Below are positions 1 to 42,227 of a stretch of 42,227 bases of DNA, in pieces. The stretch is from positions 1-42,227 of the forward strand of contig NZ_QEIO01000036.1 of assembly GCF_003336425.1 (NCBI RefSeq). The letters run 5' to 3'. Every line of letters begins with the position of its first letter. Within the stretch, counting starts at the first letter, position 1. The position numbers and the translations under genes are program-made. Source of the DNA: Marinitenerispora sediminis. GTDB taxonomy: Bacteria; Actinomycetota; Actinomycetes; Streptosporangiales; Streptosporangiaceae. Under the pieces are notes generated by a model, which saw nothing but the letters and a program-made list of their open reading frames with translations, was not told the origin of the DNA and searched no databases.

Positions 1-297
1 CCGCGGAACGCGTTGGTGAAGCAGTATCAGCGGTTGTTCGAGTTGGACAATGTGGAGTTGGAGTTCAGTGCGGACGCGCTGGACGCCATCGCCGAGCAGG
101 CGATCATCCGCGGCACCGGCGCCCGCGGCCTGCGGGCCATCATCGAGGAGGTTCTGCTCTCGGTGATGTACGAGGTTCCCAGCCGCGAGGACGTCGGGCA
201 GGTCATCATCACCCGCGAGGCCGTGCTCGAACACGTCAACCCCACCATCGTCCCCCGCACCAAGCCGAGCACCGAGCGCCAGGAGAAGAGCGCCTGA
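1..297 (+). CDS. clpX: ATP-dependent Clp protease ATP-binding subunit ClpX, C-terminal part (partial)
   Basis: The reading frame is open from base 1 and ends with TGA at 295-297, so only the last 98 or so residues of ClpX are present; the start lies outside the window. The piece begins in the AAA+ small domain: [14 protein letters not shown], then a run ending [13 protein letters not shown], which carries the sensor-2 arginine (GARGLR) that contacts ATP, then the usual YEVPSR end. ClpX is the hexameric unfoldase that feeds substrates to the ClpP protease in the cytosol. The tail after VNPTIVPR is short and charged, as is normal for the family. The next gene is convergent, with a hairpin between them. 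Identification is firm; only the truncation by the window edge limits it. Confidence 0.96.
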
Positions 298-304
298 GCG
301 AGGC

Positions 305-352
305 GCCGCCCGCCCGGCGCCGCGGCCCGGGCGGGAGCCCGCCGCGGGCGGC
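305..352. terminator. Hairpin between convergent clpX and histidine kinase genes
   Basis: GCCGCCCGC at 305-313 pairs with GCGGGCGGC at 344-352; a second GC-rich hairpin can form inside. It fills the 56-bp gap between two convergent genes, so it could end transcription from both sides. There is no T tract. The role is inferred. Confidence 0.45.
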
Positions 353-353
353 C

Positions 354-1619
354 TCAGCGCTCGACCGGCGCGCCGAGGACCAGCGTGATCCGGGCCCCGG
401 ACGGGGAGTCCGCGGCGAGTGAACCGCCGGAGCTCTCGGCGGCCCTGCGGGCGATGTCCAGTCCGAGTCCGCTGGAGCCCGCGCCGCTGGTGCCGCGTTC
501 GGTCGCCGACTCGGGCAGCCCGGGCCCCTCGTCCTCGACCACCAGGACCGCTCCGTCCGGCCCGCCCGGCCGCAGCCGGACCGCGAACGCCGTGCCGTCC
601 GGGGTGTGCGCGAACACGTTGCCGAGCAGCGCGTCGACCGCGGGCTCCAGTTCGTCATCCGGCAGCCCCACCGGGAGCGGCCGGTCGGGGAGCTCCACCG
701 TCAGCGGGCGCTCCTGGTCCTCGGCGAGCACCGACCAGAACTCCACCCGCTCCCGCACCACCCGCGTGGCGTCGCAGCGCCCGCCCTCGCCTGCCGGCCG
801 GCGGGCGTCGTTGATGCTCCGGGTCACCGCGCGCTCCAGGGCCGCGACGGACATCTCCAGCCGCTCCCGCTCGGCGGGGTCGCGGACGGACTCCACGTCG
901 AGCCGCAGCGCCGTCAGCGGCGTGCGAACCCGGTGCGACAGGTCGGCCACCCGCTCCCGCTCGCGCACCAGCAGGTCGCTGATCCTGGTGGCCAGGGTGT
1001 TGAGGGTGCCGGCCACCGCGCTGATCTCGGGCGGGCCCTCCGGCCGGGCGCGCGCGGTGAGGTCCCCCTCGGCCAGCCGGCGGGAGGTGTCGGCGAGCCC
1101 GTCGATGGAGCGCACCAGGGAGCGCGCCAGGCGGTTGGCCACCAGCAGGCCGATGCCGAGCAGCGTCGTCCCGAGCAGCGCCAGGATGAGCCAGGCGCGG
1201 TAGACCCCGGCGCGCTGCTCCTCGGGGCCGACGTAGACCCGGATCACCGACGTGCCCTCGGCGGCGCCGACGCTGAACAGCACCTCGATCCCGCCGTCGG
1301 GCAGCTCGGCGTTGAGGGTGCGCCCGGTCCGCGCCAACCGCACCGCCGGCGACTCCGGCGCGGGCTCGCCGATGACCGTGCCGTCCGGACGGAAGACCGT
1401 GACCGGGAACGGCTCTCCGGCGTTGGTGCGCTGTACGACGCTGCGCAGGGCGGCCTCGTCTCCGGTGACGACCGCGCTGAGCGCCCGCGCCTCGATGGCC
1501 GCGGAGCTGATCGCGCGGTCGTGGGCCACGGTGTGCACGAGCAGGGCGAGCGGTACCAGGAACGCGACCAGCACCAGTGAGGTGGTGGCGCCGACCAGCA
1601 GCGTCAGCCGGCGCCTCAC
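354..1619 (-). CDS. Sensor histidine kinase of a two-component system
   Basis: A membrane sensor kinase of 421 aa. I start it at GTG 1619 (VRRRLTLLVG), which overlaps the stop of the response regulator gene in GTGA (4-bp overlap), so the two are translationally coupled. Order: membrane segment about 5-30, extracytoplasmic sensor region about 31-141, membrane segment about 142-161, HAMP about 161-213, HisKA with phospho-acceptor H229 in DLSHRVRTPL, and the HATPase domain with N-box N334 (LLGNVF), G1 VEDEGPGLP and G2 GSSGLGL. It should autophosphorylate and pass phosphate to the regulator encoded just upstream. The signal is unknown; the sensor region shows no domain I recognise. Neighbouring secreted-protein genes may be targets, which is only inference. 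Confidence 0.93.
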   Translation of the reverse strand: MRRRLTLLVGATTSLVLVAFLVPLALLVHTVAHDRAISSAAIEARALSAVVTGDEAALRSVVQRTNAGEPFPVTVFRPDGTVIGEPAPESPAVRLARTGRTLNAELPDGGIEVLFSVGAAEGTSVIRVYVGPEEQRAGVYRAWLILALLGTTLLGIGLLVANRLARSLVRSIDGLADTSRRLAEGDLTARARPEGPPEISAVAGTLNTLATRISDLLVRERERVADLSHRVRTPLTALRLDVESVRDPAERERLEMSVAALERAVTRSINDARRPAGEGGRCDATRVVRERVEFWSVLAEDQERPLTVELPDRPLPVGLPDDELEPAVDALLGNVFAHTPDGTAFAVRLRPGGPDGAVLVVEDEGPGLPESATERGTSGAGSSGLGLDIARRAAESSGGSLAADSPSGARITLVLGAPVER

Positions 1620-2335
1620 CGGCCGTCCTCCGGCGCCGCGTTCGAGCCCGCGTCGCGCGGAGCGGACAGCTTCACACCGACGCCGCGGACCGTCTGCAGG
1701 TAGCGCGGCCGCTGCGCGGTCTCGCCGAGCTTGCGGCGCAGCCAGGACAGGTGGACGTCCACGGACTTGTCGGCGCCGCCGTAGGGCACCTGCCACACCT
1801 CGGTGAGCAGCTCCTTTTTGGAGACCACCTGGCCGGCGCGGGCCGCCAGGTAGTGCAGCAGGTCGAACTCCTTGGGGGAGAGGTCCAGCTGCCGGCCGTC
1901 CAGGACCGCCTCCCGGGAGACCGGGTCGACCCGCAGCCCGGCGACGGCGACGGACGTGTCGCCGCCGGCCTCCGAACCCAGGCGGCGCAGCACGGCGCGG
2001 ATCCGGGCGTCGAGCTGCGCGGCGCTGAACGGCTTGACCACGTAGTCGTCGGCGCCCGCGTCGAGGACGCGGACGATCTCGCGCTCGTCGTCGCGGGCGG
2101 TCGCCACGATCACCGGGACACGGGAGACCGCGCGCAGCATCCGCAGCATCTCCACCCCGTCGAGGTCGGGCAGCCCGAGGTCGAGTACCACGAGGTCGGG
2201 CCGGTTCTCGACCGCCTCGCGCAGGCCGCCCATGGCGGTGCCCGCCGAGGCGACCGCGTGTCCGCGGTCGCCGAGCGCGCGGACCAGGCCGCTGCGGATG
2301 GTGGGGTCGTCTTCGATGAGGAGCAGCTGGGGCAC
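1616..2335 (-). CDS. OmpR/PhoB-family response regulator
   Basis: A 239-aa DNA-binding response regulator, first gene of the operon with the kinase. The receiver domain (about 1-118) has the acidic pair E8-D9-D10, phospho-acceptor D52 (LDLGLPDLDG), T79 and K101 (VVKPF). The C-terminal winged helix (about 128-225) shows LSPKEFDLL and the SVDVHLSWLRRKL recognition-helix region. The start is GTG 2335: a TAA stop lies three codons upstream in frame, so no earlier start exists. The AGGA in front of it touches the GTG, too close for a ribosome binding site, and a TAACGT -10-like box ends 6 nt before the GTG, so the mRNA may be leaderless. A divergent secreted-protein gene begins about 100 bp away and may share control. 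Confidence 0.94.
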   Translation of the reverse strand: MPQLLLIEDDPTIRSGLVRALGDRGHAVASAGTAMGGLREAVENRPDLVVLDLGLPDLDGVEMLRMLRAVSRVPVIVATARDDEREIVRVLDAGADDYVVKPFSAAQLDARIRAVLRRLGSEAGGDTSVAVAGLRVDPVSREAVLDGRQLDLSPKEFDLLHYLAARAGQVVSKKELLTEVWQVPYGGADKSVDVHLSWLRRKLGETAQRPRYLQTVRGVGVKLSAPRDAGSNAAPEDGR

Positions 2336-2341
2336 TCCTGC

Positions 2342-2347
2342 ACGTTA
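2342..2347 (-). promoter_or_regulatory. Candidate -10 box for the two-component operon
   Basis: On the minus strand TAACGT fits the TANNNT pattern of actinobacterial -10 boxes and is followed by 6 nt and then the GTG start at 2335. Transcription from it would begin at or next to the start codon. I see no clear -35. Inferred from spacing only. Confidence 0.35.
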
Positions 2348-2398
2348 ACCAATGGGCGGCGGCCCGACGCCGGTGGTGGGGGAGCGATAGTCGAGGAT

Positions 2399-2411
2399 TA
2401 AGGTCGCCTTA
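2399..2411. promoter_or_regulatory. Short perfect inverted repeat, possible operator
   Basis: TAAGG-TCG-CCTTA is a perfect inverted repeat with 5-bp arms. It lies between the divergent response-regulator gene (start 2335) and the secreted-protein gene (start 2438), 27 bp before the latter. It could be an operator for either gene. It has some likeness to AT-flanked actinobacterial metal-regulator boxes, but is too short to assign. Confidence 0.3.
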
Positions 2412-2437
2412 GCGTAGGCGTTGGCAGAGTGGGGGCC

Positions 2438-2929
2438 ATGAAGCGGCAATCCCTCCTGGCCGTGGGCGGCTGGGTCGCGGCGGCGGTGCTGGCCGTCGTC
2501 GTCGGCGTCACCGCGGTCAGCCTGCTGGGCACGGGCATCACCTCGGGCGCCGTGCGGCCGGTGTCGCAGGACGATGCGGAGCAGCAGCTCGCCTCACGTG
2601 AGCCGAGCGCGCCGCCGGCGGCCGGTGGGTCGGCTCCGGCCTCGCCCAGCCCGTCGGGGGGAGCCGACGGTGCGGCTCCCAGCGCCGGCGCGCCCGAGGC
2701 CGAGGTGATGCAGAGCGACGCGGGTTCGGTCGCGGCGCGCTGCGTCGGCGACGACGCGGTGCTGGACTGGTGGGCGCCGACGCAGGGCTACACGGTCGAC
2801 GACGTGGACTCGGGGCCGGACGAGGACGTGTCGGTGGAGTTCGAGAGCCAGCAGGACGCGCCCGACATGGAGATGACGGTGGTCTGCGCCGCGGGGACGC
2901 CGCGGCTGGTGGTCTCCGACGACGACTGA
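2438..2929 (+). CDS. Membrane-anchored secreted protein of unknown function, next to a two-component system
   Basis: A 163-aa protein started at ATG 2438; an in-frame GTG at 2429 is also possible. Residues about 5-31 form one strong hydrophobic segment (signal anchor), followed by a Ser/Pro/Gly/Ala-rich linker to about residue 85. The C-terminal domain (about 90-163) is acidic and has two cysteines, in ARCVGDD and VVCAAG, that could form a disulfide outside the membrane, plus a DWWAPTQGYTVDDVD segment. The two-cysteine anchored layout recalls short conserved actinobacterial proteins that sit beside two-component systems, but I cannot name a family or activity. It is divergent from the regulator at 2335 and may be controlled by it or assist the kinase's sensing. 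Confidence 0.72.
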   Translation: MKRQSLLAVGGWVAAAVLAVVVGVTAVSLLGTGITSGAVRPVSQDDAEQQLASREPSAPPAAGGSAPASPSPSGGADGAAPSAGAPEAEVMQSDAGSVAARCVGDDAVLDWWAPTQGYTVDDVDSGPDEDVSVEFESQQDAPDMEMTVVCAAGTPRLVVSDDD

Positions 2930-2976
2930 CCCCGGCGCCGGCCGGCGGGGCGCCGCACCGGACGCTCAGCCCGGCG

Positions 2977-3669
2977 TCAGCCCTCCATGATCCGGCGCAT
3001 CCGCTCGATCTCGGTGCGCTGCTCGGCGACAACGTCGGTCGCCATCTGGCTCACCAGGACGTTCTCCCCGTCGGAGAGCACCTCCTCGGCCATGCTGACG
3101 GCGCCTTCGTGGTGGGTGGTCATCAGCTCCACGAACAGCTCGTCGAACTCCGCGCCCTCGGCCGCCTCCAGTTCCGCGAGCTGCTCCTCGGTGGCCATGC
3201 CCGGCATGTCCTCGTGGTCGATGGGGACGCAGTCGCCGCCGTGGTGCGACTCCTGCTCCTGCAGCCCGCAGTAGTTCTGGTGGGCCGGGTTCTCCCGGGC
3301 CGGGCCGTAGACGTTCGTCTCCAGCCAGCTCTCCATGACGTCGATCTCGGGCCCCTGCGCGGCCGCGATCCGGTCGGCGATCAGCTCCAGGTCGCCGTCC
3401 TCCACGCGGTCCGGGACGAGGTCGGTCATCTCCAGCGCCTGGCCATGGTGCTCGATCATCTTGAGGACGTACTCCACGTCGGCCTCGTTGTGCTGCACGC
3501 TGGCCGTGGCCGAGGCGAGCTGGTCCTCGGTGGCCGGTGAGGCCGACTCGCCCGGGGCCCCGGGCGCCAGAACCGGCGGGCCGCCAGCTGAGTCGGACTC
3601 GGACTGAGCGCAGCCGGCGACGCCCGCCAGCAGCACGGCGGTTCCTGCCGCAACGAGCCAACGCCCCAC
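2977..3669 (-). CDS. DUF305 family lipoprotein
   Basis: A 230-aa exported lipoprotein. I start it at GTG 3669, which has a strong GGAAGGA ribosome site 6 nt upstream; another in-frame GTG 18 bp earlier has none. The signal peptide ends in the lipobox VAGC with C20. A Ser/Gly/Pro linker follows, then a helical DUF305 domain with its two signature His/Met motifs, IEHHGQALEM and MTTHHEGAVSMAEE, one in each half. DUF305 is a ferritin-like helical-bundle family often found in metal-handling neighbourhoods, though its reaction is not established. The insert between the halves carries extra His and Cys (NYCGL, SHHGGDC). It is divergent from the LVIVD-repeat protein at 3925, a pairing that suggests joint extracytoplasmic work. 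Confidence 0.9.
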   Translation of the reverse strand: MGRWLVAAGTAVLLAGVAGCAQSESDSAGGPPVLAPGAPGESASPATEDQLASATASVQHNEADVEYVLKMIEHHGQALEMTDLVPDRVEDGDLELIADRIAAAQGPEIDVMESWLETNVYGPARENPAHQNYCGLQEQESHHGGDCVPIDHEDMPGMATEEQLAELEAAEGAEFDELFVELMTTHHEGAVSMAEEVLSDGENVLVSQMATDVVAEQRTEIERMRRIMEG

Positions 3670-3687
3670 GGGAGATCCTTCCAGCAC

Positions 3688-3924
3688 GGTTGCCCGGCGC
3701 CCTCATGGGCCGCCGTAGGATGCCTGTTTACTCAGTTCCGGCGGGAGTTGTCCAGTATTGGCATGATCCGGCGGGTGCTACGGAGCGTATTTCCGGGCAT
3801 TGAACTGGGTGAATGCCCTCCATCGCAGCTCTTGTGTCTTCTACCTCTAGGCAGGCTGTGGGCGTCCTATGTATTTTCGTGGTGTTTTATGCACTTTACG
3901 GCGTGCATCGGAAGAGGAGACCAC
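3688..3924. promoter_or_regulatory. AT-richer divergent promoter region between DUF305 and LVIVD genes
   Basis: This stretch between two divergent secreted-protein genes is clearly richer in A/T than its surroundings, with runs such as TATGTATTTTCG and GTTTTATGCACTTTAC at about 3868-3900. Promoters for both genes should lie here. I cannot fix a -35/-10 pair. The frame in front of the LVIVD gene is open back to 3748, but that part codes for no recognisable extension. Confidence 0.4.
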
Positions 3925-5358
3925 ATGCCGATATCCCCCAAGCCGTCCGGAGGACGGACGGCGCTACGGCGCCTGCGACAATCCGGCGTCGCCGTGCTCG
4001 GTGCGGCATCCCTGCTGCTGGGCACGGCGTTCACATCCGCGGCGCAGGCCGACGAGATCCCCGGGGTGGACGAGGTCGTCTCCAGCGACAACATCACCCA
4101 CGTCTCGAACCTGCCCAAGCCGGCGGGCTTCAGCACCAACTCCGACCTCGCGTTCACCGGTGACTACGCGATCGGCGGAAACTACAACGGCTTCATCATC
4201 TACGACATCTCCGAACCGGAGTCCCCGGAGATCGTCAGCCAGGTGCTGTGCGAGGGCGGTCAGGGCGACGTCTCCGTCAGCGGGGACCTGCTCTACTTCT
4301 CCGTGGACTACCCGCGGGCCGACGACAACTGCGGCAGCCCCGCGAGCACGCCCGCGGATCCGAACGCCTTCGAGGGCATCCGGATCTTCGACATCTCGGA
4401 CAAGGCCAACCCGCAGTACGTGGCGGCCGTGCGCACCGACTGCGGCTCGCACACCAACACCCTGCTGCCGGGCAAGGACGGCGAGACGGACTACATCTAC
4501 GTCTCCTCCTACGCGCCCTCCGGCAACTTCCCGAACTGCCAGCCGCCGCACGACAAGATCTCGATCATCGAGGTCCCGCTGGACGACCCGGCCTCGGCGG
4601 CGATCGTCAACGAGCCGGTGCTGTTCCCCGACGGCGGCAACCACGAGCAGGACGGCCTGCTCCGGCCCACCGAGGGCTGCCACGACATCACCGTCTACCC
4701 GGAGCGGGACATCGCCGCGGGTGCCTGCATGGGCGACGGCGTCCTGATGGACATCAGCGACCCGGTGAACCCCGTCATCATCGACCAGGTGCAGGACGAG
4801 AACTTCGCGTTCTGGCACTCCGCCACGTTCAACAACGACGGCACGAAGGTGATCTTCACCGACGAGCTCGGCGGCGGCGGCGCGGCCACCTGCAACGACG
4901 AGATCGGCCCGCACCGCGGCGCCGACGCGATCTTCACCGTCAAGGGCAAGCTCGGCAAGGGCGACGGCCCCGAGCTGAGGTTCGCCAGCTACTTCAAGAT
5001 CCCCCGCGACCAGGCCGACACCGAGAACTGCGTCGCCCACAACGGGTCCCTGATCCCGGTCCCCGGCGGTGACTTCTTCGTGCAGTCCTGGTACCAGGGC
5101 GGGGTCTCCATCATCGACTTCAACAACGCCCGCCGCCCGCGCGAGATCGGCTACTTCGAGCGCGGCCCGCTCTCCGACACCCAGCTGGTGGGCGGCGGCA
5201 CCTGGTCCGCCTACTACTACAACGGCTACATCTACTCGTCGGACATGGCGAAGGGCTTCGACGTCCTCAAGATCGACGACCGCCGCCTGAACCGGGCGGA
5301 GAACGTCGAGTACGACGAGTTCAACCCGCAGAGCCAGCCGAGATACAGCAGGCGCTGA
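3925..5358 (+). CDS. Secreted LVIVD-repeat (beta-propeller-like) protein
   Basis: A 477-aa secreted protein. The start is ATG 3925, with GAAGAGGAGA just upstream and a proper signal peptide straight after it: basic LRRLRQ, a hydrophobic stretch about 20-38 and a likely cut after AQA (about residue 42). The mature part is built from LVIVD-type repeats, the short strands of which read GFIIYDISEPESPEIV, IRIFDISDKANPQYV, VLMDISDPVNPVII and VSIIDFNNARRPREI, with a final DVLKIDD strand. Such repeats fold as a beta-propeller on the outside of actinobacterial cells; a catalytic role is not established. There are several Cys and His residues (GCHDITVYPERD, ENCVAHNGS) but no known active-site motif. 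It is followed by a strong hairpin terminator, so it is monocistronic. Confidence 0.88.
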   Translation: MPISPKPSGGRTALRRLRQSGVAVLGAASLLLGTAFTSAAQADEIPGVDEVVSSDNITHVSNLPKPAGFSTNSDLAFTGDYAIGGNYNGFIIYDISEPESPEIVSQVLCEGGQGDVSVSGDLLYFSVDYPRADDNCGSPASTPADPNAFEGIRIFDISDKANPQYVAAVRTDCGSHTNTLLPGKDGETDYIYVSSYAPSGNFPNCQPPHDKISIIEVPLDDPASAAIVNEPVLFPDGGNHEQDGLLRPTEGCHDITVYPERDIAAGACMGDGVLMDISDPVNPVIIDQVQDENFAFWHSATFNNDGTKVIFTDELGGGGAATCNDEIGPHRGADAIFTVKGKLGKGDGPELRFASYFKIPRDQADTENCVAHNGSLIPVPGGDFFVQSWYQGGVSIIDFNNARRPREIGYFERGPLSDTQLVGGGTWSAYYYNGYIYSSDMAKGFDVLKIDDRRLNRAENVEYDEFNPQSQPRYSRR

Positions 5359-5381
5359 CCCCGGCCCGGAACCGAGCGACC

Positions 5382-5414
5382 GACGGCCCACCGCCCTTCC
5401 GGCGGTGGGCCGTC
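5382..5414 (+). terminator. Strong hairpin terminator after the LVIVD gene
   Basis: GACGGCCCACCGCC (5382-5395) and GGCGGTGGGCCGTC (5401-5414) are perfect complements across a 5-nt loop. There is no T tract, as is usual in this window. It starts 23 bp after the LVIVD stop codon. Confidence 0.8.
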
Positions 5415-5555
5415 CCCGTACCGGGGCACTGGCCCGTCGGGAGCCATGACGCGTCAGACGAGTCAGCCACGCCGTCCGCCCTCAAGCTCCGAGAAGTGGT
5501 CGTGCTGGACGACCGAGAGCCGCTGGTGAGCGGACGGGAAGGCCGGACGGGGTCA

Positions 5556-5561
5556 TAGACT
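5556..5561 (+). promoter_or_regulatory. Candidate -10 box upstream of folC
   Basis: TAGACT fits TANNNT and lies 74 bp before the folC start, after a terminator that closes the previous unit. No convincing -35 is visible. Position is the main support. Confidence 0.3.
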
Positions 5562-5635
5562 CGAAGCGCACCAGTGTCCCCGGCGCCCTGACCGGAACCG
5601 GTCATCCAGCGCCTCAGCCCGACTTCGAGAGATCC

Positions 5636-6970
5636 GTGAGCTCAGCCGACTACCAGGACGTCCAGGCAGCCATACTCGCTCGTGCCGGCGAGTCGCTCAT
5701 CCATCCAACGCTGGACCGGATCCGCGCGGTCATGGACCTGCTCGGTGAACCGCAGCGCAACTACCGGGTCATCCATCTGACCGGGACCAACGGCAAGACG
5801 TCGACCGCGCGCATGGTCGACGCGCTGCTGCGGGAGCGGCGGCTGCGGGTCGGGCGGTACACGAGTCCGCATCTGGTGACCATGCGGGAGCGGATCGTCA
5901 TCGACGGGGAGCCGATCTCCGAGGAGGCGTTCGTCGCGACCTACCGGGACGTGCTGCCCTACGTCGAGATGGTGGACGCCCGCGGGGGTGTGCCCATGTC
6001 GTTCTTCGAGGTTCTCACGGCCATGGCGTACGCGGCGTTCGCGGACGCGCCGGTGGACGTCGCCGTCGTCGAGGTCGGTATGGGGGGCCGGTGGGACGCC
6101 ACCAACGTGGTGGACGCCGACGTCGCGGTGGTGACGCCCATCGCGATCGACCACACCGACTACCTGCCGGACACCGTCGACGGCATCGCCGATGAGAAGG
6201 GCGGCATCATCAAGCCCGGGGCCGTCGCGGTGGTCGCGCAGCAGCCGGTGGCGGCGGCCGAGGTGCTGATGCGGCGGGCCGCCGAGGTCGGGGCCCGGGT
6301 GGCGCGGGAGGGACTGGAGTTCGGTGTCGTGCACCGGGACGTCGCGCTCGGCGGGCAGCAGATCGCGCTGAAGGGGCTGCGCGGCGGGTACGACGGCGTG
6401 TTCCTGCCGCTGTTCGGCGGCCACCAGGCGAGCAACGCGGCGGTGGCGGTCGCGGCGGTGGAGGCGTTCGCCGCCCCGGGCGAGGGCGACGAGCAGCTCG
6501 ATCCGGATCTGGTGCGCACGGCGCTGGCCGGGGCCAGCTCGCCGGGGCGCATGGAGGTGGTCCGGCGCAGCCCGACCGTGCTGGTGGACGCCGCGCACAA
6601 CCCGGCGGGCATGGCCGCCACGGTGGACACCGTCCAGGAGGCGTTCACGTTCAGCCGGCTGGTCGGGGTGGTCTCCGTCATGGCGGACAAGGACGTCGAG
6701 GGCATCCTGGAGCCGCTGGAGCCGCTGCTCACCGAGATCGTGGTGACCCGCAACTCCTCTCCGCGCGCCATGGAGGTACCGGAACTGGCGCGCATCGCCG
6801 AGGACATCTTCGGGCCGGACCGGGTGCACACGGCCCCGCGGCTGGACGACGCCATCGACGCGGCCGTCACCCTCGCCGAGAGCACCGGTGAGTTCGGCGG
6901 GGCCGGGGTGCTCGTCACCGGTTCGGTGGTCACCGCCGGTGACGCGAGGCATCTCATGAAGGGGGCGTGA
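5636..6970 (+). CDS. folC: Bifunctional folylpolyglutamate synthase/dihydrofolate synthase
   Basis: FolC (444 aa) adds glutamate to dihydropteroate and to reduced folates in the cytosol, at the cost of ATP. The start is GTG 5636 behind a weak GAGAGA site. Family marks: HPTLDRI near residue 23, the ATP-binding loop TGTNGKTS (50-56, K54), YTSPHL, the Mur-ligase style TNVVDADV and AIDHTDYLP segments, DEKGGIIKPG, and VDAAHNPAG in the C-terminal domain. The length is normal. Its last four bases (GTGA) are also the start of the DUF4233 gene, so the two are coupled, and ndk follows: a conserved actinobacterial trio. In many relatives valS lies directly upstream; here it does not. Confidence 0.96.
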   Translation: MSSADYQDVQAAILARAGESLIHPTLDRIRAVMDLLGEPQRNYRVIHLTGTNGKTSTARMVDALLRERRLRVGRYTSPHLVTMRERIVIDGEPISEEAFVATYRDVLPYVEMVDARGGVPMSFFEVLTAMAYAAFADAPVDVAVVEVGMGGRWDATNVVDADVAVVTPIAIDHTDYLPDTVDGIADEKGGIIKPGAVAVVAQQPVAAAEVLMRRAAEVGARVAREGLEFGVVHRDVALGGQQIALKGLRGGYDGVFLPLFGGHQASNAAVAVAAVEAFAAPGEGDEQLDPDLVRTALAGASSPGRMEVVRRSPTVLVDAAHNPAGMAATVDTVQEAFTFSRLVGVVSVMADKDVEGILEPLEPLLTEIVVTRNSSPRAMEVPELARIAEDIFGPDRVHTAPRLDDAIDAAVTLAESTGEFGGAGVLVTGSVVTAGDARHLMKGA

Positions 6971-7350
6971 CCGTGCGGACGATGTGCGCGGTGGTACTGG
7001 CGTTCGAGGCCGTGGTGATCGCGCTGGCGGTTCCGGTGGCCATCCAGCTGGGCGGGTACTCCCCGGCGGTCGCCGGCGGCGTCTGGGGCGGGCTCGCCGC
7101 CGCGGCGCTGGTGCTCGCCGCCCTCCAGCGGTTCGCGTGGGGGCACTACGCCGGATGGGTGCTGCAGGCGGCGTTCGTCGTGAGCGGCGTCTTGGTGCCC
7201 GGTCTGTTCGTGCTGGGGATCGTCTTCGCCGCCCTGTGGGTGGCCGGCGTGTGGCTCGGTCGGCGCACCGACGCCATCCGGGCCGCCAGGGAGGCGGGCG
7301 CCTCCGCCGGGGCAGGGACCGGGGCCGCCGAGGCGCGCCGCGACGGGTGA
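6967..7350 (+). CDS. DUF4233 family membrane protein
   Basis: A 127-aa integral membrane protein with about four hydrophobic segments (about 5-27, 35-53, 62-78, 80-98) and a cytoplasmic Ala/Gly/Arg-rich tail. The start GTG 6967 overlaps the folC stop by 4 bp; a second GTG two codons on is possible. The position between folC and ndk, size and membrane layout match the DUF4233 family, which is almost confined to actinobacteria and has no known function. No catalytic motif is visible. The conserved linkage suggests it is made together with FolC; a role in folate handling would be a guess. Confidence 0.85.
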   Translation: MTVRTMCAVVLAFEAVVIALAVPVAIQLGGYSPAVAGGVWGGLAAAALVLAALQRFAWGHYAGWVLQAAFVVSGVLVPGLFVLGIVFAALWVAGVWLGRRTDAIRAAREAGASAGAGTGAAEARRDG

Positions 7351-7822
7351 CACCGCCGCCGGCGAAGACTGATCCGGCCGACCGCGCGGCCGGTGGCCCC
7401 ACGCCGCCACCGGCCAGGTGACCGGTCCGCAACCGGTAGGGTTGCGCACGACCGGGATGGCGGTTCCCAGGGCTGGTCACAGCCTCCGTGGCGTGAACGG
7501 AGAAAATGATCTCCGTGGCGTGAACGGAGAAAACGGCCTCCGTGGCGGCTACGGAGAACTGCCTCCGTGGCGGGTACGGGGAATCCGGTCTCCGTGGTGT
7601 GTACGGGACGACGGGCCTCCGTGGCGGCTGCGGAAAGCCGTCTCCGTGGCGGTACGGGGGAACGGATCTCCGTCGCGTGAACGGAGGAACCGGTCTCCCG
7701 TACGCGGGGGAGGAAGGGACCTCCGCGGCGTGAGCAGAGGCACGGACCTCCGCGGCGCACACGGGGCAGACCAGGCCACCCGGTCCACCAGTCAACATCC
7801 AGGTGTCGAGGAGACAACCACC
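7351..7822 (+). other. 472-bp intergenic region before ndk holding a palindrome array
   Basis: No separate gene is visible. The first 130 bp are GC-rich with short hairpins; the rest is mostly the repeat array described at 7484-7766. The last 56 bp lead into ndk with its ribosome site. The forward frame is open from GTG 7418 through the array into ndk, but the repeat units change frame (spacings of 25, 26 and 27 bp), so the array is conserved as DNA or RNA rather than protein. Confidence 0.7.
7484..7766. repeat. Array of about 11 imperfect palindromes, period 25-27 bp
   Basis: Units begin with CTCCGT (or a close variant) at 7484, 7511, 7538, 7563, 7590, 7617, 7642, 7668, 7695, 7721 and 7748. 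The clearest copy reads CTCCGTGGCGTGAACGGAGA: 6-bp arms CTCCGT and ACGGAG around a 7-nt centre, usually GGCGTGA or GGCGGCT. Copies 1-3 and 8 keep near-perfect arms; later copies decay (ACGGGG, GCAGAG), some still able to pair through G-T. The gaps between units are 6-8 nt, often starting with A residues. Steps are 27,27,25,27,27,25,26,27,26,27 (mean 26.4 bp, near 2.5 helical turns). Each unit can form a small hairpin in RNA, or be one site for a dimeric protein. I do not recognise the element. Confidence 0.88.
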
Positions 7823-8230
7823 GTGGAGCGCACTCTTGTCCTGATCAAGCCCGATGGCGTGCGGCGCAGCATCATCGGGGAGGTCATCTCCCGTATCGAG
7901 CGCAAGGGCCTGAAGATCGTGGCCCTGGACCTGCGCACGCTCGACGCGGACACCGCGAAGACGCACTACGAGGAGCACGCCGCCCGGCCGTTCTTCGACT
8001 CGCTGGTCGAGTTCATCACCGGCGGCCCGCTCGTGGCCATGGTGGTCGAGGGCGAGCGCGCCGTCGAGGCGTTCCGTGCGCTGGCCGGCGCGACCGACCC
8101 GGTGCAGGCCGCCCCCGGCACCATCCGCGGCGACTTCGCGCTGGAGGTCCAGCAGAACATCGTGCACGGCTCGGACTCCACCTACTCCGCCGACCGCGAG
8201 ATCAAGCTGTTCTTCCCGGAACTCGGCTGA
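7823..8230 (+). CDS. ndk: Nucleoside diphosphate kinase
   Basis: Ndk (135 aa) moves the gamma phosphate from ATP to nucleoside diphosphates through a phosphohistidine and so balances NTP and dNTP pools. The start GTG 7823 has GAGGAGA 8 nt upstream. Motifs: [12 protein letters not shown] at the N-terminus (K9 binds phosphate), and the active-site H115 in NIVHGSDS, followed by the usual A-D-R-E-I and FFPELG end. Length is standard. It lies downstream of folC and DUF4233, separated by the palindrome array, which sits where a 5' untranslated region or promoter would be. A long hairpin terminator follows at 8265. Confidence 0.97.
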
Positions 8231-8264
8231 CACACGGCGGCTCCGGCCCGCCATCCCCGCCTTC

Positions 8265-8299
8265 CGGCCGGGCGAGACCCCTCGGGTTTCGCCCGGCCG
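8265..8299 (+). terminator. Long hairpin terminator after ndk
   Basis: CGGCCGGGCGA (8265-8275) pairs with TCGCCCGGCCG (8289-8299), and the inner GACCC/GGGTT extends the stem to a 3-nt loop (one G-T pair). The sequence TATTCGTTCTC follows. It separates ndk from the mre cluster. Confidence 0.82.
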
Positions 8300-8336
8300 T
8301 ATTCGTTCTCGCAGCCCACAGAGTTCGGTGTGTTTG

Positions 8337-8366
8337 CGTAACGGTGTGACTGCTGAGCGTTACGAT
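8337..8366 (+). promoter_or_regulatory. Inverted repeat and candidate -10 upstream of mreB
   Basis: CGTAACG (8337-8343) and CGTTACG (8358-8364) are inverted copies 14 nt apart, and the second overlaps TACGAT (8361-8366), a good -10-like hexamer. It lies about 110 bp before mreB, in a stretch less GC-rich than its flanks, so a promoter with an operator is plausible. No clear -35 is seen. Confidence 0.38.
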
Positions 8367-8474
8367 ACGGGTAGCTCGGTCCGCTTCCGTGTCGGATCGG
8401 GGTCGTAATGACCGCCCTGTGCAGTAACCCGCCCCGTGTACGTCGCACCCGATTGGTGTCGCCGAGGACGTTTC

Positions 8475-9509
8475 ATGACCAATAATCTCGCCTTTCTCGG
8501 CCGCGACATGGCCGTCGATCTCGGGACCGCCAACACGCTGGTTTACGTGCGGGGCCGTGGGATCGTCCTCAACGAACCCTCGGTGGTGGCCCTGAACACG
8601 TCGACCGGGAAGATCGTCGCGGTCGGCATCGAGGCCAAGCAGATGATCGGGCGCACACCGAGCAACATCACCGCCGTGCGCCCGCTCAAGGACGGCGTCA
8701 TCGCCGACTTCGAGATCACCGAGCGCATGCTGCGCTACTTCATCCAGAAGATCCACCGGCGCAGGCACTTCGCCAAACCGCGCATCATCGTCGCGGTACC
8801 GAGCGGGATCACCTCCGTCGAGCACCGCGCGGTCAAGGAGGCCGGCTACCAGGCCGGCGCCCGCCGGGTCTACATCATCGAGGAACCCATGGCCGCCGCG
8901 ATCGGCGCCGGGCTCCCGGTGCACGAACCGACCGGCAACATGGTCGTCGACATCGGCGGCGGCACCACCGAGGTCGCCGTGATCTCCATGGGCGGGATCG
9001 TCACCTCGCAGTCCATCCGGGTCGGCGGCGACGAGCTCGACCAGGCGATCATGACCTTCGTCAAGAAGGAGTACTCCCTGATGATCGGGGAGCGCACCGC
9101 CGAGGAGATCAAGGTCGCCATCGGCTCCGCCTACCCCACGACCGCCGAGGAGCTGCACGCCGAGGTCCGCGGCCGCGACCTCATCAGCGGGCTCCCCAAG
9201 ACCGTGGTGATGTCGGCCGCCGACGTGCGGCAGGCCATCGAGGAGCCGGTCACCGCCATCATCGACGCCGTCCGAACCTCGCTGGACAAGTGCCCGCCGG
9301 AGCTGTCCGGCGACATCATGGACCGCGGCATCGCCGTGACCGGCGGCGGCGCCCTGCTGCGCGGACTCGACGAGCGGCTCCGCCACGAGACCGGAATGCC
9401 CATCCACGTGGCCGAGAACGCCCTCGACTCCGTGGCCATCGGGTCGGGCACCTGCGTGGAGAACTACGAACGCCTGAGCCAGGTGCTGATCCCGGACCGG
9501 CGTCGCTGA
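8475..9509 (+). CDS. mreB: Rod shape-determining protein MreB
   Basis: MreB (344 aa) is the bacterial actin that forms membrane-bound filaments and positions wall synthesis; in mycelial actinobacteria it acts mainly in spore-wall building. I start at ATG 8475 ([21 protein letters not shown]), which has GAGGA 6 nt upstream, rather than at the in-frame GTG 13 codons earlier. Actin-fold marks: phosphate-1 loop DLGTANT (15-21), [19 protein letters not shown], phosphate-2 [11 protein letters not shown], and the adenosine motif [14 protein letters not shown] near the C-terminus. The length matches the family. First gene of the mreBCD-mrdA-rodA unit. Confidence 0.97.
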
Positions 9510-9552
9510 TGCCGACCGCACCCGGTGACGCAGCACCGGAGGGAGCCTGACC

Positions 9553-10806
9553 ATGTTTCGCGACACCTCCCGCTCGCGGCTCGTCCTCGGAGTCCTGCTG
9601 GCCCTCTCGCTGACCCTGCTCGTCCTGGACGAGCGGGACGACGCCAACCCGGTCTCCGGCACCGCGCGCGCCGTCGGCGCGGCGGTGTTCGAGCCGATCT
9701 CCGCGGCCGTCACCCTCGCCTCCCGCCCGATCAGCGACGGCTACCGCGCGCTGGCCGCCGCGCCCGGCGCCCAGCGCCGCATCGCGGAGCTGGAGGCGCG
9801 CAACGCCGAGTTGACCCGGGAACTGGAGAGCGTCGACGCCGACGCCGCGCGCTCCCGGGAGCTGGCGGACCTGCTCCACCTGGCCGGGCTCGGCCGCTAC
9901 GAGGTCGTCGCGGCGCACGCCGTCACCCGGATGACCGCCCAGGGCTTCTCCGACACCGCCACCCTCGACGTCGGCCGCCGCGACGGGGTCACCGCCGACA
10001 TGACCGTGGTCAACGGCGACGGGCTGGTCGGCCGGGTGGTGCGGACCACCGAGCGCACCTCCACGGTGCTGCTCGTCACCGACGGCGCCTCCTCGGTCGG
10101 CGCCCGCCTGGAGGGCTCGAAGGAGATCGGGGTCATCAGCGGCGGCACGCACGGCATCGCCGACACGGCGCCGCTGCGCCTCGAACTGCTCGACGGCACG
10201 GCGACCGTCCGCAAGGGCGAACGCGTCGTCACGCTCGGCTCGCACGGCGGAGCCCCGTACGTGCCCGGTGTCCCGATCGGCACCGTGCGCCACGTCGAGG
10301 ACACCCCCGGGGCGCTGACCCGCACCGCCAGGGTCGCACCGGCGGTGGACCTCAGCCGGCTGGACGTGGTGGGCGTGGTGGTGGCCCCGCCCGAGACCGA
10401 CCCGCGCGACTCCGTGCTGCCGCCCAAACCCGATCCGCGCGCCCAGGCCGAGCAGCGCCACAACGGCCGGCCGGACCGGGGGCGCAAGACGGCCCCGAAG
10501 CACGACGGCGCCGAGGATCCGGCGGACCCGCGGCACCCGGACGGGGCGGTCGCGCGCGGCAAGGCCAGCACCAGCGCCGGCCAGGTCGCCCCCGCCCGGC
10601 CGGCCGAGCCCGCGCCGCGCGCCCCCGGAGGCGGGGGCGGCCCGCCGTCCGGCGGGCAGAGCCGCCCGCCCGCGCCGGCCGACCCGCCCGCCGCCGAGCC
10701 GGCCGCGCCGGCCGACACCGGGGGTGTCGCCGGCCCCGCCGGTGCGGAACCGGGTGATCTCGCCAACCCGCCGCGCCGCCCGCCCCGGCCGCCGGAGCGC
10801 GGCTGA
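9553..10806 (+). CDS. mreC: Cell-shape protein MreC with a long Pro/Ala-rich tail
   Basis: MreC (417 aa) links MreB filaments to the penicillin-binding proteins outside the membrane. The start ATG 9553 has GGAGGGAG upstream. Order: one membrane segment about 9-26, a coiled coil about 72-110 (AQRRIAELEARNAEL), then the double beta-barrel domain to about residue 280, with GFSDTATLDVGRRDGV, GLVGRVV, TLGSHGGAPYVPGVPIGTV and LDVVGVVV. The remaining 135 or so residues are low-complexity Pro/Ala/Gly/Arg. Core MreC ends near residue 280, so the tail is an add-on, perhaps for wall or partner binding; this is inference. A GC-rich 130-bp gap separates it from mreD. Confidence 0.94.
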   Translation: MFRDTSRSRLVLGVLLALSLTLLVLDERDDANPVSGTARAVGAAVFEPISAAVTLASRPISDGYRALAAAPGAQRRIAELEARNAELTRELESVDADAARSRELADLLHLAGLGRYEVVAAHAVTRMTAQGFSDTATLDVGRRDGVTADMTVVNGDGLVGRVVRTTERTSTVLLVTDGASSVGARLEGSKEIGVISGGTHGIADTAPLRLELLDGTATVRKGERVVTLGSHGGAPYVPGVPIGTVRHVEDTPGALTRTARVAPAVDLSRLDVVGVVVAPPETDPRDSVLPPKPDPRAQAEQRHNGRPDRGRKTAPKHDGAEDPADPRHPDGAVARGKASTSAGQVAPARPAEPAPRAPGGGGGPPSGGQSRPPAPADPPAAEPAAPADTGGVAGPAGAEPGDLANPPRRPPRPPERG

Positions 10807-10936
10807 TGCGGGCCGCCTGCCGCGGGCGGTCCGCGCGGCCCGCGCGGCGGCGCGGCCCGGCCGGCGCATCAGCGGCGCCGGAACACCGCGCCGCGCCACC
10901 GGCCCCCGTCGAACACGCCCTGGAGGAGGAGCCCCG

Positions 10937-11488
10937 ATGATCCGACGGACACTGGCCGCCGTACTCGTGGCGGTGGCCGTGCTGCTCCAGACCGTGGTGG
11001 TGAACCGGCTGCCGATGCCATGGGGGGTCGGGCCGGACCTGGCCCTGCTGACCGTGGTGGCGGTCGCCATGCGCACGACGGCGGTGACCGGCGCCGTCGC
11101 CGGCTTCCTGGGCGGCCTGGCCATCGACATCCTGCCGCCCGCCGACCACGAGCTCGGCCGCTACGCCCTGGTGCTCTGCCTGGCCGGCTACCTGGCCGGC
11201 GCGCTGCGCGATCCCATCTCGCGCGCCGGCGGGCTGTGGCCGTTCGGCGTCGCCGCGCTGGCCACGGCCGGGGTCTCCCTGGGCTTCGCCGGCGTCGGGG
11301 TCGTCCTCGGCGATCCGCGGGTGACCCTGGGCGGGGTCCTCGGTGTCCTGCCGCCCACCCTGCTCCTGACCATGGTGGTGAGCCCGTTCGTGCTGTACCC
11401 GGTGTTCTGGATGCTGCGTCGGACCGAGCGCGACGACTTCCGGGCCGTCGGCGCGACCCCGTGGGCGAACGGGGGCATCGTCAGATGA
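10937..11488 (+). CDS. mreD: Rod shape-determining protein MreD
   Basis: MreD (183 aa) is the polytopic membrane partner of MreC in the elongasome. I use ATG 10937, which has GGAGGAGG 8 nt upstream, although the frame is open further back. Five to six membrane segments are visible: about 5-22, 31-50, 55-72, 78-95, 102-125 and 135-160, with the family's GPDLALL and GLAIDILPP near the second and third. Its stop overlaps the start of mrdA in ATGA (4 bp), so the two proteins are coupled. There is no catalytic motif, as expected. The sequence is poorly conserved in this family, so context carries part of the call. Confidence 0.92.
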   Translation: MIRRTLAAVLVAVAVLLQTVVVNRLPMPWGVGPDLALLTVVAVAMRTTAVTGAVAGFLGGLAIDILPPADHELGRYALVLCLAGYLAGALRDPISRAGGLWPFGVAALATAGVSLGFAGVGVVLGDPRVTLGGVLGVLPPTLLLTMVVSPFVLYPVFWMLRRTERDDFRAVGATPWANGGIVR

Positions 11489-13692
11489 GGACGTACCCCC
11501 GGCCCACGATCGTCGAGCCGCCGCGGCGCCCGGGGCGGCGCGGCCTGATCACGGCGCAGGTGCTGGTGCTGAGCCTGCTGGCCGTGCTCACCGGCCGGCT
11601 CTGGTACCTCCAGGTGCCCATGGCCGACCACTACCGGCAGCTGGCCGCCGCCAACCACAGCCAGGACCTCATCATCCCCGCGACCCGGGGCCAGATCCTC
11701 GACGGCGCGGGGCGCCCCCTGGTCCGCAACCGCACGGAGCTGGTCGTCTCCGCCGACTTCCACGCGCTCGCCCGGCAGGAGGACGGCGGTGACGCGGTGC
11801 TGCGCCGGGTGGCCGAGGTACTCGGCGTCCCGCACGCGGAGCTCCGGCAGCGGGTCCGGCTGTGCGGGCCGCAGGTCAGCCGGCCGTGCTGGCCCGGATC
11901 GCCCTACCAGCCCATCACGCTGGCCGAGGGCGTCGAACCGCAGCTCGCGCTGCAGATCATGGAGCGCCAGGAGGAGTTCCCCGGCATCTCCGCCCAGCAG
12001 AGCGCGGTCCGCGACTACCCCGGCGGCGCGAGCGCGGTCCAGGCCCTCGGCTACCTCCAGCCGGCCACCGAGGAGGAGCTCGCCGCGCGCGAGGAGCTGC
12101 GGGCGCAGTTCAGCGGCGTCACCCAGGTGGGCCGTGACGGCCTGGAGGCCACCTACGACGAGCAGCTGCGCGGCGTGGCGGGCGTGCGCACGCTCGCCGT
12201 GGACAGCCGGGGCAACGTCACCGGCCTGGTCACCGAGCGCCGGGCGCAGCCCGGCCAGCACCTCGTCACCAGCCTCGACGCCCGGGTGCAGCGGGTGGTC
12301 GAGGAGGCCCTGACCCACGGGATCGAGCGCTCCCGGGCCAACGGCTACCCCGCCGACTCCGCCGCCAGCGTGGTCATGGACGTGCGCACCGGCCGGGTGA
12401 TCGCCATGGCCAGCGTTCCCACCTACGACCCCGAGGTGTGGGACGGCGGGATCGACCAGCGCACCTACGACCGCCTGCTCAGCGAGGAGGCCGGCGAGCC
12501 GCTGATCTCCCGCGCGCTCCAGGGCCAGTTCCCGCCCGCGTCGACCTTCAAGGTCTCCTCGCTCGCGGCCGCCGTGGAGAACGGCTCCCCGCTGCGCGGC
12601 ACCTACTCCTGCCCCAGCTCCATCAACGTCGGCGACCGCGCGTTCCACAACTACGAGAGCAACGCGCACGGCAGCCTCAGCCTGCACCAGGCCATCGTGG
12701 TCTCCTGCAACACCGTCTTCTACCAGCTGGCCTACGACATGTGGAAGGCCGACGGGGGCATGCGGCCGAAGGAGGAGCCGCGCGACGCCATGTCCGCCAT
12801 GGCGAAGGGGTTCGGCTTCGGCAAGCCCACCGGCATCGACCTCCCGAACGAGTCCGTCGGCCGCATCCCCGACCGGGACTGGAAGCTGGAGTACTGGGAG
12901 AGTACCCGCGAGGACATCTGCCGGCGCGCCAAGTCCGGCTATCCGGAGGTCGCCCGCAAGGATCCCGCGCACGCGGCCTACCTCCAGGCGGTGGCCAAGG
13001 AGCAGTGCGTCGACGGCTACGTGTGGCGGGCCGGCGACGCCGCCAACTTCGCCATCGGCCAGGGCGACGTGCTCGTCACCCCGCTGCAGCTCGCCCGTGC
13101 CTACGCGGCCATCGCCAACGGCGGCACCCTGTACGCGCCGCGGGTCGGCAAGGCGTTCATCTCCGCCGACGGCGAGCAGGTCGAGGAGATCCCGCCGAAG
13201 CCCAATGGGCGGCTGCCGGTCAGTGACGAGACGCTGGCCTACCTGCGCGCCGCCCTCGCCGACGTACCCAAGAAGGGCACCGCGGCCGGGGCCTTCCACG
13301 GGTTCCCGCAGGACCGCGTCTCCATCGCCGGCAAGACCGGGTCCGCCACGGTCGTCGGCAAGCGGGAGTCCGCCTGGTTCGCCTCCTACGCGCCGGCGGA
13401 CGACCCGCAGCTCGCGGTCGTCGTCCTCATCTCCCAGGGCGGTACCGGCGGCACCGCAGCGGCGCCGGTGGCCCGGGAGATCTACGACGGCATCTACGGC
13501 TTCGAGCCGCCGGAGGACCTCCCCGAGGCGCAGGAGGCCGGGCAGGAGCAGCCGGGCCCGCGGCCCGGCGACCAGCGCGAGGGCCGTCCGCGCCGCGCGC
13601 CGCGCCCGGCCCTGCCGGGGGGCGTACCGCCCGCCCAGCTCCCGGTGGTCCGGCCGGACGGCACGGTGGCCGCACCCGCGGGCTACGAGTAG
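11485..13692 (+). CDS. mrdA: Penicillin-binding protein 2 (elongasome transpeptidase)
   Basis: A class B PBP of 735 aa that crosslinks peptidoglycan together with RodA. The start ATG 11485 overlaps the mreD stop. Order: cytosolic Pro/Arg-rich 1-19, one membrane segment about 21-43, the PBP dimerisation domain about 55-250 with the RGQILDGAGRPL motif, and the transpeptidase domain about 290-670. Catalytic motifs: S353-T-F-K356 (acyl-forming serine), S407-C-N409, and K617-T-G619. A low-complexity Pro/Arg/Glu tail of about 60 residues follows GIYGFEPP. Two cysteines in the dimerisation domain (LCGPQVSRPCW) and others in the transpeptidase domain could form disulfides outside the cell. Confidence 0.96.
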   Translation: MRTYPRPTIVEPPRRPGRRGLITAQVLVLSLLAVLTGRLWYLQVPMADHYRQLAAANHSQDLIIPATRGQILDGAGRPLVRNRTELVVSADFHALARQEDGGDAVLRRVAEVLGVPHAELRQRVRLCGPQVSRPCWPGSPYQPITLAEGVEPQLALQIMERQEEFPGISAQQSAVRDYPGGASAVQALGYLQPATEEELAAREELRAQFSGVTQVGRDGLEATYDEQLRGVAGVRTLAVDSRGNVTGLVTERRAQPGQHLVTSLDARVQRVVEEALTHGIERSRANGYPADSAASVVMDVRTGRVIAMASVPTYDPEVWDGGIDQRTYDRLLSEEAGEPLISRALQGQFPPASTFKVSSLAAAVENGSPLRGTYSCPSSINVGDRAFHNYESNAHGSLSLHQAIVVSCNTVFYQLAYDMWKADGGMRPKEEPRDAMSAMAKGFGFGKPTGIDLPNESVGRIPDRDWKLEYWESTREDICRRAKSGYPEVARKDPAHAAYLQAVAKEQCVDGYVWRAGDAANFAIGQGDVLVTPLQLARAYAAIANGGTLYAPRVGKAFISADGEQVEEIPPKPNGRLPVSDETLAYLRAALADVPKKGTAAGAFHGFPQDRVSIAGKTGSATVVGKRESAWFASYAPADDPQLAVVVLISQGGTGGTAAAPVAREIYDGIYGFEPPEDLPEAQEAGQEQPGPRPGDQREGRPRRAPRPALPGGVPPAQLPVVRPDGTVAAPAGYE

Positions 13693-13777
13693 CCCAGGGC
13701 CCCGCATCCACGCATCCGCCCCGCGCGCCCCGCGGCCCCGTGCCGCGGCGCCGCCCTACCGGAACAGGTCGATCGGC

Positions 13778-14956
13778 ATGTCGCTGTATCCGAGTCCGCA
13801 GGTCCAGCCGCGGTCATGGCGCGGCCGCGTCGTGTGGTTCATGGTCGCCGGGATGCACCGCCGCATCGACTGGCCGCTGCTGTCGGCCGTCGCCGGCCTC
13901 TCCGTGATCGGCCTGCTGCTGGTGTGGGCGTCCACGGCCGCGGGCGGCGACCCGGCCGCCTCCATGGGCTTCGTCCGCCGGCACCTCGCGCACCTGGGTC
14001 TGGGGGCGGTGGTCTGCCTCGCGGTCGCGGCCGTCGACTACCGCGTGCCGCGCGCCTACGCGCCGATCATCTTCGTTCTCGCCGCGGTCGGGCTGTCCCT
14101 GGTGCTGACGCCGCTCGGTGCGGTGATCAACGGATCGCGGTCATGGATCGTGGTCGGCGGTTTCCAGGCGCAGCCGGGCGAGGTCGCCAAGATCGCGCTC
14201 ATCCTGGGCGTGGCGATGCTGCTGGGGGAGCCGCGCGACGGCGAGCACGCGCCCACCACCCGCGACGTGCTGGGCAGCCTGGTGGCGCTGGCCGTGCCGA
14301 TGGGCCTCATCCTGCTGCAGCCTGACCTGGGCACCGCCATGGTGCTCGGCGCCATCTACCTGGGGATGCTCGCGCTGTCCGGGGCGCCGATCCGCTGGGT
14401 GCTCGGACTGGTGGGCTGCGGGCTGCTCGGAATCCTGGCGGTCTGGTGGTTCGGGCTGCTCAAGGACTACCAGCTGGCCCGGTTCGCGACGTTCGTCGAT
14501 CCCACGGCCGACCCGCAGGGCGCCGGCTACAACGCCAACCAGGCGCTCATCGCGATCGGCTCCGGCGGCCTCAGCGGCACCGGACTGTTCCGCGGCGAGC
14601 AGACCGCCGGCCGCTTCGTCCCGGAGCAGCACACCGACTTCATCTTCACGGTGGCGGGTGAGGAGCTCGGGTTCTTGGGGGGCGCGCTGATCATCGGCCT
14701 GATCGGCGTCGTCATCTGGCGCACCCTGCGGATCGCGGCCGGCTGCGACGGGCCCTACGGCCGGCTGGTGTGCGTCGGCGTCGCGTCCTGGCTGACCTTC
14801 CAGAGCTTCATCAACATCGGCATGACGCTCGGGATCATGCCGATCACCGGGCTGCCGCTGCCCTTCGTCTCCTACGGCGGCACCGCCAGCATCGCCCACC
14901 TCACCGCGATCGGCCTGGTGCTCGGCATCCACGGGCGCTACCGGGCGTTCCACTGA
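13778..14956 (+). CDS. rodA: RodA, SEDS-family peptidoglycan glycosyltransferase
   Basis: RodA (392 aa) polymerises lipid II into glycan strands and works with PBP2. Ten or so membrane segments begin after DWPLL near residue 31. Family marks: GSRSWI with FQAQPGEVAKIALIL, LLQPDLGTAMVL, and the loop RFVPEQHTDFIF, where D287 matches the catalytic aspartate, then AGEELGFLGG, and GLPLPFVSYGG near the end. The start is uncertain: ATG 13778 gives a 30-residue cytosolic lead but only a weak ribosome site; ATG 13841 and 13853 are shorter options. It follows mrdA by 85 bp in the same unit. A hairpin at 14993 lies beyond it. Confidence 0.95.
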   Translation: MSLYPSPQVQPRSWRGRVVWFMVAGMHRRIDWPLLSAVAGLSVIGLLLVWASTAAGGDPAASMGFVRRHLAHLGLGAVVCLAVAAVDYRVPRAYAPIIFVLAAVGLSLVLTPLGAVINGSRSWIVVGGFQAQPGEVAKIALILGVAMLLGEPRDGEHAPTTRDVLGSLVALAVPMGLILLQPDLGTAMVLGAIYLGMLALSGAPIRWVLGLVGCGLLGILAVWWFGLLKDYQLARFATFVDPTADPQGAGYNANQALIAIGSGGLSGTGLFRGEQTAGRFVPEQHTDFIFTVAGEELGFLGGALIIGLIGVVIWRTLRIAAGCDGPYGRLVCVGVASWLTFQSFINIGMTLGIMPITGLPLPFVSYGGTASIAHLTAIGLVLGIHGRYRAFH

Positions 14957-14992
14957 CCGCGCCGGGCCGCGCCGCGCCAGCGCGCGGTGGGA

Positions 14993-15014
14993 ACGGGCCC
15001 GTGCGCGGGCCCGT
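14993..15014 (+). terminator. Hairpin between rodA and the radical SAM gene
   Basis: ACGGGCCC (14993-15000) pairs with GGGCCCGT (15007-15014) across a 6-nt loop. It is a likely terminator or attenuator ending the elongasome unit; the next gene has its own ribosome site 60 bp on. Confidence 0.55.
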
Positions 15015-15019
15015 AGGCT
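15014..15019 (+). promoter_or_regulatory. Candidate -10 box upstream of the radical SAM gene
   Basis: TAGGCT fits TANNNT and lies 56 bp before the ATG at 15075. The same CGTAGGCT octamer occurs before proA (25068-25075). No clear -35; low certainty. Confidence 0.28.
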
Positions 15020-15074
15020 GGGAGACCGACCACAAAGTCGACCGATTAGCCATCTCCAGCGGAGGCGTCCCACC

Positions 15075-17009
15075 ATGCCGATCGAGTCCGTCTTCCCACG
15101 ACTGGAGGCGCTGCTGCCGCGCGTGCAGAAGCCGATTCAGTATGTGGGCGGTGAGCTGAACTCCGTCGTCAAGGACTGGGACGAGGCGGAGGTGCGGTGG
15201 GCCCTCATGTACCCCGACGCCTACGAGGTCGGGGTGCCCAACCAGGGCGTGCAGATCCTGTACGAGGTGCTCAACGAGCGCGAGGGCGTGCTCGCCGAGC
15301 GCTGCTACGCCGTGTGGCCGGACCTCGAACAGCTCATGCGCGAGCACGGGATCCCGCACTTCACCGTGGACGCGCACCGCCCGCTGGGGGCGTTCGACGT
15401 GCTCGGTATCAGCTTCGCCAGCGAGATGGGCTACACCAACATGCTCACCGCGCTGGACCTCGCGGGCGTGCCGCTGCGGGCGGCGGAGCGCCGCGAGGAG
15501 GACCCCATCGTGCTGGCGGGCGGGCACTCCGCGTTCAACCCCGAGCCCATCGCCGACTTCCTCGACGCCGCGGTGCTCGGCGACGGCGAGGAGATCGCGC
15601 TGGCCATCACCGAGGTGATCCGCGAGTGGAAGCGCGAGGGGAGCCCGGGCGGCCGCGACGAGGTGCTGCTCCGCCTTGCGGCCACCGGCGGGGTGTACGT
15701 CCCCCGGTTCTACGACGTGGACTACCTGCCCGACGGCCGCATCGAGCGGTACCGGCCCAACCGGCCGGGTGTGCCGTGGACCGTGCAGAAGCACACGGTC
15801 ATGGACCTTGACCAGTGGCCGTACCCGAAGAACCCGATTGTCCCGCTCGCTGAGTCGGTGCACGAGCGCTTCAGCGTCGAGATCTTCCGCGGCTGCACGC
15901 GCGGCTGCCGTTTCTGCCAGGCCGGCATGATCACCCGCCCGGTGCGGGAGCGCAGCAAGGCCGTCGTCTCCGAGATGGTCGAGCAGGGGGTGCGCTCGTC
16001 GGGCTTCCAGGAGGTGGGGCTGCTCTCGCTCTCCAGCGCCGACCACAGCGAGATCGGCGACATCGCCAAGGGCCTCGCCGACCGCTACGAGGGCACTAAC
16101 ACCGGGCTGTCGCTGCCCTCCACCCGGGTCGACGCCTTCAACATCGACCTGGCGAACGAGCTCACCCGCAACGGCCGCCGCTCCGGGCTCACCTTCGCGC
16201 CGGAGGGCGGCAGCGAGCGCATGCGCCGGGTGATCAACAAAATGGTGACCGAGGCCGACCTCATCCGCACCGTCACCGCGGCCTACGCGGCGGGGTGGCG
16301 CCAGGTCAAGCTCTACTTCATGTGCGGACTGCCCACCGAGACCGACGAGGACGTGCTGGCCATCGCCGACCTCGCCCGCGAGGTGATCCGGACCGGCCGC
16401 GAGGTCACCGGACGCAGGGACATCCGGTGCACCGTCTCCATCGGCGGATTCGTGCCCAAGCCGCAGACCCCGTTCCAGTGGGCCGGCCAGACCCCGCACG
16501 AGGTGGTCGACGCCCGGCTCCGCGCGCTCCGCGACGCGCTGCGGGCCGACCGCGCCTACGGGCGGTCGGTCGGGCTGCGCTACCACGAGGGGAGGCCCTC
16601 GATCATCGAGGGGCTGCTCTCCCGGGGCGACCGCCGGGTCGGCGCCGTCATCGAGGCGGTCTGGCGCGACGGCGGCAGGTTCGACGGCTGGAGCGAGCAC
16701 TTCTCCTACGAGCGCTGGACCGGCTGCGCCGAGCGGGCGCTCGCCGGCGAGCCGGTCGACCTCGACTGGTACACGGTGCGGGAGCGGGAGCGGGACGAGG
16801 TGCTGCCCTGGGACCACCTCGACGCCGGGCTCGACCGCGGCTGGCTGTGGCAGGACTGGCAGGACGCGCTGCACGGTGAGGAGTCGGTGGAGGTCGACGA
16901 CTGCCGGTGGAACCCGTGCTACGACTGCGGGGTCTGCCCGACGATGGGCACCGAGATCCAGATCGGGCCGACCGACCGGTCGAAGCTGCTGCCCCTGACC
17001 GTCGTCTGA
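15075..17009 (+). CDS. B12-binding-type radical SAM protein, TIGR03960 family
   Basis: A 644-aa radical SAM protein found beside a DUF2344 partner in actinobacteria and some other phyla. The start ATG 15075 has GCGGAGG upstream. The N-terminal half (about 40-190) has a Rossmann-like domain with YPDAYEVGVPNQG and LAGGHSAFNPEP, resembling cobalamin-binding domains. The radical SAM core has C274, C278 and C281 in CTRGCRFC, the loop that holds the 4Fe-4S cluster, then TFAPEGGSERMR and YFMCGLPTETDEDV. The C-terminal part carries a further cysteine set (CRWNPCYDCGVCPT) that may bind a second cluster or metal. The substrate is not known; the fixed link to rne, rplU and rpmA suggests RNA or ribosome modification, which is inference. 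Confidence 0.92.
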   Translation: MPIESVFPRLEALLPRVQKPIQYVGGELNSVVKDWDEAEVRWALMYPDAYEVGVPNQGVQILYEVLNEREGVLAERCYAVWPDLEQLMREHGIPHFTVDAHRPLGAFDVLGISFASEMGYTNMLTALDLAGVPLRAAERREEDPIVLAGGHSAFNPEPIADFLDAAVLGDGEEIALAITEVIREWKREGSPGGRDEVLLRLAATGGVYVPRFYDVDYLPDGRIERYRPNRPGVPWTVQKHTVMDLDQWPYPKNPIVPLAESVHERFSVEIFRGCTRGCRFCQAGMITRPVRERSKAVVSEMVEQGVRSSGFQEVGLLSLSSADHSEIGDIAKGLADRYEGTNTGLSLPSTRVDAFNIDLANELTRNGRRSGLTFAPEGGSERMRRVINKMVTEADLIRTVTAAYAAGWRQVKLYFMCGLPTETDEDVLAIADLAREVIRTGREVTGRRDIRCTVSIGGFVPKPQTPFQWAGQTPHEVVDARLRALRDALRADRAYGRSVGLRYHEGRPSIIEGLLSRGDRRVGAVIEAVWRDGGRFDGWSEHFSYERWTGCAERALAGEPVDLDWYTVRERERDEVLPWDHLDAGLDRGWLWQDWQDALHGEESVEVDDCRWNPCYDCGVCPTMGTEIQIGPTDRSKLLPLTVV

Positions 17010-17050
17010 GCGGATCCTCCGCCTCCGATCGCCCCCGCCCCGCGGGCGGG

Positions 17051-17085
17051 GTATGGCCCGGCGCCCCGCTCGCGCCGGGCCATAC
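17051..17085 (+). terminator. Hairpin terminator after the radical SAM gene
   Basis: GTATGGCCCGGCG (17051-17063) and CGCCGGGCCATAC (17073-17085) are perfect complements with a 9-nt loop. It lies 42 bp after the stop codon, with no T tract. Confidence 0.78.
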
Positions 17086-17489
17086 GTGTACTTAGACGAG
17101 CGACCCCCCGCGATGGTTGGCAGAGATTTGCGATTCGCTCAGAAATTTTTCCCGGCCCGGCGTCCTTGCACTTCAGTGAGGGGGTGACCGCCTCCGGCGA
17201 GGTCGGAGCGGTCCGCGATCCCCGAAGTTGTGGCCGACACAACTGCACCGGGGCTTTTCAAACCGCCGCGGGAAGGGAACAGCACAGAGGTGTGTGATCC
17301 GTCACGAAGCGCGGCGGGGTCCGGTCATCCGTCGACCCGCCGTCCGCCGCCCCGACCAGGCCCACCGGCCCGGGGCGATGGCGCGAGACAACCGGAGCGC
17401 ACCGTACGCTAATGAGGACGTGAATCTCCCGCCCGGCCGTGCCGCACGCCGGACACGGCGGCCGGGAGACATCGACGAAAGGAGCAGCA
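17086..17489 (+). other. 404-bp gap upstream of the DUF2344 gene
   Basis: I see no gene here. It contains a less GC-rich stretch with AGAAATTTTTCC near 17140, an inverted repeat at 17226-17244 (AGTTGTG and CACAACT), and a TACGCT -10-like box at 17405-17410. This is long for a gap between two genes whose products usually pair, so a regulated promoter or leader is likely. I do not recognise a riboswitch. Confidence 0.45.
17226..17244. promoter_or_regulatory. Perfect inverted repeat, possible operator
   Basis: AGTTGTG (17226-17232) and CACAACT (17238-17244) are perfect complements around GCCGA. The 19-bp size and AT-rich arms in this GC-rich DNA fit a repressor site or small hairpin in front of the DUF2344-rne region. 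Confidence 0.4.
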
Positions 17490-18368
17490 CTGCCCCCCGC
17501 ACCAGAGGGCACCGTCTCGCCCTCCACCGGAACCCAGGGCCACCGACTGCGCGTGCGTTACGCCAAGCGCGGCCGGATGCGGTTCGCGAGTCATCGCGAC
17601 ATCGCCCGCGCGCTGGAGCGCGCGCTGCGCCGGGCCCGGATTCCGGTCGCCTTCTCGGCGGGGTTCTCGCCTCACCCCAAGATCTCCTACACCGGAGCGG
17701 CCCCCACGGGGGTGGCCAGTGAGGCGGAGTACTTCGAACTTGCGCTGACCGAGGCGTCCGAGCCCGAACAGGTGCGTGTTCGGCTCGACGCGGCGATGCC
17801 CGAGGGCCTCGACGTCGTCGAGGTCGTGACGGCCACGGCGGGCGGTCTCGCGGACCGCCTGGAGGCCTCGGAATGGCGGGTCGAGCTGCCGGGTGTCGCC
17901 CCCGACGACGCCCGTGCGGCGGTGGCCGCGTTCCTCGCGGCCGACACCGTCGAGGTGGAGCGGCTGACCAAGAAGGGACGCCGCCGCTTCGACACCCGCG
18001 GGGCCGTACTCCGTCTCGATGTGGACGGAAGCGGCGCAGCGGAGCGAGACGAGACATATGTCATACTTCAACTGGTCGTCCGGCATACGACACCTGCCGT
18101 TCGACCGGACGACGTGGTGAACGGCCTCCGTCAGGTGGCCGGCCTCGCGCCGCCGTCATCACCGCTGATGACCAGGCTGGCGCAGGGGCCGCTGGACGGG
18201 GCCTCCGGCGAGGTCACCGACCCGTTCGCGGCGGACGGCGCGTCCGCCCGAGACAGCGGACGGGAACGGGTCGACTCCGGTACCGGGGCGTCGCAATGCG
18301 CCCCCGCCGGGGCGGCGCAGGACCCACCCACGTCGTCGGCGCCCACGCGGAGCACGTCACATGGCTGA
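17490..18368 (+). CDS. DUF2344 / TIGR03936 family protein
   Basis: Partner of the TIGR03960 radical SAM protein (in some lineages the two are fused). Core marks: LRVRYAKRGRMRFASHRD, ALRRARIPVAFSAGFSPHPKISY, then a region ending GLRQVAG. I start at CTG 17490 because AAAGGAG stands 5 nt before it and no ATG or GTG nearby has a site; this gives 292 aa. An in-frame GTG at 17439 (309 aa) is the usual-codon alternative, with no good site. The last 60 residues are a low-complexity Ser/Ala/Asp tail not expected for the family core. Function is unknown; the surroundings (rne, rplU, rpmA) suggest work on RNA or ribosomes. Confidence 0.85.
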   Translation: MPPAPEGTVSPSTGTQGHRLRVRYAKRGRMRFASHRDIARALERALRRARIPVAFSAGFSPHPKISYTGAAPTGVASEAEYFELALTEASEPEQVRVRLDAAMPEGLDVVEVVTATAGGLADRLEASEWRVELPGVAPDDARAAVAAFLAADTVEVERLTKKGRRRFDTRGAVLRLDVDGSGAAERDETYVILQLVVRHTTPAVRPDDVVNGLRQVAGLAPPSSPLMTRLAQGPLDGASGEVTDPFAADGASARDSGRERVDSGTGASQCAPAGAAQDPPTSSAPTRSTSHG

Positions 18369-18524
18369 CCTCCGGCGGGGAACGTGGGCGCGCTCCAAGG
18401 ACTTTGTCCCGGTACCGCCGAACGCGCTACCGGGGCCGACACAGTGACGACAGTTCTCGCGCGCAGCGGCCGCGGCGCATGACGCCGACGCCGCGCCCGA
18501 GAACTCTGACGGGAGACCGCCCGG

Positions 18525-21350
18525 ATGCTCGAGAACGAGCCCAGCAGCGGTGCCGAGGGCACCGCGGGACGTACAACTGAAACAACCGAGACAGCGCAGG
18601 CGGACGTGACCGTCCGCACTGGCGAGAGCGCGTCCGGCGCTGCCAAGCCGGCGCGGCGCCGCCGGAGCGCGACGCGGCCCGCCGGACCGCCGCCGGAGCC
18701 GGAGCCGATCGCCCCCGCGGCGGCGGCCCGGACCGCCCCCGCGGCCGAGGCGGCCGTGGAGTCGGTGCCGGCCGAGGGTGAGTCCGCGCCGGAGCCGGAG
18801 CGCGGCGCCCCGGCGCCGCGGACCCGTACCCGTGCCCGCCGCGCGAAGGCCGCCCCGCCGGCGGCCGAGGCCGAGCCGGACGCTGCGGAGCCGGCCGCCG
18901 GGCAGGAGCCCGAGGACACCGGCGCCGAGCAGCCGTCCAGCGGGGCCGCCGTCGCCTTCCAGCCGCCCATGGTGGTGTTCCAGCCTCCGGTCCCGCAGGG
19001 GCCGGCCAACGGCGTGCACCCGGTCGGTCCCGCGGACACCGCGCAGGCCGACACCGAGGAGGGCGCCGAGGCCGACGAGGAGCACACCGACGACGAGGAC
19101 GACGACCGCCCGTCCCGCCGGCGCCGCCGCAGGGGCGGTCGTGGCCGGGGCCGGACGCGGGCCGGCGAGGAGGGCGACGAGTCCGACGAGCCGGGCCAGC
19201 CGGCGCCCGCCGTCGCCGAGCGCGCCCCGCGCGGGCGGCGTGCCGAGGCGGCCGAGGACGAGGAGCCGGCCGCCGACGAGAGCGGCGCGGCCGAGGAGGA
19301 GACCGACGAGGGGCGCCTCGACGACGCCGCCGGCACCAGCCGGCGCCGCCGGCGCCGCCGCCGCAGGTCCGGAGCCGAGGCCCCCGAGGAGTCGCCCGAA
19401 CCGGACGACCCGCCCAACACGGTGGTCCGGGTGCGCGAACCGCGCGCCGCGGCGCCGATCGAGGACGAGGTGCAGGCCGTCCGGGGGTCCACCCGCCTGG
19501 AGGCCAAGAAGCAGCGCCGCCGCGAGGGCCGCGAGCAGGGCCGCCGGCGCGCCCCCATCATCACCGAGTCGGAGTTCCTCGCCCGCCGCGAGTCGGTCAA
19601 GCGCGACCTCGTCATCCGGCGTACCGGCGAGCGCACCCAGATCGCGGTGCTTGAGGACGACGTGCTCGTCGAGCACTACGTCGACCGGGCCACGCACAAG
19701 TCCTACGTCGGCAACGTCTACCTCGGCCGGGTGCAGAACGTGCTGCCCTCCATGGAGGCGGCGTTCGTCGACATCGGCAAGGGCCGCAACGCGGTGCTCT
19801 ACGCCGGCGAGGTGAACTGGGACGCCTCCGGCCTGGAGGGCCAGCCCAAGCGGATCGAGTCGGCGCTGAAGTCCGGCCAGTCGGTGCTGGTCCAGGTCAC
19901 CAAGGACCCGCTCGGCCACAAGGGTGCCCGGCTGACCAGCCAGATCAGCCTGCCCGGCCGCTACCTGGTGTACGTGCCGGACGGCACGATGACCGGCATC
20001 AGCCGCAAGCTCCCCGACAAGGAGCGGGCGCGGCTCAAGCAGATCCTCAAGAAGGTCATGCCGGAGCACGCCGGCGTGATCGTGCGCACCGCGGCCGAGG
20101 GGGCCAGCGAGGAGGAGCTGGAGCGCGACATCTCGCGGCTGGCCGCGCAGTGGGAGTCGATCCGGCGCAAGTCGAAGTCGGCGACCGCCCCCGCGCTGCT
20201 CTACAGCGAGCCCGACCTCACCGTCCGCGTGGTGCGCGACGTCTTCAACGAGGACTTCGCCAGCCTGGTCGTCTCGGGCGACGAGGCGTGGCGGACGGTC
20301 GACGAGTACGTCAACTACGTCGCTCCGCACCTGGCCGAGCGGCTGTCGCACTGGTCCAAGGACCGCGACGTCTTCGACGCCTACCGGGTGGACGAGCAGA
20401 TCGCCAAGGCGCTGGAGCGCAAGGTGTGGCTGCCCAGCGGCGGATCGCTGGTCATCGACCGCACCGAGGCCATGACGGTCGTCGACGTCAACACCGGGAA
20501 GTTCACCGGCCAGGGCGGGAACCTCGAGGAGACGGTCACCAAGAACAACCTGGAGGCCGCCGAGGAGATCGTCCGCCAGCTGCGGCTGCGCGACATCGGC
20601 GGCATCATCGTCATCGACTTCATCGACATGGTGCTGGAGAGCAACCGCGACCTCGTGCTGCGGCGGATGCTGGAGTGCCTGTCCCGGGACCGCACCAAGC
20701 ACCAGGTCGCCGAGGTCACTTCCCTCGGCCTTGTCCAGATGACGCGCAAGCGGGTCGGCCAGGGACTGCTGGAGGCCTTCTCGACCACCTGCGACTGCTG
20801 CAACGGCCGCGGCCTCATCCTGTCGACCGAGCCGGTGGAGGCCAGGCCGGCGAACGGCGGCAACGGGGCCTCGGGCGGCGGCCGCAAGAAGAAGGGCAAG
20901 GGCGGCGCGGCCGAGAAGGCGGAGAAAGCCGAGAAGGCGGCACCGGAGAAGCCCGCCGCCGAGGCCGGCAAGGGCGAGCCCGAGCCGGCCGCCCCGCCGG
21001 CCGAGCAGCCGGAGCCGGCCGAGCAGGCGCCCAAGGCGGAGAAGAAGACGGCACGCAAGGCGTCGCGTCGGGTGAAGCGCGAGAAGGCGGCCGCGGTCGA
21101 CGCCCCGGAAGAGGCACCGGCCGCCGCGGCACAGGACAGCGGCGAGCCGTCCGCGGCGCCGGAGCCGGTCGCCGCCGAGGCGGCGCAACCCGCCGCGGCG
21201 CCGGCACCCGAGGCCGCCGAGAGTGCGGACGCGGAGGCCGAGCCGACCGAGTCCGGCACCGAGCGCCCGCGCCGGCGGCGCACCCGGCGGACCAAGACGG
21301 CGGCCGCCGCGGCCGAGACCGCGGTGGTCGAGGCCGGCAGCACGCCGTGA
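18525..21350 (+). CDS. rne: Ribonuclease E/G with long low-complexity arms
   Basis: A 941-aa endoribonuclease of the RNase E/G family, central to mRNA decay and rRNA/tRNA processing. The start ATG 18525 has GGGAGA nearby. The first 340 or so residues are Ala/Glu/Pro-rich with Arg blocks (RRRRRRGGRGRGRTR and RRRRRRRRR), likely RNA- and partner-binding. The catalytic core (about 345-770) has the S1 domain (YVGNVYLGRVQNVLPSMEAAFVDIG), the DNase I-like part with VDVNTGKF (about 651) and IIVIDFIDM (about 696), metal-binding aspartates, and the zinc-link CDCCNGRG (about 755). The C-terminal arm is Ala/Glu/Lys-rich and ends in RRRRTRRTK. The core-in-the-middle layout is typical of actinobacterial RNase E. 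A perfect hairpin follows. Confidence 0.95.
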   Translation: MLENEPSSGAEGTAGRTTETTETAQADVTVRTGESASGAAKPARRRRSATRPAGPPPEPEPIAPAAAARTAPAAEAAVESVPAEGESAPEPERGAPAPRTRTRARRAKAAPPAAEAEPDAAEPAAGQEPEDTGAEQPSSGAAVAFQPPMVVFQPPVPQGPANGVHPVGPADTAQADTEEGAEADEEHTDDEDDDRPSRRRRRRGGRGRGRTRAGEEGDESDEPGQPAPAVAERAPRGRRAEAAEDEEPAADESGAAEEETDEGRLDDAAGTSRRRRRRRRRSGAEAPEESPEPDDPPNTVVRVREPRAAAPIEDEVQAVRGSTRLEAKKQRRREGREQGRRRAPIITESEFLARRESVKRDLVIRRTGERTQIAVLEDDVLVEHYVDRATHKSYVGNVYLGRVQNVLPSMEAAFVDIGKGRNAVLYAGEVNWDASGLEGQPKRIESALKSGQSVLVQVTKDPLGHKGARLTSQISLPGRYLVYVPDGTMTGISRKLPDKERARLKQILKKVMPEHAGVIVRTAAEGASEEELERDISRLAAQWESIRRKSKSATAPALLYSEPDLTVRVVRDVFNEDFASLVVSGDEAWRTVDEYVNYVAPHLAERLSHWSKDRDVFDAYRVDEQIAKALERKVWLPSGGSLVIDRTEAMTVVDVNTGKFTGQGGNLEETVTKNNLEAAEEIVRQLRLRDIGGIIVIDFIDMVLESNRDLVLRRMLECLSRDRTKHQVAEVTSLGLVQMTRKRVGQGLLEAFSTTCDCCNGRGLILSTEPVEARPANGGNGASGGGRKKKGKGGAAEKAEKAEKAAPEKPAAEAGKGEPEPAAPPAEQPEPAEQAPKAEKKTARKASRRVKREKAAAVDAPEEAPAAAAQDSGEPSAAPEPVAAEAAQPAAAPAPEAAESADAEAEPTESGTERPRRRRTRRTKTAAAAAETAVVEAGSTP

Positions 21351-21356
21351 TGGCAT

Positions 21357-21387
21357 CCGGTCGGACCGGGGCGCCCGGTCCGACCGG
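21357..21387 (+). terminator. Perfect hairpin terminator after rne
   Basis: CCGGTCGGACCGGG (21357-21370) and CCCGGTCCGACCGG (21374-21387) pair over all 14 positions around a 3-nt loop, starting 7 bp after the rne stop. It should separate rne from rplU. Confidence 0.82.
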
Positions 21388-21583
21388 TATGGACGGTGGT
21401 TGACGTGCTCGCCCCCAACGGGCGGATGGTAATCTAAGGGTCGGTGCGTCGGCGCGCCCCAATCGTTCGCGCGCCCGAGACCTACTTTCGATTCCGCGCC
21501 CCCGTCGCGGGGGCGAGTGGCGTTGAGACCGCGGTCGGTTGAGAGCGCATTTTTTCTGAAGCGAGCAGGAAGAGAGTTTCCCG
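21388..21583 (+). promoter_or_regulatory. Promoter and leader region of rplU-rpmA
   Basis: After the rne terminator there is TTGACG (21400-21405) and TAATCT (21430-21435), but the 24-bp gap is too long for one promoter, so I treat TAATCT alone as a possible -10. The following leader has a perfect hairpin, CGCCCCCG/CGGGGGCG at 21497-21515, and a TTTTTT run near 21551-21556. A long structured leader before r-protein genes could allow autoregulation; none I know matches it. Confidence 0.4.
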
Positions 21584-21895
21584 GTGTACGCAGTCGTGCG
21601 AGCGGGCGGCCGACAGGAGAAGGTGTCTGTCGATGACGTCTTGAACATCGACAAGGTGGCCGACGAGGTCGGCGCCACGCTGACGTGGCAGCCGCTGCTG
21701 GTGGTCGAGGACGGCAAGGTCATCAGCGACGCCACCGAGCTCGGCGGCTACCAGGTCACCGCCGAGGTCCTGGGCGAGGCCAAGGGCCCGAAGATCAACA
21801 TCATCAAGTACAAGAACAAGACCGGTTACAAGAAGCGCCTGGGACACCGCCAGAAGTACACCCGCGTGCGCGTCACCGGCATCGCCGCGAAGTAG
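21584..21895 (+). CDS. rplU: 50S ribosomal protein L21
   Basis: L21 (103 aa) binds 23S rRNA in the large subunit. The start GTG 21584 has GGAAGAGAG 7 nt upstream. The sequence is typical over its full length: YAVVRAGGRQEKVSVDD at the start, LLVVEDGKV, GGYQVTAEVLGEAKGPKI, and the basic C-terminal part KYKNKTGYKKRLGHRQKYTRV. It is the first gene of the rplU-rpmA unit, 15 bp before rpmA. Confidence 0.98.
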   Translation: MYAVVRAGGRQEKVSVDDVLNIDKVADEVGATLTWQPLLVVEDGKVISDATELGGYQVTAEVLGEAKGPKINIIKYKNKTGYKKRLGHRQKYTRVRVTGIAAK

Positions 21896-21910
21896 CAGGA
21901 GGAGCGCGAG

Positions 21911-22177
21911 ATGGCACACAAGAAGGGCGCGTCGTCCAGCCGTAACGGCCGCGACTCCAACGCCAAGCGGCTCGGCGTCAAGCGTTTCGGTGGGCAGAGC
22001 GTCAAGGCCGGCGAGATCCTGGTCCGCCAGCGCGGCACCCACTTCCACCCGGGTGACAACGTCGGCCGCGGTGGCGACGACACCCTGTTCGCGCTCGTCG
22101 CGGGACAGGTGCAGTTCGGCACCCGGCGCGGCCGCAAGGCCGTGAACATCGTCCCGGCCCCGGCCCCCGCCGAATAG
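21911..22177 (+). CDS. rpmA: 50S ribosomal protein L27
   Basis: L27 (88 aa) lies at the peptidyl-transferase centre. The start ATG 21911 has AGGAGGAGCG upstream. The N-terminus reads [20 protein letters not shown], without the cleavable Firmicutes-type leader, followed by [22 protein letters not shown] and [11 protein letters not shown], all diagnostic. The tail is a short Pro/Ala run. A 15-bp perfect hairpin after the gene closes the rplU-rpmA unit. Confidence 0.98.
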
Positions 22178-22212
22178 GGCCGGCGCGACGCGACGTCACC
22201 GACTGCAGAACG

Positions 22213-22247
22213 CGTAGGGCGGGCCAGCACGACTGGCCCGCCCTACG
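22213..22247 (+). terminator. Perfect hairpin terminator after rpmA
   Basis: CGTAGGGCGGGCCAG (22213-22227) and CTGGCCCGCCCTACG (22233-22247) are perfect 15-bp complements with a 5-nt loop. It ends the ribosomal protein unit before obgE. Confidence 0.82.
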
Positions 22248-22315
22248 TGCGTCCGCACCCGCCCGCGCCACGCGCGCACCCGGAACGAATCGCAAGACAC
22301 GACCCAGGGAGAGCC

Positions 22316-23680
22316 ATGCCGGACTTCGTCGACGAAGCGGTCTTGCACATCAAGGCCGGTGACGGCGGGCACGGCTGTGCCTCCGTCCACCGGGAGAAGT
22401 TCAAACCGTTGGGCGGTCCCGACGGCGGCAACGGGGGCGGGGGCGGCGACGTCGTCCTGGAGGTCGACCCCAACACGTCCACCCTGCTGGAGTACCAGCG
22501 CCGCCCGCACCGCAGGGCGGGCAACGGCGCCCCCGGCCAGGGCGGCCACCGTGCCGGGGCCAACGGCGCTGAGCTCGTGCTCCCGGTCCCCGACGGCACC
22601 GTGGTCACCACGCCCGACGGCGAGCTGGTCGCCGACCTCGTCGGACCGGGCACCCGGCTGGTCGCGGCGCGGGGCGGCAGCGGCGGGCTGGGCAACGCGG
22701 CGCTCGCCTCGCCGCGCCGCAAGGCGCCCGGGTTCGCGCTCAAGGGCGAGCCGGGCGAGCAGCTCGACATCCGGCTGGAGATCAAGACGATCGCCGACGT
22801 CGGCCTGGTCGGCTTCCCCAGCGCGGGCAAGTCGTCGCTGGTCGCGGCGCTCTCCGCTGCCCGGCCCAAGATCGCCGACTACCCGTTCACCACGCTGGTC
22901 CCCAACCTCGGCGTGGTGGAGGCGGGATCGACCCAGTACGTGGTCGCCGACGTGCCGGGGCTCATCCCCGGCGCGAGCGAGGGCAAGGGGCTCGGCCTGG
23001 CCTTCCTCCGGCACGTCGAGCGGTGCTCCACGCTGGTGCACGTCCTCGACTGCGCCACCTACGAGCCGGGCCGGGACCCGGTCACCGACCTCGACGTGAT
23101 CGAGGCCGAACTCGCCGCCTACGGCGAGTCGACCGACGTCGACCTCAGCGACCGGCCGCGGCTGGTGGTACTGAACAAGGCCGACGTCCCCGACGCCCGC
23201 GAACTCGCCGAACTCGTCACGCCGATGCTGCGCGAGCGCGGCCTGCGGGTCTTCACGGTGTCGGCGGCCTCCCATGAGGGGCTGCGGGAGCTGTCCTTCG
23301 CCATGGCCGAGCAGGTCGCCGCGGCCCGCGCCGCCCGGCCGACCCCCGAACCCACCCGCATCGTGCTGCGGCCGAAGGAGATCGGCGAGACGCCGTTCGA
23401 GGTCGTCCCGCTCGGCGGCAACACGTTCCGGGTCCGCGGCGACCGCACGGCCCGCTGGGTGCGCCAGACCGACTTCGCCAACGACGAGGCCGTCGGCTAC
23501 CTCGCCGACCGGCTGAACCGCCTGGGCATCGAGGAAGCCCTCGCCAGAGCGGGGGCGATCGCCGGCGCCGAGGTCTACATCGGCGACGAGGACGACTCCG
23601 TGGTCTTCGACTGGGACCCGACCATTGACGCGGAGCGCACCCCGATCGGCCCGCGCGGCACGGACTCCCGGCTGGGCTGA
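22316..23680 (+). CDS. obgE: GTPase ObgE/CgtA
   Basis: Obg (454 aa) is an essential GTPase in 50S assembly, and in stress and development control in actinobacteria. I start at ATG 22316 ([18 protein letters not shown]), with GGGAGAG upstream; the frame is open further back without a site. Order: glycine-rich Obg domain about 1-158, then the G domain with G1 GFPSAGKSS (166-174), G2 around FTTL, G3 DVPGL (212-216) and G4 NKAD (287-290), then the OCT domain (about 365-440) carrying [15 protein letters not shown] and [14 protein letters not shown]. The OCT extension is usual in Gram-positive Obg. A 17-bp hairpin separates it from proB. Confidence 0.97.
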
Positions 23681-23700
23681 CGTCGCGCGGGGACCCCGGC

Positions 23701-23737
23701 GCCGTGCCGGGCGGGCCGCCGGCCCGCCCGGCACGGC
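23701..23737 (+). terminator. 17-bp perfect hairpin terminator after obgE
   Basis: GCCGTGCCGGGCGGGCC (23701-23717) and GGCCCGCCCGGCACGGC (23721-23737) are exact complements with a GCC loop. It is the longest perfect stem in the window and should stop or reduce read-through from obgE to proB. Confidence 0.82.
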
Positions 23738-23783
23738 CGAACCCGGCCGAGCGTAGGGGCACACACGCAGATGGGAACGGAAC

Positions 23784-24986
23784 GTGCGGACCACGCACAC
23801 TGATGGGGAAGAGTCCCGGAACGGGACGCGGGCGGCGGCGCCCGCGGGCGCGGAGCAGCACCGCGCGGACGTCACCGGGGCGCGCCGGGTCGTCGTCAAG
23901 GTCGGGTCGTCGTCGCTGACGACCCCCGACGGCCACATCGAGCGCGAGCGTATCGGGGAGCTCGCCGACGTACTGGCGGAGCGGCGCGCTGCCGGGGTCG
24001 AGGTCGTGCTGGTGTCCTCCGGCGCTGTGGCGGCCGGGATGACACCGCTCGGCCTGGCCCGGCGGCCCCGCGACCTCGCCACGCAGCAGGCGGCGGCGAG
24101 CGTCGGCCAGGGCCTGCTGCTGGCCCACTACAGCGCCGCCCTCGCGCGGCACGGCGTGACCGCCGCCCAGGTGCTGCTCACGGTCGACGACATGATGCGC
24201 CGGACGCAGTACCGCAACGCCCAGCGCACCCTGGGCCGGCTGCTGGAGATCGGCGCGCTGCCGATCGTCAACGAGAACGACACGGTGGCCACCGACGAGA
24301 TCCGGTTCGGTGACAACGACCGGCTGGCGGCCCTGGTCGCGCACCTGCTGCGGGCCGAGGCGCTGGTGCTGCTCTCCGACGTGGACGCCCTCTACGACGG
24401 CAACCCGAGCCGGCCCGGCGCGCGCCGCATCCCCGAGGTCCGCGGACCCGCCGACCTGGAGGGCGTGGACATCGGCACGGCCGGCCGGCGCGGCGTCGGC
24501 ACCGGAGGGATGGTCACCAAGGTGGAGTCGGCCCGGATCGCCACCGAGGCGGGGGTCCCCACCGTGCTGACCTCGGCCGCCAACGTCCGCGCCGCCCTGG
24601 TCGGCGAGCCGGTGGGCACCTACTTCGCACCGAGCCGGCGGCGCCGCCCCTCCACCCGGCAGCTGTGGCTGGCGCACGCCACGGCCGGCCGCGGCAGCGT
24701 GGTGCTGGACCCGGGTGCCGTCCGGGCGGTGGTGCGCGAGCACGCGTCGCTGCTGCCCGCGGGCGTGGTGAAGGTGGAGGGCGAGTTCGCGGCGGGCGAT
24801 CCGGTCGACCTGCGCGACGAGGACGGGGTGATCGTGGCCCGGGGCCTGGTCAACTACGACTCCGCCGAGATACCCGACCTGATGGGGCGCTCGACGCGCT
24901 GGCTCGCCCGTGAGCTGGGACCTGCCTACGAGCGCGAGGTGGTGCACCGGGACGACCTGGTGCTGCTCGCCCGGCACCGGCGCTAG
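23784..24986 (+). CDS. proB: Glutamate 5-kinase
   Basis: ProB (400 aa) phosphorylates glutamate, the first step to proline. The start GTG 23784 is the only usable start before the core, with GGAACGGAAC in front; this leaves about 33 non-conserved residues before [12 protein letters not shown], the ATP-binding strand. Other marks: [56 protein letters not shown] and [12 protein letters not shown] (kinase domain to about 280). The C-terminal PUA domain (about 295-390) includes [10 protein letters not shown] and [16 protein letters not shown]. proA follows after 145 bp, so both proline steps are encoded together. Confidence 0.96.
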
Positions 24987-25069
24987 CCGGTCGCCGCCGC
25001 GTGCGCCCGACCTGCACGTACGCGGAGCGCCTCCAGCCCGCCGTCCCGGCGCCGTGGCCGGCGGACGCG

Positions 25070-25075
25070 TAGGCT
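25070..25075 (+). promoter_or_regulatory. Candidate -10 box upstream of proA
   Basis: TAGGCT in the 145-bp gap between proB and proA, 57 bp before the proA start. The gap is long enough for an internal promoter. No -35 is evident. Confidence 0.28.
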
Positions 25076-25131
25076 CAAGACACGGCGGGAGCGGCGGTGG
25101 GCCGCCGACGAACGAGAGTGGAGAAGACACG

Positions 25132-26391
25132 ATGAGTGACATCGAGCGGGACGTCCGCGCCGTCGCGGAGCGCGCCCGGGAGGCCGCCGCGGACCTCGCC
25201 CCGCTCAGCAGGGCGGCGAAGGACGAGGCGCTGCAGGCGATGGCCGACGCCCTGGTGAAGCACGCGGACCAGATCGTCGAGGCCAACGCCGAGGACGTCG
25301 AGCGCGCCCGCGCCGCCGGGCAGAGCGCGGCGATGGTCGACCGCCTGGCGCTCACCGCGAGCCGGATCGAGGCGATCGCCGACGCGGTGCGGGAGATCGT
25401 CGACCTCCCGGACCCGGTGGGCGAGGTGGTGCGCGGTTCGACGCTGCCCAACGGACTGGAGCTGCGGCAGACGCGGGTCCCGCTCGGCGTGATCGGCATC
25501 ATCTACGAGGGCCGGCCGAACGTGACCGTGGACGCGGCCGCCCTCTGCCTGAAGAGCGGGAACGCCGCGCTGCTGCGCGGCTCCTCCTCCGCCTACTCGT
25601 CCAACACCCGCATCGTGGAGGTGCTGCGCGGCGCGCTGGAGGGGACCGAGGTGCCGGTGGACGCCGTGCAGCTGGTGCCGGGGGTCGAGCGCGACTCCGT
25701 GCGGCACCTCATGCGGGCCCGCGGGCTGGTGGACGTGCTCATCCCGCGCGGTGGCGCGTCGCTGATCCAGACCGTCGTGCGCGAGTCGACGGTGCCGGTC
25801 ATCGAGACCGGTGTCGGCAACTGCCACGTCTATGTCGACGCGCACGCCGACCTGGACAAGGCCCTGGCGATCACCGTCAACAGCAAGGCCCAGCGGGTGT
25901 CGGTGTGCAACGCGGCCGAGACGCTGCTCGTGCACGCCCGCGTGGCCGAGCGCTTCCTGCCGCGGGCCCTGGGCGCGCTGCGCGACGCCGGGGTCACCGT
26001 GCACGGCGACGACCGGGTCCGGGCGTTCGACGACGCGGTGGTGCCGGCGACCGAGGCCGACTGGACGACCGAGTACCTGTCGCACGACATCGCGGTGCGG
26101 GTCGTGGACTCCCTGGACGAGGCGGTGGCGCACATCCGGGAGTACTCCTCGGCGCACACCGAGGCCATCGTCACCGACTCCCAGTCGGCCGCCCGCCGGT
26201 TCGTCGCGCGGGTCGACTCGGCCGCGGTGATGGTGAACGCCTCCACCCGCTTCACCGACGGCGGCGAGTTCGGCTTCGGCGCCGAGATCGGCATCTCCAC
26301 CCAGAAGCTGCACGCCCGCGGCCCGATGGGCCTGCAGGAGATGACGTCCACCAAGTACGTCGTCACGGGCGACGGGCACGTCCGGGAGTAA
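25132..26391 (+). CDS. proA: Gamma-glutamyl phosphate reductase
   Basis: ProA (419 aa) reduces glutamyl phosphate with NADPH to glutamate semialdehyde, the second step to proline. I start at ATG 25132 ([16 protein letters not shown]), which has GGAGAAG 6 nt upstream. It has the aldehyde-dehydrogenase fold; landmarks are [43 protein letters not shown], and the catalytic C259 in [11 protein letters not shown]. The C-terminal [27 protein letters not shown] run is split here by nothing and is complete. Length is standard. Beyond it the conserved order is interrupted before nadD. Confidence 0.97.
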
Positions 26392-26402
26392 CCGCCAGCG
26401 GG

Positions 26403-26435
26403 CCGCGGCGGGGGCGGGAGAGCCCCCCGCCGCGG
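26403..26435 (+). terminator. Hairpin terminator after proA
   Basis: CCGCGGCGGGGG (26403-26414) pairs perfectly with CCCCCGCCGCGG (26424-26435) over a 9-nt loop, 11 bp after the proA stop. Confidence 0.78.
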
Positions 26436-26687
26436 TCCGCCGAGGTTCCGGCGATCACCGCGCCCCCGGGCTTCGGGGATGCGGCGCTCTTGGCGATCCG
26501 CGGTAGCCCGGCACCGTCCCGCGGCGACGCGCGAACCCCGATGGGGAGACGCCGGCTTGGGTACCTGTCCACCCGGCTGGACCCGTGCGAGCCTGTCGCC
26601 GGCTCCCGGGCGGCGCGCGGCCGGACCGCGGTCGGCGGGCGCGGTGGGAATCCCGCCGGAGCTGACCGGGACCCGTTTCCCGCGCAC

Positions 26688-26745
26688 GGCCTCCGACCGC
26701 CAGGCCTCCGACCGCCAGGCCTCCGACCGCCAGGCCTCCGACCGG
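26688..26745. repeat. 15-bp tandem repeat, about 4 copies
   Basis: The unit GGCCTCCGACCGCCA is repeated exactly at 26688, 26703 and 26718, with a fourth partial copy from 26733 to 26745. It sits in apparently non-coding DNA. It looks like a variable-number tandem repeat; copy number may differ among strains. Confidence 0.88.
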
Positions 26746-27436
26746 CCTGGACCGGCGTCCCCGATCACGCCCCGCACGGCCGTCTCCGCGCCGATGGCGA
26801 GCCCCCGACCAGCACCACGTCCACCCCCGCGGACGCCGCGGGCCACCGGACCCCTCCGGGACCCGGCGCCGGAGGCGTCCGGCACCCGGCCGGTCGACCA
26901 CGGCCGGCACCGGCACCGGGGCCGCCGGGCGCGGGGCCCCTCATCCGGCTTCCGATGGCGGCACAGGGCCCAGCGCCGTCCCAGGCCCCGCCCGCCCGTC
27001 GCGGAGCCGCACCAGCTTGGGGGCGGTCCCGTCCCGGTCGGCCCAGGTGGCGGGACCGGCGGGCGCGGCTGGCCACCGCCGCGGCCGGCACCCCAGCGGC
27101 ACATCCCCGTGGTGCGGGCGGCCGCCGCGACCGGCCCGCCTCCGGCCGGAGAGGTCCCGCGGATCGTGCCCGTGCGCCCAGCCGTGCCGCCAGGTGGTGC
27201 CGGGCGGCGGCCGCGGCCACCGCCGCGCCGGGCCGTCGCCTCCGAGACCAGGCCGAACCTATCGTTGGAGGTGAGGGCAGGAGGCGAACCGCGCGCTCGC
27301 GGATCTCGGTGCGAACCGTGGCGCGGCGCCCGTCCGGTGCCGCCGGTACCGGTGGGCTCGCGACGATTCGGTGAAGTCCTGGCACGGCCGGTCCGGTTCC
27401 AGCAGTCTGAGAAGCCCGGCCGAAAGGAGAAGGCAC

Positions 27437-27886
27437 GTGAAGCTGCGCATGCTCGGATCGACGTCCCAGGGCGGGGGCTGCCCGACCCTGTACGAGACCG
27501 AGACCGGTGACATCGTCGTGCAGGGGGACCGGCTCACCGACCCCGAGGCACTGGCCCAGCTCAGCGACGTGCTCGACGGGGAGGAGTTCGTCGTGGTGCC
27601 CAGGGAGCTGCTCATCCGCTTCGCGCCGTGCGGGGGCCCCGGCCACCGCGCGTCCCCGGCCGTGCGGTGGCGGGGGAGAACCGCGGCGCTGCTGCGCGCG
27701 TTCTGCTGGACCACCCAGCACCGTGCGGCCGCGCCCGCCAACCGGGTGCCCGCCGTGCCGCGGGGCGTGCCGCCGCGGGCGGCCCGTCCGGCCCTGGCCG
27801 AGGCGCGGGTGCTGCCGGTGCCACCTCGTTCGTTCCCCGTTCTCCGCGGTGACGCCGGGCGGCGCGCTCCGAGCGACGCGGCGTGA
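27437..27886 (+). CDS. Small conserved actinobacterial protein with a long C-terminal extension, linked to an XRE regulator
   Basis: A 149-aa protein started at GTG 27437, with AAAGGAGAAGG 4 nt upstream. The first 65 residues (KLRMLGSTSQGGGCPTLYET, VVQGDRLTDPEALAQL, EFVVVPRELLIRF) look like the short proteins of about 65-70 aa that often lie next to XRE/DUF5753 regulators in actinobacteria. The other 84 residues are Arg/Pro/Ala-rich with two cysteines and no motif I recognise, yet they keep high G/C at third positions. The tail may come from loss of the original stop. The XRE gene starts 27 bp after it, so they form one unit. Function unknown. Confidence 0.7.
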   Translation: MKLRMLGSTSQGGGCPTLYETETGDIVVQGDRLTDPEALAQLSDVLDGEEFVVVPRELLIRFAPCGGPGHRASPAVRWRGRTAALLRAFCWTTQHRAAAPANRVPAVPRGVPPRAARPALAEARVLPVPPRSFPVLRGDAGRRAPSDAA

Positions 27887-27912
27887 CCCGACACTGGATC
27901 CACGGCAGGTAG

Positions 27913-28755
27913 ATGAGCACCGACTACCAGACCGCCCGCGAAACGCTCGGCGCGCGGCTGCGCGAGCTGCGACTGGCGGCCGGGCTGACCGGGCGCGGGC
28001 TGGCGGAACTGCTGGGCTGGTCGCCCAGCAAGATCAGCAAGCTGGAGCACGGCCGGCAGACGGCGGCGGGCGGCGACGTCCAGGCGTGGACCCGCGCGTG
28101 CGGCGCGGCCGAGGTCGCCGATGAGCTGATCATGCAGCTGCGGACGCTGGAGACCCACTACACGAGCTGGCGGCGGCAGCTCGCCACCGGTACGCAGGCC
28201 CGGCAGCGGGCCTTCCACGAGTTGGAGCGGCGCAGCCGCGCGCTGCGGAACTTCGAGTCCGCGTGCGTGCCCGGCCTGCTGCAGACTCCCGACTACGCGC
28301 GCTACATCCTGCGGCGCACGGTGGAGCTGCACGGGACACCGAACGACGTCGAGGCGGGGGTGCGCGCCCGGGTGCGGCGCCAGGAACTGCTCGCCGATCC
28401 GCACCGCAGGTTCGAGTTCCTGCTGTGGGAGCCGGCGCTGCGGCTGCTCATCTGCCCGGCCGAGGTCATGGCCGGCCAGCTGGACCGGATCGCCGGGCTG
28501 ATCGGCACGGGCACCGTCCGGATCGGGATCGTGCCGACGAACATCGAGGTGACGGCCGTGCCCACGCACGGTTTCTGGATCTTCGACGACGAGTTGGTCC
28601 TCGTCGAGACGATCGGCGCCGAACTCCGGCTGGCTGACGCCGACGCGATCACGCCCTACCGCAGGGTCTTCACCGAACTCGGCCGGGTGGCGGCGCGCGA
28701 CCACGCGGCACGGCGGGTGCTGGCCCGGATCCGCCGCGAACTGCCGATCCCGTGA
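27913..28755 (+). CDS. XRE-family helix-turn-helix regulator with DUF5753 domain
   Basis: A 280-aa transcription regulator. The start is ATG 27913, with a close AGG site. The N-terminal helix-turn-helix (about 10-66) reads LGARLRELRLAAGLTGRGLAELLGWSPSKISKLEHGRQ in two overlapping parts typical of XRE proteins. The rest (about 100-275) is the DUF5753 domain, recognisable from ALRNFESACVPGLLQTPDYAR, RRQELLADP, EFLLWEPALR and VTAVPTHGFWIFD. Such regulators are numerous in mycelial actinobacteria and normally pair with small proteins, often DUF397, which I do not see here. The flanking small genes at 27437 and 28881 may fill that place. Targets are unknown. Confidence 0.92.
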   Translation: MSTDYQTARETLGARLRELRLAAGLTGRGLAELLGWSPSKISKLEHGRQTAAGGDVQAWTRACGAAEVADELIMQLRTLETHYTSWRRQLATGTQARQRAFHELERRSRALRNFESACVPGLLQTPDYARYILRRTVELHGTPNDVEAGVRARVRRQELLADPHRRFEFLLWEPALRLLICPAEVMAGQLDRIAGLIGTGTVRIGIVPTNIEVTAVPTHGFWIFDDELVLVETIGAELRLADADAITPYRRVFTELGRVAARDHAARRVLARIRRELPIP

Positions 28756-28797
28756 GCGTGCGCCGGTGCCGTTGTCGGCGATCGCCGCCGACTCTCG

Positions 28798-28847
28798 GAG
28801 AAATTTCGAGAAATCCGGCTGAGCGACGAAATCACGGCTTCTAGCGT
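28798..28847 (+). promoter_or_regulatory. GAGAAAT direct repeats and candidate promoter
   Basis: GAGAAAT occurs at 28798-28804 and again at 28808-28814, one helical turn apart, with a GAAATTTC palindrome between. TAGCGT (28842-28847) is a -10-like box that would start transcription near 28854, 27 nt before the ATG at 28881. The AT-rich repeat may be the operator of the XRE regulator encoded upstream; this is inferred from position. Confidence 0.42.
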
Positions 28848-28880
28848 TGACCTGTGCGTTTCCGCGGCGAGGTGACGGTG

Positions 28881-29147
28881 ATGGCGACGTTTCCCGAGGT
28901 CAGCGACGGCGAAGAGCACCTGCTCCAGGAGATCCGGGACCGCTACCCCGACTGGCTGATCGCGCGTGCGGGGGTCCGCCTGGTCGCGACCCACCGGACG
29001 GAGCGGCCGGACCCGGAACGGGAGCGTGCGCTGGTGGTCACCCGGGTCGTCGCCGACTACCCGGAGCAGCTGGCGGCCCGGCTGTACGTGCAGGAGGCGC
29101 TGCGCTCCGGGCTCCGGGGCGGCGGCAGCCGGGCCACCAGCGCGTGA
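28881..29147 (+). CDS. Small hypothetical protein next to the XRE regulator
   Basis: An 88-aa soluble protein. I start at ATG 28881 because GAGGTGA lies 6 nt before it; in-frame GTGs at 28854 and 28872 are less likely. The core reads EVSDGEEHLLQEIRDRYPDWLIARAGVRLVATHR, resembling small proteins found around actinobacterial XRE/DUF5753 genes, in which LL..IR..YP.W is the recurring pattern. It has no membrane segment and no catalytic motif; the last dozen residues are a Gly/Arg/Ser tail. It appears to have its own promoter (see 28798-28847). A role as partner or target of the regulator is an inference. Confidence 0.65.
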   Translation: MATFPEVSDGEEHLLQEIRDRYPDWLIARAGVRLVATHRTERPDPERERALVVTRVVADYPEQLAARLYVQEALRSGLRGGGSRATSA

Positions 29148-29346
29148 GGGGGCGGGGCCGGTCGTGCGGGGGCCGATCGGCCCCGGCCGGGGTGCACCGG
29201 CCGACCGCGTCAGCACCGGGGCCGGGGCTCCGTCCCGCGGCGCTCCCGGAGTGTGTCCGCCCCGTCCGCCCGTTGTGGCCGCGGCCCCGCGGGCCGCGGC
29301 GTCCGCGGCGGGGACCCGGGGCGCGTCGCCGGACGCGCGGGGCCGG

Positions 29347-30393
29347 TCAGTTCGCGCTGCCGTCCTGCCCCCGCCCGGCGTTGCGCACGCGGTGCGCCAC
29401 GGAGTCGAAGAGCTTCCCGCCGGCGCTCGCGGCACTGCCGGCGACGTCGCGCAGCGTGCCGACCAGGGGGTCGGCCGTCCGCTCCCAGGACTCGCGGTAG
29501 GAGTTCGCGGCGTTGCGCGCCTCCTCGGCGATCGAGGCGTCGCGGTCGGTCCCGCGCCGGGGGTAGTCGCCGTTCACGATGCGCTGGTAGGAGCCGTCCT
29601 TCACCCAGCGGTCCAGCTCCGCCAGCCGGACGACCGCGAAGGGGTGGGTCTGGCCCATGAGGTTGAGCAGCTTGAGCAGGCCGTCCCGGGCGTCGCCGCC
29701 CCGGTCGTACTCCGCGGCCTGCTCAAGGAAGGCGTCGGAGTTCATCTCGGCGAGCCGGGAGCCGCCGGCCAGCTTCATGAGGGCGCGCTTGGCCGCGTCG
29801 GGGTCCTGCCCCGCGAGCAGGCCGGCGCGGTCGCAGGAGAGTTCGGACTTGCGGTACCACTCCTCCAGCGCGGTCACGATGGCGCGCAGGCCGATGTAGC
29901 CGAGCGGGATCCACGCGACCCGGCTCGCGAGCCGGATCAGCGCCAGCAGCATGGTGCGGTACACCGCGTGGCCGGAGAGGATGTGCCCCACCTCGTGGCC
30001 GACGACGAAGCGCTGCTCCTCCGCGGTGAGGAGGTCGAACAGGCCGGTGGTCATGACGATGAACGGCTTGCTGCTGCCGATGGCCATGGCGTTGGGCTGC
30101 GGGTTGAGCTGGATGTACAGCTCGGGGACCTCGTCGAGGTCGAGCACGTAGGCGGCGTCGCGCACGTAGTCGTACACGTCGGGGAACTGCCGCTCGCTGA
30201 CGCGCACCGAGCCGGACAGGTACATCAGGCGCAACGCCCGCTCGTTGAACAACCCGGACAGCCGCTTGAACACCTCGTCGAAACCGCGCAGCGACCGCAG
30301 GGCGACCAGCGCGCCGCGGTCGGCCGGGTGCTCGTAGGCACGGGAGCTGATGTCGGCGAGTCGGACGCGGGCGCGATCGGGAGTGTTGGCCAT
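29347..30393 (-). CDS. M48-family zinc metallopeptidase
   Basis: A 348-aa peptidase of the M48 (Ste24/HtpX-like) family. The zinc motif HEVGH is at 133-137 in [13 protein letters not shown], and the third ligand is probably E184 in SELSCDRAG, the E-x-x-x-D arrangement of M48. A hydrophobic region at about 146-172 (between the motif and the glutamate) may sit in or on the membrane. The segment [26 protein letters not shown] before the motif is typical. The C-terminal 60 residues are charged helices without a domain. The start at ATG 30393 is the first in frame. It is alone on the minus strand between the XRE module and nadD; M48 enzymes often act in membrane protein quality control. Confidence 0.93.
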
Positions 30394-30571
30394 GTCGGCA
30401 TGCTATGCGCCGACCGTCCTCGAGCGCCACGATTTCGGGACATCAAGATATGACGCGTTTGAGGTGCCGCTGTGGGTAGGGCGGGGAATAAGCGATCCGA
30501 CAGCCCGGGTTAGTCTCGGCGTTGACCACGCGACCCGACGCCGGGGCGAGAAACCGAGCGAAAGCAAAGCC

Positions 30572-31267
30572 GTGCCGAACGAACCGACCAGTCCTCTCGA
30601 CGGGACTCTCCGCCCCGCAGCCGCTCGCGTCGACGTACCGGGCCGGCCGCGCCCGCGCCGGGTCGGCATCATGGGTGGCACCTTCGACCCGATCCACCAC
30701 GGGCACCTGGTCGCCGGCAGCGAGGTCGCCCACCTCTTCCATCTGGACGAGGTGGTGTTCGTGCCGACCGGTCAGCCCTGGCAGAAGGACTGCTCCAAGG
30801 TCACGCCGGCCGAGGACCGGTACCTCATGACCGTCATCGCCACCGCCGAGAACCCGCAGTTCCGGGTCAGCCGGATCGAGGTGGACCGGGCCGGTCCCAC
30901 CTACACCATCGACACGCTGCGCGAGATGCGGTCGATCTACGGTCCGGAGGTGGAGCTGTTCTTCATCACCGGCGCCGACGCGCTGGGCGCTATCCTGAGC
31001 TGGCGCAACGTGGATGAACTCTTCGAACTCGCGCATTTCGTAGGCTGTAACCGTCCAGGTCATCGGCTCACCGATACCGGGCTGCCCGACGGCAAGGTCA
31101 GTCTCGTGGAGATTCCGGCGTTGGCCATCTCCTCGACCGAGTGTCGGGAACGCGTCCGCAAGGGCGAGCCCATCTGGTACCTCGTGCCCGATGGCATCGT
31201 CCGCTACATCAACAAGACCGGGCTCTACCTCGACGACGGCATGGCCTTCGGTGCAGGCGCCGGCTGA
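30572..31267 (+). CDS. nadD: Nicotinate-nucleotide adenylyltransferase
   Basis: NadD (231 aa from GTG 30572) joins nicotinate mononucleotide and ATP to form NaAD on the way to NAD. Motifs: [13 protein letters not shown] (about 35-47) with the H-x-G-H nucleotidyltransferase site, [30 protein letters not shown], and [10 protein letters not shown] near the end. The start is uncertain: GTG 30572 adds about 30 residues before the core and has only a weak site; the frame is open further upstream. rsfS follows 56 bp on, a standard pair. Confidence 0.95.
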
Positions 31268-31323
31268 GCGCCGCCGAGCCGACCCGCCGCGTGGCAGGAC
31301 CCCAGGGAGGCAGCTGCTACATC

Positions 31324-31722
31324 GTGACCGCCACGGACAGGGCCGTCGAGCTCGTGAACATCGCCGCTGAGGCGGCGGCCGACAAACTCGCACAGGAGAT
31401 CATCGCCTACGACGTCAGTGAGCAGCTGGTGATCACTGACGCCTTCGTACTGTGCTCCGCGCCCAACGACCGCCAGGTGCGGTCCGTCGTCGACGAGATC
31501 GAGGAGCGGCTCCGCGCGGCCGGGGCCAAGCCGGTGCGGCGCGAGGGCGAGCGCGACGGGCGCTGGGTGCTGCTCGACTACGTCGACGTCGTCGTGCACG
31601 TCCAGCACGAGGAGGAGCGCGGCTTCTACGGCCTGGAGCGGCTGTGGAAGGACTGCCCGGTGATCCCGCTCCCCGAGGAGGCCCGGGGCCTCGCGCGCGC
31701 GGCGAGCTCCGGCGACCTCTGA
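31324..31722 (+). CDS. rsfS: Ribosome silencing factor RsfS (DUF143/Iojap family)
   Basis: RsfS (132 aa) binds L14 on the 50S subunit and blocks joining of the 30S, shutting down translation when nutrients are short. The sequence is typical: AAEAAADKLAQEIIAYDVSEQL, ITDAFVLCSAPNDRQVRSVVDEIEE, RREGERDGRWVLLDYVDVVVHV and ERGFYGLERLWKD. The start GTG 31324 (VTATDRAVEL) matches family starts; a GGGAGG lies 13 nt upstream, farther than usual, and an in-frame GTG 11 codons earlier is the alternative. It follows nadD, and a 16-bp hairpin comes after it. Confidence 0.96.
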   Translation: MTATDRAVELVNIAAEAAADKLAQEIIAYDVSEQLVITDAFVLCSAPNDRQVRSVVDEIEERLRAAGAKPVRREGERDGRWVLLDYVDVVVHVQHEEERGFYGLERLWKDCPVIPLPEEARGLARAASSGDL

Positions 31723-31769
31723 GCCCTCCACCGCCCTCACCGGCCTTCCCCACGCCGCCGGAGCCACCC

Positions 31770-31807
31770 GTGCGGGCGGGCCACCCATGCCGGTGGCCCG
31801 CCCGCAC
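31770..31807 (+). terminator. 16-bp perfect hairpin terminator after rsfS
   Basis: GTGCGGGCGGGCCACC (31770-31785) and GGTGGCCCGCCCGCAC (31792-31807) are exact complements with a 6-nt loop. It lies between rsfS and the phosphatase gene. Confidence 0.8.
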
Positions 31808-31878
31808 ACGGCTGCCGGGCGCACCCGGCCGGCCTCCCGGCCCCGACCCGTCGATCCGCAGTGGTCAGGAGTGAACCT

Positions 31879-32505
31879 GTGACCGAATCCCGCCGCGTGG
31901 TCTGCTGGCGCCACGGGCAGACGACCTGGAACGTCGAGAAGCGCTTCCAGGGCCAGACCGACATCCCCCTCAACGACACGGGTCGAGCCCAGGCCGAGCA
32001 CGCCGCCCGGCTGCTGAGCGCCCTGCGCCCGGACGCCATCGCCGCCTCCGACCTCCGCCGCGCCGCCGACACGGCCGCCGCGCTGTCCCGCCGCACCGGC
32101 CTGCCCGTGGAGCACGACAAGGGGCTGCGGGAGCGCACCGGCGGCCTGTGGGAGGGCCTCACCGGCGCCGAGATCCGGGAGCGCTGGCCGGAGGAGCACG
32201 CCCGCTGGGAGATCCCGGACGGCGAGGACATGGCCGCCGTGGCGGAGCGGGTCGCCGAGGCGATCCTGCGCCACCTCGCCCGCGTCCCGGAGGGCGGCGT
32301 GCTCGTCGTGGCGAGCCACGGCGCCGCCCTGCGCGCCGGGATCGGCCACCTCCTGGGCCTGCCCGCCGAACACCGCGACGTCCTCGGACCGCTGGACAAC
32401 TGCGCCTGGTCGGTCCTGGGCCCGCGCCGCGCGGGCGGCTGGCGGCTGCTGGAGCACAACGCCGGCACCCTGCCGCAGGAGTCCCAGCTCAGCGACGACC
32501 GCTGA
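31879..32505 (+). CDS. Histidine phosphatase family protein
   Basis: A 208-aa member of the phosphoglycerate mutase-like phosphatases. The start GTG 31879 has AGGAG 7 nt upstream; the GTG six codons earlier has none. The catalytic motif is CWRHGQTTWN (phospho-acceptor H12), followed by FQGQTDIPLNDTGRAQAEHAA, ASDLRRAADTA, the acid residue in LRERTGGLWEG, and the second histidine in VASHGAALRAG. In actinobacteria this gene often follows nadD-rsfS and is annotated as a phosphatase; some relatives act on phosphosugars. The substrate cannot be told from sequence. The tRNA-Ala genes follow. Confidence 0.93.
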   Translation: MTESRRVVCWRHGQTTWNVEKRFQGQTDIPLNDTGRAQAEHAARLLSALRPDAIAASDLRRAADTAAALSRRTGLPVEHDKGLRERTGGLWEGLTGAEIRERWPEEHARWEIPDGEDMAAVAERVAEAILRHLARVPEGGVLVVASHGAALRAGIGHLLGLPAEHRDVLGPLDNCAWSVLGPRRAGGWRLLEHNAGTLPQESQLSDDR

Positions 32506-32594
32506 GTGGCTGCGCGGCCGCCGTTTCGACTAACCGCCGCGACTCCGCTATTGTTCTGGGAGTCGGCCGGGGTGACCCGGGCCGGCTCCCGCCA

Positions 32595-32667
<73 letters not shown>

Positions 32668-32692
32668 CCCCGAACATGGATACCCACTCCGA

Positions 32693-32720
32693 CCAGCGGC
32701 TCTGCGGCCGCTGGTTTTTT
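32693..32720 (+). terminator. Canonical intrinsic terminator after the first tRNA-Ala
   Basis: CCAGCGGC (32693-32700) pairs with GCCGCTGG (32707-32714), followed by TTTTTT (32715-32720). It is the only terminator in the window with a full T tract. Confidence 0.9.
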
Positions 32721-32904
32721 CGTGCGCCCAGCGGGAACGCGCCGGCCGCTCAGCGGGGTGCGGCCGGGCGGGCGCCGCCAGGGCCGGGGTCGCGCCACCG
32801 CGGCCCTGCCGCGCTCTCCAAGCACCCCTCGCCGGGGACCGAAACGCCGCCGGCGGTTCGTTCGGAGCACCCCTCCAGGTCAGGTAAAGTTATGGATGTC
32901 GCGA

Positions 32905-32977
<73 letters not shown>

Positions 32978-32983
32978 CAGCCT

Positions 32984-33012
32984 GAAGGCGGTCCCGGTCC
33001 GGGGCCGCCTTC
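32984..33012 (+). terminator. Hairpin terminator after the second tRNA-Ala
   Basis: GAAGGCGG (32984-32991) pairs with CCGCCTTC (33005-33012) around a GC-rich loop, 7 nt after the tRNA end. Confidence 0.65.
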
Positions 33013-33196
33013 CGCGTTTCCGTGCGGCCGGCCGCCCCGGGGCATCCACCGGCCCCGGGGCGGGACCCGGAGCGGCACGGACACCTCTGCCCGCCACGGG
33101 ATTCCCCGGTTGCTCCGCCTTTCGCCGGATGGTGACGATCCCGTCTCGTGGGCATAACCACCCGCGACGGCGGCGCACGCAGTACGAGGAGGCACC

Positions 33197-34021
33197 ATGT
33201 CGCTGACGTTCGGAGGCGGCCCGCTGGCGGGGGACGCGCCCGCGACGGTGAACTACCGGATCGACGGGCCCGCACACGAGCTGTACATGCATCCGTTCCC
33301 GCGCCGGGTCCGCGCCGAGGTGGGCGGGCAGACCGTGCTCGACACGGAACAGGGGCACCTGCTGCACGAGACCGGCCTGACGCCGGTGCTCTACGTGCCG
33401 TGGGAGGACATCAAGCGGTCGACGCTCACCCGCACCGACCACACCACGCACTGCCCCTTCAAGGGCGACGCCGCCTACTGGACGCTGTCGGTGGGCAGCC
33501 GCCTGGCGGAGAACGCCGTGTGGGCCTACCCGGAGCCCAAGCCCGCGGCGTCGTGGCTGCGCGGGCTGGCGGCCATGTACTGGGACGCCGCGGACGCCTG
33601 GTACGACGAGGAGGAGCGGGTGCGCGGCCACCTGCGCGACCCCTTCCACCGGGTGGACACCCGGCAGTCCAGCAAGTTGGTGCGGGTGGCCCTCGACGGC
33701 GAGGCGGTCGCGACCACCGGGAACCCCAAGGTGCTGTCGGAGACAGGGCTGCCGAACCGCTACTACCTGCCGCCCGAGGACGTGCGGCGCGACCTGCTGG
33801 TGCCGAGCCGGACGAAGGCGTACTGCCCGTACAAGGGGGCGGCCTCGTACTGGAGCCTGCGGGTGGGGGACCGGGAGGTCGCGGACGTGGCGTGGAGCTA
33901 CCAGCACCCGCTCAAGGACGCCCAGGACGTGCGCGGGTACTTCTGCTTCCTGCACGACGACCTGGCGGTGACGGTCGAGCACCAGCCGGAGCCGGTGCTC
34001 GCACACCACCCGCGCGGCTGA
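33197..34021 (+). CDS. Protein with two DUF427 domains
   Basis: A 274-aa soluble protein with ATG 33197 behind GAGGAGG. It has two copies of the DUF427 fold. The first (about 35-130) shows RVRAEVGGQTVLDTEQGHLLHE, VLYVPWEDI, HCPFKGDAAYWTL and AVWAYPEP; the second (about 160-258) shows KLVRVALDGEAVATTGNPKVLSE, YYLPPEDV, YCPYKGAASYWSL, DVAWSYQHPL and FFCFL-like GYFCFLHDD. DUF427 is a small beta-rich family of unknown activity; tandem forms are common in actinobacteria. It appears to be a single gene; a 92-bp gap separates it from the helicase gene. Confidence 0.92.
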   Translation: MSLTFGGGPLAGDAPATVNYRIDGPAHELYMHPFPRRVRAEVGGQTVLDTEQGHLLHETGLTPVLYVPWEDIKRSTLTRTDHTTHCPFKGDAAYWTLSVGSRLAENAVWAYPEPKPAASWLRGLAAMYWDAADAWYDEEERVRGHLRDPFHRVDTRQSSKLVRVALDGEAVATTGNPKVLSETGLPNRYYLPPEDVRRDLLVPSRTKAYCPYKGAASYWSLRVGDREVADVAWSYQHPLKDAQDVRGYFCFLHDDLAVTVEHQPEPVLAHHPRG

Positions 34022-34113
34022 GCGGCGCGCCGCGCCGGGGCCGCCGCCCGGGAGGAGGACCGGCTGTGCACGACGGGCCGCGGCGGTCGGCACGGAGCGG
34101 TACTGTCACAGGC

Positions 34114-36228
34114 GTGGCAGATCTTCCCGAGGTCGGCGTCCTGCTGGACGCCGCGGTGCGCGCGCTCGGCGGTGCCCGGCGCTCCGGTCAGGTGGACATG
34201 GCCGAGGCCGTTGACGCGGCCGTCGCCACCGAGGAGCACCTCGTGGTGCAGGCTGGAACCGGGACCGGCAAGTCGCTGGGCTACCTCGTGCCGGCGGTCC
34301 GCCACGCCATGGCCCATGACACCACCGTGGTGGTCTCCACCGCCACCCTCGCGCTGCAGCGCCAGCTGATCGAGCGCGACCTGCCCCGCCTGGCCGCCGC
34401 CCTCGCGCCGCTGCTGCCGCGCGAGCCGACCTTCGCCATCCTCAAGGGCCGGCGCAACTACCTGTGCCGGCACCGGTTGCAGTCGGCCTCGGACTCCGAG
34501 CCCGATGAGGCGGAGCTGTTCGACCCGCGCGCGCTGTCGTCGCTGGGCCGCCAGGTCAAGCGCCTGCACGAGTGGGCCGAGGAGACCGTCACCGGTGACC
34601 GCGACGACCTCGCGCCCGGGGTGAGCGACCTCGCCTGGCGCCAGGTGTCGGTGGCGGCCAACGAGTGCATCGGCGCGGCGGCGTGCCCGTTCGGCGGGGA
34701 GTGCTTCGCGGAGCAGGCGCGCGCCGAGGCGGGGGGAGTCGACGTCGTGGTCACCAACCACGCGCTGCTCGCCATCGACGCCATGCAGGGCCGCCACATC
34801 CTGCCGGAGCACAGGGTGCTCATGGTCGATGAGGCGCACGAACTCGTCGACCGCGTCACCTCGGTGGCCACGGGCGCGCTGACCGAGCGGCTGGTGAGTA
34901 CGGCGGCCAAGCGCGCGGCGCGGATCTGCGACCCGGAGTACACCGAGCGGCTCGGCGAGGCCGCCGAGGGCCTGGGGCTGATGCTCACCGACGGCGAGCC
35001 CGGCCGCCTCGACCACCTGCCCGACGCGCTCGCGGGCGCGGTGGCGGCGGTCCGCGACGCCGCGCACGGCTGCGTCTCCGCCCTCGCGCCCGAGAACAAG
35101 GAGGACCCCGAGGCGGTGTCCGCCCGGCGCCGGGCGCAGGCGGCACTGACCGAGGTGCACGACACCGCGGTGCGGGTGCTGGAGTCGTTCGAGCCGCCGC
35201 TGCGCGAGCGCCGCGACGTCGTCTGGATCACCAAGGCGCCCCAGTACCCGCCCGGCCTGCACGTGGCGCCGCTCGCCGTGGGCGGGCTGCTGCGCGAGCG
35301 GCTGTTCGGCGACCGCACCACGGTCCTCACCTCGGCCACGCTGGCGTTGGGCGGCTCCTTCGGGACGCTGGCCATGCAGTGGGGGCTGGGCCGGCAGAGC
35401 GGCGACGCCGCCGAGGCGCCGACCGCGCCGCCGCCCGCCGCGGCGGAGGGCGCCGAGTCCGGCACAGCCGAAGCCGCGGCTGTCTCCGCCGCGGAGACGG
35501 GCACCGCCGCGGAGACGGGAGCGGCGGGCGAACCGCGCTGGCGCGCCCTCGACGTCGGCTCCCCGTTCGACCACGCCCGCAGCGGCATCCTCTACGTGGC
35601 CCGGCATCTGCCTCCGCCGGGGCGCGACGGTCTCGACCAGCGCTACCTCGACGAGATCGCCGGCCTGATCGAGGCGGCCGGCGGGCGTGCGCTCGGCCTG
35701 TTCTCCTCGATGCGGGCCGCCGGCCAGGCCGCCGAGGAGCTGCGCGAGCGGCTCGACGTCCCCATCCTCTGCCAGGGCGACGACTCCACCGGCCGCCTGG
35801 TCGAGGAGTTCGCGGCCGACGAGCGGTGCTGCCTGTTCGGCACGCTCTCCCTGTGGCAGGGGGTCGACGTCCCCGGGCCGTCGCTGCAGCTGGTCATCGT
35901 GGACCGCATCCCCTTCCCCCGCCCCGACGACCCGCTGACCTCGGCCCGGCAGCGGGCGGTGGGGGCGCAGGGCGGCAACGGCTTCATGGCGGTGGCCGCC
36001 ACGCACGCGGCCCTGCTGCTCGCCCAGGGCACCGGTCGGCTGCTGCGCTCGATGTCGGACCGCGGCGTGGTGGCGGTGCTGGATCCGCGGCTGGCCACGG
36101 CCCGCTACTCGTCGTTCCTGCGGGCGTCGCTGCCGCCGTACTGGGGGACCACCGATCCGGAGGTCGCCCGCGCCGCGCTGCGCCGGTTGGACGCCGCCGC
36201 GCGTGAGCCGGTCGAGGCGGGCGCGTGA
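34114..36228 (+). CDS. ATP-dependent DNA helicase, DinG/XPD-like superfamily 2
   Basis: A 704-aa iron-sulfur helicase, probably 5'-3', in DNA repair. I start at GTG 34114 (VADLPEVGVLL), in agreement with family starts, though no strong ribosome site is seen. Order: motif I QAGTGTGKS (46-54), motif Ia STATLALQ, four cysteines C118, C185, C191 and C197 placed to hold a 4Fe-4S cluster, DEAH box VDEAHE (238-243), then the second helicase lobe with TSATLALGG, GALGLFSS-like RALGLFSSMRAA, and QGTGRLLRSMSDRG (motif VI). A low-complexity Ala/Glu/Thr/Gly insert of about 40 residues after WGLGRQSG is not part of the fold. Its 3' end faces the next gene with a 7-bp gap. Confidence 0.93.
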   Translation: MADLPEVGVLLDAAVRALGGARRSGQVDMAEAVDAAVATEEHLVVQAGTGTGKSLGYLVPAVRHAMAHDTTVVVSTATLALQRQLIERDLPRLAAALAPLLPREPTFAILKGRRNYLCRHRLQSASDSEPDEAELFDPRALSSLGRQVKRLHEWAEETVTGDRDDLAPGVSDLAWRQVSVAANECIGAAACPFGGECFAEQARAEAGGVDVVVTNHALLAIDAMQGRHILPEHRVLMVDEAHELVDRVTSVATGALTERLVSTAAKRAARICDPEYTERLGEAAEGLGLMLTDGEPGRLDHLPDALAGAVAAVRDAAHGCVSALAPENKEDPEAVSARRRAQAALTEVHDTAVRVLESFEPPLRERRDVVWITKAPQYPPGLHVAPLAVGGLLRERLFGDRTTVLTSATLALGGSFGTLAMQWGLGRQSGDAAEAPTAPPPAAAEGAESGTAEAAAVSAAETGTAAETGAAGEPRWRALDVGSPFDHARSGILYVARHLPPPGRDGLDQRYLDEIAGLIEAAGGRALGLFSSMRAAGQAAEELRERLDVPILCQGDDSTGRLVEEFAADERCCLFGTLSLWQGVDVPGPSLQLVIVDRIPFPRPDDPLTSARQRAVGAQGGNGFMAVAATHAALLLAQGTGRLLRSMSDRGVVAVLDPRLATARYSSFLRASLPPYWGTTDPEVARAALRRLDAAAREPVEAGA

Positions 36229-36235
36229 GGCCCCT

Positions 36236-36760
36236 CTAGCGGCGCACCCGGTAGCCGAAGAGCCGGACCGCGTAGCCGGGGGATTCGTCGTCGGACGGCT
36301 GGATGTACCAGCGGTCGTCGTGGTCGCCGATGGCGAGTTCGTTCCACATGAGGTCGATGAGCTTGAGTCGGGCGACGACGGAGGCGTTGGGGTCGAGCAC
36401 GATGGCGTAGGCGTGGTCGGTGAGCCGCTGGGTGACCATGCCCACCGGCTGGCCGTCCCAGATGGCGGGCACCGGGGCGTGCCCGATGTCGACGCCGCAC
36501 AGCCGCAGCTGCTCGATCTCCTCGTCGAGCGCCTCGGCGGCGAGGGCGTCGTCCAGCTTGAGTGCGTCCTCCAGTTCGTCGCGGTCGATGTCGTCGCGCA
36601 GATAGGCGTGGTAGGTGCGCTCTCCGCAGAATCCGCACATGCACCGCACCACGCAACGGGCGACTCCGTAGGCGGACTGGGCCTCGCCGACTCCGCGCCG
36701 GGCGCTCACCTCGCGGATCGCGCCGCATTCGCAGCACAGAGCGGTCAGCTCCTGTTTCAT
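36236..36760 (-). CDS. Conserved protein of unknown function with CxxC pairs
   Basis: A 174-aa soluble acidic protein. The start ATG 36760 has GGGAGGGGGAA upstream on the minus strand. The N-terminal 50 residues carry C9-C10-E-C12 and later RCVVRCMCGFCGERTYHAY, a set of cysteines that could bind zinc or a cluster as a small ribbon. The rest is mixed helix and strand: DALKLDDALAAEALDEEIEQLRLCGVDIG, then VPAIWDGQPVGMVTQRLTDHAYAIVLDP, a beta-rich end with RWYIQPSDDESPGYAVRLFGYRVRR. I do not recognise a named family. It is convergent with the helicase gene, with a 7-bp gap, and stands alone. Confidence 0.78.
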   Translation of the reverse strand: MKQELTALCCECGAIREVSARRGVGEAQSAYGVARCVVRCMCGFCGERTYHAYLRDDIDRDELEDALKLDDALAAEALDEEIEQLRLCGVDIGHAPVPAIWDGQPVGMVTQRLTDHAYAIVLDPNASVVARLKLIDLMWNELAIGDHDDRWYIQPSDDESPGYAVRLFGYRVRR

Positions 36761-36971
36761 CCCTGAGTTCCCCCTCCCACGCCCGAGTATGCGATGCGGA
36801 CCCCGCGTTAGGGAACCGGTTGGGTGAAGGAGTTCCTACAAACTGTCGTCATCAACGGCCAAAAAGTGGCGCACCTCTTCGGGAGATCGTGTGGTTCGCC
36901 GGAAATGTGACGCATGGGGAACGGGGGACCGGCACGTCGTCCGGCCGGGGCGGCCCGGCTCCCGCCGACCG

Positions 36972-38222
36972 TCAGGAGGAGGGGCGAGGTGCGCCGGCGC
37001 CGTCCTCCTGGTCGGCGTCCGTGCCCGGGGGGACCGGCGCCGGCTCCCACTGATGCGCTCCCGTCCGCGCCCCAACGGTTGGCCCGGCTTCGGATTTGGC
37101 GCTGTCCGGATCCTGGACGTGGAGGAGCGGATGCTCCTCGACCGTGTACCTGCGGATGTAGAGGCTGATGAAGGTCTGCAGGCTCGCGCCCACCGGCAGC
37201 GCCAGCAGTGCGCCGGGGGCGTCGAGGATGGCGGCGCCGGCGATCACCGAGCCGAACGCCACCGCCGGGTGCATGTCCAGCGTCCGCGCCGTGATGCGCG
37301 GCTGCAGGACGTAGTTCTCGAACTGCTGGTACACCGTGATGAAGACCAGGATCCACAGCGCCTGCCACGGCCCCTCCAGCAGGGCGACGAGGACCGGGAC
37401 GGCGCCGCCGATGTAGGTGCCCACCGTGGGGATGAACTGGGAGAGCACCCCGACCCACAGCGCCAGCGCGAACGCGAACGGGATGTCCAGCATCACGAGG
37501 ACCAGGTAGTGGGCCACACCGCACACCAGCGCCAGCAGCGCCCGGGAGTAGATGTAGCCGCCGGTCTTGTCGATGGCGATCTCCCAGGCCCGCAGCACCT
37601 CGCGCTGGGTGCGCGGCGGCAGCACCGAGCAGATCGCCCGGCGGAACCGCGGCCCGTCCGCGCACAGGTAGAAGGTGAAGAGCAGGATCGCCAGCGTGTT
37701 GAACAGCAGGGTCAGCAGCGTGGTCCCGGCCCCGAGCACGTTGCCGAACAGGCTCGACGCGTACTGCTCGACCAGCCCGCTCACGCTGGAGATCTCGCTG
37801 AGCAGGTTGGTGGGGGAGAAGTCGGTGTTGAACGTGCCGTTGATCCAGCGCAGTACCACCCGGGTCATGGCCGGCAGCTCGTCGACGAACGCCAGGACCT
37901 GGCCCACCAGCATCGAGCCGAGGACCGTGAAGAACGCGGCGATGAGGACGAACACCACCAGGATGACCGTCCCGGTGGCCAGGCCGCGCGGCCAGCGGTG
38001 CGCGTGCAGCCAGTTGACCGCCGGCTCCAGCGCCAGCGCGAGGAACAGCGAGATCAGCAGCAGCACCAGCAGGCTCTGCAACTGGACGAACAGCCACCAC
38101 GCGATGCCGAACGCGACGACGGTCCACAGGGCGAGCGCCAGGGCCTTCGGCAGCCACGGGGGCATGCCGTTCTTGGGCGCGGTCGGCGGTCCGGCCGGCG
38201 GACCGGCCTCGGGGGCGCTCAT
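36972..38222 (-). CDS. AI-2E family transporter (PerM/YdiK-like permease)
   Basis: A 416-aa membrane protein. I start at ATG 38222 (MSAPEAGPP), with AAGGAAG upstream; the frame is open further back. The N-terminus is Pro/Gly-rich, then about eight membrane segments: about 24-40, 45-62, 80-105, then after a soluble stretch about 185-205, 245-265, 270-290, 302-325 and 345-370. Family marks: VLLLISLFLALALEPAVNWL, LSQFIPTVGTYIGGAVPVLVALLEGP and YQQFENYVLQPRITARTLDMHPAV. The family is named for one member linked to autoinducer-2 export, but most members, likely this one too, have unknown or ion-related cargo. The C-terminus is a charged, disordered tail. Confidence 0.9.
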   Translation of the reverse strand: MSAPEAGPPAGPPTAPKNGMPPWLPKALALALWTVVAFGIAWWLFVQLQSLLVLLLISLFLALALEPAVNWLHAHRWPRGLATGTVILVVFVLIAAFFTVLGSMLVGQVLAFVDELPAMTRVVLRWINGTFNTDFSPTNLLSEISSVSGLVEQYASSLFGNVLGAGTTLLTLLFNTLAILLFTFYLCADGPRFRRAICSVLPPRTQREVLRAWEIAIDKTGGYIYSRALLALVCGVAHYLVLVMLDIPFAFALALWVGVLSQFIPTVGTYIGGAVPVLVALLEGPWQALWILVFITVYQQFENYVLQPRITARTLDMHPAVAFGSVIAGAAILDAPGALLALPVGASLQTFISLYIRRYTVEEHPLLHVQDPDSAKSEAGPTVGARTGAHQWEPAPVPPGTDADQEDGAGAPRPSS

Positions 38223-38335
38223 GGGCGCTGTGACTTCCTTCTGACTCGACAGTTCCGGCGCCGGGCGGTCCGCGTGGCGCTGCGCACACGCTGGCGGCGT
38301 GCCGTGGCCGCGGCGGCGCGACCGGCGCGGCCCTC

Positions 38336-38683
38336 CTAGTCCTCCAGGGAGAGACCGCGCTTGTTGCGAGCCGTCCATTCGCGCATGCGTCTGGGGTACC
38401 CGACGATCTGCACATCGTAGGCCGGGAGTGCCAGGTCACGGGCGACCTTGCGGATGACGTTCGGAGAGCCCACCCGTCGCCGGATCCACTCGCCGTCGGT
38501 CGCCACCGCCACGGCGGTGGTGTTTGTGGCGAAGGTCTCGGGCTCAACGTAGAACTCGACGCCCACTCGGCTCTTGGCGAACTCGATGAGCGAGGTGATG
38601 TCGGAGTTCTCGGCCGGCCGGTCGAAGCGGCTCTTGCCGCCGCGCCGTGCCCTGCGGAGTCCGAACCGGTCCCACCATCCCAT
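38336..38683 (-). CDS. Small conserved actinobacterial protein of unknown function
   Basis: A 115-aa basic, soluble protein. I use ATG 38683 (MGWWDRFGLRRARRG); AAGGAG stands 10 nt upstream, and an in-frame GTG at 38689 is nearer to it. The pattern recalls a widespread actinobacterial family: a Trp/Arg-rich start, then a compact domain with LIEFAKSRVGVEFYVEPETFATNTTAVAVA, DGEWIRRRVGSPNVIRKVARDLALPAYDVQIVGYP and RMREWTARNKRG. I know of no tested function. It lies upstream of the AI-2E gene on the same strand with a 113-bp gap and is divergent from the gene at 38859; an inverted repeat lies between. Confidence 0.8.
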   Translation of the reverse strand: MGWWDRFGLRRARRGGKSRFDRPAENSDITSLIEFAKSRVGVEFYVEPETFATNTTAVAVATDGEWIRRRVGSPNVIRKVARDLALPAYDVQIVGYPRRMREWTARNKRGLSLED

Positions 38684-38712
38684 GCCCACTGCGCTCCTTG
38701 AGCGGATCGGAT

Positions 38713-38733
38713 CGTCTCCCCGAGCGGGAGACG
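38713..38733. promoter_or_regulatory. Inverted repeat between divergent genes
   Basis: CGTCTCCC (38713-38720) and GGGAGACG (38726-38733) are exact complements around CGAGC. It lies 30 bp before the minus-strand gene at 38683 and 126 bp before the plus-strand gene at 38859, the right place for an operator. It could also be a hairpin in the minus-strand leader. Confidence 0.45.
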
Positions 38734-38858
38734 TGTCTGACGCCCCCGGTCCGTCCTGAGTCTAGCCTCCCCGCCGTGCGGGACTTTTCGCGATCGCGGT
38801 CCCGCAGCGTGGCCGCGCTGCTACGTTCGGTGTCGCCGCAGGTGAAGGGGGAGGGTTC

Positions 38859-40322
38859 ATGACGCTGTGGGCGTGGGTCGGGGAGACGGCTGAGAGACTC
38901 CGGGCCGACGGGCACCCGGTGCTGGCGGACACGGTCGCGGGCATGCCGCGGCTCGCGGCCGAGGGGGACGTGGCCCGGCTGAAGGCCGAGCTGCCGTCCG
39001 CCCTGCGCGCCGCCCGGGACGTCGCCGGCGCGGCCTGGCTGCCGGCCTACCTGCGGCACTGGCCGGTCTGGGCCCGGGTGAACCACCGTATGGAGGGCAC
39101 GGCGGCCCTCGCCGACGCCGAGGCCCTCCTGCGCGCCGCGCACGCCGACGGCTCCGGCCCGGCGGCGCACGGCTGCTGCCCGGCCGCCTGCCCGGCGGAG
39201 AACGTCCTCGCCTGCTACGCCAACATCGACGGGCCCGGCCACGCGGTGGACCGCGCGGCCCTGCTCACCGCCCTCCGGGCGCACGTCCAGCCCGGGCAGC
39301 CGGCGTTCGAGTCCCTCGCGCTCGCGCACGCCGACATGCTGGTGGACGACGAGCGGCCCGAGGAGGCGGTGCGCCACCTCGACGGCCAGGCGGCCCGCGT
39401 CCGCGACACCGGCACCGACGTCGGGCTGTCCTACGGATTCGGCTACGTCCGGGCGCTGCGGCACCTCGACCGCTTCGACGACGCGCTCGCGATCCTGGAC
39501 CACCTGGAACGCAACGGGGTGCGGCGCTGGCCGCGCGGTGTCCCCCGGACCGACGCCGACCGCCGGATCCGGTTCGAACGCGCCCGGCTGCTCGCCTGGC
39601 TGGCCCGCACGGGCGCGCGTCCCGCCGAGGACGCCGTCGCCGCGCTGCCCGACGTGCGCGAGGCCGAGGCGCACCCCTACCTGCGGTCCGCCTGGACGGA
39701 GGCCGTGGAGCACCTGGTCGAGCGCGGCGCGGTGCGCAACGACTGGCGGATCGGGGTGACCCTCACCACGTGGGCGCGCCACCTGGAGCGGGTCGGCTCC
39801 CACCGGCCGTGCCTGGAGCTGTCGCTGAGCTCCGCGCGGCTGGCCGCCGCGCGCGGCGCCCGGTGGGTGGCCCACGGCGCACTGCGCCGGGCGCAGCGCG
39901 CTCTCAGTGCCATCCGGCGCGGCGACGACCTCCGCGACGACCTGGTGGAGGCGCGGGAGTACGTCGAGCGGATCCCCGCGGCCGTCCTGCCGGTCCCCGC
40001 CGAGAACCTGCTCGCCCATCTCCGGGGGGAGACACCCGACCAGGTCGATCCGGAGAACCAGGCCGACCTCGTGCTCGCCGCGCTGACGGTGCGCCCCGAC
40101 GACACCGCCCTGCTGAACGCCCTCGGCCAGGTCGGCCGGACGCTCATGCTCACCGACGTCGCCGTCGGACCGCAGTGGGAACGGGTCCGCCGCGCCCCCG
40201 GCGACCGGACGGCCGCGCTCGCTCTGCTGGAGTCGCTGCTGCACGACAACGACACGGCGGGGGTGCGCACGCTGATCCGCACGCTCTCCGACGCCGTGGT
40301 CACGCAGCGGCAACCGGCGTAG
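38859..40322 (+). CDS. Hypothetical protein, helical-repeat (TPR-like) character
   Basis: A 487-aa protein with ATG 38859 and GGGGGAGGG upstream. It has no signal peptide or membrane segment. It is strongly alpha-helical with recurring A/L-rich pairs of helices, for example FESLALAHADMLVDDERPEEAVRHL, FGYVRALRHLDRFDDALAILDHL and RAALALLESLLHDNDT-like TAALALLESLLHDND, which look like TPR units. A cysteine cluster (HGCCPAACPAENVLACY) at about residues 105-120 could bind metal. I do not recognise a family and give no function; a protein-protein scaffold is the most that can be inferred. The next gene is convergent. Confidence 0.72.
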   Translation: MTLWAWVGETAERLRADGHPVLADTVAGMPRLAAEGDVARLKAELPSALRAARDVAGAAWLPAYLRHWPVWARVNHRMEGTAALADAEALLRAAHADGSGPAAHGCCPAACPAENVLACYANIDGPGHAVDRAALLTALRAHVQPGQPAFESLALAHADMLVDDERPEEAVRHLDGQAARVRDTGTDVGLSYGFGYVRALRHLDRFDDALAILDHLERNGVRRWPRGVPRTDADRRIRFERARLLAWLARTGARPAEDAVAALPDVREAEAHPYLRSAWTEAVEHLVERGAVRNDWRIGVTLTTWARHLERVGSHRPCLELSLSSARLAAARGARWVAHGALRRAQRALSAIRRGDDLRDDLVEAREYVERIPAAVLPVPAENLLAHLRGETPDQVDPENQADLVLAALTVRPDDTALLNALGQVGRTLMLTDVAVGPQWERVRRAPGDRTAALALLESLLHDNDTAGVRTLIRTLSDAVVTQRQPA

Positions 40323-40453
40323 CGCCCGGAGCCGGGTCCGGGCCCGGTCCGCGGTGCGCCCCTTCCGGAGCGCCGCGGTGGTGCGGCCCGGGCCTGCCGG
40401 TGGGAGGCCGCGCTGGCCAGAAGGGGTCGAGACCGGTCGGCGAGGTGCGGGGC

Positions 40454-41230
40454 TCAGCCGGTCGGGGCGGGTGCCGCGGCCAGAAGGGCGCCCGCCGGAT
40501 AGCGGAGGGCCGCGGGCGGCAGGCCGCCGGGGCGGCCGCTGGCCAGCACCCGCAGTGTTCCGGTGCGGGCGGCTTCCGGGCGGGCGGTGGTGCCGAGCCG
40601 GCGCAGGGTCTGCGCGGCGACCGCCCCGGCGGCGGTGAACAGCGCGGGCCGGTGGCCGAGGGCGGCCGAGATCCGGTCGCCCACGAGGTCGTAGTGCGTG
40701 CAGCCGAGCACCACGGCGCGGACCTCCGCGGGGGTGCGCGCCGCCGCGCGGGCCACGGCCTCGTCGATCGCGGCCCCGTCGGCGGCGTCGACCGCGTCGG
40801 CCAGTCCGTCGCAGGGCACGGGGGTCACCGGCACCCCGTTGGCGAACCGGCGGATGAGGTCGCGCTGGTAGGGGCTGCCGCTGGTGGCGGGGGTGGCCCA
40901 GATGGCGAACGGCTCGCCGCGGTCGGCCGCCGGCTTCACGGCCGGCACGGTACCGACGACCGGGGTCTCGGGTTCGAGTTCGGCGCGCAGGGCCTCCAGG
41001 GCGTGCACTGAGGCCGTGTTGCAGGCGACGACGACGGCGTCCGGCCGGTCGGCCAGCGCCGCCCGCGCACCGGCCAGCGCGCGGGCGATGATCTCCTCGG
41101 CCGTGCGCGGGCCCCACGGCATGTGGTCGGGGTCCATGGAGAGGACGAGGTCGGCGTCCGGCCGGGCCTCCCGGAGCGCGGCGGCGGTGGAGAGCAGCCC
41201 GATGCCGGAGTCGATGAGAGCGATGCGCAC
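40454..41230 (-). CDS. Glutamate racemase-like protein (aspartate/glutamate racemase superfamily)
   Basis: A 258-aa enzyme of the Asp/Glu racemase fold, started at GTG 41230 (VRIALIDSGIG) to match family starts; ATG 41305 has a better site (GAGGCGGA), would add 25 residues and overlap the upstream gene by 35 bp. Motifs: acid residue in IDSGIGLL, first catalytic cysteine in VACNTASVHAL, WATPATSGSPYQRDLI, and second cysteine in LGCTHYDLV, so both racemase cysteines are kept. The usual MurI stretch GDTAxxPYG is here SMDPDHMPWGPRT. It may make D-glutamate for peptidoglycan, but may also be a second, MurI-like paralogue with another substrate, since the canonical copy usually lies elsewhere. Confidence 0.84.
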   Translation of the reverse strand: MRIALIDSGIGLLSTAAALREARPDADLVLSMDPDHMPWGPRTAEEIIARALAGARAALADRPDAVVVACNTASVHALEALRAELEPETPVVGTVPAVKPAADRGEPFAIWATPATSGSPYQRDLIRRFANGVPVTPVPCDGLADAVDAADGAAIDEAVARAAARTPAEVRAVVLGCTHYDLVGDRISAALGHRPALFTAAGAVAAQTLRRLGTTARPEAARTGTLRVLASGRPGGLPPAALRYPAGALLAAAPAPTG

Positions 41231-41270
41231 GTCAGCCGATGATATGTGGGAGCCGGCGGCCGGCCGGCCG

Positions 41271-41792
41271 TCACCCCCGGTGGTGCCCGACCCGCTCTGG
41301 CCCATTGATCCGCCTCACCACTGCCCACGCCGCCATGGCTCCGGCCGACCGGAAGACCCGGGGGAATGAGTCGACGGGGTGGTGGCGGGCCTCGCGGAGC
41401 ACCATCCGGACGGCGAGCAGCGGTGCCCCGGCGGCGCCGAGCAGCGGCACGCCCCGCCGGAGCGCGTGCCCGGCCGTGCCCGGAGGCTCCGAGGGGAAGC
41501 GGCGGCTGAGCACGGTTCCCATCTCCCCCCACCTCACCTCGTACTCGGTTGCGCCCGCGAGGGTGAGCAGCGCGCCCGCGGCGACCGCCTCGGAGCACTC
41601 CCGGAGTTCGGCGCCGGGGACGTCGTCCTCCGCCGGGCGAGCCCAGTCGGCGAGGTCGGCGAACTCGAACCCGAGCACCCCGTCCGGGAGCGGTTCGAAG
41701 TCCACCGTGATATGCGCGAACCCGCCCTGGCAGCTCGGCCGGCTCTGCCGGATGCGGACCTCGCTGACGGCGTGTGGAGGAAACGTCGGCAT
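41271..41792 (-). CDS. Standalone elongation factor G domain IV-like protein
   Basis: A 173-aa protein started at ATG 41792 with a weak GGCGG site; there is no signal peptide. It resembles domain IV of EF-G without the GTPase part. Matching landmarks: RQSRPSCQGGFAHITVDFEP (15-34) to the EF-G pattern K-Q-S-G-G-x-G-Q-Y-A-H-V; LPDGVLGFEF (35-44); and LRRGVPLLGAAGAPLLAVRM (111-130) followed by HHPVDS (137-142) and AGAMAAW (150-156), which fit the E-S-G-x-x-x-G-Y-P-V, HEVDSS and AGSMAF stretch. About 40 extra residues lie between the two halves. Domain IV is the part of EF-G that reaches into the ribosomal A site, so ribosome binding is an attractive but unproven idea. It overlaps or abuts the racemase gene. 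Confidence 0.7.
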   Translation of the reverse strand: MPTFPPHAVSEVRIRQSRPSCQGGFAHITVDFEPLPDGVLGFEFADLADWARPAEDDVPGAELRECSEAVAAGALLTLAGATEYEVRWGEMGTVLSRRFPSEPPGTAGHALRRGVPLLGAAGAPLLAVRMVLREARHHPVDSFPRVFRSAGAMAAWAVVRRINGPERVGHHRG

Positions 41793-42227
41793 GCCGCCGA
41801 TTGTGCCGCCGGGTGGGAGCGGACGCCACCGCGTTCCCGTCCGGGTGCCGACGAAGACGGGCGGCCCGCCGTGGTGCGGTTCCACCGCCCGCCGCCGACC
41901 GGGCACACGGAGAAGCGGAGCCCCGGCGGTGGCGGTGCGGGATGGCGGGGGCAAGCGGTGCCGGAGCGGTGCGGCTGGCCGCGCCGGAGCCGGCCCGCCC
42001 CGCGCGAAGCGGCCGGGACCGCCCCTGCGCAGCTGTTCCGTGCGGGGAGGGCGGGGCCGCCGCTCCGCCGGCTGGCCGCGCCGGGAGGGCGGAGGAGCCG
42101 AGCGTGGCCGCCCCTACCGGAAGCGGTCGGAGGCGGTCGGCGCCGGTCGGTGGCCGCGCCGCTCGCCTGCGAGCTTCGGGGGCTGCTCCGCCGGGCGAGC
42201 GGGTGGGACGTCGGTGCTTCGCGGGGC
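41793..42227. other. Last 435 bp, no gene seen
   Basis: No convincing ORF reaches into this stretch on either strand apart from GC-shadow frames. The only structure I note is CCGCTCGCC (42159-42167) facing GGCGAGCGG (42194-42202), a long-loop hairpin that may belong to the end of a gene beyond the window. Confidence 0.4.

Follow-up and report, generated by a model that had tools for sequence, protein, structure and literature searches.

Hairpin units arrayed upstream of ndk in Marinitenerispora sediminis and the probably mobile, REP-like repeat family to which they belong

The described systems closest to the repeat reported here are the REPs, the Rickettsia palindromic elements (RPEs), the cyanobacterial SDRs and the mycobacterial MIRU minisatellites. 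MIRUs are tandem units lying between genes, with longer units and a copy number that varies by locus, SDRs are 21–27 bp in size, and gyrase binding has been reported for enterobacterial REPs. In the account given in PMC3733652, REPs are palindromic repeats of 20–40 bp, mostly intergenic and some intragenic, which form tandem clusters, are unevenly distributed between species and contain G–T stem pairs; GTAG-type REPs are linked there to RAYT transposases, and most of the GTAG and CGTC repeats catalogued come from Proteobacteria. Predicted REPs are listed in three Actinomycetota genomes by a newer tool paper (PMC12306157). RPEs are described as elements of 105–146 bp found in frame inside conserved proteins as well as in intergenic positions (PMC2229807), and for the cyanobacterial SDR5 a precise insertion point is described, lying between two HIP1 nucleotides (PMC4390886).

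The sequence analysed here (the window) is a stretch of 42,227 nucleotides from M. sediminis (contig NZ_QEIO01000036.1). The original prediction described eleven palindromes at 7484–7766, recurring every 26.4 bp on average, and offered three readings of them: sites for a dimeric protein spaced 2.5 helical turns apart, a string of RNA hairpins controlling ndk, or a mobile or expanding repeat. This interpretation was partly supported by the present analysis, the best supported of the three readings being the last: arrays are dispersed over one genome, the corresponding sites in relatives are empty, units have inserted in frame inside genes, and the units of an array resemble one another.

The array between DUF4233 and ndk

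Direct reading of the sequence showed eleven hairpin units between DUF4233 and ndk, at 7484–7766, ten of them clear and one degenerate, with a mean spacing of 26.4 bp (264 bp from the first start to the last, over ten steps) (Table 1). Tandem repeat analysis of the window with TRF gave periods of 27, 52 and 79 bp over 7482–7698 with scores up to 257, the top of 90 rows, and a direct-repeat search also recovered the copies of the array. An inverted-repeat search of the window at default length returned no pairs, because the arms in the array are only 6 bp long. Ten units in the gap 7351–7822 matched the best copy at 14 or more of 19 positions, compared with a maximum of one and a mean of 0.034 in 1,000 dinucleotide shuffles. 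The predicted series of eleven periodic palindromes was thus borne out by direct reading, which showed one of them to be degenerate, and by TRF and shuffling, and the gene names DUF4233 and ndk were right by PF14017 and PF00334. A two-unit covariance model, built in part from this array itself, found it as the sole match in the window at E below 0.2. Among 29 arrays compared, the ndk array is the longest and the most decayed (within-array identity 0.65).

Table 1. Features of the DUF4233–ndk region (positions in the window)
Feature	Position	Strand	Remarks
DUF4233 gene, upstream of the array	6967..7350	+	PF14017, 80 bits
Candidate −10-like box TAGGGT, upstream of the array	7437..7442	+	By eye
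Hairpin unit 1, CTCCGT-GGCGTGA-ACGGAG	7484..7502	+	Leader ACAGC before the unit
Hairpin unit 2	7511..7529	+	
Hairpin unit 3	7538..7556	+	
Hairpin unit 4	7563..7581	+	
Hairpin unit 5	7590..7608	+	
Hairpin unit 6	7617..7635	+	
Hairpin unit 7	7642..7660	+	
Hairpin unit 8	7668..7686	+	
Degenerate unit 9, CTCCCGTACGCGGGGGAG	7695..7712	+	By eye, missed by scripts; core loop lost, ends still palindromic
Hairpin unit 10	7721..7739	+	
Hairpin unit 11	7748..7766	+	
Ribosome-binding-site-like GAGGAG of ndk	7808..7813	+	By eye; GAGGAG also before ndk in relative G023
ndk, start GTG at 7823	7823..8230	+	PF00334, 186 bits

Boxes similar to TAGGGT were seen by eye upstream of ndk in several relatives, and a scan for a strict sigma-70 consensus found no promoter at ndk. 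A search of positions 6900–8500 against Rfam gave nothing above gathering score and three sub-threshold matches at E ≤ 10. On the minus strand at 7510–7557, units followed by AAAA resemble intrinsic terminators (two found, compared with 0.3 expected in shuffles).

Dispersal in one genome and empty sites in relatives

The genome from which the window comes (designated G000; 6.01 Mb in 441 contigs, completeness 99.3%) was found to carry about 45 sites, some of them weak, with a 5–7 bp stem, a loop GGCG...GA, a short spacer and 1–11 tandem copies. The unit measures about 27 bp (23–30 bp) and consists of a stem-loop with the loop GGCG(N)GA, often preceded by the leader ACAGC, and a short spacer. 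The same plan recurs with other letters (TCCGT-GGCGTGA-ACGGA, CCCGT-GGCGTGTGA-ACGGG, TGCGT-GGCGGA-ACGCA, GTCCGT-TGCGGGT-ACGGAC and CCCGT-GGTGCA-ACGGG), the core CGTGGCG and ACG being the most conserved part. A blastn search with the gap against G000 gave at least 13 places among the best 40 of 235 candidates scored, the 18-mer CTCCGTGGCGTGAACGGA had 48 matches at up to three mismatches compared with seven for its reversed control, and the two-unit model, built from 27 sequences of 11 sites, gave at least 108 matches at E ≤ 5, in several dozen loci, among the best 150 of 10,692 first-look candidates scored. The 45 sites kept include weak ones such as L137, L136 and the second site on C14; L138, L142, L143 and one model match on C98 were dropped before the counts, as were single 18-mer hits with two or three mismatches on C388, C5, C12, C23, C38 and C418 (at 31764). 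A stricter unit finder recovered only 20 arrays. The core pattern CGTGGCGN{0,5}GAACG occurred 111 times in G000 compared with 15 for its control, and it exceeded the control in most relatives too (for example 57 compared with 8 in G018), so the core pattern alone is not diagnostic. A TRF and core scan of 40 further G000 contigs (254 kb), sampled by passing over contigs with known arrays, found no new array.

On G000 contig 429, a single intergenic gap of about 300 bp contains two oppositely oriented arrays that differ in subfamily (L124:1975–2071 and 2170–2265). Other, different short tandem repeats, intergenic-looking, are also present in G000 at L270:5858–5933, L273:9369–9436 and L286:4475–4521, with units of 28, 25 and 20 bp.

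The wider searches are summarized as follows. Over 297 genomes of the family, a search at up to two mismatches gave 25 matches in G000 and no more than three in every other genome, with controls also reaching three. The two-unit model, run over 100 genomes at E ≤ 0.01 with stricter filters, gave 54 matches in G000 and one weak match in each of five of the other 99 genomes, where about one such weak match is expected by chance; the five leave room for a few distant relics, which are possible in relatives. The search for the unit elsewhere yielded the 45 or so sites of this genome, and no comparable family was recognised by these patterns and this model in the 296 other family genomes or in the species-wide scan that follows. 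Across about 85,000 species, an exact canonical unit pair had no hits. A degenerate CCGT/ACGG unit pair, a pattern that demands those arms, misses TGCGT-type arrays and was run on a collection from which records near-identical to the window's may be excluded, matched 42 stretches; none of the 42 had two hairpin units in register, and 26 were also judged by eye. The same register counter found seven units in the ndk array and five, four, four and two in four other arrays. Across 48 loci, including L186 from G000 itself, an array was recognised by the model in G000 alone (best score elsewhere 19.5 bits compared with 65.9), and in 400 kb of G023 its best score was 20 bits. Spread by phage or plasmid was rejected as a candidate: plasmid and phage collections contained no match to the ndk array, and four viral contigs with the degenerate two-unit pattern looked chance-like by eye. 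No description of the family was found in the open literature, which was searched both by the letters of the unit and by the type of repeat, subscription papers lying largely outside this scope.

Three sequences of relatives were recorded in the course of these searches. The genome G025, of another genus and one of the five with a weak model match, has an intergenic-looking hairpin pair, CCCGC-GGCGTCA-GCGGG, with a period of 24 and the same loop plan (L098, about 1490–1545), which may be a relic or due to chance. In G015, a coding-looking stretch (L100, about 1500–1580) reads PVPAAEAVPAAEAGSV by eye and resembles units on the other strand, probably by chance or convergence. G023 has an unrelated repeat of its own, CTGGGGCGGGCCTTCACGACCCCCTGG and variants, in intergenic-looking positions in the 400-kb sample (L264:8144–8317 and L268:199–262).

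Six sites were compared with the corresponding regions of relatives, one to seven per comparison, and relatives without the insert were found at all six; movement is here deduced from presence and absence between genera. The comparison of the ndk gap showed that the array is missing in relatives. In G023, the closest genome by the ndk region (83% identity over folC–DUF4233 and 89% over ndk), the folC–DUF4233 and ndk matches lie 85 bases apart, compared with about 500 in the window, and there is no array between them; none of 14 ndk upstream regions of relatives viewed by eye had an array. Inside the coding region of dxs, whose product scores 810 bits to a solved DXS (1-deoxy-D-xylulose-5-phosphate synthase), one unit of 27 bp adds nine codons in frame and is missing from all seven relatives compared. 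The three-unit array upstream of dxs is missing in G023, and four other relatives did not align across it. A gene for an FAD-binding monooxygenase (PF01494) carries two units in frame, opposite a 54-bp gap in all four aligned relatives (a fifth gave no match); read codon by codon, the insert comprises 51 bp and one further codon. On contig C382, array one has no counterpart in G072, where the alignment is untidy, or in G085 (no match in four others), and array two has none in G085 (no match in two others). No clear target-site duplication was found at the inserts, none longer than three or four bases being seen. First units are often preceded by a run of G, by eye, and no fixed target word was seen.

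Units were also observed near the starts of two further genes. Successive 27-bp units occupy the N-terminus of a GNAT gene whose start is uncertain, and on G000 contig 390 (L131, about 1986–2089) three units with a period of 24 bp, read antisense, fall within an open frame where a biotin-carboxylase-like gene (by eye) starts, a possible N-terminal extension.

Stem pairing and likeness within arrays

The stems co-vary between arrays (TCCGT/ACGGA, CCCGT/ACGGG and TGCGT/ACGCA), and G–U pairs occur in them. In an alignment of the 45 sites (42 distinct), stem covariation was 0.230 compared with 0.123 (SD 0.017) in shuffles, none of 500 being as high, and two-sided stem changes numbered 31 compared with 14.2; slid registers were worse on both measures. 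Two further covariation measures on this set were less striking, with 12 and 86 of 500 shuffles as high. The covariation of paired bases that the original prediction proposed to look for is real when measured across arrays; its mention of some compensating G–T changes is fair for the ndk array, and two-sided changes appear between arrays.

The 45-site set takes one unit per site, often a well-paired one, so pairing is flattered in it. A second count used 29 arrays, each represented by its first unit, which was picked by the 5′ core alone regardless of pairing; pairs were counted by script on the ACG anchor. The fourth stem pair was formed in 28 of 29 units, where shuffles gave 20.1 (1 of 10,000 reaching the observed number), the third in 24, where they gave 20.3 (75 of 10,000), and the second in 14, where they gave 11.4 (1,015 of 10,000). 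For the third and fourth pairs jointly, no shuffle of 10,000 was as high, or six with duplicates removed. When identical arm pairs were counted once, leaving 20 distinct, the fourth pair was formed in 19 compared with 13.0 (10 of 10,000 as high), and the third in 15 compared with 13.7 (2,169 of 10,000), which is within chance. A hairpin constraint is supported by this unbiased count, more modestly after duplicate removal. Template switching at quasi-palindromes would yield the same covariation pattern as selection, and the covariation could come from such correction instead of selection. Of six units folded as DNA, all formed the expected stem except two, the single unit of dxs and one of the TGCGT type.

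Over 107 units of 29 arrays, identity across 26 bases was 0.79 within arrays, a figure somewhat raised by picking units with array-specific core patterns, compared with 0.53 between arrays. The period is near-constant inside each of the 29 arrays and ranges from 23 to 30 bp across them. Likeness within arrays together with an array-specific period is as expected from local tandem growth of differing units. A CRISPR array was rejected as a candidate, as the short spacers are themselves repeated within most of the arrays read.

Origin of the repeat and comparison with known systems

Taken together, these results suggest that the ndk array probably belongs to a family of mobile repeats that is REP-like and specific to its lineage, is constrained by its hairpin and expands in tandem. 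Three other explanations were weighed against it. The arrays might act as cis-acting RNA, strings of transcribed hairpins in leaders or between the genes of operons that determine how stable the mRNAs of ndk and other genes are, or how they are translated. This we consider unlikely. At both ndk and dxs the array is located downstream of a −10-like box, identified by eye, and upstream of the start codon, has the same sense as the gene and is probably a transcribed 5′ leader; boxes like the one at ndk were also seen in relatives. When folded as RNA, the ndk array scores better than the 100 shuffles compared (z −8.1), and the G–U pairs of the stems are in keeping with an RNA. Among the 34 sites lying between co-directional genes, as called by codon usage and with a few coding sites included, 22 are in the same sense and 12 in the opposite one, and this excess, like the two leader positions, would allow for a function as RNA. 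Those 12 antisense sites are nevertheless hard to accommodate, as are four sites in convergent and five in divergent gaps and those that fall inside coding regions; the remaining two of the 45 have one side unresolved, and most sites are intergenic. The predicted minimum fold of the ndk array pairs units with one another and is no plain string of hairpins, which argues against modules, and relatives have no array at ndk, by eye in the upstream regions and by the model over loci. What stands of the predicted RNA hairpins controlling ndk is thus the position of the array downstream of a shared box; the family as a whole is not bound to ndk and occurs in either orientation.

Alternatively, the palindromes might bind a dimeric or nucleoid-associated protein, or gyrase, with the arrays as docking or insulating sites. 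The marked conservation of CGTGGCG and ACG, the mixed orientation, which suits a DNA role, and the intergenic position of most arrays are consistent with this, which nonetheless appears improbable on several counts: the outer stem bases change in pairs, which is better explained by base pairing within a single strand than by recognition of a fixed sequence; units are inserted inside dxs and the oxidoreductase gene; and the repeat was not recognised in the other genomes searched. Helical phasing was rejected on the period, which is near-constant inside each array and differs from array to array, and the originally predicted dimeric-protein sites, 2.5 turns from one another, are weakened by the same observation. 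A very remote prospect is that these are ordinary minisatellites, independent local expansions by slippage that never dispersed. Likeness within arrays and the regular period of each would follow from it, and unrelated short tandem repeats do occur in G000, but a loop and stem plan common to about 45 loci, the clean insertion of a single 27-bp unit in dxs and a pattern that is not above background in the 296 other family genomes all disfavour it.

If the ndk array is a site of a mobile repeat family, as we favour, single units or short arrays would insert at new places by a route needing the hairpin in single-stranded DNA. Slippage or template switching at the hairpins would subsequently enlarge the arrays and keep the arms matched. 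At ndk the repeat would have landed between the promoter and the start codon, becoming part of the 5′ leader. Any effect of the array on ndk is probably incidental, and the repeat family can be explained without ndk being regulated. The profile PF01797, for the Y1 transposase family of RAYTs, had no match in G000 and was positive in five of 14 control genomes; possible movers are a lost transposase, an enzyme of another class or integration of single-stranded DNA. More tentatively, and with some doubt, it is conceivable that the hairpin, which at about 27 bp would rank with the smallest mobile DNAs, spreads across the chromosome and into coding genes without a REP-type transposase, by a new route such as hairpin-stabilised integration of single-stranded DNA or host template switching, and then forms arrays that homogenise themselves.

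On this evidence a hairpin family comparable to REPs has colonised one actinomycete genome in which no Y1 transposase was found, with clean insertions in conserved genes and arrays of varied length and decay. Such a family allows two questions to be put to the test: by what means DNA units as small as about 27 bp can move, and whether slippage alone can multiply a palindrome as well as repair it. It also cautions against assuming that arrays of this kind are regulatory when they lie in a 5′ leader.

Compared with the known systems, the repeat shares with mycobacterial MIRUs the tandem units between genes and a copy number that varies by locus, whereas MIRU units are longer. With RPEs it shares in-frame insertion, here in dxs and the FAD monooxygenase gene, whereas its units stand in tandem arrays and RPEs are several times longer. 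It resembles the cyanobacterial SDRs in its tiny size and precise insertion, and unlike SDR5 it has only the run of G before many first units in place of a fixed target word, tandem arrays being common. With the REP/RAYT/REPIN system it has most in common: the repeats are small (23–30 bp), palindromic, numerous, clustered, mostly intergenic but occasionally intragenic, and unevenly distributed between species, and their stems, like those of REPs, contain G–T pairs and are kept by compensating changes. A classical REP was rejected on the near absence of the tags, GTAG-type beside the stem in two of 45 units and CGTC-type in one of 45, and on the lack of a PF01797 match in G000, which sets the repeat apart from GTAG-class REPs. 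The arrays are moreover head-to-tail, whereas REPs are mainly head-to-head dimers, and unlike in REPs the period and stem differ array by array. The repeat of G000 is REP-like in behaviour and lies outside both REP superfamilies, GTAG and CGTC.
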